From Thermoplasmata archaeon (GTDB lineage Archaea; Thermoplasmatota; Thermoplasmata; Lutacidiplasmatales; UBA184): a stretch of DNA of 43,477 bases. Position numbers and translations under genes: made by a program. Every line of letters starts with the position of its first letter. The stretch's first letter is position 1. Positions 1-43,477 of the stretch are shown piece by piece. The notes beneath the pieces are model-generated. The model searched no databases. It was not told where the DNA came from and saw only the letters and a program-made list of their open reading frames with translations. The stretch lies in contig JAJYEA010000011.1 of NCBI GenBank assembly GCA_021790425.1, positions 1-43,477 on the forward strand. Reading direction: 5' to 3'.

Positions 1-162
1 GCTCGATGAGACGGGGGCCCAGACATCGTTGCGGAGCGTCCGGCGAATCGAGGATTTCAGCGAACGTTCCATGAGAGGCTCACATGTGTTCTGCTATAAA
101 TGTATCGCGACACGTTTTCGCGCCGTGCTGGAACAGTCGGCCACTGGCTTGTCTTGGTGCTA
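1..162. other. Left flank of the insertion sequence, no intact gene
   Basis: No complete gene is visible. A TATA-like CTATAAATG on the + strand (about 93-101) is followed 27 bases later by a GTG at 125. The frame from that GTG runs into the left inverted repeat of the insertion sequence and stops at 217 after 30 codons. This would fit a leaderless gene cut off by the insertion, but the part left outside the element is too short to identify. Confidence 0.3.
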
Positions 163-197
163 TGACTCACCTGAATCCCGTCCCTGGCAAGGGCAAC
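163..197 (+). repeat. Left terminal inverted repeat of the IS
   Basis: TGACTCACCTGAATCCCGT at 163-181, an unconserved 8-base spacer, then AGGGCAAC at 190-197. The reverse complement of 2255-2289 gives the same layout with one change in each block. A GGGCAAC-type motif recurs inverted at 287-293 and again as GGCAAC at 302-307, just before the transposase ATG. Confidence 0.75.
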
Positions 198-286
198 AAT
201 TGAACTCTTCACCGTGAGGGATCGCCTTCTCTAATTGCTTCCTCATTCTCGCCGATACTCTCCATGCCCGTCTCCGTTAAATAGGT

Positions 287-307
287 GTTGCCCTTGTCAG
301 TGGCAAC
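287..307 (+). promoter_or_regulatory. Stem-loop abutting the transposase start
   Basis: GTTGCC (287-292) and GGCAAC (302-307) form a 6-bp stem with a 9-base loop that ends exactly at the transposase ATG (308). The 15 bases at 286-300 are also an inverted copy, with one mismatch, of 184-198 in the left end of the element. Such a structure could damp read-through translation of the transposase or act as a binding site for the element's own regulator. The role is inferred. Confidence 0.35.
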
Positions 308-1993
308 ATGACCTACACCGAGGACGTCACCATCCGGGGGAATCTCTACCGCTACGAGGTCGAGGGTTACCGCGACCCCAAGACCCGGAAGGTTCGCCAC
401 CGGCGGAAGTATCTTGGCAGAGTCGAGGTGGCCACCGATGGGAGCAAGCGTCTCGTCCCCAAACGCTCCCGGGATCCCACGGTGGAGGAAATCCTCCCCT
501 TCGGCGACCTTGCGCTCCTCTTCGACACTGCGGAGAAGCTCGACGTGGCCGGAACCATCGATCGGCTTGCCCCCCGCCCCGGGACCACCCCGACGGGGGC
601 GGCGGTCCTCCTCCTCGCCATCAACCACCTCGTGGGCCGGGTGGCCCTGGATGACGTGGCGGAATGGTACGACCAGAGCATGCTTCGTCAATGGATTGGG
701 AAGGATCCGGAGCTCTTCACGGAGGAGCGGCTCTTCTCGGTCCTGGATTCCATCTGCCACCGGGAAGAGCACTGGATGTGGGACAAGAGTTGGTTCATCT
801 CGGACGCCCTCCGCCGGAAGGCGGAGGAACTATGGGGCCCCGAGAGCCGCTACGTCTACTATGACCGGACGCAGATCCTCTACCACGGGGAGCAATGCTA
901 CTACGCCGACTTCTCCTATGCGGCCGGAGAGCCTGAGGAGCGACGGAAGATTGGGATGGGGGTGGTGATCCGTAGGGGAGACGGATTCCCTGTGATGTAT
1001 CGGGTCTATCGGGGAAACCAAGTGGACGTGACCACGGTGGAGGAGGTCAAGGAGCGGCTGAAGGCGGCGGGGCTGGAACGGCTCATCGTGGTGATGGACC
1101 GAGGGATGTCCAGCGGCGAGAACATCGATGAACTGGTGAAAGCCGGCTATGACGTGGTAGTGGGGGTCGCCTCGCGAGAGGAGGTGTTCGGGCAGTTGAT
1201 GAACGAACTGACCGATGACGAGATCGAGCGGGCGGAGAACCGTCTTCGGAGGGGAGATCGCGTGTTCTGCCTGGTCGAGCGTGTTCTTACGGTGAAGGGA
1301 CAACGCAGGAAATACGTGGTTTACCAGGATCCTCGGGTGCGGGGGGAAGAGAAGGCGACCCTTCTCCGGGCGTTGGAGGTATGCGAAGAGAGGTTGCAGG
1401 ACCTCCAACGGGAGATGAAGGAGCCCACCTCGGGAAGGAGCCGTCGCCCGGACTGGTCGGCCCGGGCACAGGAGATCGTGGGGGGCCTGAGGAGGTACCT
1501 GTCCTGGAAGATTGAGGGGGATTGGCTCAACTGGAGCACGAAGGACGAGGCGATCCGGGAAGGGATGTCTCACTTGGCCCGGGGCGTACTGATGAGCACG
1601 TCGGTGGAGATCCCGAAAGAGGAGTTGCTCCGGGCCTATCTGGACAAGGATGAGGTGGAGAAGGTCTGGCGAGTCGGGAAGGGAACGCTGGGGCTGACGG
1701 GGGTAAAACACACGAAGCGGGACCGGGTGGTGTCGTACCTGCTGGTATGCTACGTGGCCTATCTGCTGTGGGTGGCGTTGCGGCGGCGGCTGAGGGAGGC
1801 CCAGGTGAAGCTCAGCCCGGAGAAGGCGATGATGCGGATGCGGCGGATCGAGGTGGTGCGGTTCCAGGTGGGGGGGAAAGAAACCTACGGGATTCCCCGA
1901 CCGGTGTCGCAGGAGGCGAGGATGCACGAGAAGTTCGGGCTGGCCCGTCTCCTCCCCATCCCTCTGACCGGAGGGAGGGCCCCGAGACAATGA
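308..1993 (+). CDS. IS1634-family transposase (DDE)
   Basis: This 561-residue protein cuts and joins the ends of the insertion sequence. The N-terminal part carries the region typical of IS1634 proteins, with KVRHRRKYLGRVE near residue 30. The catalytic acids can be placed by context: Asp186 in YYDRT, Asp264 in VVMDRGM, and Glu449 or Glu451 in YLDKDEVEKVWR, the last in the position of the IS4-superfamily Y-R-E motif. The frame is intact and of full family length, so the element may still be active. The ATG at 308 directly follows a small stem-loop. The stop overlaps the start of the next gene as ATGA, so the two are probably translated together. The call is firm at superfamily level and good at family level. 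Confidence 0.88.
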   Translation: MTYTEDVTIRGNLYRYEVEGYRDPKTRKVRHRRKYLGRVEVATDGSKRLVPKRSRDPTVEEILPFGDLALLFDTAEKLDVAGTIDRLAPRPGTTPTGAAVLLLAINHLVGRVALDDVAEWYDQSMLRQWIGKDPELFTEERLFSVLDSICHREEHWMWDKSWFISDALRRKAEELWGPESRYVYYDRTQILYHGEQCYYADFSYAAGEPEERRKIGMGVVIRRGDGFPVMYRVYRGNQVDVTTVEEVKERLKAAGLERLIVVMDRGMSSGENIDELVKAGYDVVVGVASREEVFGQLMNELTDDEIERAENRLRRGDRVFCLVERVLTVKGQRRKYVVYQDPRVRGEEKATLLRALEVCEERLQDLQREMKEPTSGRSRRPDWSARAQEIVGGLRRYLSWKIEGDWLNWSTKDEAIREGMSHLARGVLMSTSVEIPKEELLRAYLDKDEVEKVWRVGKGTLGLTGVKHTKRDRVVSYLLVCYVAYLLWVALRRRLREAQVKLSPEKAMMRMRRIEVVRFQVGGKETYGIPRPVSQEARMHEKFGLARLLPIPLTGGRAPRQ

Positions 1994-2229
1994 CCCCCCG
2001 TCTCACGCGCACGCAGGGCCAGCTTCTGGCCTACGTGTACTGGTACACGAAGGTGCATCGCATTCCTCCATCGGAGAACGAGATCGCGGACTTTCTCGCC
2101 GTCCACGGCCCCTCGGCGCATCAGATGATTCTGCGGCTTGAGGCCAAGGGGTGCCTCTCGCGAACTCCGGGGCAACCCCGGACGATCAGGGTGCTGCTCC
2201 GCCGAGAGGAACTCCCGGAGCTGGAATAG
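1990..2229 (+). CDS. LexA-like winged-helix protein inside the IS
   Basis: The 79-residue product looks like the DNA-binding domain of LexA-type repressors standing alone: LTRTQGQLLAYVYWY, then PPSENEIADFLAVHGPSA, then MILRLEAKGCLSR, corresponding to helix 1, the helix-turn-helix and the wing. There is no protease or sensor domain. Its ATG shares bases with the transposase stop (ATGA, 1990-1993), so translation is probably coupled. Because it lies inside the inverted repeats, it belongs to the element rather than to the host locus. A role in controlling the transposase or binding the element's ends is likely but inferred. It could also be a captured passenger gene. Confidence 0.65.
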   Translation: MTPRLTRTQGQLLAYVYWYTKVHRIPPSENEIADFLAVHGPSAHQMILRLEAKGCLSRTPGQPRTIRVLLRREELPELE

Positions 2230-2254
2230 GGGGTGCCGAGAGGTCCCAAGGGTC

Positions 2255-2289
2255 GTTGCCCCTAGACGACACGGGATTCAGGTGACTCA
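2255..2289 (-). repeat. Right terminal inverted repeat of the IS
   Basis: GTTGCCC at 2255-2261, an 8-base spacer, then ACGGGATTCAGGTGACTCA at 2271-2289. This is the inverted partner of 163-197 with the same spacing. Confidence 0.75.
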
Positions 2290-2831
2290 AGAGTATGGAC
2301 CGATTCTTCGGCGTGATAGGTCATGCGCTCGTTCACCGTGGTGTGGCTAACGTCGAGGACTGGGACCGCCGCTCCTTTCCCAACCTGCATTGGAACCAAG
2401 TCTCTACGGCAATGCCCAAGGGGCCGGGTTGGATCGTAGAAGGAAAGCTATGGGCCTTGCCTCTTCTGGAACATTTCTTCAGTTCCAGTGGTGCACCCGG
2501 GGTGTGCGACGAGCAATCCTCGGGCACCGGCACGGAAGTGTTGCTCCATCTGGGGTAACTCGGCTAGTGGGCCCTTGGCCACTCGTAGGGCATTCGACTT
2601 GAAGTAGCACTTCGTCTCCATCGCCATGGAACCGGTTGAAACCCTGGGTTTTCGGGCGACCAATAACCATCCCTACACCGAAGCCGGGGTATTTGAGAGG
2701 TCGAGAACTGCGCAAAAAGGTCACCCCTCCCGGGTTTCGATCGTAGGGGGTTCTCGGGAGCAGACCCCTGTGCGGGGGGTCGCCCCAAGGGATAGGCTTA
2801 TGTCCATAGCCGCCATAGTGGCTACAGAGAA
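2290..2831. other. Decayed stretch between the IS and the toxin-antitoxin pair
   Basis: No intact reading frame here looks like a protein. On the - strand, pieces such as DVSHTTVNERMTYH (about 2300-2350) and IGRPKTQGFNRFHGDGD (about 2615-2670) read like fragments of a coding gene in shifting frames, possibly another transposase, but I cannot name the family. The last 40 bases hold the promoter of the following toxin-antitoxin pair. Confidence 0.35.
2797..2824 (+). promoter_or_regulatory. Promoter and candidate operator of the toxin-antitoxin pair
   Basis: A TATA-like CTTATG (2797-2802) lies 34 bases before the antitoxin ATG, so the mRNA would have a leader of about 6-8 bases. Immediately downstream is the inverted repeat TAGCC-N8-GGCTA (2807-2824). 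A palindrome placed between TATA and start is the usual autoregulation site of type II toxin-antitoxin operons. The assignment is by position and symmetry only. Confidence 0.4.
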
Positions 2832-3068
2832 ATGGCGACCACAATCCAAGTCCAAGAGTCTACGAAGGAGGCCCTGGAGCGGCTCAAGGCGGGTAGACAA
2901 AGCTACGACGACGTGATCCAGGCCCTGTTGGAAGAAAGAGTGGAGCGTGATCCCTGGCTTGAAGAAATGGCTCGGCGGATGGAGACGGTGAAATCCGGCA
3001 AGGAGAAGCTGCTTCCTCAGAGCGCGCTTGAGGAGTACCACAAGAAGAGATTGGCAAGGATGCATTGA
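2832..3068 (+). CDS. Antitoxin of a RelE-type toxin-antitoxin pair
   Basis: A 78-residue protein that begins MATTIQVQESTKEALERLK, the short strand plus helix of a ribbon-helix-helix/VapB-RelB-like archaeal antitoxin, continues with a helical YDDVIQALLEERVERDP stretch, and ends with a basic tail. Small size, charge pattern and the partner gene make the case; the exact family cannot be fixed by eye. The N-terminal part would bind DNA and repress the operon, and the C-terminal helices would wrap the toxin. Its TGA (3066-3068) overlaps the toxin ATG at 3068 as TGATG, which favours co-translation. It sits in an accessory island beside an insertion sequence, a usual setting for such pairs. Confidence 0.72.
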   Translation: MATTIQVQESTKEALERLKAGRQSYDDVIQALLEERVERDPWLEEMARRMETVKSGKEKLLPQSALEEYHKKRLARMH

Positions 3069-3415
3069 TGCTCGAGACCCGCGAGTATCGCCTCCTCTTC
3101 GATGACCTTGATGAACTTCCGGATCTGGTCTACGAGGAGTTCATGAGGGTGATCGCAGGACTCAAGCGGGAACCCTTCCGTCCAGGTCTTGGTTACCAAG
3201 TCTTCCGTGCAGAGAAGCCCTTGCCCGTGGAGGCGTGGGTTGCCCACTTTCTGAGGGACTCTTATCGAATCCTTTACGTTGTCGACGGGCACCACCTTGA
3301 TCTCTACGGGGTTGGGAGACGACCTGGATTCTACCGGAAACTGGACAGGCTGAAGGAGCCCATCCATGGGGAGAGCGACTCGTCTCGGGTGGACCGACCT
3401 ACGCTCCCCACTTGA
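3068..3415 (+). CDS. RelE/ParE-fold toxin
   Basis: The 115-residue product follows the RelE pattern: an N-terminal helical part (YRLLFDDLDELPDLVYEEF), a central helix followed by FRPGLGYQVFRAEKPLPVE, and then the strands WVAHFLRDSYRILYVVDG and LDLYGVGRRPGFYRKLDRL. The R-D-S-Y-R-I-L-Y strand and the terminal arginine-rich part are what one expects of an mRNA-interferase fold. ATG 3068 overlaps the antitoxin stop; a TTG at 3065 in the same frame is an alternative start. The last 20 residues (from about SDSSRVDRP) look like a non-conserved extension. The activity, ribosome-dependent mRNA cleavage or gyrase poisoning, cannot be decided from sequence alone. Confidence 0.72.
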   Translation: MLETREYRLLFDDLDELPDLVYEEFMRVIAGLKREPFRPGLGYQVFRAEKPLPVEAWVAHFLRDSYRILYVVDGHHLDLYGVGRRPGFYRKLDRLKEPIHGESDSSRVDRPTLPT

Positions 3416-3460
3416 GTCGGCATCAACCCGTGCTTTTCGGTCGACAGGGGTCTACGCCAG

Positions 3461-5689
3461 CTAGAACGTGTCCCCAAGCGGATCCTTCTCCCCTTCGCCT
3501 AGAATGGGATAGGGTTCAGAGGATGTACCCGACTGGGGACCTTTGAACTGGCCCACGCTCACTTGCCCCTTCATGGGGGGGCGCCTCCCAGTCCTGCGGT
3601 ACACAACGACCGATACGGTGATCCCAGCAGCAACGATGGCCCCCCCGGTGTAGTACCAGTCGCTCCAATTGGTGGTCGAACTCCGGTGGGTAGGTGGCGG
3701 GGTCGTTGAGCTCACTACGTGGATGGTCACCTCATGCGTCCTTAGGTTCCCAATCTGGTTCTGAAGCGATACGTTGACTGTGAAGGTTCCAAGTTGGGTT
3801 GGAGTGCAGGTGAGGGTGGGAGTGTCCTGACTCTGACAGCCAGGCGGAAGATCGAGGTAGCTGTAGGTGAGGGTCTGAGGTTGAGAGACTGGTGCGGCTA
3901 GCTGGACCTGGATGGTCAATGCGGAATTCACACTGGTGTTGCTTGGCGCAATCACGGTGAAGTCAAAGACAACCTGCAGGTCTGAGGTCGCCGTAACGGT
4001 GTTTCCGTCCAAGTCGGTAACGTTCAGTTTGATGGCGTAGCTGCCTGCCTGCGTGGGAAGGCACCCGATGGACGAATTGTCTCGAGAGAGGCATCCTGGG
4101 GGAAGCTCCCCGTAGGAGTACTGGTAGGGGGGGGTTCCCCCCGTTGCATTCGCCGAGAGCATCAACGTTTGTCCGAGGAGCAGTTTTCCAGCGGACAGGT
4201 TGAAGGTCGCACGGAGTCCCGGAAACACCGTGACCGTCGGAGAAGTCGCCACTCCCCACCCATTCAATGAATCGGTAACATTGACGGAAACGTTGAAGCT
4301 GCCGGTAGCCGCGGGTGTGCAGTTCAGCCAGGCGGCGTTGGTGGGAGCGCATCCGGCAGTGGTGCTTGACACCGAGTATCGGTACGTGTAGGGGGCTCTC
4401 CCTCCGGCGACTGTCGTGTTGAAGGTCAGCAACTGATTCGTGTCTACCGAAGTACGGGAAACTTGGAGCGAGGCCTGAATGCTGTAGTGGGCACTGCTGA
4501 AGGTGATGACCCCTACTCCTTGGGCGTCGACGACATACGCAAATCCGTTGTCCGGGTCAAAGACCCCCGAACCGAACGACCCGGAGATGCTGCCTACTAC
4601 CGTGTTGGTAGAATCGTTGATCATGGCCAGACTTCCAGTGCCAAGGCCGTACGCCACGAGCATTGCCCGGTACTGACTAACGTAGGTGAGGCCTGACGGG
4701 TAAGCAAAGGGGACAGTCGCGACGACCTTCGCGCCCGTGATAACGGTGAGGTTTCCCGCGCCACCGCTCATTGAGGCATAGACATCACCATTGAAAGAGT
4801 CGTAGGCTACATACTTTGCAGAGTTGCCCGAGCCGTAGGGAGCCACGCTCACATTTCCGATCAAACGATTCGTGCTCCCGGACAGAACACTCACATTGCT
4901 CCAGCTTCCGTAGCCCCCGTCACCGAAGTATAGGTTCCCTGTTCCGCTATCGTAGGTGATAGGCCCAGGGAAGTTTGCGACGGAGATGTTCCTGATGAAG
5001 GTGTTGGTAGAACCGTCGATCACTTGGACTGAGCTCGCGTTTCCATTTGTCAAGTAGATGTCCCCATTGGAGGTATCGATGGCAAGCCCGCCTTTCCAGC
5101 CGGTGGTGGGAATAGTCTTGGTGATATGGTTGGTAGAGGTGGAAACCACGTAGACATTGCTGTTGTCTGCGGTGTAGATGTCTCCGTTAAGAGGGTCATA
5201 GGCGAGGCATGCGCATTCGGTCACTGCACCCGACACAGTCGCGACCACGGTATTGTTTGCGGTCGAGACGACCAGCATGGACGTTGCGCCTCCGACGTAC
5301 AAGTATCCATTTGCGGAGTCGTAGGCCAGGAACTGACCAGATGCAGTGAGGTTGTACGCCAAGCAGAAGGGAGAGCAGGCAGACGAAAGATCGCGCCCAG
5401 CGGGCTCTGATGCGACCATCGGAGGCACGGAACGAGCTCCGGTACCTATGGGCTCCCCCCAGCGAGGCAACTCATGGCCTCCTCCCAGCAACGCCGGAAC
5501 GCTAGGAAAGAGAAACAACCCTACGACACCAAGAGCTAGCACTACTCCCAGTGCAGTGAACTCGGAAGTGCGCCGACATCGTTCTTGATCCCGAGGATTG
5601 AACTGCCGTGGACTCCCCCTCAACGCTCGCCCGTGGAAACTCTCGTGCATGTGCAGGTCCCACCTGAACACGAGAATGTCCGGATTCAT
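3461..5689 (-). CDS. Membrane-anchored surface protein: beta-propeller plus three Cys-paired Ig-like repeats
   Basis: A 742-residue extracellular protein. A hydrophobic segment near residues 43-68 (ALGVVLALGVVGLFLFP) acts as signal or N-terminal anchor. A YncE/NHL-like seven-bladed propeller follows (blades such as GYLYVGGATSMLVVSTANN and GDIYTADNSNVYVVST). Next come three Ig-like or PKD-like repeats, each with the core PPYxYxY-LPPGC then LxCxPTxxGxF/Y. The C-terminal membrane helix is YYTGGAIVAAGITVSVVVY with a basic stop-transfer. Asn-x-Ser/Thr sites are abundant, as in glycosylated archaeal surface proteins. The same repeat occurs five times in the GH18-like protein at the other end of the window. 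Base composition is lower in GC than in the core genes. Ligand unknown; adhesion or substrate binding is plausible. Confidence 0.7.
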   Translation of the reverse strand: MNPDILVFRWDLHMHESFHGRALRGSPRQFNPRDQERCRRTSEFTALGVVLALGVVGLFLFPSVPALLGGGHELPRWGEPIGTGARSVPPMVASEPAGRDLSSACSPFCLAYNLTASGQFLAYDSANGYLYVGGATSMLVVSTANNTVVATVSGAVTECACLAYDPLNGDIYTADNSNVYVVSTSTNHITKTIPTTGWKGGLAIDTSNGDIYLTNGNASSVQVIDGSTNTFIRNISVANFPGPITYDSGTGNLYFGDGGYGSWSNVSVLSGSTNRLIGNVSVAPYGSGNSAKYVAYDSFNGDVYASMSGGAGNLTVITGAKVVATVPFAYPSGLTYVSQYRAMLVAYGLGTGSLAMINDSTNTVVGSISGSFGSGVFDPDNGFAYVVDAQGVGVITFSSAHYSIQASLQVSRTSVDTNQLLTFNTTVAGGRAPYTYRYSVSSTTAGCAPTNAAWLNCTPAATGSFNVSVNVTDSLNGWGVATSPTVTVFPGLRATFNLSAGKLLLGQTLMLSANATGGTPPYQYSYGELPPGCLSRDNSSIGCLPTQAGSYAIKLNVTDLDGNTVTATSDLQVVFDFTVIAPSNTSVNSALTIQVQLAAPVSQPQTLTYSYLDLPPGCQSQDTPTLTCTPTQLGTFTVNVSLQNQIGNLRTHEVTIHVVSSTTPPPTHRSSTTNWSDWYYTGGAIVAAGITVSVVVYRRTGRRPPMKGQVSVGQFKGPQSGTSSEPYPILGEGEKDPLGDTF

Positions 5690-5704
5690 ACTTCAGCTAT
5701 CCCG

Positions 5705-5720
5705 TCATCACGACCTCCTT
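5705..5720 (-). promoter_or_regulatory. Strong Shine-Dalgarno before a three-codon mini-ORF
   Basis: On the - strand AAGGAGGT (5720-5713) stands 4 bases before an ATG (5708) that reads only ATG-ACG-GGA-TAG. The long surface-protein frame begins at the next ATG, 5689. Most other genes here lack a Shine-Dalgarno and appear leaderless, so this is unusual. Either the mini-ORF delivers ribosomes for re-initiation, or the true upstream start has been lost by a base change. Confidence 0.4.
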
Positions 5721-5756
5721 ACTTGGCGGACAGTGACAGGGCTTACCATGGTCGGT

Positions 5757-6770
5757 CTACACCAATCGGTCGTAGCGGTGGTTCACCGTTACCGACATTA
5801 GTCCGACCGGTCCGCGCAGCACATCGATATCCTGTAGGAACTCTTGGACGCTGCCCATCACATTCGGTCGGGGGGCGTTCCACGGCAGAACTGGGGTGGA
5901 AACGAGCGTACAATGAAGGACTCGCTGACCATCGGCCACGAAGAGGAACGGTTTGACGCCAATGGTTATCAGCCTCTGGAGATACCTGTCCGCACTTTTC
6001 GCATCCTTCAGTTTCCCGTGGACGAACACCGTCTCCGCGATCTTTCGCCCTGAGTAGGCTGGAACTTTGGCAAGGTCCAGAAAGACCCTTTTTTCGACCA
6101 AACCCTTCGAAAGGAGGCGGCGTGACGACAAGGGAAGGAAGCGAGGACTGGTCTGAAGATGTCTCCCCGGGTCTGGGAGCTCAAATGGCCTTCTGATCAA
6201 CGCGCGTATCTTCGCGAGTTCTCCCTCAGTGTACGGCTGAGCAGTATCCCGTTCATCGCTCACCATGGGGACGGAGTGCGGATAGACCTCCGAACCGCCA
6301 TGAGTGATGAACCTCGACCAGCATCCCTCAAAATCGAAGTAGGCGGGGATCTGTGCCATACGAGCTTCGGCGGCAAAGATTGTCATCCTCACAGCCTCCA
6401 CTCCTGAACCAAGAAGCTTGTCCTCTAGATTGCTTGGGGTCTCCTTTGAGACAAACACACCGAAGAGGAGTTCTGGCCACTTCCACAAGAGAACGCATTG
6501 TCGATCGGATTCCCACGCTTCTGAGATTGCCTCTATCTGATCGACGTGCGGGCATGTCAGCGCGAAGGTAATCGTGGGGAGACCAAGCTTTGCCAAGCAA
6601 GGCACGTACCGCTCGCTCAGCCAGCCCTCAGAGTAGGCCCGGTGCCGGGCCCGCTCGAAGCTACGAGACGGAATACCCGATTCGCGAATCCGCTCCCGTT
6701 CGCTGATTGGCCTACAGGCCAAGAGGCTTCGAATAGTAACAGCTTCGCTATCGGTTAGGGCTCTCTCCAT
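5757..6770 (-). CDS. Putative regulator with two similar winged-helix-plus-sensor halves
   Basis: I do not recognise a named family. The 337 residues divide into two similar halves. Each opens with a predicted helix-turn-helix: LTDSEAVTIRSLLACRPIS...SFERARHRAYSEGWL near residues 5-51, and YTEGELAKIRALIRRPFEL...LPLSSRRLLSKGLV near 180-225. Each is followed by an alpha/beta part with the start pattern ERYVPCLAKLGLPTITFAL, matched by EKRVFLDLAKVPAYSG in the second half. This resembles archaeal Lrp/TrmB-like regulators in which a DNA-binding helix bundle precedes a ligand-binding domain, here duplicated in one chain. There is no signal peptide or membrane segment, so it should act in the cytoplasm. 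It lies between a surface protein and a virion-like protein and may control one of them; that is speculative. Confidence 0.45.
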   Translation of the reverse strand: MERALTDSEAVTIRSLLACRPISERERIRESGIPSRSFERARHRAYSEGWLSERYVPCLAKLGLPTITFALTCPHVDQIEAISEAWESDRQCVLLWKWPELLFGVFVSKETPSNLEDKLLGSGVEAVRMTIFAAEARMAQIPAYFDFEGCWSRFITHGGSEVYPHSVPMVSDERDTAQPYTEGELAKIRALIRRPFELPDPGRHLQTSPRFLPLSSRRLLSKGLVEKRVFLDLAKVPAYSGRKIAETVFVHGKLKDAKSADRYLQRLITIGVKPFLFVADGQRVLHCTLVSTPVLPWNAPRPNVMGSVQEFLQDIDVLRGPVGLMSVTVNHRYDRLV

Positions 6771-6854
6771 TGAGATCTATTCTTGGTGCGGGAAGGGGAA
6801 TCCCGTGGGTCCCAAGCCCTCATCGCATGCTTCTTTGCCCCAATCTCAGGGGCT

Positions 6855-8843
6855 TCACAGGTACTGAATGCGAGTGACAGTACAGGCGACCGCAAACGTA
6901 GAGCTGTTACCGTTTGCCGTTACTTGCACAGTCACATTCGTACCTGCCTTGCAACGCAAGAGAGCACGTGAAAACACCTGTGCATTGGACGTGGCATTTG
7001 CGGCCACCCCCTTAGAGCCTCCAGCCGAATCGGTGTAACTTGCGTCGTAGCTGATGGTCCCACTCGCGTAGGCGTACGGGCATATTTCTACCTCGATAGC
7101 GAGAAATTCATCATTCGCACTAACCGTATATATGGTAATGGGGGAAGGATCTGTGGCATTCAGATTGACTCTATCATCAACACCTACAATGATCGGTAGT
7201 CTGGTTTGACCCGAGAAGTTGGTGACGAGGGCAAAGTCTGGGATTCCACTCGTCGGCAGGCTCTTTGAAACCCAGAGTGGTACGGTTGGCGGTTGCCTGC
7301 TCACTCCCGAAGTCACGAGGTCAAGATTGCCGATGGTAATTGCAGGAAAGAAGACTGGCGTTGGACCACCAGTCTGGCCCTTGTTGTAGCTAAACCATGC
7401 TAATGTTGGGTTGGTGTAATTGCTGCTTTCCCAAAGCAGATTCACGATGTGCACTGCTACTGCGCTGTCATTCGCAACGTCAATGAGCGAGAGAGGTGCA
7501 GTGCCACCCGTGGGCCCGTTGGCGAAATGGTGCCAATAAAGAATAGTGAGACCATAGCCTTGATGGCTGATCAGGGGTGTGTTCGTTGAGGTGTAGCTGG
7601 TGTTAAGATGGTCAATGCTCAGGTGCTCAGCTGATGTTACAATGAGATTCTCAAATCCATCTATGTGAAGCCACATTGCGTGCATCTCCGCAGCATTCCC
7701 GATCTGGTCCCACTGCAAACCTACCGACCCAGTTGCTAAATTCCCGCCTATCCACATGCTACCAATGTTATAGAACGCATTGTCGAGCCATATTCCAGAG
7801 CCGTTAGGTGCATAGATTGCAATACCATCGACAAAACCCTTGATGTACTGGCTGTTTGCAGCACTTGAATTGGTCTTGATGGCGAAGTCCGTCCCGCTGT
7901 AGTTGATGTACACGCCGGCCGTATTGCCGGTTACCGCATTCGTATTCTGATTGGTAAGCACTCCGACCAGGCGTATTCCGCCGTATGCAGGAAGGTAGAT
8001 TGGCGAGGATGTGTTGAACAAGTTCCCTTTTCCAATAAGGTGAATCTCCTGGGCACCGCTATCGATAGCCTCTTGAATGCCACAAGTCGAAGTACCTGGC
8101 GTGTCTGGTCCAAAATCTGCACCATCGTTCATCAAGGCGGTCGCTGGGGTCGTGCTCTGCCCTATAGCCGAGACAGTAGCAGTGGGTCTCCCAGAAAGCT
8201 GTGTCCACGGGATCCGAAATGAAATCGCGATAGTCACCGTTACAAACGAGGTGCTGGCTGTTACGGTTCGTGTAGGGCTCACCGTAGCGCCGCCTGGGTT
8301 GATTTGATACTGGTAGCTCCCCCACGCGGTTACGTTTGTTGGGGCGGTAGGATAGCCAGAGATACCCGTCTGCCCACTTCCCCAAGACGAGAAAGTGGCG
8401 GATTGGTCCGCTCCAAGGAAGAGTACCAATTCCCCATCTATGCTTACCGAACTGTTGCCACTCTCAAGGGTACCAGAGCCATCAGTCGAACTGGAATTGT
8501 CCGGGCTGCCATCGTTCAAGACTTCAATTGCAACGATCTCGATGGGGGACGTGGACGACGAAGGGGTAACGGTTACGGTGAACGAGGACGAGGCAGAAAC
8601 CGGCGACATGCGCCGGAAAACCCAAAGCCACACTGAGCCTAGAGATCCCGATCTGAGAAGTTTCCATCCTCCACTCTGGGAGTCGGCAACTGTTGGATTC
8701 GATAGCGACGATCCGTACATCGCGACCTGCATGTACATGGCCGCTCCTTGAAGGACGGTCTGGGCGGGGGTAGTTAGACTGGTGGCTCCACTGCTTGATG
8801 CAGCCCCAGATATCGTTCCGACACTGGGAGGTATGTTCGCCAT
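6855..8843 (-). CDS. Tail-spike-like protein with beta-helix domain
   Basis: This 662-residue protein has no signal peptide or membrane helix. Residues 1-100 resemble domains common in phage structural proteins (Gly/Ser/Thr-rich strands, SQSGGWKLLRSGSLGSVWLW, then WVFRRMSPVSASSSFTVTV). From about residue 235, CGIQEAIDSGAQEIHLIGKG and IYLPAYGGIRLVG begin a pectate-lyase-3-like right-handed beta-helix that runs through many short strands to about residue 530. A small C-terminal beta domain ends in VTRIQYL, as receptor-binding or tail-fibre proteins often do. The start was chosen at ATG 8843 because a TATA box (8863-8872, - strand) lies 26 bases upstream; a TTG at 8864 would fall inside that box. 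No other virus genes are next to it. It is either a proviral remnant or a domesticated fibre; a cytoplasmic or non-classically exported role is possible. Confidence 0.5.
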   Translation of the reverse strand: MANIPPSVGTISGAASSSGATSLTTPAQTVLQGAAMYMQVAMYGSSLSNPTVADSQSGGWKLLRSGSLGSVWLWVFRRMSPVSASSSFTVTVTPSSSTSPIEIVAIEVLNDGSPDNSSSTDGSGTLESGNSSVSIDGELVLFLGADQSATFSSWGSGQTGISGYPTAPTNVTAWGSYQYQINPGGATVSPTRTVTASTSFVTVTIAISFRIPWTQLSGRPTATVSAIGQSTTPATALMNDGADFGPDTPGTSTCGIQEAIDSGAQEIHLIGKGNLFNTSSPIYLPAYGGIRLVGVLTNQNTNAVTGNTAGVYINYSGTDFAIKTNSSAANSQYIKGFVDGIAIYAPNGSGIWLDNAFYNIGSMWIGGNLATGSVGLQWDQIGNAAEMHAMWLHIDGFENLIVTSAEHLSIDHLNTSYTSTNTPLISHQGYGLTILYWHHFANGPTGGTAPLSLIDVANDSAVAVHIVNLLWESSNYTNPTLAWFSYNKGQTGGPTPVFFPAITIGNLDLVTSGVSRQPPTVPLWVSKSLPTSGIPDFALVTNFSGQTRLPIIVGVDDRVNLNATDPSPITIYTVSANDEFLAIEVEICPYAYASGTISYDASYTDSAGGSKGVAANATSNAQVFSRALLRCKAGTNVTVQVTANGNSSTFAVACTVTRIQYL

Positions 8844-8862
8844 GGCCTGTAGGAGGCTCGTC

Positions 8863-8872
8863 AATATTTATT
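8863..8872 (-). promoter_or_regulatory. TATA box of the tail-spike-like gene
   Basis: AATAAATATT on the - strand is centred about 25 bases before ATG 8843, giving a leaderless start. It sits exactly where the orphan membrane-protein tail on the + strand begins, so the promoter marks a recombination junction. Confidence 0.55.
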
Positions 8873-9081
8873 ATCTCGGCCTCCCTGGCTCAGAGGGCTA
8901 TGTCCTGATTGGCATGGTCATCGCGGCGGTAGCCGTAGTGGCGGTCGTGCTCCTGCTGAGGAAGAGGAGCCCGCCGCCACCGGCGAAGTCCATCCAGAAG
9001 GAGGAACACGAGACGGACAAGGATATGGAGAAAGATGAGGGAGAGAAAGAGACCTTATCGGAACCCGAAGAGAAAGAGTGA
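8872..9081 (+). pseudogene. Orphan C-terminal anchor of a surface protein
   Basis: The readable part is GLPGSEGYVLIGMVIAAV, followed by a run of valines and leucines ending in RKR, then PPPP and a highly charged Lys/Glu tail of about 35 residues. That is the membrane-anchor end of an archaeal surface protein: linker, one membrane helix, basic stop-transfer and cytoplasmic tail. No signal peptide or ectodomain precedes it. Upstream the frame runs into the 5' end of the oppositely oriented tail-spike-like gene. I read it as the remnant of a larger gene cut off when the neighbouring gene arrived. A short tail-anchored protein starting at an upstream ATG (8782 or 8830) cannot be excluded. Confidence 0.5.
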
Positions 9082-9303
9082 TCACCGACCAGAAGGGTGG
9101 GTTTGTTCCATGCGCACAACCCATCCGTTGCCCTCGCCAACGAGCAGCCCGACGGGTAATGCCAACGTTTTGAGCGGCGACGGGTTTTGGTCGCCCAAGG
9201 TAACCGAACTCGCGGGAGGCGTGAATCTGTCGCACCGCGTCTTTCTGTCCGCCAAGACACATCGCTTCGATGTATCGAGGCAATTGCCTGTCCTTCGGCA
9301 GGG

Positions 9304-10602
9304 TCAATTGGAGTGGTTGGAGATAGACGACGTCGGGGTCGGTCCTAGTCCCATTCTACCCCACGCTCGGACCTCGCTGCTGATGAGAAGGCTGAGGCTC
9401 AGAAGGAAGGTAATGGCCCCGGCTACTACGAAGGCCGCGAATAGGCCGAAGTAGACGATCAAGAGGCCGCCTGCCACAATTCCGGCCGGGATGAGGGAGT
9501 AGCCGACCGACTGGTTGATCGACAGGTATCGCCCCAGCATCCTGTCGGGCACCGTCCGCTGCACGACCGAGATGAAGGTGACGTTCACAAGGGCGCCTGC
9601 GAAGCCGTCAGCGAACATGCAGGCGAGAGCCAGAGGGAGCAGGGGGGCGAGAACGAGCAGGATGATCGGCAGACCGGAGAGAGCCCATGCGATCGGGACC
9701 GACAATCCCGGGGCGCGCTCCAAAGCCAGCCGGTGCGACAGAAGACCCCCCACAGCGGCGCCGACCGCGCTGGTGCCCAGAAGTATTCCATAAGTGGCCG
9801 GGCCCTGGTCGAGGTAGGTGGTGGAGTAGACCACTATGTAGAGGTTGTAGAAGGAGAAGAAATTGATGACCATGGTCGTGAGCGTCAGGAGCAGGAGCGC
9901 CCGCTGGGAGCGAAGGTAACGGAATCCCTCCGCCACGTCAGAGAGGAATGAAGGGTCCTCACTCTTGCCTTTCGAGTCGCCCGGCGCCGACTGCCTGTGG
10001 CGAGAGACAGATAGGAGGGTCACGCACAGCGCTGAGAAGGCGTAGGTGAGGCTATTGAAGATGAGACCAGAGCTCACACCGAGGAGGAGGATGAGCGCAC
10101 CCCCCAGCGGGCTCCCCACGAATTGCGCGACGGTGCCACCCGCTGTCAGTGCACCATTGGCTGCCGGGAGCTCGGCATCGGTCACTAGGGAGGGAAGAAG
10201 CGCGTCGGAAGCGGTCTCGAACAAGGTGCTGACGGCGGAAATCACCACGACCGTCGTCAGGAGGACCACGGTGTCGAAGCCCCAGAAGAGAATGTACACC
10301 GCCAGCGCGGCCAAGCTCGAAGCCCGAACGATATCCGCCGCGATCATGACCCGTCGACGGTCGTGACGATCCACGAAGGCTCCCGCCAGCACCCCAAGCA
10401 CCAGCATCGGGACGAACTCGACCACTCCCAGGGTGGCCAAGAGGAGCGTATCGTGGGTGGCCGCGTAGATGTACCAATCGAAGATGACGGTCATCACGAA
10501 GAACCCGGTGGCGGAGGTCGTGTTCCCAATCCACAGGTAACGGAAGTTCCGGTTCCGGAACAGGTTGGGTAGCGTAACTCCCGTCGGATCGACCTTCGGC
10601 AT
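9304..10602 (-). CDS. MFS transporter, DHA3-like
   Basis: A 432-residue integral membrane protein with about 12 hydrophobic segments in two sets of six. The major facilitator motif A is visible in the loop between helices 2 and 3 as LAGAFVDRHDRRRVM (around residues 73-88). The N-terminus, LPNLFRNRNFRYLWIGN, is typical of the drug/macrolide exporter branch (DHA3, MefA-like). It probably exports a hydrophobic compound in exchange for protons; the substrate cannot be told. ATG 10602 gives the expected N-terminal helix just before membrane segment 1. It stands alone, 246 bases downstream of the isoprenoid cluster on the same strand. It marks the start of the GC-rich core region. Confidence 0.82.
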   Translation of the reverse strand: MPKVDPTGVTLPNLFRNRNFRYLWIGNTTSATGFFVMTVIFDWYIYAATHDTLLLATLGVVEFVPMLVLGVLAGAFVDRHDRRRVMIAADIVRASSLAALAVYILFWGFDTVVLLTTVVVISAVSTLFETASDALLPSLVTDAELPAANGALTAGGTVAQFVGSPLGGALILLLGVSSGLIFNSLTYAFSALCVTLLSVSRHRQSAPGDSKGKSEDPSFLSDVAEGFRYLRSQRALLLLTLTTMVINFFSFYNLYIVVYSTTYLDQGPATYGILLGTSAVGAAVGGLLSHRLALERAPGLSVPIAWALSGLPIILLVLAPLLPLALACMFADGFAGALVNVTFISVVQRTVPDRMLGRYLSINQSVGYSLIPAGIVAGGLLIVYFGLFAAFVVAGAITFLLSLSLLISSEVRAWGRMGLGPTPTSSISNHSN

Positions 10603-10848
10603 GGGACTCCGAAGGCGTTTGGGAGGACGGCAAGGGCATTACGATTGTGGCCCCTTCTCGAAAAGCTTGTTCACTTCCCGCAAGGCCCACATGGGGATCA
10701 TGGTGGCTTGTCCTGTCGGGTCTGGAACGACTGGGAAAAGCCCGCTGGCACGAGGGCAGCAAGGCACATATCGCTCGGCTACGGCCCCAGACTTGGAATC
10801 GCCGCTCGCAGGAGGATCCCGTCCCCAGTCTTGTGCGGAGGCCGAGGA

Positions 10849-11637
10849 CTAAGCCAAGAGCAAGGTGATCGCCCGGTCCAGACCGGCGACGGCGGGATAC
10901 TGGGCCCGCTGCAGAGGATCGACCCAGGCGAGCTCGGAGTATCCCTTCGCGGCACGCAGGTCGCCACGGCTCGTACGGAACAGGTAGGCGTGAATGACGA
11001 ATCCTTGCCCGCCCTCCCGTGCGTATGCGACGGCCCCCTTCCCGACCGGGGACAAGTCCTCCCGTCGGAGTCCCAAGGCCGCCTCCACCACCTCGTACGC
11101 CTGAGCGACCGGATCCCGGTCCTCGAGGAGGCCGCTGATCCCGCCCCACTTCCCTTGGTACGTTCGAACCGTGCCGGGCTGCTTGAGCAGAAGCACCTGC
11201 CCTTTCTCGTTCTGCAGGAGGGAGGTGACCACGCGATTCTCCTCGACGTGAGGGATCTCGATGGAACCCTCCGCGCCATTGACGATGACCTCCTCTCCAT
11301 CGTGGAGCATCGCCACATCCACTCCGGAGACGCAAGGCAGGTTGGCGAGCACGGCGGCGCTTGCGACGATCGCATCCGCCGTTCCCACGACCATCGCGAG
11401 GGGGGCAGTCCCCCGCTTCGCGGCCCCGTACAGAACGTAGGGGCCGACCGTGCTCCCCCTGGCCTCGGGGAACACGAGAACCGTGCCCGTCACGCTCCGC
11501 CCGTTAAGCTCGCTCTGGGGATTCTCGACCTTGCCCGTGTTCGCATCCAATTCCCCCAGGAAGGAGAGCGGCGCGGTACTCTTCGCGACCTTTCCTCGAA
11601 CGATCCCATCCGAGACACGACGAGCGTGGATTCGCAC
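10849..11637 (-). CDS. Phosphomevalonate dehydratase small subunit fused to a degenerate Nudix domain
   Basis: Residues 8-128 are the swivel subunit of aconitase X (DUF126): TAPLSFLGELDANTGKVENP, LNGRSVTGTVLVFPEARGS and the GPYVLYGAAKRGTAPLAMVV segment. In archaea this subunit completes mevalonate-5-phosphate dehydratase, which makes trans-anhydromevalonate 5-phosphate. Residues 131-262 form a Nudix-type fold: VVTSLLQNEKGQVLLLKQPG, KWGGISGLLED, then AYEVVEAALGL. The Nudix box is spoiled, with Glu-Val in place of Arg-Glu and Ala-Ala in place of the two metal-binding glutamates. Family small subunits are normally about 130 residues, so the second half is an addition. GTG 11637 was chosen because TATA (11658-11664) lies 24 bases upstream. 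It lies 100 bases downstream of the large-subunit gene but has its own promoter. Confidence 0.85.
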   Translation of the reverse strand: MRIHARRVSDGIVRGKVAKSTAPLSFLGELDANTGKVENPQSELNGRSVTGTVLVFPEARGSTVGPYVLYGAAKRGTAPLAMVVGTADAIVASAAVLANLPCVSGVDVAMLHDGEEVIVNGAEGSIEIPHVEENRVVTSLLQNEKGQVLLLKQPGTVRTYQGKWGGISGLLEDRDPVAQAYEVVEAALGLRREDLSPVGKGAVAYAREGGQGFVIHAYLFRTSRGDLRAAKGYSELAWVDPLQRAQYPAVAGLDRAITLLLA

Positions 11638-11657
11638 GGCGATGCTACCCCCTCACT

Positions 11658-11664
11658 CTATATG
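11658..11664 (-). promoter_or_regulatory. TATA box of the small subunit-Nudix gene
   Basis: CATATAG on the - strand is centred 24 bases before GTG 11637, giving a leaderless GTG start separate from the large-subunit transcript. Confidence 0.55.
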
Positions 11665-11737
11665 AACCCACGCTGAAGCACGAGTTCGAAAACTTCCCAC
11701 GGAACCCGAGGACGGCACGCACGATGCCCGCCGCGGT

Positions 11738-12922
11738 TCACACGTACTTGCGGATGAGCTCCTCGGTGGTGCCGAAGACGACCCGCTGGCCGCTGAAGGA
11801 CTTCTTGGACGCGTAAAAGGCTGCTTTCGCCGAGTTGACGGCGATCACCGGGTACTCGGCTCCGAGGGGGGCCACCACCATGCAGGTGTCCTGCACGATC
11901 TTGATGCCCGCCTTCCTCAGGTAGCTCACGACATCCGGATTCGCCGCGATGACGCCGCGGCTGGTGAAGGCCCAGACCTCCGTCTTCGGCTTCGCGTTCT
12001 CCCCTCTCTTCCGAAGCACCTCCGCGAGGGTGTTCAACTCGCTCGCGGTACAGTGGGGGCATCCGATGGCCACTAGGTTGGGGGACTCGTCACCGCCCAG
12101 CGAATGCTCGAACTCGGCCAGCTCTCGAGCGTCCACGCTCAGGTGTTCCAACCTGCGCACATCCTGCCGCGACGCCTCGTGGGTGACCCCCTCGACGTGG
12201 AACATGGGGACCGAACCCCACGCGCTCATCGCGGCCCCCATCTCCTTCAGGGAATCGATGTTGGGGGCCACCCCTCGGACGTACGGGATACGGCTGCCCA
12301 GCTTCTTCCCGAGATAGGCACCGAGGACGGTGTAGCGGATCGGGTCCGGGGAGGGGCCCACGTCCACGACCAGGTCCGGGTGACGGCCCTCCGGTCGGTG
12401 AAGACCGTGGTCGGGGGTCTTCCCGAGGACGGCACTGGCTAGGGCGGTCGGTGCGCCTTCCCGGTTCGAGAAGGCACCCACCACGCTGTTGACATAGATG
12501 ACCGCCGAGCTCTCCGCCCAGGCCAGGTGGACTCCCGCAGGGGGGTCCCGTTCGATGGCGTAGGGGATGCAACTGAAGGAGGGCTCGGCGCCCATGGCGA
12601 GGAGGGAGCGCACGAGCCGCTCCTGCTTCCACCGGAAGTCGTCGTCGGCCCGGATGAGCCCCGGGCCCCCGACATCGTAACCGGCGGGGTTGACGGTGGT
12701 CGGCACGGAGAATCGCACCTCCTTGGCCGCGTCCTCCAGGAATTCGGTCCCGGGAAGGCCCATGGTCTTGAAGGAGACACCGGAAAGATGGGCGGACCAG
12801 ATGGGGATCAGCCGGCTCGCGTCGTTGAGCTCGCCGACGGTGACGAGGATCCGCATGAGCTCCCCGAGCCGGGGACCCTTCTCCCCCCGGAGGATGGACT
12901 CCTCTTCCTTCGTGAGCTGCAC
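11738..12922 (-). CDS. Phosphomevalonate dehydratase large subunit (aconitase X type)
   Basis: The 394-residue protein matches the aconitase X catalytic subunit (DUF521). Together with the swivel subunit it removes water from mevalonate 5-phosphate in the archaeal mevalonate route. Three cysteine sites suited to an iron-sulfur cluster are visible: Cys118 in PSFSCIPYAIERDP, Cys288/Cys291 in AIGCPHCTASEL, and Cys347 in IVQDTCMVVAPL. The N-terminus VQLTKEEESILRGEKGP is that of the family, so the GTG at 12922 is the best start; TATA (12948-12955) lies 29 bases upstream. A GTG at 12934 is less likely because it is too close to the box. The gene follows the decarboxylase gene on the same strand after 38 bases. 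Confidence 0.9.
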   Translation of the reverse strand: MQLTKEEESILRGEKGPRLGELMRILVTVGELNDASRLIPIWSAHLSGVSFKTMGLPGTEFLEDAAKEVRFSVPTTVNPAGYDVGGPGLIRADDDFRWKQERLVRSLLAMGAEPSFSCIPYAIERDPPAGVHLAWAESSAVIYVNSVVGAFSNREGAPTALASAVLGKTPDHGLHRPEGRHPDLVVDVGPSPDPIRYTVLGAYLGKKLGSRIPYVRGVAPNIDSLKEMGAAMSAWGSVPMFHVEGVTHEASRQDVRRLEHLSVDARELAEFEHSLGGDESPNLVAIGCPHCTASELNTLAEVLRKRGENAKPKTEVWAFTSRGVIAANPDVVSYLRKAGIKIVQDTCMVVAPLGAEYPVIAVNSAKAAFYASKKSFSGQRVVFGTTEELIRKYV

Positions 12923-12947
12923 GGCGTGTGGCACAGCCCGGGCGGGG

Positions 12948-12955
12948 CTATATAC
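12948..12955 (-). promoter_or_regulatory. TATA box of the dehydratase large-subunit gene
   Basis: GTATATAG on the - strand lies just after the decarboxylase stop (TAG, 12963-12961) and 29 bases before GTG 12922. It supports transcription of the dehydratase independently of the upstream genes. Confidence 0.55.
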
Positions 12956-12960
12956 CTGTC

Positions 12961-14260
12961 CTACGCGGAGGGCTTCCCCTCGGGGAAGCGCTCCCGGACG
13001 AACGGCTCCCGAGGAGCCTCGATCGGGAGGGTGGCATCGATCCCCCACTTGGTGGTGACCCCGTCCTTCGTGGCGCTCGGGTCGAGGCTCGAGCCGGTCG
13101 CCCCCGGGACCACGACCAGGCCCTTGTCGGCCTGGAACCGGGTGGCCACCGCCCACTCCACCTCCCGGTCATTGAAGATGTCGACATCCGCGTCCACCAC
13201 GGTGACGTGCTTCATGGAGCCATGGCCCGCGAAGGCGGCCATGATGGCATTCTTCCCGTCCCCATTGCGTCGCTTCTGGATGGAGACGACGCCGTTCAGC
13301 CAACCGCACCCCCCTTCCGTCAACCGGACGGCCCGGACCCCGGGCACCACGGAGCGCACGGCCCGCAGGATGAAGGGCTCCCTCGGGAGCCCCATCAGGA
13401 GCACGGTGCTCCTCGGACCCGGGCAGGATTGTGTGGAGCACCGGCTGCTCCACGGAGTGGATCCGGTCCACGCGGATCACCGGTTCGGTACGCACCGGGT
13501 CGTAGATGCCGAGGATGTCGAGGAACGGCCCTTCCTGGTCATCCTCCAGGGTGATGGCCCCTTCCATCACGATCTCGGCCTCGGCGGGAACACGGATGCC
13601 GCCCTCCACCTCGGCCACCGGCAAGGGTTGCCCGGTGACCCGCTGGCGGAGCGCGGAGGCCACCTCCATCTCATCGACGGCGTAGTCGGTCGAGCATGCC
13701 GCGGCCAGGAGCACCTCCGGCGGTGCCCCCACGATGATCGCTACGGGCAGCTCGTTCCCCTCCTTCCGTGCCTCGCGATACATGCGGTCGATATGCCGGG
13801 GGACGATCCGGGCCGGTCCCCCTCGGGGTCCCTTGACCCAGAGCCGGTGGTAGGAGAGGTTTCTCTTCCCCTTCCACGTGGCGGAGAAGATCGAGGAGGT
13901 CAGGTATTTTCCCGCGTCCTTGGGATAGCACTGGGGCACGGGCCACCGGGAGAGGTCGGGCTCGTGCACCTGGGCGCGCCATACGACCCCCTCCGTGACC
14001 AGCTTCGGGGCGAGCGGATGCTCCAAGGCGTGGAGCAGGAGGTCGGGCAGCTCTTCGATCTTGACCCTGAAGTACGCGGCCATCGTGGCCCGGTCGGGCC
14101 ACAGGTTGCCGACCGCCGTGGGTCCAGGGCGTCCCTGGAACCAGAGCGTGTGGGAAGGGTCCGAGACCAGCGCCCTCGTGAACCCCAGCTTGGGGTCGAC
14201 AGGGTCCTTCACGATCTTGACCCGGGGAAGGCTCGCCAGGTAGTCTCGCAGGGGGAACAT
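12961..14260 (-). pseudogene. UbiD-family decarboxylase (anhydromevalonate phosphate decarboxylase type), split by a frameshift
   Basis: UbiD enzymes use prenylated FMN; the archaeal mevalonate branch uses one to turn anhydromevalonate phosphate into isopentenyl phosphate. The N-terminal part runs from MFPLRDYLASLPRVKIVKD (ATG 14260; GTG 14290 possible) to [10 protein letters not shown]. The C-terminal part begins [17 protein letters not shown] in another frame and ends at TAG 12961. The family sequence runs straight across this point (LPG[13 protein letters not shown]). One extra base at 13405 (or 13406) explains the shift, and it is the centre of GAGCAC-G-GTGCTC. The catalytic region (EIVMEGAITLEDDQEGPF) and the [20 protein letters not shown] segment are intact. 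In a gene needed for isoprenoids, a sequence error is as likely as true loss. Its neighbours are mevalonate kinase upstream and the dehydratase downstream. Confidence 0.82.
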
Positions 14261-14331
14261 GGTACGGTCTGCAGTTACCCGCAGGGTCACTTAGCCGTTG
14301 CCGTCCGAGGGGGACGGGCCATCGACCGGTC

Positions 14332-15276
14332 TTACGGAAGCAAGCGGGTTCCCTGGGGCGAGCTTCCCACCACGAAGGGTATCCCCCCGGCGTCCGAGAA
14401 GAGCCGAGCCACCCGCTCCTCGTCTCCCCCCTGCGTCAGGGCCAGCAGGGAGCCGCCAAATCCGGCACCGGTGATCTTGACCCCGAGCACAGAACCGCGG
14501 ACGGCCGCGACCATCCTGTCCAGCGAGGGGTGACCGATCCCGAGTTCTACGAGGAGCTCGTGGTTGAGGTTCATCAAGCGTCCGACCTCCGCCCGGTCGG
14601 CCCGCTCCAGCGCACGGATCCCGTCCTCCGCGACGGCGGTGATCCGGTCCAGGAGGTGGGAGGTGTCGTCGCGCAGGCGAACGCCCACCTCATGCACGCG
14701 CGGTCCCGTGGACTTGGGGACCCCGCTGAAGGCCACGATCCACGTCCAGCCGGGGTCCCTCAGACGGTCGACCCTCCAAGGGCCCCGACCATGCATCGCG
14801 GGGACCTGCCACAATTCCGTCCCGTATCCCCTCCCTCCGATGGAGATCAGTCCGCCCGCGGTCACCGTGCTGGTGTCCGCCGGGCTCCCGGTGCGCTGCG
14901 CCTGATACTCGCACACGAAGCTGTTGCGGGCCAGCGCGGGGGCATCCTTGGGCTCCGCCGAGAGCGTGGTCAGGAAGGCGCTGATGAGGGCGGCAGAGGA
15001 TCCCATGCCAGAGCCCATGGGGACGGAGGAGCGCACCGTGATGTCGAGGCCGCGCAACCCCTCCATCCTCGCGGCTTCCTTGAGATAGGGATTGCGGTCG
15101 TAGGCATCCGGCGACCCGCCGAGCGTCATATCCTCCCGGGAGTAGGCGGTGGTCTCCACGGTGGTGAGAAGGTCGATCGCCAGCGCGACGGCCGGGCGCC
15201 CGTAGACGACCGAGTGCTCACCGAACAGGATGACCTTCCCGGGGGAGGTCGCCGATCGCTTCCAGAGCGGACCCAT
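14332..15276 (-). CDS. mvk: Mevalonate kinase
   Basis: A GHMP-family kinase that phosphorylates mevalonate on its 5-hydroxyl group. The 314-residue protein has all three motifs in order: SPGKVILFGEHSVVYGRPAV near the N-terminus, the ATP loop PMGSGMGSSAALISAF around residues 92-107, and KITGAGFGGSLLAL near the C-terminus. The length suits archaeal and bacterial type mevalonate kinases. ATG 15276 puts motif 1 eleven residues in. Upstream in-frame codons have no family sequence. It is the first gene of a - strand series with the decarboxylase and the two dehydratase subunits, which is strong support for the route through mevalonate 5-phosphate. I saw no clear TATA box. Confidence 0.93.
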   Translation of the reverse strand: MGPLWKRSATSPGKVILFGEHSVVYGRPAVALAIDLLTTVETTAYSREDMTLGGSPDAYDRNPYLKEAARMEGLRGLDITVRSSVPMGSGMGSSAALISAFLTTLSAEPKDAPALARNSFVCEYQAQRTGSPADTSTVTAGGLISIGGRGYGTELWQVPAMHGRGPWRVDRLRDPGWTWIVAFSGVPKSTGPRVHEVGVRLRDDTSHLLDRITAVAEDGIRALERADRAEVGRLMNLNHELLVELGIGHPSLDRMVAAVRGSVLGVKITGAGFGGSLLALTQGGDEERVARLFSDAGGIPFVVGSSPQGTRLLP

Positions 15277-15487
15277 GCTTGCGGCTTCGGTGAAGGGGAC
15301 GGTCGCCTTAGCTTTGTGGGGAGCCCGAGCGATCCACCAGGCCGTTGATTTCGGGATTCTAAGACAGGTTCCGCGGGCGCGTCCCCGTTGCCGACAAGAG
15401 GGTATCTTCGCCGCTCGGGTCACGAGGCGAGGTCACGGACTTCCGGCTGAGCAAACTACATCACGGTCCCGGGGTACTCCGCGGAAC
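15277..15487. other. Divergent intergenic region, mevalonate kinase and thiolase
   Basis: These 211 bases separate two genes that point away from each other, so at least two promoters should lie here. I could not pick a TATA box with the usual spacing for either start, and saw no repeat or RNA gene. Confidence 0.5.
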
Positions 15488-16768
15488 ATGACGGGCCCAA
15501 AGCATCCCTCGGACCTTGCCCGCGAAGTATTCGTCGCCCCGGGTGTCCGGACCCCGTTCGTGAAGTCCTTCGGGCCCTACGCCCGCCAGTCCTCATTCGA
15601 CCTCTCCCTCCCCGTCCTTCGGGAAATGACCGGCCGGGCCCGTCCCGACCTCATGCTGTGGGGCCAGGTGATCCCCGACCCCACCGTCTCGAACCTCGCC
15701 CGGGACCTCGTCTTCGCATCGGATCTCGACTGCACGATCCCCGCCTATTCCTCGGTGCTCGCCTGTGCGACCAGCTCGGTCATGGCCATCCAGGCCTCCG
15801 GGATGGTGGGGAGCGGAGGCACCCACCTGGCGCTCGTGGGTGGTGTCGAGAGCATGAGCCACGTGGCCTTCGCGGTCAAGTACCGGGTCACGGAGCGGCT
15901 GCTCGCGGAGTTCGCCGCGGACCCCGAGAAGGCGTACGAATCCTTCGCGCACCTCGGGAGGGAGGACTACGACCTCCCCACGCGGGGCTGGCCCAGCCGG
16001 AACCCGGACCAGTCGATGGGGGCCCACATGGAGCGGACGGCGCAACAGATGGGAATTCCACGCGAAGAGCAGGACCGCTGGGCGCTGCAGAGCCACCAAC
16101 GGGCCGTCGCGGGCCAGGACTCCGGATTCTTCACGGACCTCGTCCGTCCCCACGCGGGTGTCCAGCAGGACACGCTCCCGCGGCGGAACTCCTCGATGGA
16201 GCACCTCGCGAAGCTCGCGGCCGTCTTCGACCGGACCGGCAAGGGAACGCTGACCGCGGGGAACTCCTCGCCGCTCACCGACGGTGCCGCCTCGGTATGG
16301 CTGGGGGACCGGGAGGGCCTCCGCCGGCTGGGGATCGAGCCCGCGGTCCGCATGGTCGACTGGGAGATGGCCGCCGTCGACTACCGGACGGAAGGCATGC
16401 TGATGGCCCCTCCCCGCGCGATCCCGCGACTGCTGGCCCGACACGGGCTCCGCGCGGACGAGATCGCGCTCTGGGAGATCCACGAGGCCTTCGCGGCGCA
16501 GGTGGTGGCCAACCTGCGGGCGGTGGCCGATCCCGCCTTCCGGCGGGAGAAGGCCGGCGTCGAGTTCGACGTGGGGAAGGTCCCGGAGGACCGGGTGAAC
16601 CCCCATGGGGGCTCCATCGCCCTCGGGCATCCCTTTGGTGCGACGGGGGCGCGGATGCTCAGCCAGACCGCGAAGGAGCTCACACCCATGGCGAGCGGCT
16701 CCCGGGCCGTGGTCTCCATCTGCGCCGCAGGGGGACAGGCCACCGTGATGCTGTTGCAGCGGGAGTGA
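15488..16768 (+). CDS. Thiolase (acetyl-CoA acyltransferase)
   Basis: A 426-residue thiolase that joins or splits acyl-CoA units. The nucleophile is Cys93 in SVLACATSSVMA. The histidine motifs are EIHEAFAAQVVAN and NPHGGSIALGHPFGATGAR, and the second catalytic cysteine is in ISICAAGGQ-like VSICAAGGQATVM at the C-terminus. Length and N-terminus (FVAPGVRTPFVKSF) resemble degradative FadI/FadA-type enzymes rather than the archaeal acetoacetyl-CoA synthase complex with its DUF35 partner. It may work in fatty-acid or isoprenoid breakdown with the acyl-CoA dehydrogenase at 25290, or supply acetoacetyl-CoA to the mevalonate pathway. ATG 15488 is well supported because the family starts about 14 residues later. 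Confidence 0.9.
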   Translation: MTGPKHPSDLAREVFVAPGVRTPFVKSFGPYARQSSFDLSLPVLREMTGRARPDLMLWGQVIPDPTVSNLARDLVFASDLDCTIPAYSSVLACATSSVMAIQASGMVGSGGTHLALVGGVESMSHVAFAVKYRVTERLLAEFAADPEKAYESFAHLGREDYDLPTRGWPSRNPDQSMGAHMERTAQQMGIPREEQDRWALQSHQRAVAGQDSGFFTDLVRPHAGVQQDTLPRRNSSMEHLAKLAAVFDRTGKGTLTAGNSSPLTDGAASVWLGDREGLRRLGIEPAVRMVDWEMAAVDYRTEGMLMAPPRAIPRLLARHGLRADEIALWEIHEAFAAQVVANLRAVADPAFRREKAGVEFDVGKVPEDRVNPHGGSIALGHPFGATGARMLSQTAKELTPMASGSRAVVSICAAGGQATVMLLQRE

Positions 16769-16772
16769 CGCT

Positions 16773-16784
16773 CCCCGAACGGGG
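16773..16784. terminator. Small hairpin between convergent genes
   Basis: CCCC-GAAC-GGGG directly follows the thiolase stop and precedes the convergent stop at 16797. It has no T-run, so its role in termination is doubtful. Confidence 0.3.
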
Positions 16785-16796
16785 GGTTGGACCCGC

Positions 16797-17228
16797 CTAG
16801 GAGGGAAGGAGCTCCTCCACCGCGGACTGGGTGAAGGCGTCGGGCCCTACCAGCCGTCCCTCCCGGTGACGGCAGACGAGGACCGGGAACCTTGTGACTC
16901 CCTGGAGATGCTGGTGCAGGTAGGCCCGTACGGCATTCTCATGCCCGACGTCGATGACCCGGACGAGGTAGTTCCGCCGGAGCGCGATCCCTTGGACCAG
17001 GGAGAGGACCTCCTCCTGCTCGGCGGACAGGATGCGGTCTTGGGTCGTGATGTCAACGCTGGTGCGGGTGTGGCTCCCCATCCCCTGATACCCCCTGAAA
17101 TACTCCACGCCCGCGGCCGCCCACGGGTCGTCGATCTGTCGTTCCTCAGCGCTCGGGTGCTTGACGGAAGTGAATTCGGCTTCCGTTCGCACATACAGCA
17201 CGACATCCGGCCGGACCTTGAGCTGCAT
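16797..17228 (-). CDS. Hypothetical protein, thioredoxin-fold-like C-terminal half
   Basis: A 143-residue soluble protein without a family I can name. Residues 1-65 are a beta-rich part (MQLKVRPDVVLYVRTEAEF, then HTRTSVDITTQDRILS). The rest reads like a thioredoxin or glutaredoxin fold without the CxxC: a helix, the strand YLVRVIDVGHEN, a helix (AVRAYLHQHLQGV), then TRFPVLVCRHREGRLVGPDAF, equivalent to the cis-proline strand and the following turn. Position and strand order are the evidence; sequence identity is weak. ATG 17228 has a TATA box (17251-17256) 25.5 bases upstream. The gene follows the NicO transporter on the same strand but has its own promoter. Confidence 0.5.
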   Translation of the reverse strand: MQLKVRPDVVLYVRTEAEFTSVKHPSAEERQIDDPWAAAGVEYFRGYQGMGSHTRTSVDITTQDRILSAEQEEVLSLVQGIALRRNYLVRVIDVGHENAVRAYLHQHLQGVTRFPVLVCRHREGRLVGPDAFTQSAVEELLPS

Positions 17229-17250
17229 GGTACCCCAAGATAATCGAGGG

Positions 17251-17256
17251 TATAAG
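17251..17256 (-). promoter_or_regulatory. TATA box of the thioredoxin-fold-like gene
   Basis: CTTATA on the - strand is centred 25.5 bases before ATG 17228, for a leaderless transcript. Confidence 0.6.
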
Positions 17257-17277
17257 ACTCCTTGGGCGGTGCCACTC

Positions 17278-18264
17278 TCAGGGCAGCGGGTCCCGGTGCT
17301 TCGGACCGGCCGACAGCGCGTCCGAGGCGGAAGGCGCCTGGGCCGGGCTCCGGGAGACCTCGCGGTAGGCCCTCCACAGGCTTCCTCCGCCCACGATCCC
17401 GACGACGAGGATGATGAGGGCCGTGGAGATCCCCAGGGAGTCGAGGTTGGGGATCGGGTTCCCCGTGGACACGGCGTAGCTCTCGAGCCGGGGGAAGGCG
17501 GCCACCAGGCCACCCATCACCACGAAGACCAACCCGCCGAAGTAAAGCGTCCGGGCGGCGGTGCGCTGGCCCAACCGCTGGATCTGGCCCATGGTGAGCT
17601 TGCCGAGGCGCGACAGCCGTGCGAAGAGCGCCCCGGTGATGATCTGCATGACCATGGTGCCCAGCCCGAACATCCCTCCGACGAGGGCCGCCCACCCGAC
17701 GCTGGGCATCTGGGGCGTGAGCACGAACACGAGGATGGTCGCGAAGCCGCCCAGTCCCCACCCGGCCACGAACCCATGGACGAGCGCCATCCGGAGGGAG
17801 GCGGGCTTCACCTCCCCCTCGGGCACCGGTTCCTGGGCCAGGACCCGGGTCGAGTGGTGGGTGTGGTCCCCGAAGAAGCGACCGAGGGCCCGCTCGAAGA
17901 AGGCGTCGATGGGCACGTGCACATCCGACCCCCGGAGTAGGTACCATCCGGCGACGAACATGACGACCCCGACGAGGATGTAGACCGGGCCGTTGAGGTC
18001 GTAGCGCTCGTAGACGGCCACGAGGCCGAGAAAGCCCAGGGTGGTCAGGATGGCGCGTTGCAAGGCGAACCCGCCAGAAAAGACCAGGCCCGCCTTGGCC
18101 CCTCCCCGGGAGGAGTAGCTCCCCACCGAGTAGCTGAAGGTGATCGGCCAAGTGTGCTCGTCCGGGGTGGCCCCATGGAGGAGCCCCAGGATGAACCCCA
18201 ACAGGAGTATCACCGGGATGGTGAGACCCTGGGGCGGGTTCAGGATGAAGCTCAGGCTCCACAT
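17278..18264 (-). CDS. NicO/UreH-type nickel-cobalt transporter
   Basis: A 328-residue membrane protein with about seven hydrophobic helices. The first carries LGFILGLLHGATPDEHTWP, a variant of the histidine-acid metal motif (HAxxPDH-like) of NicO and UreH-domain transporters. A histidine-containing loop (GDHTHHSTR) and a second VHGFVAGWGLGGF segment also fit the family. It moves nickel or cobalt, in or out, across the membrane; direction cannot be told. It lies nine bases downstream of a DtxR-type regulator and must be co-transcribed with it, which argues that the metal it carries is what the regulator senses. No urease or hydrogenase genes are in view. Confidence 0.75.
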   Translation of the reverse strand: MWSLSFILNPPQGLTIPVILLLGFILGLLHGATPDEHTWPITFSYSVGSYSSRGGAKAGLVFSGGFALQRAILTTLGFLGLVAVYERYDLNGPVYILVGVVMFVAGWYLLRGSDVHVPIDAFFERALGRFFGDHTHHSTRVLAQEPVPEGEVKPASLRMALVHGFVAGWGLGGFATILVFVLTPQMPSVGWAALVGGMFGLGTMVMQIITGALFARLSRLGKLTMGQIQRLGQRTAARTLYFGGLVFVVMGGLVAAFPRLESYAVSTGNPIPNLDSLGISTALIILVVGIVGGGSLWRAYREVSRSPAQAPSASDALSAGPKHRDPLP

Positions 18265-18273
18265 GTTCCTGCC

Positions 18274-18705
18274 TCAGCGCTTCCGGCGCACCGTCTCGCA
18301 CGGGGGAATGGGCTCGCCATGGGCGCACGTCGAGGGATGGCCTCCGGCCGAGCAGAGCTGGTCCACGGTCCGGTGGGAGACCGCAAGATCCACCTCGCGG
18401 GCCGCGCGGCAGGCCTCGTCCGGGGAGAGTCCGAGATGGCTGAAGGCGCTCTCGGTGACACGGTGGTGGCGCAGGTACTCGAGAAGGAGGGACGTTCCCT
18501 TGGGCGTCAGACGCGTCTTCCCCCGGTAGCGGGTGACGAGCGTCATCGCCTCGAGCTGGGTGAGATGGTCGAGCGCGGAGGGGGGCCGCACTCCGAGCCG
18601 CGCCGCGACCGCCTGGAGGGAGACCCCCCGCTCGGGCGTCTCGGCCGCCTGGACCGCCTGGAGGGTGTCGAGCTGTCTCCGGGTCAGCCGCTGGAGCGCT
18701 TCCAT
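18274..18705 (-). CDS. DtxR/MntR-family metal-responsive regulator
   Basis: A 143-residue one-domain-plus-dimerisation regulator. Residues 1-75 are the winged helix (LTRRQLDTLQAVQAAE, VSLQAVAARLGVRPPSALDHL, YRGKTRLTPKGTSLL). The second part is the metal-binding dimer domain (EACRAAREVDLAVSHRTVDQLC) ending with the family's GHPSTCAHGEPIPP. Cys, Glu and His residues in these two stretches should form the metal site. The SH3 domain of longer DtxR proteins is missing, as in MntR. ATG 18705 has TATA at 18729-18736, 27 bases upstream. It is the first gene of a two-gene unit with a NicO transporter, so it probably represses or activates metal transport. Confidence 0.85.
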   Translation of the reverse strand: MEALQRLTRRQLDTLQAVQAAETPERGVSLQAVAARLGVRPPSALDHLTQLEAMTLVTRYRGKTRLTPKGTSLLLEYLRHHRVTESAFSHLGLSPDEACRAAREVDLAVSHRTVDQLCSAGGHPSTCAHGEPIPPCETVRRKR

Positions 18706-18728
18706 GCCGCAGAGGATGCGAGGGGGCG

Positions 18729-18758
18729 GATATAAGGCAGACCCTAATTATTACGGGT
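18729..18758 (-). promoter_or_regulatory. DtxR promoter with candidate operator
   Basis: CTTATATC (18736-18729, - strand) is the TATA box, 27 bases before ATG 18705. Directly upstream, ACCCTAATTATTACGGGT (18741-18758, written on the + strand) is a partial dyad with ACCC/GGGT ends around an AT core, reminiscent of metal-regulator boxes. Its place over the TFB site would allow repression by the encoded regulator. TATA is fairly sure, the operator is a guess. Confidence 0.45.
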
Positions 18759-18820
18759 ACCCGAGTCTTCTGCGCTCACGGAGACGAGCGGTTCGCGGAA
18801 CGCCGGGAGACCGGCACCGG

Positions 18821-19369
18821 TCACGGAGGGAGGATCCGGGGCTCGTGGCGAACGGGGAAGTTGACCGAGCTGGCGATGTAGCACTTCGAATGCGCGGCCG
18901 TGTGGAGCGCGAGCGCCTCCCCGGCGTCGCCGGCCGCCAGGCGGACGGCGGGCCGGAGCGTCACCTCGATGAAGCGCCCCGCTCCGTCCGGGCCCGTCTC
19001 CATCCGACCGGTCGGGTCGTCCCGATACTCGGAGACCACGATGCCGCGGTCCGCACAGAGGTGGAGGTACCACAGCATGTGGCAGGCGCTCAGGGACGCG
19101 ACGAGGAGCTCCTCGGGAGAGTAGCGCGTGCGGTCCCCCCGGAACGCGGGGTCGGAGGAGCCGAGCAGGACCGGCTTCGCTTCCCCCCGGATCTCGTGCT
19201 CCCGCCCGTAGGCCCGGTAGTCCCGGGTCCCCACTCCGCGGTTTCCCGTCCAGCGGAGCTCGACCCGGAAGGAGTAGACGTGGCCACCTGCGGTCGCGGA
19301 GGAGGGCTCCGGCGCGACGCCCTCGCCCGGGTCGCGCGGGGCCGGTTCCGGCGGGACGGACAGTCGCAC
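18821..19369 (-). CDS. OsmC-family protein
   Basis: A 182-residue OsmC/Ohr-superfamily protein. The peroxidatic cysteine region is SPEELLVASLSACHMLWYLH (about residues 83-102) and the second cysteine is in HTAAHSKCYIASSVN. The N-terminal strand HVYSFRVELRWTGNRG starts the fold. OsmC proteins reduce organic hydroperoxides with thiols in the cytoplasm. The first 25 residues are Pro-rich and not conserved. GTG 19369 follows immediately after the stop of the next OsmC gene (TAG-GTG), so both are one transcription unit. The spacing HxxxSKC places it nearer the YhfA-like branch than typical Ohr. Confidence 0.82.
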   Translation of the reverse strand: MRLSVPPEPAPRDPGEGVAPEPSSATAGGHVYSFRVELRWTGNRGVGTRDYRAYGREHEIRGEAKPVLLGSSDPAFRGDRTRYSPEELLVASLSACHMLWYLHLCADRGIVVSEYRDDPTGRMETGPDGAGRFIEVTLRPAVRLAAGDAGEALALHTAAHSKCYIASSVNFPVRHEPRILPP

Positions 19370-19810
19370 CTACTCGAGCTCCGCGGTCACCGTGATGGGC
19401 ACGTTCCCCGCGAGCGCCGCCGAGATCGGGCATCCCTTCTCCCCGGTGCTCTGGGCGAGCTCCTGGAAGGCTTCGGGCGTGATCCCCGGCACCTTGGCAC
19501 GGACATGGAGATTCGTCCCGGTCACCCGGAACCCGTCGCCGACCTTGCCGAAGGAAACGGCAGCCTTCGCCGTCAGGCGTTGCGGGGGGTGCCCGGCCTT
19601 GGCGAGCCCGTGGGAGAGCGCCATCGCAAAACAGGTGGCGTGGGCCCCGGCGAGCAGCTCCTCCGGGCTGGTCTTGCCCTCGGCGGTCTCGGCCCGCGCT
19701 TTCCACGTGACCGGAGATTCCGGCAACGCGCCCGCTTCAAATCGGACTGTCCCGTTCCCCGTGAGCAGGTCTCCCGTCCAGTTCGCCTCGGCCTTCCGTA
19801 CCAGCGGCAT
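19370..19810 (-). CDS. OsmC-family peroxiredoxin
   Basis: A 146-residue protein close to classical OsmC: MPLVRKAEANWTGDL, then GTVRFEAGALPESPVTWKAR, the active-site stretch SPEELLAGAHATCFAMALSH (Cys near residue 59), and the second cysteine in GEKGCPISAALAGNVPITV (near residue 126). It should detoxify organic hydroperoxides as a homodimer. ATG 19810 has a TATA-like GATTATC (19840-19834) 27 bases upstream, so the start is leaderless. It is the first of a two-gene unit; having two different OsmC enzymes side by side fits an aerobic life with a cytochrome bd oxidase nearby. Confidence 0.87.
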   Translation of the reverse strand: MPLVRKAEANWTGDLLTGNGTVRFEAGALPESPVTWKARAETAEGKTSPEELLAGAHATCFAMALSHGLAKAGHPPQRLTAKAAVSFGKVGDGFRVTGTNLHVRAKVPGITPEAFQELAQSTGEKGCPISAALAGNVPITVTAELE

Positions 19811-19928
19811 GCTAGGGACATCCCCCCGCCCGTGATAATCGTTCGTTCGCGACCGTTGGACAAGCGTGGGTAGGGGCCCGGCCCCCTTCCGGGAGCGATA
19901 CCGAGGGTCACCCCAGGCCCTGCTCCCG

Positions 19929-20821
19929 CTACCGCGCGACCCGGAGCCGGCGTGCCAGTTCGACCGGACGCCAGACCCCCAGTTCGGTCAGGAGGCGGGT
20001 GACGTGGCTCGCTGGGACCGGCTCGAAGAGGCGGGACGGGCGACGCCGGGAAGCCAGCGGTGCCTCCGACACCGGGATCACCTTGAGGGAGTCGCACGTG
20101 ACGTAGAACGGACGATCGAGGGCGCGGGCGGCCAACGCGAGGGCCGCCGACCCGACCTTCGCCAGCGTGCTGCCGTCCGACCCCACCGAATCGGCGCCGA
20201 TGAGCACCATGTCGGCCGCTTCCACGCTGCGGTACGCGAAGGAGTCCGGGACGGTGCGGACGGCAACTCCCTCCCTTCGGAGCCGGGCAGCCATCGTGCG
20301 TCCCTCGCCTCCCGGGAGACTTTCCAGCACCAGCACCCTTTCGATCCGGCCTTCCTTGTGGGCCCGAAGGAGCACGGCCAACACCTCCGAGCTGTCGCTC
20401 AGCGTCACCACCCGGGAGGGCCGGTCTCCCCAGACAGCCATCGCGCGTCCGGACATCCGAGCCCGCGAGCTGGTGCGTTCCGCCTCCAAGGACATGAGGC
20501 GTTGGCTCGCCCTGGAGTCGTCCGACCGGTCGGAACCACCCCCACGAGACGGCAGGGACTCCGCAACGCGTTCCGCCAGGCCACGCAAGAGCCGCATCGA
20601 GGACTGGCGCGAAGCGAGGCGTTGCATCGCCCGGACCACGAGGGTGGTAGCCTTGTCCTCATCTTCGCGCGGGGTCGACTGAAGGAAAATCCGGGATGCG
20701 CGGAGGGCCCGCTCCCCTATTGCTCCCGAGCTCGATCTCCGGTCACGGCCCAGGGCGTCCATCGTTCGCTCGTACTCCCTCCGGACGCGCGACCGCGGGA
20801 CACCCATGGGTCCGGAACCCA
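19929..20821 (-). CDS. aIF2B-family protein (eIF2B-like or ribose-1,5-bisphosphate isomerase-like)
   Basis: The C-terminal half has the family core: RVLVLESLPGGEGRTMA, VPDSFAYRSVEAADMVLIGA, then DSVGSDGSTLAKVGSAALAL and FYVTCDSLKVIP. In the superfamily that includes methylthioribose-1-phosphate isomerase and archaeal R15P isomerase, GAD starts the active-site loop. The N-terminal half (RSSSGAIGERALRASRIF) is the helical domain. Homologues act either in nucleotide salvage, isomerising ribose 1,5-bisphosphate, or with translation factor aIF2; sequence alone does not decide, and the family's usual cysteine is not obvious. ATG 20821 is one choice, GTG 20864 another; the first 15 residues are unconserved. 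It follows cydB after 39-82 bases and may share its transcript. Confidence 0.7.
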
Positions 20822-20903
20822 TCGTCCCGTACTTGAACGCGTCTCCCCACCCTGGCCCTTGCACGAGAGGGCACCGGAGTCCTAGTTCCCCAAGTGGCCC
20901 CCG

Positions 20904-21869
20904 TCAGGCCGATCGTCCCCCCGCGATCCCTTCGCGGGTGCCGCGCACCGGCCGCCGCGCCATGAGGAGCAGGAAGGCGATCATGGCACCGATCAGGAGC
21001 GCGCCGATCGCGGTGATCACGACGTAGGCGCTCGCCATCGGTCCGCTCGTGGTGACCGTGTCGATGGGGATGGCCCCGTCCGCGAGCGTGGGGTAGGCCG
21101 CGAACTGCAGGGAGAAGACGATCAGGCTCAGCACCGTGAGGAAGACCACCTTGTGGGAAACGATCCGGGCGGTGGTGCCCGAGAGCACGAAGAGGAGCCC
21201 TGCGAGGAGGGTGAGGAGCACGGGGACGAGCATCCATCCCGGCACCAGCGACGGCGAGTAGAGGTAGTAGGCGAGGACGGAGACGCCCATCCCCGCGATC
21301 ATGCAGGGGAGGACGATGGTTCGGAAGGTGGTCACCCCGTAGAAGATCGGCGCCGCGCCCACGGCGATGAGCACGGTTCCCAGGAGGAAGAGCAGGGACC
21401 CGGGGGTGCTGACCCAGCCGATGAAGGAGAACGATCCGGCCGCGAGGTCGACCCCGGCACCACTGAAGAGGGCCGAGAGGGCCATCAGGACCGCGAGCCC
21501 GACGACGACGGTCGCGAGCGCGTAGGCCTTGTAGAGCTTCTCCTCATCGAGCCAGCCCCGCTTCAGGATGAACTCCGCGTACGAGATGGACGAGTTCCGG
21601 ATCACGAAGACGATGAGCCCGATGACCGCGACGGGCGCGAAGAGGGCCGCGGCGGGCAGGAGGAGCGAGGGGTACGCGAAGTCGGCGGTCACCACCCAGA
21701 GGGCCCCGAACGTGCCGGTGAGCTCCCAGACCGGGATCACGTAAGGGAGCACGGCGGCGCGCGACGCCTTCCAGAAGAGGAGAAGGAGCACGGAGCCCAT
21801 GATCTCCGTGATGTAGAGGGCGATGAAGAGGGAGAAGATCGCGAAGTTGATCTCGAAGACACCGTTCAT
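20904..21869 (-). CDS. cydB: Cytochrome bd oxidase subunit II
   Basis: A 321-residue integral membrane protein with eight to nine hydrophobic helices, encoded directly after cydA with an ATGA overlap (21866-21869). CydB-like elements are FWKASRAAVLPYVIPVWE near residue 32, where bacterial CydB has its Glu-Gly-W motif in degenerate form, and GSFSFIGWVSTPGSLLFLLG in the middle. It pairs with CydA to form the quinol oxidase. It is shorter and more divergent than bacterial CydB (about 380 residues), as is common in archaeal bd-type oxidases. The assignment rests on cydA, the overlap and the topology. The C-terminus is a short basic cytoplasmic tail. Confidence 0.78.
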   Translation of the reverse strand: MNGVFEINFAIFSLFIALYITEIMGSVLLLLFWKASRAAVLPYVIPVWELTGTFGALWVVTADFAYPSLLLPAAALFAPVAVIGLIVFVIRNSSISYAEFILKRGWLDEEKLYKAYALATVVVGLAVLMALSALFSGAGVDLAAGSFSFIGWVSTPGSLLFLLGTVLIAVGAAPIFYGVTTFRTIVLPCMIAGMGVSVLAYYLYSPSLVPGWMLVPVLLTLLAGLLFVLSGTTARIVSHKVVFLTVLSLIVFSLQFAAYPTLADGAIPIDTVTTSGPMASAYVVITAIGALLIGAMIAFLLLMARRPVRGTREGIAGGRSA

Positions 21870-23260
21870 GCGTGCACCCCTGGGTCGGCCGCGGCGCTCT
21901 CCCCATCGGGCCCGGACCGCGCGTTTGCTCCCCGCGCGCCATTGAAGATCCGACCGAAGAAGTAGAAGGTGAGCGGGAAGAGCAGCAGGTAGAAGACGAT
22001 GATCGAGATCCCAGGGACCAGGAGGCCCGAACTGTAGTTCGCCGCCTGGCTGACGGTCATCGTCTGATAGATGATCCAGGGCTGGCGGCCCACCTCATCG
22101 GTGACCCACCCCAGCTCCATGACCACGAGCGTGAGGGCGGACATGGGGATCCAGGAGTAGAGGAAAAGCCGGGACTGGAAGGGCTTGCGCCGCAGGACCA
22201 CCAGCGAGACGAAGTAGAGGAAGAAGTAGAGACCGATGAGGAGCCCCCCCAGGACCATGATGTCGAAGGTGATGTGGATCCAGAGCGGGGGCCAGTCCGC
22301 GGCCGGGTACTGCGAGAGACCGGGCGCCCAGGCGCTACCCGTCTCCATCTGGAGCAGGGCCGACTGGAGCCCGGGGATGCCGAACCCCCCGACGATGGTC
22401 ATCCCGGAGAGGCTCCCGAAGAGCGTCTCGGGCTGGTTCGGGCCCGGGTTCGGATCGAGCTCGACCGCGGCGTACTTCAGCGGCTGGTCGTGGAAGAGGG
22501 TCGTCACCTCGTTGGCGCCCGAGGCCCCGGCGACCACGATGAGGACGATCCCGAGCAGCGCGGCGATCTTCAGACCCCCGATGAGCGTCGTCCGTTCTTC
22601 CGCGTCCCGGGCCCGCAGGTACGAGGCCGCGAGCAGGGACCCGACCAGCATCACCCCCGTCAGCGTCACGGTCGGCAGCACGTGGGCGATCTCGGGAAAG
22701 GCGGAGGCGCTGGCGAAGGGGGCCCAGGGGTTCACCCCGGTCACGGCCACTCCTCCGTTCGGCCCCACCGTGAGCGAGGTGAACCCGTTGGGGGTGTTCA
22801 TCCAGGCGTTCACCATCACGATGAACACCGCCGAGAGCAACACCCCGGCCAGGACCAGGATCGAGACGGCCCAATGCGCGTAGGGTGAGCGGAACCGGTC
22901 CGCGTAGTAGACGTAGACGATGAGGGCGACCGTCTCCAGCATGAACGCGAAGACCTCGAAGTAGAAGATCGCGATGACGCCCGTGAGGGAGACCGCCGTC
23001 ATGAACGTCGGGAAGAGCATGACGAGCTCGACGGCCATCACGATCCCGCTGGCCGTCCCGACACCGAAGGAGATGACAAAGACCTTCGTCAGCCGCTCGA
23101 GGAGCGCCTTGAGGTGGGAGTCCTTCCGTCGGATCGCGAGGAACTCCGTGAAGACCATGAGGACGATGAGCCCGAGGCTCATCGATACGAGGATGATGTG
23201 GGAGGCGATGGTGAAGGCGAAGAGCCCCCGGTCGAAGACCTCCATCGAGATCCCGGACAT
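21866..23260 (-). CDS. cydA: Cytochrome bd oxidase subunit I
   Basis: The 464-residue haem-bearing subunit of a bd-type quinol oxidase, which reduces oxygen to water in the membrane. His21 in FTIASHIILVSMSLG is the axial ligand of the active-site haem; a second ligand His lies in FPEIAHVLPTVTLTGVML; and the signature ELGWVTDEVGRQPWIIYQT is complete. The quinol loop is short, as in cyanide-insensitive oxidases. About nine membrane helices are visible. ATG 23260 (MSGISMEVFDRG) or the second Met five codons later could start it. Its stop overlaps cydB. Possession of this enzyme shows that the organism respires or at least scavenges oxygen. Confidence 0.92.
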   Translation of the reverse strand: MSGISMEVFDRGLFAFTIASHIILVSMSLGLIVLMVFTEFLAIRRKDSHLKALLERLTKVFVISFGVGTASGIVMAVELVMLFPTFMTAVSLTGVIAIFYFEVFAFMLETVALIVYVYYADRFRSPYAHWAVSILVLAGVLLSAVFIVMVNAWMNTPNGFTSLTVGPNGGVAVTGVNPWAPFASASAFPEIAHVLPTVTLTGVMLVGSLLAASYLRARDAEERTTLIGGLKIAALLGIVLIVVAGASGANEVTTLFHDQPLKYAAVELDPNPGPNQPETLFGSLSGMTIVGGFGIPGLQSALLQMETGSAWAPGLSQYPAADWPPLWIHITFDIMVLGGLLIGLYFFLYFVSLVVLRRKPFQSRLFLYSWIPMSALTLVVMELGWVTDEVGRQPWIIYQTMTVSQAANYSSGLLVPGISIIVFYLLLFPLTFYFFGRIFNGARGANARSGPDGESAAADPGVHA

Positions 23261-23317
23261 GGGCGGTCAGCCACTCCCGGAGCCGATCGTTGCAGCGGTC
23301 GTGGTCAGCCCACCCGG

Positions 23318-23332
23318 AACCCCGAGGGGGTT
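23318..23332 (-). promoter_or_regulatory. Hairpin in the presumed 5' leader of cydAB
   Basis: AACCCC-CTC-GGGGTT on the - strand forms a perfect 6-bp stem with a 3-base loop, about 60 bases before cydA. A TATA-like GGAATAACC lies just upstream (about 23342-23350), so the hairpin would be at the very start of a leader of about 60 bases, unlike the leaderless neighbours. Confidence 0.35.
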
Positions 23333-23452
23333 GGCCCGAGGTTATTCCTTTCGACGTTTCCAAATCGTTGGAGATTGGAGCACCAATCAGTGGCCCAACC
23401 CGCCCCCGTGCTCACGGCGCTGAGGCGCGCCGCTCCCCCGGGACGATGGGGG

Positions 23453-24328
23453 CTACTCCTCCACGATCACGCCGCGGTGCTTGATGAAGTCCCCCCGTTC
23501 CAGCTCCGAGGCGGCGTCGACGAGCTCCTCCTTCGTGTTCATCACGATGGGGCCATACCAGGCCACCGGCTCATGGAGAGGCCGGCCGCTCACGAGCAGG
23601 AAGCGTGCCCCCTTCTCGTTGGCGCGGATGGCGATCTCGCTGCCATCCCCGTAGACGACCGCGCGCGCCGGCCCTTGGAACTCCTCCTCCACCGAGTCGT
23701 ACTGAGCCTCCCCCTCCAGGCTGTAGGCGAAGGCAGCGTACCCGGGCTTGGTGGGAAGGGAGAACCCCGTGTCGGCGGGCAGTGTCACGTCGAGATACGT
23801 CGGGTCGACGGAGATCCCCCGGATCGGACCCGCCGTGCGGTCGAAAGTGCCCGCCACCACGCGTACCGTCCCTCCGTTCTCCAGGCGCACGGTCGGGATC
23901 TCCTTGGCCCGGAGGCCGTGGTAGCCCGGCACCGACATCTTCTGGGAGGCGGGGAGGTTGATCCACAGTTGGAAGCCCTCGAGCATCCCCTCCTTGCGCT
24001 GGGGCATCTCCTGGTGGATGATCCCGCTCCCCGAGTTCATCCACTGGACATCCCCCGACTGGATGACCCCCTCGTTCCCGAGGCTGTCTCCGTGGGCGAC
24101 CCGCCCGTCCAGCATGTAGGTGACCGTCTCGATCCCCCGGTGCGGATGCCAGGGGAACCCCGCGAGGTAATCCTTCGGCTCCGCGGAACCGAAGTGGTCG
24201 AGCAGCAGGAAGGGGTCCATGAAGCGCACCGTGTGGTTGCCGAAGACGCGCCGCAGCTTCACCCCGGCCCCCTCGAGCGTCTCTTGTCCTCGGAACGTCC
24301 GCGCGATCCGTCGTTCATCGTTCTGCAT
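23453..24328 (-). CDS. Pirin-family protein
   Basis: A 291-residue bicupin of the pirin family; bacterial YhhW has quercetin 2,3-dioxygenase activity. The four iron ligands are present: His61 and His63 in FPWHPHRGIETVTY, His105 and Glu107 in GSGIIHQEMPQ. The C-terminal cupin (ARAVVYGDGSEIAIRANEKG, LLVSGRPLHEPVAWYGPIVM) is also complete. It is cytoplasmic and binds one metal in the N-terminal cupin. Physiological roles proposed range from redox sensing to dioxygenase, and nothing in the context decides. ATG 24328 has TTTAAC (24351-24356) 25.5 bases upstream, hence leaderless. Confidence 0.9.
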   Translation of the reverse strand: MQNDERRIARTFRGQETLEGAGVKLRRVFGNHTVRFMDPFLLLDHFGSAEPKDYLAGFPWHPHRGIETVTYMLDGRVAHGDSLGNEGVIQSGDVQWMNSGSGIIHQEMPQRKEGMLEGFQLWINLPASQKMSVPGYHGLRAKEIPTVRLENGGTVRVVAGTFDRTAGPIRGISVDPTYLDVTLPADTGFSLPTKPGYAAFAYSLEGEAQYDSVEEEFQGPARAVVYGDGSEIAIRANEKGARFLLVSGRPLHEPVAWYGPIVMNTKEELVDAASELERGDFIKHRGVIVEE

Positions 24329-24350
24329 GAATATCGCCAGTGTTTGCAGG

Positions 24351-24356
24351 TTTAAC
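24351..24356 (-). promoter_or_regulatory. TATA box of the pirin gene
   Basis: GTTAAA on the - strand is centred 25.5 bases before ATG 24328. Confidence 0.5.
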
Positions 24357-24412
24357 TAGCGTTTAAGGTTGCTACCATCCTTTTTCTGCCGAGGGACGCG
24401 GTCCACCTCGCA

Positions 24413-24418
24413 CTTATC
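24413..24418 (+). promoter_or_regulatory. TATA box of alaX
   Basis: CTTATC is centred 27.5 bases before ATG 24443; the start is predicted leaderless. Confidence 0.5.
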
Positions 24419-24442
24419 ACGGGACCGCGCTTCGGCGCGGAC

Positions 24443-25213
24443 ATGACCGGAGCGCGGACCGCGGACCCGCCGTACCTCGCCTCGCTTCGCGCCGGATACG
24501 ACCGGGCGTTCGAGGCCACGGTCGTGGCCACGCCTCCCGAGGGGGTGGTGCTCAGCCAGTCCCTCTTCTACCCCGTGGGCGGCGGACAGGAGGCCGACCA
24601 CGGCACCCTGGTGACCCCGGACGGCATCCGCGTCGCCGTCGTCGACGTGCGGCGCATGTCCGGAGCGGTGGTGCACCGGCTGGAGAAGGGCGGGCTCGTG
24701 CGGTTCCGCATCGGGATGACGGTCCGGGGGGAGATCGACTGGGCGCGGAGGTACACCCACATGCGGCTCCATACCGCCCAGCACCTCCTGAGCGCCCTCG
24801 CCTTCGACCGCTACGGGCTCCGCACGAGCGAGGCTGCGATGTCCGGACACGGCGGCTACCTCGACCTCGAGGGGATGCTGGATGGAGAGGAACCCATCCG
24901 CCGTCTCGAGGAGGAGGCGAACTCGCGCTACTTCACGCAACCGGTCCAGGTGGAGTCCGCCATGGTCTCCCGCGCCGAGTTCGAGGCCATGCCGGGCCGC
25001 TCGAGCGCCAAGTCGCTGCCCCAGGGGATCTCCTCTGTCCGGCTCGTGCTCATCGAGGGCATCGACCGGTGCCCCTGCGGGGGTACCCACGTGCTCTCGA
25101 CCGGCGAGGTGGGACGCGTCCGGGTCTTCCGCGACCCGAAGGGCAAGGTGGCCTCGACCCGGCTCTCCTTCGAGCTCCTCGAGGAGCGCGAAGGGCCCTC
25201 GTCACCCCCGTAG
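24443..25213 (+). CDS. alaX: Free-standing alanyl-tRNA editing protein AlaX
   Basis: A 256-residue trans-editing enzyme that removes serine or glycine wrongly attached to tRNA-Ala. The N-terminal beta part begins with FYPVGGGQEADHGTL, as in AlaRS. The zinc site of the editing domain is complete: HTAQH (HxxxH) near residues 113-117 and DRCPCGGTHV near 210-219. The length fits AlaX-M, which retains the N-terminal glycine-rich part. Archaea often carry it. ATG 24443 is supported by a correctly spaced TATA box. It stands alone between pirin (divergent) and the acyl-CoA dehydrogenase, which has its own promoter. Confidence 0.92.
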   Translation: MTGARTADPPYLASLRAGYDRAFEATVVATPPEGVVLSQSLFYPVGGGQEADHGTLVTPDGIRVAVVDVRRMSGAVVHRLEKGGLVRFRIGMTVRGEIDWARRYTHMRLHTAQHLLSALAFDRYGLRTSEAAMSGHGGYLDLEGMLDGEEPIRRLEEEANSRYFTQPVQVESAMVSRAEFEAMPGRSSAKSLPQGISSVRLVLIEGIDRCPCGGTHVLSTGEVGRVRVFRDPKGKVASTRLSFELLEEREGPSSPP

Positions 25214-25258
25214 CGCCTTCGCGCGCTCCGGTCCCCGTAGCGTCGAGCCTCACCCAAA

Positions 25259-25265
25259 AGTTATC
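25259..25265 (+). promoter_or_regulatory. TATA box of the acyl-CoA dehydrogenase gene
   Basis: AGTTATC is centred about 28 bases before ATG 25290, which fixes that ATG as the start and excludes the long upstream extension of the frame that overlaps alaX. Confidence 0.55.
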
Positions 25266-25289
25266 TCGGGGGCCGGGTCCTATCGGAGG

Positions 25290-26945
25290 ATGCGGGAGCG
25301 ATTCGGGGAGCTCTTCCTGAGCTACGGAGTGAACTACTACACCGCCGACAAGCCCCTCGCCGAGATGCTCCGCCAGCGGGAGTTCCACGGGGACGACGAT
25401 CTCGAGACCCTCGGACGGCTCGTCTCGACGGAGATGGTGGAAGCCGTCGACATCATCGATCACCGCGCGCCCCCCTTCCTGCAGACCTGGGGACTTCTCG
25501 GCAACCGCATCGACTACGTGCGGATCTCCCCGGAGCACCGGCGGATCCTCTCGCGGCTCATCGACCTCGGAGTGACGCGCAAGAGCGTCGCGGGGACCTC
25601 CCCCTGGCTCTACCACTTCGTCTCGGGCTACCTCATCTCCGACACGGGGCTCTTCTGCACCCTCACCCTGACCGCCCAGACGGGCTATGCCCTGCAGAAG
25701 TACGGCGACCCGTCGCTCAAGGAGCGCTATCTCCACCACTTCCTCCCGCCCGCGGGTGAGTGGCTCGGCGCCACCTTCTACAGCGAGATCCAGGGGGGGA
25801 GCGACCTCGGCGCGAATCGGACCCTCGCCGAACCCCGGGGAGAGTCCTGGGTGCTGAACGGGGAGGACAAGTATTTCGCCAGCAACGCGGGACTGGCCGA
25901 CGCGGCGCTCGTGACCGCGAAGCGTGCCCCGCCGCGCGAGGGGGTGCGGGGCCTCTCGTTCTTCTTCGTGCCGGCCGCCTCCGAGCCCTCCGGGGACTCG
26001 ACGTTCGAGATCCGCCGGCTCAAGGACAAGCTCGGCACCGTCGCCGTGCCCACGGGCGAGGTCGTGCTCAAGGACACCCCCGCGTTCCTGCTGGGCTCCG
26101 CCGACCAGGGGGTCTACTACGCCCTCGAGGTGCTCAACATCTCGCGGCTGGACAACGCCTTCGCGTCGGTGGGGATCGCGCGCAAGTCGCTCTGGGAGGC
26201 CTATCGCTACGCGTTGCACCGGAAGACGTTCGGGAAGACGCTGATCGAGCATCCCCTCCTCGCCCGCGATCTCCTCGAGATGGAGGCGGACGTGGAGGGA
26301 GGGCTCGCGCTCGCCCTGGAGTCCGCGCTCGCCTTCCAGCGGACCGTGGACACCGTGCCCCCCTACGACGACGTCTACCACTATGCTCGCCTGCTGGCGC
26401 ACGTGGCGAAGTATTCGACCGCCATCATGAGCCGGGAGGTCACGAGCTACGCCATGGAGGTGCTCGGCGGGATCGGGTTCTTCGAGGAGTTCCCCCTGGC
26501 GAAGCTCCACCGGGATGCCCTCGTCACGCCGATCTGGGAAGGAACGAGCAACATCCAGGCGCTCGACGCGCTCGAGGTCATCATGAAGAAGCAGGCCCAT
26601 GAGCTCCTCCTCCGGGACCTGACCGCCCGGATCGAGGCGGTCTCGACCGAGGTCGACATGAAGCACGACCTGGGGCACATGCTCGGCCGCCTCCGGACCC
26701 AGATCGACGACATCGTCTCCTCCGGCGAGAAGGCGGTGTTCTACGCCAAGGACCTCATCGGGGACCTCGGCGAGCTCGCCACCGCGACCTACCTCCTCTC
26801 CTTCGCCGACCGTCTCCGGAAGGAGAAGGGAGAAGGGTGGGCCATGGCCCTCGCCCAGGTGTACTTCCACCGGCACATCGCCCGGGAGAGCACCCCCGCG
26901 GCCCTCCTCGCGGAGATCCCGGGGGCCCTCGGCTGGATGGGGTAG
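25290..26945 (+). CDS. Acyl-CoA dehydrogenase, AidB-like
   Basis: A 551-residue FAD enzyme, the size of AidB rather than of the 380-residue short-chain dehydrogenases. The middle shows ATFYSEIQGGSDLGANRT, the AidB form of the MTEpqaGSD motif, followed by the ALNGEDKYF-type strand. Later come LEVLNISRLDNAFASVGIAR, the FGKTLIEHPLLARDLLEME helix, and EVLGGIGFFEEFPLAKLHRD with IWEGTSNIQALD. The last 130 residues are the extra helical domain. Electrons would pass to electron transfer flavoprotein, whose alpha subunit ends at the right edge of this window. The substrate, a branched or short acyl-CoA, is unknown. AidB-like DNA binding cannot be judged here. Confidence 0.9.
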   Translation: MRERFGELFLSYGVNYYTADKPLAEMLRQREFHGDDDLETLGRLVSTEMVEAVDIIDHRAPPFLQTWGLLGNRIDYVRISPEHRRILSRLIDLGVTRKSVAGTSPWLYHFVSGYLISDTGLFCTLTLTAQTGYALQKYGDPSLKERYLHHFLPPAGEWLGATFYSEIQGGSDLGANRTLAEPRGESWVLNGEDKYFASNAGLADAALVTAKRAPPREGVRGLSFFFVPAASEPSGDSTFEIRRLKDKLGTVAVPTGEVVLKDTPAFLLGSADQGVYYALEVLNISRLDNAFASVGIARKSLWEAYRYALHRKTFGKTLIEHPLLARDLLEMEADVEGGLALALESALAFQRTVDTVPPYDDVYHYARLLAHVAKYSTAIMSREVTSYAMEVLGGIGFFEEFPLAKLHRDALVTPIWEGTSNIQALDALEVIMKKQAHELLLRDLTARIEAVSTEVDMKHDLGHMLGRLRTQIDDIVSSGEKAVFYAKDLIGDLGELATATYLLSFADRLRKEKGEGWAMALAQVYFHRHIARESTPAALLAEIPGALGWMG

Positions 26946-26954
26946 CCCGCGGGC

Positions 26955-27413
26955 TCACGCGGGGGCGGTCGTGGCCGCCGGCGGCTCGGCCCACCGCACG
27001 TCCACGGTGATCCCCTTGCGCACGGCCTCGGTCACGATGCAGTAGTCCTCGAAGAGACCCTTGCACCGCTCGAACTGCTCCCGGGCCGACTCCGGGATCT
27101 TGGGGTCGAGCGTGACCGTGACCTTCGTGAGCCGCCAGCGCCCCTTGTCGTTCCGGGTGATCTCCGCGAGCGCGGTCGTCTCCAGGCCCTGGAACGGGGT
27201 GTGGGACTTCTCCATGCAGAAGAGGAGGCTCGAGGAGAGGCAGTGGGAGACCGCCACCGCCACCATCCGGGACGCGTTCGGTCCGTCGCCCGCCCCGATG
27301 GGCGGAGGCTCGTCCACGATGCCCTTCACGTGGGTCGGGAGGCTCCAGTCGACCTCGAAACGGTAGTGGTCCTTCTGGGTCAACCGAACGGTGACCTGCT
27401 GGGTGACCGCCAT
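26955..27413 (-). CDS. OsmC-like protein
   Basis: A 152-residue member of the OsmC superfamily, more divergent than the pair at 18.8-19.8 kb. GDGPNASRMVAVAVSHCLSSSLLFCMEKS contains the expected helix with a cysteine near residue 58; the second conserved cysteine is probably in CKGLFEDYCIVTEAVRKG near residues 117-125. N-terminal strands (VTVRLTQKDHYRFEVDW) fit. It probably reduces peroxides or handles sulfur compounds; the Cys-x-x-x-x-x-x-x-Cys arrangement is unusual. ATG 27413 has a TATA-like TTTAGATAG (27443-27435) 26 bases upstream, lying over the stop of the sppA-like gene. Confidence 0.7.
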   Translation of the reverse strand: MAVTQQVTVRLTQKDHYRFEVDWSLPTHVKGIVDEPPPIGAGDGPNASRMVAVAVSHCLSSSLLFCMEKSHTPFQGLETTALAEITRNDKGRWRLTKVTVTLDPKIPESAREQFERCKGLFEDYCIVTEAVRKGITVDVRWAEPPAATTAPA

Positions 27414-27435
27414 GACGTCGGCAAGAACCGGTCCC

Positions 27436-28236
27436 CTATCTAAACCTGCCGTGGTTCACGAGGAGGTCCTCGAGCCGGTCCTCGAACCCCGTGTAGACCG
27501 CATCGGCCAGCGACGTGCCCACCCGGTTCATCGGGCCGGACAGCAGGCGGTCGAGGAAGGGCCTCCGCGGGGCGAACTCGACGGCCTTGCGGGAGGACAC
27601 GCCCGTCCGCCGGGAGAGCTCCTCGAGCGCGTCCTCCCGGTCGCCCAGGGCATCGATCAGGCCGAGCCCGAGGGCCTGGGCCCCGCTCCAGTACTCGCCG
27701 GTGGCGAGCTGGAGGGCCTCCTCGCGCGACTTCTTGCGCTCCCGGGCCACCTGGTCGACGAAGGACTGGTATCCGACCTCGGCCACCTTCAGGACCTTCT
27801 GCCGCTCCTCGTCGGTCAGCTCGCGGAGCCCCTGGTAGGCGTCCTTGTGCCGGCCGTAGTGGAGCAGCTCGACCTTGATGCCGACCTTGTCGAGCAGGCC
27901 CCGCGCCACGATGTGCGGGATGAACACCCCGATCGAGCCGACGTCCGACTCGGGATGCGCATAGATCCGGTGGGCGCCGAGCACGGCCATGTAGCCGCCG
28001 GAGGCGGCGACCCCGCCGATCGTGGCCACGACGGGCTTCACCGCCGCCACGCGCTTGACCGCGCGGTAGAGGTCGGAGGAGGAGACCCCGTCGCCCCCGC
28101 CGCTCGACATGTCGAACAGGAGCCCCCGCACCTTCCGCTTCTCGCGGACGACCTTGAGCACCTGGAGATAGGGCTCCACCGCGTGCTCGCGGATCGTCCC
28201 GCGGAAGCGCACGTGGGCGAGGACCCCTCCGAACAT
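27436..28236 (-). CDS. sppA: Short SppA-type serine peptidase (S49)
   Basis: A 266-residue S49 protease of the short form, with a single catalytic domain. The nucleophile is Ser79 in IGGVAASGGYMAVLGAHRIY and the base is Lys131 in LHYGRHKDAYQGLRELT; the substrate groove strand LFDMSSGGGDGVSSSDLYRAV is typical. These enzymes cut leftover signal peptides in the membrane. Here no N-terminal membrane helix is present: the protein starts MFGGVLAHVRFRGTI, directly with the first strand. It may therefore be cytoplasmic or attach peripherally. ATG 28236. It diverges from the trp operon; the 144 bases between hold the trp promoter. Confidence 0.87.
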   Translation of the reverse strand: MFGGVLAHVRFRGTIREHAVEPYLQVLKVVREKRKVRGLLFDMSSGGGDGVSSSDLYRAVKRVAAVKPVVATIGGVAASGGYMAVLGAHRIYAHPESDVGSIGVFIPHIVARGLLDKVGIKVELLHYGRHKDAYQGLRELTDEERQKVLKVAEVGYQSFVDQVARERKKSREEALQLATGEYWSGAQALGLGLIDALGDREDALEELSRRTGVSSRKAVEFAPRRPFLDRLLSGPMNRVGTSLADAVYTGFEDRLEDLLVNHGRFR

Positions 28237-28349
28237 GACTAGCAGTACGCGGCGGTTTCTCTTGAGGTTGGCGCGAGACCGTCCGCCCCGTGCCCGGAGC
28301 CGGGCCGCCTGCTCGCCGATGCGCCCACGGCAAGCCCCGGTTCGTTACC

Positions 28350-28358
28350 GGTAAATAG
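28350..28358 (+). promoter_or_regulatory. TATA box of the trp operon
   Basis: GGTAAATAG; TAAATA (28352-28357) is centred 26.5 bases before the ATG at 28381. By the spacing seen at other genes of the window, transcription would begin at or within a few bases of this ATG, or of the GTG (28378) directly before it, i.e. at the first codon of the leader peptide rather than at trpE. Confidence 0.7.
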
Positions 28359-28380
28359 GAAGGTGGCCTAGTGAGGGGTG

Positions 28381-28452
28381 ATGGCTGCGGGTCCGTGCCA
28401 CGTGTCGTACGATGCGCGACCGGCAATGAGCAGCTGTGCTTGGGGTTGGTGA
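28381..28452 (+). CDS. Candidate trp leader peptide ending Trp-Gly-Trp
   Basis: A 23-codon frame, MAAGPCHVSYDARPAMSSCA followed by Trp-Gly-Trp and TGA. Trp codons are at 28441-28443 and 28447-28449, the last one next to the stop (28450-28452). The frame begins at the predicted transcription start of the trpEGDCFBA operon and ends 90 bases before the first possible trpE ATG. Downstream RNA can fold so that the second Trp codon and the stop are in the lower stem of a long helix. In bacteria such a peptide senses charged tRNA-Trp by ribosome stalling. Nothing in the peptide suggests another job. Translation of the frame and its role are inferred from promoter spacing, codon content and RNA structure. 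Confidence 0.7.
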   Translation: MAAGPCHVSYDARPAMSSCAWGW

Positions 28453-28539
28453 ACGGGGCGGCGCCGGGAAGGCGTTGACTCGTTCCCTCCCCCAAGGGTG
28501 GAAGAGTTCGTTTTTCCGGCGTCTCCCCGTGCTCCAGCC
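28444..28539 (+). promoter_or_regulatory. Candidate attenuator: long helix between leader peptide and trpE
   Basis: Bases 28444-28474 can pair with 28509-28539. From the inside out: 28453-28474 with 28509-28530 gives 21 of 22 pairs (17 Watson-Crick, 4 G-U; the C at 28459 opposes T 28524). Then comes a 3x3 inner loop around the stop codon with one central G-C pair, then GGTTGG with CCAGCC. The helix ends three bases before ATG 28543. A smaller hairpin (28483-28490 with 28496-28503, 7 pairs) sits in the loop, followed by a T5 run at 28511-28515. The Trp-codon stretch CTTGGGG (28439-28445) can instead pair perfectly with CCCCAAG (28490-28496). Several exclusive folds are thus possible. Whether the switch acts on transcription or on trpE translation is open. 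Confidence 0.7.
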
Positions 28540-28551
28540 AGGATGCACGGG

Positions 28552-29832
28552 ATGAGCAAGAAGGGAAGTACCACAACGGGAACACGGGATCGCGCGGCCG
28601 ACCCCTGGGGGCAGTTCGTGCGCGTCTCGGCCCGCCGGGAGGGACCGTCCTTCTACTTCGAGCGTGGCCCCTCCCCGGGACGGAGCGCCCGGTGGGCGAT
28701 CTACGGGTTCGAACCCGACAGCATCTTCCGGTTGGGGGGCCCCTCCGAGCTCGCCGCATTCCAGGACTTTCTCAGCCGCGGTGGGGACCCGCGCAAGGGG
28801 ATCTCGGTAGGCTTCGCCGGGTTCGATGCGGTGGGCCTCTTCGAGCCCATGCTCAGTGCCGGGGCCCCAGGGGGAAGCCCGTTCCCGCTGGCCGAGTACC
28901 ATCACTACCGGAACCCCACGGTCGTCCCGCTCGGAGCCCGCCCCCGGGCATCGGTCTCCCCGGCACGGCTCCCGGAGACCACGATCGGACCCGTCCAGGA
29001 CTCCTCCGCCTTCCCGGGCTTTTCCCGATCGGTGGGCCGTCTCCGGAAGGCGATCCTGGAGGGTGAGGCCTTCCAGGTCGTGCTCGCCCACCGGAGGGAG
29101 CGCCGGATCGACGGGTCCCTCCTGCCCATGGTGGATCGGCTCCGGAGGACGGAGCGCTACGCCTACCTCTACTACCTGCGCACCGACACGGCCGAGATCG
29201 CGGGCGCCTCCCCGGAGTCGGTGGTGGAGGTCCGGGCGGACCACGTGGCCGTGAGCCCGATCGCCGGCACCCGACCGCTCCCGCCGCCGCCCCGGGGACC
29301 CGAGGCGCGCCTCCCGCTGGACCGCGACCCCAAGGAGCTGGCCGAGCACCGGATGCTCGTGGACCTCGCCCGGAACGACGTCGGCCGCGTGGCCGAGGTG
29401 GGGTCCGTCCACCTCACGCGGCGCGAGACGCGGGTCCCCTATGCCCGGCTGGAGCATCTCGTCAGCCGAGTGGTCGGTCGCCTCGCGCCCGGACGGACCG
29501 CCCTCGACGCGCTCGCGGCGACCTTCCCGGCAGGGACGGTGAGCGGGGCTCCCAAGATCCGGGCCACCCAGCTCCTCCGCCGGGAGGAGCGGACCTGGAG
29601 GGGGCCGTACGCCGGGGCCGTCGGGGTGCTGTGGGGCCCCCGCGAGGCCGAGTTCGCCCTCGTGATCCGCAGCGCCTTCGCGGCGCGGGGCAAGGTCTAC
29701 ACCGCGGCCGGGGCGGGCATCGTCCACCTCTCCGAGCCGGCCCGGGAATGGAAGGAATCGCTGACCAAGCTCGCGGCCGTCGAGGCCGCGCTGACGGGGG
29801 AGCGCTCGCCGCCTCCCGGGAGGGCGTCATGA
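28552..29832 (+). CDS. trpE: Anthranilate synthase component I
   Basis: The chorismate-using subunit of anthranilate synthase, first step of tryptophan synthesis. The 426 residues show the catalytic core in order: SPIAGTRP, RDPKELAEHRMLVDLARNDV, YARLEHLVSRVVG, FPAGTVSGAPKIRA and YAGAVGVLWG. The N-terminal part that normally holds the tryptophan-binding LLES reads SFYFERGPSPGRSARW, with Arg where the key Ser is expected, so feedback inhibition may be weak. ATG 28552 or the ATG nine bases upstream (28543) can start it; a GTG at 28498 would lie within the leader helix and is less likely. The stop overlaps trpG as ATGA. Confidence 0.92.
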   Translation: MSKKGSTTTGTRDRAADPWGQFVRVSARREGPSFYFERGPSPGRSARWAIYGFEPDSIFRLGGPSELAAFQDFLSRGGDPRKGISVGFAGFDAVGLFEPMLSAGAPGGSPFPLAEYHHYRNPTVVPLGARPRASVSPARLPETTIGPVQDSSAFPGFSRSVGRLRKAILEGEAFQVVLAHRRERRIDGSLLPMVDRLRRTERYAYLYYLRTDTAEIAGASPESVVEVRADHVAVSPIAGTRPLPPPPRGPEARLPLDRDPKELAEHRMLVDLARNDVGRVAEVGSVHLTRRETRVPYARLEHLVSRVVGRLAPGRTALDALAATFPAGTVSGAPKIRATQLLRREERTWRGPYAGAVGVLWGPREAEFALVIRSAFAARGKVYTAAGAGIVHLSEPAREWKESLTKLAAVEAALTGERSPPPGRAS

Positions 29833-30413
29833 AGCTCGTGCTCATCGACCACGAGGACTCCTTCGTCTACAATTTGGCCCAGGCCTTCGGCGCGCTCGGG
29901 GCGGAGGTCGTGACCCTCCGTTCCACGGTGCCGATCGCACGGGTGCTCTCGGAGGAGCCCGATGGCCTGATCCTCTCCCCGGGCCCCGGACACCCGAGCG
30001 ACCGGCGTACGCTCGGGGTGACCCCTGCCCTGCTCGACCGGGTGTGCCCCGAGGTACCCACCCTGGGGGTCTGCCTCGGCCATCAGGCCATCGCGGCCCA
30101 CTTCGGCGGGAAGGTCGTCCGCGCCCCCTACCCCTGCCATGGAGAGACGACACGGGTCCGCCACCTGGGGACCGGGCTCTACGAGGGCGTCCCTCCCCTC
30201 TTCGAGGCGGCCCGCTACCACTCCCTCGTGGTGGAGCGGACCGGCCTGCCGACGGTGCTCGAGGAGACGAGCTGGGAGGCGGAGGACGGCATCCTCATGG
30301 GGATCCGTCACCGGCGGCTCCCGATCGAGGGGGTCCAGTTCCACCCCGAATCCTTCCTGACGAGATCGGGCGCGAAGCTGCTCTCGAACTTCCTCGCGAG
30401 GTGCCGCCGGTGA
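29829..30413 (+). CDS. trpG: Anthranilate synthase glutamine amidotransferase component
   Basis: The 194-residue class I glutamine amidotransferase that feeds ammonia to TrpE. It starts MKLVLIDHEDSFVYNLAQAF and holds the oxyanion segment LSPGPGHPSD, the nucleophile Cys in LGVCLGHQAIAAHFGG (near residue 82), and the His/Glu pair in GVQFHPESFLT. HGETTRV, as in anthranilate (not PABA-specific) enzymes, precedes the YHSLVV strand. Start ATG overlaps the trpE stop by ATGA, and its own TGA overlaps the GTG of trpD. A separate TrpG rather than a TrpGD fusion is found here. Confidence 0.94.
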   Translation: MKLVLIDHEDSFVYNLAQAFGALGAEVVTLRSTVPIARVLSEEPDGLILSPGPGHPSDRRTLGVTPALLDRVCPEVPTLGVCLGHQAIAAHFGGKVVRAPYPCHGETTRVRHLGTGLYEGVPPLFEAARYHSLVVERTGLPTVLEETSWEAEDGILMGIRHRRLPIEGVQFHPESFLTRSGAKLLSNFLARCRR

Positions 30414-31462
30414 CCGGGGGAGGGGACGGAGTGGAGGAAGCCTCCCGTTGGTTGGCCAAGCTCTCCCGCCGCGAGGACCTCTCGGCCGAGGAGGCGGACG
30501 GGCTCGTGGCCGCCCTCATCGAGGGATCGCTCCCGGACCCCCAGGCCGGAGCCCTGCTGACCCAGCTCTCCGCGAAGGGAGAGTCGGTCGAGGAGCTCGT
30601 GCGCTTCGCCGCCGCGATGCGACTGCGCGCCACCCCCTTCCTCCCCACCCTCACCGACCGGGCCATCGACCTGTGCGGTACCGGCGGCGCCGCGATCCCC
30701 ACCTTCAACGTCTCCACCGTGAGCGCCTTCGTCGTCGCGGCCGCCGGGGTGCCGGTAGCGAAGCACGGCAACGTCTCGACACGGGGACCCTGCGGATCGT
30801 CGGACCTCCTCGAAGCCCTAGGCCTCCCGATCCGCACTTCCGTGGCCTTCGCCGAGGAGTCCTATCGCCGCTACGGGCTCGCCTTCCTCCACGCCCCGCT
30901 CTACCATTCCGCGACCCGGGAGATCGCCCGCATCCGCCGGAGCCTCGGGACGCGGACGATCTTCAACCTCCTCGGCCCCCTCACCAACCCCTCCTCCGCG
31001 CGCACCCAGGTCGTGGGGTGCTTCTCCACCGCGTACGCGGGGCAGGCGGTGGCCGTCCTCCGGGCGCTGGGTGTCCCGCGCTCGATGGCGATCCACGGCC
31101 TTGACGGCACTGACGAGCCCTCTCCCACCGGGCTCTCGGAGTACGTCCGGTCCCGGGAGGATGCGCCGGAGTCCGGCCAGATCGATCCCGTCACCTTGCT
31201 TGCCCCCGAGGAACGGGCAGGGGGGTGGGAGGCACGCACCCCCACCGAGTCGGCTGCCGAGGCGCGGCGAATCCTCTCGGGCGGGGCCGGCAGCACGCGG
31301 GGAGCCGTCCTGTTGACGGCGGGGGCCGCACTCTGGACCATCGGCCGGGCCCCCGACCTGGCCGAGGGGGTCCGGGAGGCACGGGAGGTCCTGGACTCGG
31401 GGTCGCCCCAGGAGAAGATGCTATCGCTCCAGGCGCTATCCATAGAGCGGGAGTGGGTATGA
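30410..31462 (+). CDS. trpD: Anthranilate phosphoribosyltransferase
   Basis: Transfers phosphoribose from PRPP to anthranilate. The 350-residue protein has the PRPP-binding DLCGTGGAAIPTFNVSTVSA, then VAKHGNVSTRGPCGSSDLLEALG, NLLGPLTNPSSARTQVVG, and the acidic metal-binding HGLDGTDEPSP. The N-terminal helical domain (EEASRWLAKLSRREDL...LVAALIEGSL) is complete. GTG 30410 overlaps the trpG TGA (GTGA) and is preferred; GTG 30431, seven codons later, is possible. Its TGA overlaps the ATG of trpC. The GPC in GNVSTRGPCGS stands where Ala or Ser is usual and should be harmless. Confidence 0.94.
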   Translation: MTGGGDGVEEASRWLAKLSRREDLSAEEADGLVAALIEGSLPDPQAGALLTQLSAKGESVEELVRFAAAMRLRATPFLPTLTDRAIDLCGTGGAAIPTFNVSTVSAFVVAAAGVPVAKHGNVSTRGPCGSSDLLEALGLPIRTSVAFAEESYRRYGLAFLHAPLYHSATREIARIRRSLGTRTIFNLLGPLTNPSSARTQVVGCFSTAYAGQAVAVLRALGVPRSMAIHGLDGTDEPSPTGLSEYVRSREDAPESGQIDPVTLLAPEERAGGWEARTPTESAAEARRILSGGAGSTRGAVLLTAGAALWTIGRAPDLAEGVREAREVLDSGSPQEKMLSLQALSIEREWV

Positions 31463-32289
31463 GGATCGCGACCCCGCACGAACCCGACCATGGTTTTCTC
31501 ACCGACATGGCCGACCACGTACGACAGGAGCTCCGGGAGGGTTACTACGACAACCGCCCGCAGGCATCGCTCGGGCTGCTCCTCCGCCCCCCCCGTCTCG
31601 ATGAGGCGGTCCGGCAGGCACGCGCCTCTCCGGCGATCCTCGTGGAGCTGAAGCACGCCTCCCCCGGCTACGGGGAGGACTCGATCCCGGAGGTCGGCCC
31701 CGAGGAGTTCCTGGCGAGCGCCCGTCGGGCGGGAGTGGACGGGCTCTCGGTCATCCCCCAGCCCCACGTCTTCGGGGGTTCCCTCGAAGAGTTCGGTGCC
31801 GTGGCTCAGTCGTCCCCGTATCCGGTGCTCTTCAAGGACTTCGTCGTCTCCATCGACCAGATCGAGGCCGCGGCGGCGTGGGGCGCGGCGGCGGTGCTCC
31901 TCATCGCCCGGCTGGACTCTCTCGGCCTCACGGAGGTCCCGCTCGATGCCCTCGTGGATGCGGCGCACGAGCACGACATCGAGGCCCTCGTGGAAGTGCA
32001 CTCCCCCGAGGAGCTGCCGCTCGCGCTCGGCAGCAACCCGGACCTCCTCGGCGTCAACGCCCGGGACCTGCAGACGCTCGAGGTCTCCACCCTCTCCGCC
32101 GCCCGCGTCCTCGCGGAGGCGCGGGAGACCGGCCTTCCGCTCGTGGGGATGAGCGGGATCACGGGCCCCGATGCCGTGCGCGACTACACGGCGGCCGGGG
32201 CCGGCGCCGTCCTCGTGGGGACGGCCTACCTCCGGGCCGAAGACCGGGCCGCTTTCGTGGCGCACCTCCGGTCGGGAGGTCCCGGTTGA
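31459..32289 (+). CDS. trpC: Indole-3-glycerol phosphate synthase
   Basis: Closes the indole ring from CdRP. A 276-residue TIM barrel with the catalytic residues recognisable: Lys in ILVELKHASPGYG, Lys in PVLFKDFVVSIDQI, Glu in EALVEVHSPEEL, Asn in LLGVNARDLQTLEV, and the phosphate loop GMSGITGPDAV with AGAVLVGTAYLRAED. Family length is about 255, and the extra residues are N-terminal. ATG 31459 overlaps the trpD stop (ATGA), and the TGA overlaps the TTG of trpF (TTGA). Confidence 0.94.
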   Translation: MRIATPHEPDHGFLTDMADHVRQELREGYYDNRPQASLGLLLRPPRLDEAVRQARASPAILVELKHASPGYGEDSIPEVGPEEFLASARRAGVDGLSVIPQPHVFGGSLEEFGAVAQSSPYPVLFKDFVVSIDQIEAAAAWGAAAVLLIARLDSLGLTEVPLDALVDAAHEHDIEALVEVHSPEELPLALGSNPDLLGVNARDLQTLEVSTLSAARVLAEARETGLPLVGMSGITGPDAVRDYTAAGAGAVLVGTAYLRAEDRAAFVAHLRSGGPG

Positions 32290-32963
32290 GCTTCGGACGG
32301 CGTCGGATTACGGTCAAGATCTGCGGGATGAGCCACCCCGACGACCTCGAGACGGCGGACGGAGCGGATCTCATCGGCATCGTCCTCGACGTCCCGGGAT
32401 CCATCCGGTCCCGCACGCTCGAGGAGGCGCGCACCCTGGTCCGGATGGCGGACCGGCGATGGAAGGTCGTGGGGGTGGCGGTCCGCCCGCACGCGGAATT
32501 CCTCCGCAAGGCATGGGACGAGGTCGGGGTCGACTGGGTCCAGGTCCATGGACCCCTGCCCCGCGGACTCGACGAACGGGAGCGGCGGCGCATCCTGCCC
32601 TCGGTCGGGCTGCCCGCGGCCGATCCCCGCCCGGGAGAGCCGACCCATGCCCCCCCGCTTCCCGACGACGGGCCCGGGTACCCGTTCATCCATCTCGACA
32701 CGGCGACCGGGGCCATCCCGGGAGGGACCGGACGGGTCTCCGACTGGTCCATCGCGCGGGAGTTCGTCCGCTCCCGGCCCGAACAGCCGTTCATGCTGGG
32801 AGGCGGGCTCGGACCAGCGAACGTGGCCCGTGCGCTCGACGCGGTGGGTCCGGCCGCGGTGGACGTCTCGAGCGGAGTGGAGGACCGGCCCGGCCGGAAG
32901 TCCGCGCCCAAGATCCGTGCCTTCCTCCGCCAGGTCCGCGAGTGGGAGGAAGCCCATGCCTGA
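32286..32963 (+). CDS. trpF: Phosphoribosylanthranilate isomerase
   Basis: Amadori isomerase between TrpD and TrpC. The 225-residue barrel starts [17 protein letters not shown], with the catalytic Cys, and has [11 protein letters not shown], the catalytic Asp in [22 protein letters not shown], and the phosphate loops [11 protein letters not shown] and [14 protein letters not shown]. The TTG at 32286, which overlaps the trpC stop as TTGA, is the only in-frame start near the conserved N-terminus. The central part between residues 100 and 135 (Pro-rich, [16 protein letters not shown]) is longer and less conserved than usual. The stop lies five bases into trpB. Confidence 0.92.
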
Positions 32964-34125
32964 ATGGTACGGACCCTACGGTGGGGCCTACGTCCCCGAG
33001 ACGCTTGTGCCGGCCCTGGAGGAGCTGGCGACCGCCTGGACGGAGGCGCGGAGGGACCCCGGGTTCCGGAGGGAGTTCCAGCGTCTGGCGCACGACTGGG
33101 GGGGCCGTCCGACCCCGCTCTACTTCGCCGAGAACCTCTCGCGGGAGCTCGGGGGCGCCCAGGTCTACCTCAAACGGGAGGACCTGCTTCACGGCGGCGC
33201 CCACAAGTTCAACAACGCGCTCGGCCAGGGACTCCTCGCCCGCAGGCTCGGGAAGACGCGCCTGATCGCGGAGACGGGCGCCGGACAGCACGGGGTCGCC
33301 ACGGCGATGGTGGGCGCGAAGCTCTCCCTCGAGACGATCGTCTACATGGGCACGGTGGACATGGAGCGGCAGAAGCCGAACGTCCTTCGCATGCGCCTCC
33401 TCGGCGCGACCGTCCGCCCGGTCGACCAGGGCACCCGCACCCTGAAGGACGCGATCAACGAGGCGCTCCGGGACTGGATCACGAACGTCCGGAGCACGCA
33501 CTATCTCCTGGGCAGCGCGGTCGGACCCCACCCCTTCCCCTCGATGGTCGCGGACTTCCAGTCGGTCATCGGCCGGGAGATCCTCCGCCAGTCCCGCGCC
33601 CTCTGGGGCGGGCCCCCCGACGTCACGATCGCGTGCGTCGGCGGCGGGTCGAATGCCATCGGTACCTTCCATCCCCTTCTCCGGACCCGCACCCAGTTGG
33701 TCGGGGTGGAGGCGGGAGGGGACGGCCGCCGGGGGTCCTTGGGCGCGGCATCGCTCGGCCGGGGAAGGCCAGGGGTGCTCCACGGGATGCGCACCTACCT
33801 TCTCCAGGATCGGGAGGGGCAGATACTCCCCACGGAGTCGGTGGCCCCCGGGCTGGACTACGCGGGCGTGGGTCCTGAGCACGCCCGGCTCCACGACTCC
33901 GGCCGGGTGCGCTACACCACGGCATCGGACCGGGAGGCCCTGCGCGCCTTTCACCGCCTGGCCCGTACCGAAGGCATCCTTCCCGCGCTCGAGTCCTCCC
34001 ACGCCGTGGCTGAGGCGATCCGGCTCGCCCCCACGCTGCCCAAGACCCAGCGGATCGTGGTGACGCTCTCGGGCCGGGGGGACAAGGACCTCGAGGAGGT
34101 GGAGCGCCGTGGCGTCCCTCGGTGA
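32956..34125 (+). CDS. trpB: Tryptophan synthase beta chain
   Basis: Joins indole and serine to make tryptophan, using PLP. The 389-residue protein is the standard TrpB1 form: [20 protein letters not shown] at the start, the PLP lysine in [12 protein letters not shown], catalytic Glu in [14 protein letters not shown], the phosphate loop [15 protein letters not shown], and the monovalent-cation and Ser region [17 protein letters not shown] 32956 lies before the trpF stop (8-base overlap). It overlaps trpA by 17 bases. TrpB1 works in complex with TrpA, here encoded next to it. Confidence 0.95.
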
Positions 34126-34906
34126 TGTGCTCGCCCGCGCGAAGGCCGAGGGGCGGGGAACGATGCTCGCCTACCTCATGGCCGGGTCCGTGGACGACTC
34201 CCGTCTCCTTGCTGCGGTGGATGCCCTGCGGGACGCGGGCGTCTCGGGGCTCGAGCTGGGCTTCCCGTTCAGCGATCCCATGGCGGAGGGCCCGGTCATC
34301 CAGCGCGCCGCGGCGGATGCCCTCGACCGGGGGACCCATTGGACGAACCTCTTCTCCCTGATGCGGCAGATCTCCCCCCACCTCCCCTGTGCGGTGATGA
34401 CCTATCTCAACCCCGTGCTCCAACGGGGGGTCGGGCAGGCCCTCCGGTCCATCCGCGACGCCGGCGGCAGCGCTCTGATCCTACCGGACCTTCCGGTCGA
34501 GGAGGTGGGTCCCTTCCGAGCACTGCGGCGTTCGGCCGGAGTGGACACCGTCCTCCTCGCCTCGCCGGCCACCTCCGGCGACCGGATGCGCCGGTTGTCG
34601 GAAGCGTCCGAGGGGTTCCTCTACGTCGTCTCCCGCTACGGGGTCACCGGGGCATCCCCCGGCGCCAGTCCCGGGGCGGCGTCCGCGCCGCTCTCCGGCC
34701 TGCTCGACCAGGCGTCCCGATGGCGCCCCGGCCTGCCCCGGATGGTGGGGTTCGGGATCTCACGGCCCGCCGACGTGCGCCGGATGCGGGCGGCGGGGGC
34801 GGACGGGATCATCGTGGGAAGTGCCTTCCAGGAACTGCTCAGCGGGGGAGCGGCCGTCCGGAAGATCGGCCGTCTCGGGGAGTCGCTCGTGGCTGCCCTG
34901 GAGTGA
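34109..34906 (+). CDS. trpA: Tryptophan synthase alpha chain
   Basis: Cleaves indole-glycerol phosphate and passes indole to TrpB. A 265-residue barrel with catalytic Glu in [19 protein letters not shown] and Asp in the same stretch, [19 protein letters not shown], and the active-site loop [16 protein letters not shown], where the usual GVTGxR is followed by a Gly/Ala/Ser/Pro-rich run instead of the arginine. [10 protein letters not shown] and [11 protein letters not shown] form the phosphate site. GTG 34109 lies 17 bases inside trpB; no other start fits. It is the last gene of the operon. Confidence 0.93.
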
Positions 34907-34933
34907 AGAGCTTCCGGCGTAGGCCGGGCTGAT

Positions 34934-34951
34934 CCCTCTGCTGCGAGAGGG
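34934..34951 (+). terminator. Hairpin at the 3' end of the trp operon
   Basis: CCCTCT-GCTGCG-AGAGGG, a perfect 6-bp stem 28 bases after the trpA stop and 7 bases before the convergent stop at 34958. There is no T-run, so it may separate converging transcripts or only protect the 3' end. Confidence 0.4.
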
Positions 34952-34957
34952 TAGACC

Positions 34958-35113
34958 CTATCGGCCGCCCTCGGCACCCTGGACTTCGGGATGTCCCGGG
35001 CTCCGTTTCCGCTCGTCGATCTCCCGCAACACCTCGGACCAGTTGGTGAAGCAGTCCCACAGCAGGTCGGGCTTGGCCGGGGCTCGCGGCGCACCCGTCT
35101 CCGGGTCGCTCAT
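34958..35113 (-). CDS. Small acidic/basic protein coupled to the dienelactone hydrolase
   Basis: A 51-residue soluble protein: after MSDPETGAPRAP comes KPDLLWDCFTNWSEVLREID, which should form an amphipathic helix, then a charged tail ERKRSPGHPEVQG. Its ATG (35113) shares bases with the stop of the hydrolase gene (ATGA), a strong sign of a real, co-translated gene. No family is recognised. Small size, one Cys and two Trp in the helix suggest a partner or regulator of the enzyme; that is inference. Confidence 0.55.
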   Translation of the reverse strand: MSDPETGAPRAPAKPDLLWDCFTNWSEVLREIDERKRSPGHPEVQGAEGGR

Positions 35114-35919
35114 CGCGGCCCCTCCAGGTGCTCCCGGAAGAAGGCGACGGCGCGTGCCCACGCGTCCTCCGCGGAGGCGCGGTCGTAGACGGGGCGGGTC
35201 TCGTTGAAGAACGCGTGCTCCTTGCCGGGGTAGATCTTGAGCGTGAAGTCCTTGTGGTGCTTCAGCATCTGCTCCACCAGGGCCGGCACATCGGCGTTGA
35301 TGCGGGCATCGTTCCCCGCGTAGATCCCTAGGACGGCACCGGAGATCTTGGAGACGGCGTCGACCGGGCGCGGGTTCGCCCCGTAGAAGGGCACGGCCGC
35401 GCGCAACGGGTAGAGCGTGGCGAGCTGGTAGGTGAGCCCGCCGCCCATGCAGAACCCGGTGGCTCCGAGCCGGTCCCCCTGCACGTGGGGGAGACCCTGA
35501 AGGTAGTGCACCAACGCGAGCAGGTCCTCGCACATGGTCTTCTCCAGGCGCTCCCTCCCCTCGAAGAAGATCCGGAAGACCTGGCGCTCGGCGTCCGTGG
35601 CGCTGGCCATGACCCCCTGGATGGTCGCGGGATCGTTCCGCTTCTCGGGCGGCACGGTCCACATCCGCTTCATGGCGCTCTCGATGTTCCGCTCGGTCAT
35701 GACCTCCGCATCGCGCACGAAGAGGTGGGGGGCAAGGGCCACGAATCCCTCCTCCGCGTAACGTTCGGCCACGCCCCGGATCTGCGCGTTGAGCCCCCAC
35801 GCCTCGTGGATGACGATGATGGCGGGATGGGGCCCGGCGTCGTCCGGTCGCGCCAGAAACGCCTTCATAGTCGCTCCGTCGGGGCAGGGCACCTTCACCT
35901 CTTCGCTCACCACGTTCAT
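35110..35919 (-). CDS. Dienelactone hydrolase family protein
   Basis: A 269-residue alpha/beta-hydrolase. The catalytic triad of the dienelactone hydrolase family is visible: Cys157 in GATGFCMGGGLTY, Asp204 in YAGNDARINAD and His235 in PGKEHAFFNET; Glu39 in VIHEAWGLN, which keeps the Cys protonated, is also there. Residues 78-118 are a longer than usual lid. Substrates are lactones or esters, not necessarily dienelactone. No aromatic-degradation genes are next to it. ATG 35919. The gene is transcribed toward the trp operon and is followed with overlap by a small gene. Confidence 0.88.
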   Translation of the reverse strand: MNVVSEEVKVPCPDGATMKAFLARPDDAGPHPAIIVIHEAWGLNAQIRGVAERYAEEGFVALAPHLFVRDAEVMTERNIESAMKRMWTVPPEKRNDPATIQGVMASATDAERQVFRIFFEGRERLEKTMCEDLLALVHYLQGLPHVQGDRLGATGFCMGGGLTYQLATLYPLRAAVPFYGANPRPVDAVSKISGAVLGIYAGNDARINADVPALVEQMLKHHKDFTLKIYPGKEHAFFNETRPVYDRASAEDAWARAVAFFREHLEGPR

Positions 35920-35983
35920 AGGAGTCCCTCGACCCGGGGATACCCACGGGTCGATTAAGTCATGCGGGCCGGGTGGCGAGGGC

Positions 35984-37360
35984 TCAGTGGTCCAAGGGTC
36001 CGAACTTCGCCGTGAAGTGACGGAGGTGCTCGGAGGCTTCCGTCATGCGGAAACCGCGGACCGACTTCCGGCGCTCCCAGACCGCCTGCACCGTGCGGGC
36101 GACGTGGGCGAGATGGCTCATCGTGTAGACACGGCGCGGGATCGCCAGGCGCACGAGCTCGAGGGCGGTCTCGCCCGACGAGTCGTTCCCGAACATCACC
36201 CCGCCGATCTCCACGGTGCGCACGCCACCCTCGCGGTAGATCTCGATCGCCAGCGTCTGCCCCGGCAGCCCCTCGTGGGCCAGGTGGGGAAGGAAGGACC
36301 GCGCATCGATGTACACCCCGTGCCCCCCGGGAGGGCTCATGAGCGGGATCCCCGCGTCGTGGAGCTGGGACCACAGCCAGGCCACTTGCCCCGTGCGGTG
36401 CTCGAGATAGTCCGTCTCCATCGCTTCCTCGAGCCCGACGGCCATGGCCTCGAGGTCGCGGCGGGCCAGCCCGCCGTAGGTCGGGAACCCCTCGTAGACG
36501 ATGAGCAGCTCGCGCATCCGGTCGAAGAGCTCCCGGTCCCGCGTGGCCAGGAGCCCGCCGATGTTGACGAGGCCATCCTTCTTCGCGCTCATGGTGGCGC
36601 CGTCGGCGAGGGCGAATATCTCCCGGCCGATCTCCGCGATCGAACGTCCGCGCATCCCGGGCTCGCGTTGCTGGATGAAGTAGGCGTTCTCGGCCCACCG
36701 GCACATGTCCAGGTAGAAGGGGACTCCGTGCGCATGCGCGATCCGCGATATGCCCCGCAGGTTCTCCAGCGACACGGGCTGTCCTCCCCCCGTGTTGTTG
36801 GTGATCGTGGCCATGACGAGCGGCACGTGGTGGCCCTGCTCCGCGAGCAGGTGCTCGAGCCGCTCCAGGTCCATGTTCCCCTTGAACGGATGGTCGAGCG
36901 CGGGGTCGTAGGCCTCCCGGATGGCCAGGTTCACGGGCTTCGAGTGGTTGCGGAGCACGTGCTCCTGGGTCGTGTCGAAGTGCATGTTGTTCGGGATCAC
37001 CTTCCCCTCTCCGCCGAGCAGGCTGAAGAGGATGTTCTCGGCGGCGCGTCCCTGGTGGGTCGGGAGGATGTACGGGAACCCCGTGATCCTCCGTGCCGTC
37101 TCCTCGAAGTGACGGAAGTTCCGGCTCCCCGCGTACGTCTCGTCCCCGATCATCATGGCGGCCCACTGCCGGTCGCTCATCGCGGAGGTGCCGGAGTCGG
37201 TGAGCAGGTCGATGAAGATGTCGTCGGAGGTCAGGTTGAAGAGATTGAAGTGCGCCCGGTGGATCGCGGCCTCGCGCTCCTCCCGGGAGAGCAGTCGAAT
37301 CGGCTCGACGACCTTGATCCGGTAAGGCTCCACCCGAGGTTCTCCGGCGGGGGAAGGCAT
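35984..37360 (-). CDS. tnaA: Tryptophanase
   Basis: A PLP enzyme of the beta-eliminating lyase group that splits tryptophan to indole, pyruvate and ammonia. The 458 residues align from end to end: EPYRIKVVEPIRLLSREERE, FIDLLTDSGTSAMSDRQW, the PLP lysine in LADGATMSAKKDGLVNIGG and YEGFPTYGGLARRDLEAMA. The residues that part tryptophanase from tyrosine phenol-lyase are of the tryptophanase kind: GGVRTVEIGGV (tyrosine phenol-lyase has Met and Arg there) and LRHFTAKF with His at the C-terminus. ATG 37360 has TAATAA 27.5 bases upstream, hence no leader peptide of the TnaC type. It converges on the trp operon. Confidence 0.9.
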   Translation of the reverse strand: MPSPAGEPRVEPYRIKVVEPIRLLSREEREAAIHRAHFNLFNLTSDDIFIDLLTDSGTSAMSDRQWAAMMIGDETYAGSRNFRHFEETARRITGFPYILPTHQGRAAENILFSLLGGEGKVIPNNMHFDTTQEHVLRNHSKPVNLAIREAYDPALDHPFKGNMDLERLEHLLAEQGHHVPLVMATITNNTGGGQPVSLENLRGISRIAHAHGVPFYLDMCRWAENAYFIQQREPGMRGRSIAEIGREIFALADGATMSAKKDGLVNIGGLLATRDRELFDRMRELLIVYEGFPTYGGLARRDLEAMAVGLEEAMETDYLEHRTGQVAWLWSQLHDAGIPLMSPPGGHGVYIDARSFLPHLAHEGLPGQTLAIEIYREGGVRTVEIGGVMFGNDSSGETALELVRLAIPRRVYTMSHLAHVARTVQAVWERRKSVRGFRMTEASEHLRHFTAKFGPLDH

Positions 37361-37384
37361 GGCCCCGCTCAGGATGCCCCGCGG

Positions 37385-37390
37385 TTATTA
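37385..37390 (-). promoter_or_regulatory. TATA box of tnaA
   Basis: TAATAA on the - strand is centred 27.5 bases before ATG 37360. Leaderless transcription leaves no room for a TnaC-like leader. Confidence 0.55.
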
Positions 37391-37479
37391 CGTCTCGGGT
37401 GCCCCCGTCGGGCGCGGCCGGAGGGCATCCGCAGAGGTTAAGCTCCGCGGGCCTCGGGGGAGAGGGGGAAGCGACCTCG

Positions 37480-37944
37480 ATGGAAGCGGTACAGGACCAT
37501 TATCCCGATGTGATCGCCCACTGCTTCGGCTGCGGCCGACTGAACGCCGAGGGCCATCACTTCCGGACCTTCTGGGAGGGAACGGAGAGCGTCACGCGCT
37601 TCACGCCGAAGGCCTCCCACATCGCCATCCCGGGCTTCGTGAACGGCGGCATCCTCGCCGCCCTCATGGACTGTCATGGCACCGGCACGGCGGCCATCGC
37701 GGCCTACCAGGCCGAGGGACGCGAGCCGGGCACGCTCCCGCCGCATCGTTTCGTCACGGCCTCGCTCAAGGTGGACTACCTCAAGCCGACCCCGCTCGGG
37801 CCCGAGCTGATCGCCCGGGGGAAGGCGACCTCCGTGCAGGGACGCAAGGTCGTGGTGACCGCGACGATCGAGGCCGCCGGTGTGGTCACCGTGCGCGGCG
37901 AGATCGTCTGCGTCGAGATGCCGGACTCGATGGCGCCCCGGTAA
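37480..37944 (+). CDS. PaaI-like hot-dog thioesterase
   Basis: A 154-residue single hot-dog domain. The segment HCFGCGRLNAEGHHFRTFWE resembles the N-terminus of a thioesterase subgroup with a Cys-x-x-Cys-Gly turn, followed by IPGFVNGGILAALMDCHGTG, the long helix with catalytic Asp, and TASLKVDYLKPTPLGPELIARG. It probably hydrolyses an acyl-CoA. ATG 37480 is preferred over upstream frames, which lack conservation; a TTAAG (37438-37442) and a GAGGGGGA stretch precede it, giving a short leader. Its last 59 bases overlap the end of the convergent Nudix gene. Confidence 0.85.
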   Translation: MEAVQDHYPDVIAHCFGCGRLNAEGHHFRTFWEGTESVTRFTPKASHIAIPGFVNGGILAALMDCHGTGTAAIAAYQAEGREPGTLPPHRFVTASLKVDYLKPTPLGPELIARGKATSVQGRKVVVTATIEAAGVVTVRGEIVCVEMPDSMAPR

Positions 37945-38479
37945 CGAGCTCCCGGAGAAAGGGCTCCGCCACGTAGAGGCCCAGCATCGCCGTCGACTGG
38001 TGGATCTTCCCGGCGGCGAGCCGGGCGTAGGCGGTCGCGATGGGCAGGCGCACGGTACGGAGCGACTCGGACTCCTCCGGACGGGCCACCCCCTCGGAGA
38101 GATCGGTCGCGAGGTAGAGATGGCCCCGTTGCGCGGAGAGATGCGGAGAGGGGAAGAACCACCCGACCGCGCGAAGCTTCCCGGCCACGAAGCCCGTCTC
38201 TTCCTCGAGTTCCCGGGCCGCGGCCTCCGCGGGGGACTCCCCCTCGTCGACCATCCCGCCCGGCAGCTCGAGCAATCCCCGGCGAAGCGGGGGCCGATAG
38301 TTCTGCACGAAGACGATCTCCCCCCGGTCGGTCACCGGGATGATCGTGGCGAACGAGGGTCCTTCGAACCGCGTGTAGACCATCGTGTTGCCGCTGGGGA
38401 GTTCCAGGACGTCCTCATGCAGCTCGAAGTGGCGGGAGGAGTGGACCAGACGCGTGGAGCGGCGCTGCCAAGCGGTCAC
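37886..38479 (-). CDS. Nudix hydrolase, ADP-ribose pyrophosphatase-like
   Basis: A 197-residue Nudix enzyme with a perfect box: GGMVDEGESPAEAAARELEE followed by ETG (near residues 74-96), so it should be catalytic with magnesium. The upstream strands IPVTDRGEIVFVQNYRPPLR and LLELPG are those of ADP-ribose/sugar-nucleotide pyrophosphatases. The C-terminus is a basic Arg-Ser tail (SRRRRSRRAR) that overlaps the convergent thioesterase gene and is probably not structured. GTG 38479 is chosen by a TATA box (38502-38508) 26 bases upstream; the nearby ATG at 38490 is in another frame. Contrast the degenerate Nudix half at 10849. Confidence 0.88.
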   Translation of the reverse strand: MTAWQRRSTRLVHSSRHFELHEDVLELPSGNTMVYTRFEGPSFATIIPVTDRGEIVFVQNYRPPLRRGLLELPGGMVDEGESPAEAAARELEEETGFVAGKLRAVGWFFPSPHLSAQRGHLYLATDLSEGVARPEESESLRTVRLPIATAYARLAAGKIHQSTAMLGLYVAEPFLRELVTGAPSSPASRRRRSRRAR

Positions 38480-38501
38480 GGCGTCGCATTCCCGCTAGCG
38501 C

Positions 38502-38508
38502 TTATATA
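38502..38508. promoter_or_regulatory. Near-palindromic TATA box shared by the Nudix gene and tRNA-Gly
   Basis: CTTATATAG reads almost the same on both strands. It is 26 bases before GTG 38479 on the - strand and 53 bases before the tRNA on the + strand, the latter implying a 5' leader of about 25 bases removed by RNase P. No second TATA is seen for the tRNA. Confidence 0.45.
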
Positions 38509-38557
38509 GTGGGGGCAAGTCCTCCGGCTCGCTCCCCGCACGGGGAGACTCCCGGAT

Positions 38558-38631
38558 GCGGGCATAGTATAGCCTGGTCAGAACGGTGGCTTGCCAAGCC
38601 ATCGGCGCGGGTTCAAATCCCGCTGCCCGCA
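38558..38631 (+). tRNA. tRNA-Gly (GCC)
   Basis: Acceptor arms GCGGGCA and TGCCCGC pair fully; the discriminator is A. The anticodon arm GTGGC-TTGCCAA-GCCAT gives anticodon GCC. The T arm is GCGGG-TTCAAAT-CCCGC. No intron, and the 3' CCA is not encoded. Confidence 0.95.
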
Positions 38632-38692
38632 CTATCGCCCCTTTGCCTCGACCGCTTCTCACAACGGAACCGCGTTATGCCCCGGGACCGTT

Positions 38693-40042
38693 TCAGTGCA
38701 CCATCGCGATCAGCACCAGGTTGGCGGCGGCAAGCGACACGATCATCACCGGGAAGGCCTGACGGAGATACTCCTTCCACGTGATCGCGACACCGAGACG
38801 GCGGGCCACGGACAGGCCCGCCACGTTCGCCGAGGCCCCGATGGGCGTCCCGTTCCCTCCCACGTCCAATCCGACCGCGCTCGCGTAGGCCAGCGAGCCC
38901 ACCGGGAAGCCCTGCTTGGAGCTCATCGTGGCGATGAGGGGAGCCGCCACCGCGGCCAGCGGGACATTGTCCACCACCGAGGAGATGAGCCCCAGCGTCC
39001 ACAGGAGCAGGGAAGAGGTCAGGAGGGCGTTCGATCCGCCCACCTGCTCGAGCCCCCGGGCGAAGAGGTCCAGGAACCCGCCCAGGCGGAGCGTGCCGAC
39101 GACCAGGAAGAGGAAGAAGATGAATCCGAGGATCTCCCAGTCGAGGCCCACGAGCAGGCTCCTGCGCTCGATCGCGGGGGTCAGCACGAGCGCGAGCGCG
39201 CCTCCCAGGAGCCCGATCTCCCCCACGCTGAGCGGGATGCTCGCGTTCACGGCGAGGAGGACGAGGGTCGCCACAAAGGCGGCCACGGCGGGAACGAGCG
39301 CGGTCATGTCCAGACGGGGGAGCTCCGGAAGCTTCGCCGACCCTACCGCGCCCGTAGAGCCTGGGGCGAGGTGCTTGCGGTTCATCCACCAGAAGAGGAT
39401 CAGGATGGCGACCATGGCCCCCAGCGCGAGGGGGGCCGCATAGAGCAGGAAGTCGTTGAAACCGAGTCCGAGATACGTGCCCAGGATCACGTTCGGGGGG
39501 TCTCCCACGAACGTGGCCGCGCCCCCGGCGTTCGAGGCCGAGATCTCGGCCAGGAGGAAAGGGATGGGCGAGAGCCCGGTGGCCCGGGAGATCTCGATCG
39601 TGATGGTCGCCATCACCACCATCACGGAGATCGAGTTGAGGAACGCCGAGAGCCCGAAGGTGAGGAGGGAGAGTGCGAGAAAGAGCGGGAGGGGCTTCCC
39701 CGAGCTCGCCCGCGTGAGCCGCACGGCGACGTACTTGAAGAAACCCTGACGATGCAACAGGGCCGAGAGCATCAACAGGCCGAAGAGGAGCCCGAGGGCG
39801 TCCCACTGGACGTACCCGGCCTCGCCGCAGACCGACCAGGGGCTACCCGAGGGAACGTACCCGAAGAGGGCGCAGGGGGTCCCGGAGGAGAGGACGAACG
39901 TCCCGGTCCCCACCAGGATGGCGAACGAGACGAGGGCGGCCCCCGCCGCGATGTAGAGCCGGAACCGTTCCCGGAGCGCGAAGAGCACGTAGGCCGCGAT
40001 GAACACGCCCAGGACGGCCAGTGTGACGGCCAGCAGTACCAT
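38693..40042 (-). CDS. ArsB/NhaD-type ion transporter superfamily permease
   Basis: A 449-residue membrane protein with about 11-12 helices. Two hairpin repeats carry the superfamily motifs: NSISVMVVMATITIEISRAT with SASNAGGAATFVGDPPNVIL in the first half, and SSVVDNVPLAAVAAPLI with GLDVGGNGTPIGASANVAGL in the second. GDPPN and GNGTPIGAS are the substrate and ion loops of ArsB, NhaD and P-protein relatives. It may export arsenite or exchange sodium for protons; no arsenate reductase or ArsR gene is nearby. ATG 40042. It follows a small membrane-protein gene after 16 bases and is probably co-transcribed. Confidence 0.85.
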   Translation of the reverse strand: MVLLAVTLAVLGVFIAAYVLFALRERFRLYIAAGAALVSFAILVGTGTFVLSSGTPCALFGYVPSGSPWSVCGEAGYVQWDALGLLFGLLMLSALLHRQGFFKYVAVRLTRASSGKPLPLFLALSLLTFGLSAFLNSISVMVVMATITIEISRATGLSPIPFLLAEISASNAGGAATFVGDPPNVILGTYLGLGFNDFLLYAAPLALGAMVAILILFWWMNRKHLAPGSTGAVGSAKLPELPRLDMTALVPAVAAFVATLVLLAVNASIPLSVGEIGLLGGALALVLTPAIERRSLLVGLDWEILGFIFFLFLVVGTLRLGGFLDLFARGLEQVGGSNALLTSSLLLWTLGLISSVVDNVPLAAVAAPLIATMSSKQGFPVGSLAYASAVGLDVGGNGTPIGASANVAGLSVARRLGVAITWKEYLRQAFPVMIVSLAAANLVLIAMVH

Positions 40043-40058
40043 CGACCGGACCGCCGGC

Positions 40059-40349
40059 TTAACTCGGTGGGTTCTCCGTGTCGGGAAGGCGCAACGGGCC
40101 CGCGGGCATGTCGAACCCGAACCATATCATCCCGATCCCGATCAGCGAGGCGATGATCCCCAGGGTGGCCACGATGGTGTCGTAGAGGCTCCACCCCGGA
40201 TAGACCCGGAAGAGCCCGAGATTGATCCCGCCCGAGGGGGCGGCCCCATGGAGGATCAGGTTGAGGACGAGCCCGCCGCCCATCCCCACCACGAGGAGGA
40301 GCGTCCCTCCCGCAAGGAAGCCTGCGCGCTGGTTCCCATCGGTCGTCAT
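40059..40349 (-). CDS. Small two-helix membrane protein
   Basis: A 96-residue protein with two hydrophobic segments: FLAGGTLLLVVGMGGGLVLN (about residues 10-29) and TIVATLGIIASLIGIGMIWF (about 58-77). The loop between them is GAAPSGGINLGLFRVYPGWS and the tail is Pro-rich. No family is recognised. It precedes the permease by 16 bases on the same strand, so it may assist or regulate that transporter. A GTTAAA lies about 33 bases before ATG 40349 and may be its TATA box with a short leader. Confidence 0.65.
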   Translation of the reverse strand: MTTDGNQRAGFLAGGTLLLVVGMGGGLVLNLILHGAAPSGGINLGLFRVYPGWSLYDTIVATLGIIASLIGIGMIWFGFDMPAGPLRLPDTENPPS

Positions 40350-40415
40350 CGTCCCTCGGAAGGTAGGGAACCCCGGGGGTTTAACTCTCTTTCGGAGTTG
40401 CAGGGGGGCGCACCC

Positions 40416-43373
40416 TCAGGAGGAAGGAGGAGGGGCATCCCCGTAGGTGTACCCGACCTCGCTTCCCGGAGCCGCGGCGCCGGGCGGGAGCTGACCCTTC
40501 TTCCGGCGGGTGGCGGCCGCCACGACGATCGCCACCGCGGCGACGAGCACGATCCCGAGGAGCAGGAGATCGGTGGTGGAGAGGGAGTACCCCCCGTTGG
40601 ACGGGTGGGCGGTCGAGCTCGCCAGGACCTCGAGCGTTGCGGCGCTCGAGGCCTGCCGGCCCTGGGCGTCCGAGACGGTCACGACCACCGAGAAGTTGCC
40701 CGTGACCGTGGGGGTGCAGTTCAGGATCGCGCTGTCGCTGGACGCGCATCCCGACGGGAGCCCGGAGTACGCGTACGAGAGGGGAGCGGCCCCTCCAGAG
40801 GCTACCACGCTGAGGTGGGCCGTCCCGGTCAGCTCGATGGGGTTCGGGCTCACGACGAACGCCGAGATCGAGGGCCCGGTCGTGGCGGCGAGGACCTCCA
40901 GCACGGTCGTGTTCGCGGCGGAGCCGCCGAGGGTGTCGTGCACCTGGACGAGGATCGAGAAGTTCCCCAGCTGGGTGGGCTGGCACGCGAGCGTTGAGAG
41001 GTTCGCCGAGCGACAGCCGCTCGGCAAACCAGTGTAGGCGTAGGAGTAGGGGGCGGCTCCTCCGCTCGCCTGGACGCTCAGGTTGGTCGTGTCCCCCAGA
41101 AGGATCCTGGCGGGGATCGCGGAGAAGGAGGTGATGACGAGGGGGGCGATGGGCGGGGTCGTCGTGACGATCAGGGTGGCATTCCCCCATGCGCTCCGTG
41201 CGGCGGGGTCCGTCACCTGGACGCCCACGGTGTAGGTGCCTGCCGCCGTGGGGGTGCAGGGCAGGGAGGACTGGTTCAAGGTACTGCAGCCGACCGGGAG
41301 ATTCGTGTACGCGTACGAGTACGGCAAGGTGCCGCCGGCGGCCGATGCATTGAGGTAGGCGGTCCCTCCGAGAACGATCGTTCCGGGCGACGCAATGAGG
41401 ACGACGGTCACCGGAGCGATTCCTGCCCTTACCGTGAGGGACTGGGGTCCCGCGGAGGCGCTCTTCCCCTGGGGGTTCGTGACGGTCACGGAGACGGAGT
41501 AGGAGCCCGCGGTGTTCGGGACGCAAGGCAGCGAGGTCACGTTGGCACTGGTGCACCCGGGGGGCAGGCCCGGATAGTAGTAGGTGAGCCCGGAGCCCAC
41601 CGCACTGGCGTTGACATACGTCGTGCCTCCGAGCGGGATGATCGCGGGGGAGACCGAGAAGGAGGTGATCCCGGGAGTTCCGACCGGGGCCGCGAGGACC
41701 GTGAGCGGAACCGAGCCGCTCACCGTCGCGTGGCGGGCGTCGGTGACGGCCACCCCCACCGTGTAGTTGCCCGCGACCGTGGGGAAGCAGTGGAGCGAGG
41801 AGACGTTGGTCGAGGCACACCCCGTGGGAAGTGCGCTGTAGACGTACGAATATGGGGGTGCCCCGCCGGACGCGGTCACGTTGAGGTAGGTCCCGTTCCC
41901 CACCTGGACGGTCGGGGGGGTCGCGGTGAACGTTCCCAGGGCGAGGGGAGGGCCCCCGCCCCCGCCGTTCACGGTGAACTGGAAGAACGCGTACGTCCCG
42001 GGCCCCCCGGCCAGGTATCCCCCGAGCGTCCCCGAGGGGTCGGTGGCCAGCTCGACCATGAGCGACGTGGTGGCGGTGGCTCCCGGGGGGGTCCCCAGGT
42101 GAAGGGTGGCATTGGTGACCGGGAGCTGCCACGAGGAGAGGATCGCCCCGGTCGAACTCAGATTACCTTCGTAGATGTGATAGTTCGCCGGGTTGAGGCT
42201 CGCCGCGATGGTCAGGTTCACCGAAGTGATTGTGGTCGAACCGGTCAGGGCGGAGGTCTCGTACCCCTGCTCGTCGGTCCCGAGGGTGAAGAGATTGATC
42301 GTCCCGCCTCCCGTGGAGGGGTACTCGTTCGTGGCGAGCCCCCAGCTCGCGGGGTTGTAGGCCTGCGTGGTCGTCCCGTTGTGGGCCCCATTGTAGACGA
42401 AGTCGTGGACGGCGGTCCAGAGGTGCGCGTTGTCGAGCGATGCCGTGGTGTCGTCGAGGGCCCACCACTCCGTGTTCGTGACCCCCGCGGCGGCCACTTG
42501 TCCCAGCAGCGAGACCATCTGTGCGTCGGTGCATCCCGACTCCGGGTCGAGGGCCTCACCGATCTGCGAGAGGGCGAAGGTGCTCGTGTCCCCGGACAGG
42601 TAGCTCGTGAACGTGGACCCCGGGCACTCGTAGTTCATGTCCATGAAGGTGTCCGTGGTCGTCTGGGCGAAGGCGGGCAGGTTCCAGAAGTTCGGGTCCC
42701 ACCGGGCGAAGTCCACCGTGAGGATCATGCCGTGGGCGTGGGTGGCGTTCGCGAACTGGTCCAGGAAGTGGGCATACTCGTACCCCCCGGCCACGGTGGT
42801 GTCGCTCCCCGGCTCCCAGTCGATGTTGTAGCCCCCGTACCCGTAGGTGGTCGCGTCCGAGATCGCCTGGTTGATGAAAGGGGTCCACTCGGAGTTCGTG
42901 TCCACGAACCCCTGGATGGTGGTCAGCGTCGCGCTCGTGATCATGGGAAGCGCCCGGATCCCGTACTGGTGGGCGAAGGGGGTGAGATCGTTCGAGGTCC
43001 CCTCATAACCCCGGGAGCAGAAGTAGGGGCTCGTCGTGCAGAGGTCGTACATCTCGTACGAGAGCTGGGTCATGTTGTACGCATACGGGGCGTACTCCGC
43101 GGCGAACGCGGACTCGCTCCCCGACCACGTGCAGAACTGGCAGACCCAGGGCATGAAGTTCCCGGTCACGTTGAGCCCCGAAGCGGAGAACCGCGGGGCG
43201 CCCCTCGTGAGCGGAGCCGCTGGGAGGGGGGGAGCGGCCGGGGCCGCGGCGGAATGCGTCGGAGCGACCTGCCCCGGAGGGGAAGCAGGGGCCGAGATCG
43301 CTGGGGTCAGGGCGCTCCCGTTGGCGCCGATGGCCAAGGCCACAAGGAGCAGAGCAACGACCCCCCCCCGCAT
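40416..43373 (-). CDS. Secreted GH18-like protein with five Cys-paired Ig-like repeats and C-terminal anchor
   Basis: A 985-residue surface protein. A signal peptide (GVVALLLVALAIGANGSA) is followed by an Ala/Pro linker. Residues about 68-335 look like a glycoside hydrolase 18 barrel: YGIRALPMITSATL, YGYGGYNIDWEPGSD, GMILTVDFARWD and TDTFMDMNYECPG. In the family's D-x-x-D-x-D-x-E, the last Asp and Glu (185 and 187) are kept but the first two are Gly and Asn, so chitinase activity is uncertain. Five Ig-like repeats of about 85 residues follow, each with PPYSYxYxxLPxGC and LxCxPTxxGxY, then the membrane helix LLLLGIVLVAAVAIVVAAAT and a cytoplasmic Gly/Pro tail. ATG 43373 has a TATA box (43397-43403) 27 bases upstream. 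It may bind or cut polysaccharide at the cell surface. Confidence 0.75.
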   Translation of the reverse strand: MRGGVVALLLVALAIGANGSALTPAISAPASPPGQVAPTHSAAAPAAPPLPAAPLTRGAPRFSASGLNVTGNFMPWVCQFCTWSGSESAFAAEYAPYAYNMTQLSYEMYDLCTTSPYFCSRGYEGTSNDLTPFAHQYGIRALPMITSATLTTIQGFVDTNSEWTPFINQAISDATTYGYGGYNIDWEPGSDTTVAGGYEYAHFLDQFANATHAHGMILTVDFARWDPNFWNLPAFAQTTTDTFMDMNYECPGSTFTSYLSGDTSTFALSQIGEALDPESGCTDAQMVSLLGQVAAAGVTNTEWWALDDTTASLDNAHLWTAVHDFVYNGAHNGTTTQAYNPASWGLATNEYPSTGGGTINLFTLGTDEQGYETSALTGSTTITSVNLTIAASLNPANYHIYEGNLSSTGAILSSWQLPVTNATLHLGTPPGATATTSLMVELATDPSGTLGGYLAGGPGTYAFFQFTVNGGGGGPPLALGTFTATPPTVQVGNGTYLNVTASGGAPPYSYVYSALPTGCASTNVSSLHCFPTVAGNYTVGVAVTDARHATVSGSVPLTVLAAPVGTPGITSFSVSPAIIPLGGTTYVNASAVGSGLTYYYPGLPPGCTSANVTSLPCVPNTAGSYSVSVTVTNPQGKSASAGPQSLTVRAGIAPVTVVLIASPGTIVLGGTAYLNASAAGGTLPYSYAYTNLPVGCSTLNQSSLPCTPTAAGTYTVGVQVTDPAARSAWGNATLIVTTTPPIAPLVITSFSAIPARILLGDTTNLSVQASGGAAPYSYAYTGLPSGCRSANLSTLACQPTQLGNFSILVQVHDTLGGSAANTTVLEVLAATTGPSISAFVVSPNPIELTGTAHLSVVASGGAAPLSYAYSGLPSGCASSDSAILNCTPTVTGNFSVVVTVSDAQGRQASSAATLEVLASSTAHPSNGGYSLSTTDLLLLGIVLVAAVAIVVAAATRRKKGQLPPGAAAPGSEVGYTYGDAPPPSS

Positions 43374-43396
43374 CGGTCCGGTAGAGACGTGCGATG

Positions 43397-43403
43397 CTAT
43401 ATC
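43397..43403 (-). promoter_or_regulatory. TATA box of the GH18-like gene
   Basis: GATATAG on the - strand is centred 27 bases before ATG 43373. It overlaps by two bases the TGA (43404-43402) of the upstream etfA end. Confidence 0.6.
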
Positions 43404-43477
43404 ACTGTTTGGTGAGCGCCTTCGTGAGGAGCGGAAGGACCGTCATCGCATCCCCCACCACGCCGTAGTCCGCCACT
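43402..43477 (-). CDS. etfA: Electron transfer flavoprotein alpha subunit, C-terminal end (partial)
   Basis: The window ends inside this gene; only the last 24 residues are present: VADYGVVGDAMTVLPLLTKA then LTKQ and TGA. The pattern ADYGVVGD-x-x-x-x-LPxLTxAL is the conserved C-terminus of ETF alpha, just after the FAD-binding region. ETF would carry electrons from the acyl-CoA dehydrogenase at 25290 to the quinone pool that feeds the bd oxidase. Identification rests on a short stretch. Confidence 0.75.
   Translation of the reverse strand, partial: VADYGVVGDAMTVLPLLTKALTKQ

Follow-up and report, generated by a model that had tools for sequence, protein, structure and literature searches.

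Duplication and complementary decay of a conserved swivel-Nudix fusion gene as the likely origin of a putatively dead Nudix domain on a predicted phosphomevalonate dehydratase subunit in a Thermoplasmata archaeon

Main finding

Based on the comparisons reported here, we consider it likely that duplication of a conserved fusion gene, followed by complementary decay of its two copies, explains both a fused gene in the analysed stretch of DNA (the window; 43,477 nucleotides of a Thermoplasmata archaeon) and its paralogue on contig C21 of the same genome. We propose that an ancestor in this class possessed a swivel domain fused to an active MutT/NudI-like Nudix hydrolase, that is, a two-function gene, and that a later duplication of this gene took place in the window genome's lineage. 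On C21, at the original position, the Nudix active site would have been retained and the swivel motifs lost. In the copy beside the large subunit gene of phosphomevalonate dehydratase (PMDh) the swivel would have survived, whereas the Nudix half would have lost its catalytic Arg and four Glu, leaving the C-terminal half folded but catalytically dead. Between them, the copies would restore the ancestral pair of functions through duplication, degeneration and complementation.

Results

A predicted PMDh small subunit in a mevalonate gene cluster

The fused gene and its parts are as follows.

10849..11637, (-) strand: fused gene, AcnX swivel (predicted PMDh small subunit) plus putative Nudix pseudoenzyme; 262 aa, GTG start
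11251..11637, (-) strand: swivel half, residues 1-129, with the GSTVGPY motif (Pfam, 7cnr fold, conserved positions)
10852..11247, (-) strand: Nudix half, residues 131-262, fold retained, catalytic residues gone (Pfam, AlphaFold2, conserved positions)

The preliminary description had read 10849-11637 as a swivel followed by a Nudix domain and had assigned it to the archaeal mevalonate pathway, and both readings are borne out. In Pfam, residues 24-103 match AcnX_swivel_put (E 1.4e-27, 95.8 bits, gathering score 27) and residues 135-244 match NUDIX slightly below its gathering score (E 5.7e-4). The AlphaFold2 model, built from a 37-sequence alignment, is confident in both halves (mean pLDDT 95.5, pTM 0.88), and Foldseek places the N-terminal half on the small subunit of TkPMDh (7cnr; TM 0.94 by target) and matches the C-terminal half to MutT-like Nudix proteins. 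Both halves lie in one frame and show a coding-like bias, with third-position G+C of 0.79 and 0.82.

The swivel is 43-44% identical to TK1248 of Thermococcus kodakarensis (7cnr/7cns), and shares with the type IIb AcnX small subunits of PMDh (TK1248; Ape_2089 of Aeropyrum pernix) the fold, the GSTVG motif and an adjacent large-subunit gene. PMDh has been described as a two-subunit enzyme (PMC10040528), and its known small subunits are proteins of about 130 aa without a Nudix domain (the 7cnr chains have 128-134 residues), whereas the window protein carries one. Since the window protein is a divergent member, reaching 131 bits against the cut-off of 163 in the NCBIfam equivalog PRK03955, which is a naming threshold only, it was filed as a PMDh small subunit by domain, motif, fold and context. 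On these grounds it is predicted to be the small (swivel) subunit of PMDh in the archaeal-type mevalonate pathway, and its swivel half would pair functionally with the large subunit encoded next to it.

The cluster reads mevalonate kinase, UbiD-type decarboxylase, PMDh large subunit and fused small subunit; its other members are the following.

11738..12922, (-) strand: PMDh large subunit (AcnX catalytic), probable GTG start at 12922
12961..14290, (-) strand: UbiD-type decarboxylase, candidate anhydromevalonate phosphate decarboxylase, frame broken
14332..15423, (-) strand: mevalonate kinase (TIGR00549, 164 bits against a cut-off of 163; the model aligns from residue 60, start uncertain)

The large-subunit gene occurs as a single copy in the window genome. 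The decarboxylase is split near 13400 over two frames (ORFs 13169-14290 and 12961-13404) by either an assembly indel or a real frameshift, so the ORF caller overextends the large subunit upstream to 13156, into the decarboxylase gene, and misassembly or decay may have affected the cluster. In the stretches examined from ten other genomes of the same family (f1), the large-subunit gene stands without the kinase, the decarboxylase or the fused gene nearby.

Elsewhere in the window, an intact ORF of 561 aa at 308-1993 (+) resembles, by eye, an IS4/IS1634-type transposase, and two large Ser/Thr-rich ORFs encode putative secreted or surface proteins, one at 6855-8864 (-; 669 aa) and one at 3461-5689 (-; 742 aa) with apparent beta-propeller repeats. 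The first 8 kb of the window differ from the rest in tetranucleotide make-up.

Loss of the Nudix active site in the window copy

11065..11133, (-) strand: ruined Nudix box GLLEDRDPVAQAYEVVEAALGLR; family relatives read like GYLE..xPxEQAxREIxEETGL

The ruin of the box, already noted in the preliminary description, is confirmed by alignment with 36 relatives and extends beyond the box itself. The Nudix half has lost its catalytic-type residues through R153Q, E183V, E186A, E187A and E232G; at positions 183, 186 and 187 the relatives have E (35) or D (1), E (36) and E (36), where the window copy has V/A/A, and R153 and E232, present in 36 of 36 relatives, are Q and G. The consensus GX5EX7REUXEEXGU is missed with E at the Arg position and V/A/A at the Glu positions. 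W231, H233 and P217 are likewise altered, while core residues L149, L151, W164, S168, G169, P176, W238 and V250 are still in place, as are E172 and R207. All losses are in-frame substitutions without a frameshift. Retention of the core together with loss of the catalytic positions is the pattern expected of a folded, catalytically dead domain, which the window Nudix half most likely is.

The box is intact in all 36 aligned relatives, leaving the window copy as the only ruined one among this set, which was gathered with the window protein itself; the statement rests on these relatives because a scan by Nudix motif would miss box-dead copies. The nearest relatives are about 50% identical to the window protein, a distance at which saturation of synonymous sites is expected. 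Its Nudix half has the longest end branch of the Nudix tree (1.74), against 0.33 for its swivel half, which changes at a normal rate. Compared with MutT/NudI-like hydrolases (3grn, 3n77, 6dt3), fold and overall sequence are shared and the box is intact in the relatives and the C21 paralogue, whereas in the window copy the REUXEE residues and the out-of-box Glu are gone and the domain is joined to a dehydratase subunit.

Dead Nudix domains act as sensors in some functional proteins, and there are Nudix-fold regulators that bind ligands without cleaving them. The dead half might accordingly serve as a regulatory sensor that binds an isoprenoid diphosphate or a nucleotide and tunes PMDh, as room for sensing is left by the fold kept in frame with its core residues, the gene adjoins the PMDh large subunit and mevalonate kinase cluster, and the Nudix half stays attached to the PMDh subunit throughout the class. 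However, the substrate-side residues R153, W231, E232 and H233 have been lost alongside the catalytic positions, and the half evolves far faster than that of any relative. We regard a sensor as improbable, and the lineages described below, wherein the Nudix half outlives the swivel, weigh further against it.

The swivel-Nudix fusion is ordinary for the class

Following the suggestion to look for the same architecture in other Thermoplasmatota, we searched 390 genomes of the phylum, and many families belonging to the same class gave full-length matches. Those extracted were swivel-Nudix fusions, amounting to dozens of full-length homologues from independent assemblies, and a Nudix-motif scan found fusions in Methanomassiliicoccales, other Thermoplasmata and Euryarchaeota bins. 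A single-sequence scan of the wider genome contigs gave no matches, but the scan with a Nudix alignment did. Other classes of the phylum had swivel-only matches among the matches listed, and stand-alone swivels also occur within the class, in family f5. The fusion is therefore ordinary for the class (Thermoplasmata, Methanomassiliicoccales). In the open-licence literature searched we found no prior report of a fusion of PMDh or aconitase X with Nudix, and could not find a description of this class-wide two-enzyme fusion in a core archaeal lipid pathway.

One same-genus draft, G391, seemed to have three matches, but the fused gene on its contig C277 (L075/L095) is near-identical to that of the g6 genome G377 and probably foreign to the bin. 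The fused gene proper to this draft runs off the end of contig C108 (L096).

The breadth of the fusion bears on whether it could be a gene-calling, frameshift or assembly artefact, or a decaying pseudogene, as the frameshifted decarboxylase next door and the draft state of the genome (153 contigs) could suggest. The same fusion in dozens of independent assemblies, an open frame with coding third-position G+C bias in both halves, and a swivel without a single lost conserved position render this highly improbable. An artefact limited to the window genome had been named as what would overturn the fusion, and it is contradicted by the class-wide occurrence and by losses that are all in frame.

The paralogue on contig C21 shows the reverse pattern of loss

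The window genome contains exactly two homologues, the window gene and the following.

Contig C21, ORF 1330-2070 of L002: paralogue (L002/L051), 246 aa

Its Nudix box, GFLEASSPLEQALIEIGEETSL, has all three Glu. Its swivel half has no Pfam detection and no GSTVG motif, and is still modelled as roughly swivel-folded. In a leave-one-out count of the positions conserved in at least 90% of the fused proteins, the window copy keeps 21/21 swivel and 10/15 Nudix positions and the C21 paralogue 5/21 and 15/15, and ten other f1 fused proteins keep from 20/23 to 21/21 in the swivel and 15/15 in the Nudix half. Two copies with complementary losses thus occur in one genome, as expected of a subfunctionalised pair. 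The C21 paralogue would be an active hydrolase, most likely of a nucleotide-type diphosphate.

The gene order on C21 (zinc-ribbon protein / X / lipoate-ligase-like / cl6 / HPS) equals that around the fused gene in the same-genus genome G040, and G288 has the same order plus two inserted genes, which places the C21 copy at the original locus and makes the window copy the relocated one. In the Nudix-region tree the C21 copy falls within the genus clade (support 99/80; repeat trees 99/94 and 99/97), and in the swivel tree the window copy groups with the genus (98/93) on an ordinary branch. Contamination was considered for the C21 paralogue and is not supported: its neighbour genes are single-copy in the window genome, the gene at the contig end continues on contig C5 at 100% identity, and the tetranucleotide profile matches most of the window. 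C21 very probably belongs to the window genome.

Both copies fall with the genus in the domain trees, but the AU test (p 0.17) neither establishes nor rules out that they are sisters, since the window copy, with its long Nudix branch, cannot be placed securely. The window copy may have been acquired from a relative and decayed afterwards.

Independent decay of the swivel in other lineages

The swivel half has decayed independently about three more times, with the Nudix half intact each time; two of these decays occurred without a PMDh large subunit and one with a stand-alone swivel. In the f1 genera g2, g3 and g156 the large subunit is absent, and the homologue, where present, keeps its Nudix box, has a decayed swivel and adjoins the luciferase-like monooxygenase gene that also flanks the fused gene in g4, g5 and g6. 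These three genera mostly carry a TIGR01240-family decarboxylase, which g1, g4, g5 and g6 lack. The same damaged form is found in five Sysuiplasma-like genomes, none of which encodes a PMDh large subunit, against large subunits in 7/7 comparison genomes. In family f2 of the same order (L047/L048, L221/L222), a stand-alone swivel accompanies a separate Nudix protein whose own swivel has decayed, which looks like replacement by a second swivel.

By parsimony, four changes are needed on the Nudix tree. A single origin of swivel decay within f1 is rejected at AU p 0.048, a borderline value, and gene order supports two decay events within the family. Replacement of one mevalonate-pathway type by another in Thermoplasmata is known in outline (PMC11052028; PMC10040528); its trace in the fused gene is new here.

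Since the Nudix half persists without a working swivel, its activity appears separable from the dehydratase, which argues against a role in tuning it. In four lineages the half survives without a working swivel on its chain, two of them without a PMDh large subunit, and this counts against the sensor discussed above as well. The earlier suggestion that the extra half binds an isoprenoid or a nucleotide and tunes the dehydratase is thus not supported: the relatives have an intact box, the half and its box survive where the large subunit is missing (g2, g3, g156 and the Sysuiplasma-like genomes), and the window genome itself has an intact box on a separate, swivel-decayed paralogue. The dead window half could conceivably retain a leftover ligand-binding role. 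A broader proposal seems to us quite improbable: that throughout the class the PMDh-Nudix fusion links isoprenoid production to a signal, either a nucleotide or a prenyl diphosphate, and that in the window lineage the pair divided into the C21 hydrolase and a PMDh subunit whose dead Nudix half senses this very ligand allosterically.

Probable function of the ancestral Nudix domain

By sequence and profile, the ancestral Nudix half is matched best by nucleotide pyrophosphohydrolases of the MutT, NudI and CTP pyrophosphohydrolase types. The same subfamily (WAGVSGYxE ... DWEHTE ... TVPGL) is fused to CinA-C in Dehalococcoidia (L189, L197, L200, L211), and in Thaumarchaeota and Ca. Hecatella (L199, L207) it is fused N-terminally to IF-2B-like proteins, with another enzyme as the partner in each case; the partner domains differ from the swivel, and the box is intact there. 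These matches and partners favour a nucleotide-type substrate, as far as sequence relationships can indicate.

A variant of the preferred explanation, differing in substrate, holds that the intact Nudix halves hydrolyse a pathway metabolite class-wide (e.g., IPP to IP) and so balance the pathway, an activity lost by the window copy and performed by the paralogue. Plant Nudix enzymes acting on prenyl diphosphates are known (PMC7194074), geranyl-diphosphate phosphohydrolase 6ypb and type-1 IDI are among the weak sequence matches, IPK is present in nearly all genomes of the family, and many g2 and g3 genomes carry the Nudix gene and IPK-IDI2 on one contig, 10-18 kb apart. However, the best profile matches point to the MutT/NudI/CTP pyrophosphohydrolase types, the CinA-C and IF-2B-like partners are tied to nucleotide metabolism, and many g2 genomes keep IPK without the Nudix gene. 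Moreover, Nudix and IPK are separated in g2 by what seem, judged by eye, to be unrelated housekeeping genes (SAM synthetase, Elp3-like, MiaB-like and others), so the proximity in g2 and g3 was not accepted as a functional operon and is a weak hint only. We assign IPP hydrolysis a small probability.

The type-1 IPP isomerase has the Nudix fold in common with the window domain and weak sequence similarity to it. The window domain is not a displaced isomerase because a genuine type-1 enzyme is encoded elsewhere in the window genome (G000:C64:4253-4726); this gene is the sole own-genome match of TIGR02150, which the window protein does not match. Dedicated isomerases across the f1 genera rule this reading out: true type-1 IDI occurs in 4/5 g1 genomes, the window genome included, and in 2/3 g5 genomes, and g2, g3, g4, g6 and g156 mostly have type-2 IDI adjoining IPK.

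Discussion

For annotation, copies with a degenerate swivel in Thermoplasmatota should not be taken for PMDh subunits, nor can an active Nudix domain be assumed wherever the fused gene is found. The fusion has come undone repeatedly, providing natural experiments among which the window genome captures complementary decay after duplication. They allow a direct test of the assumption that fused domains are functionally coupled, and the comparative evidence presented here indicates that they mostly are not.
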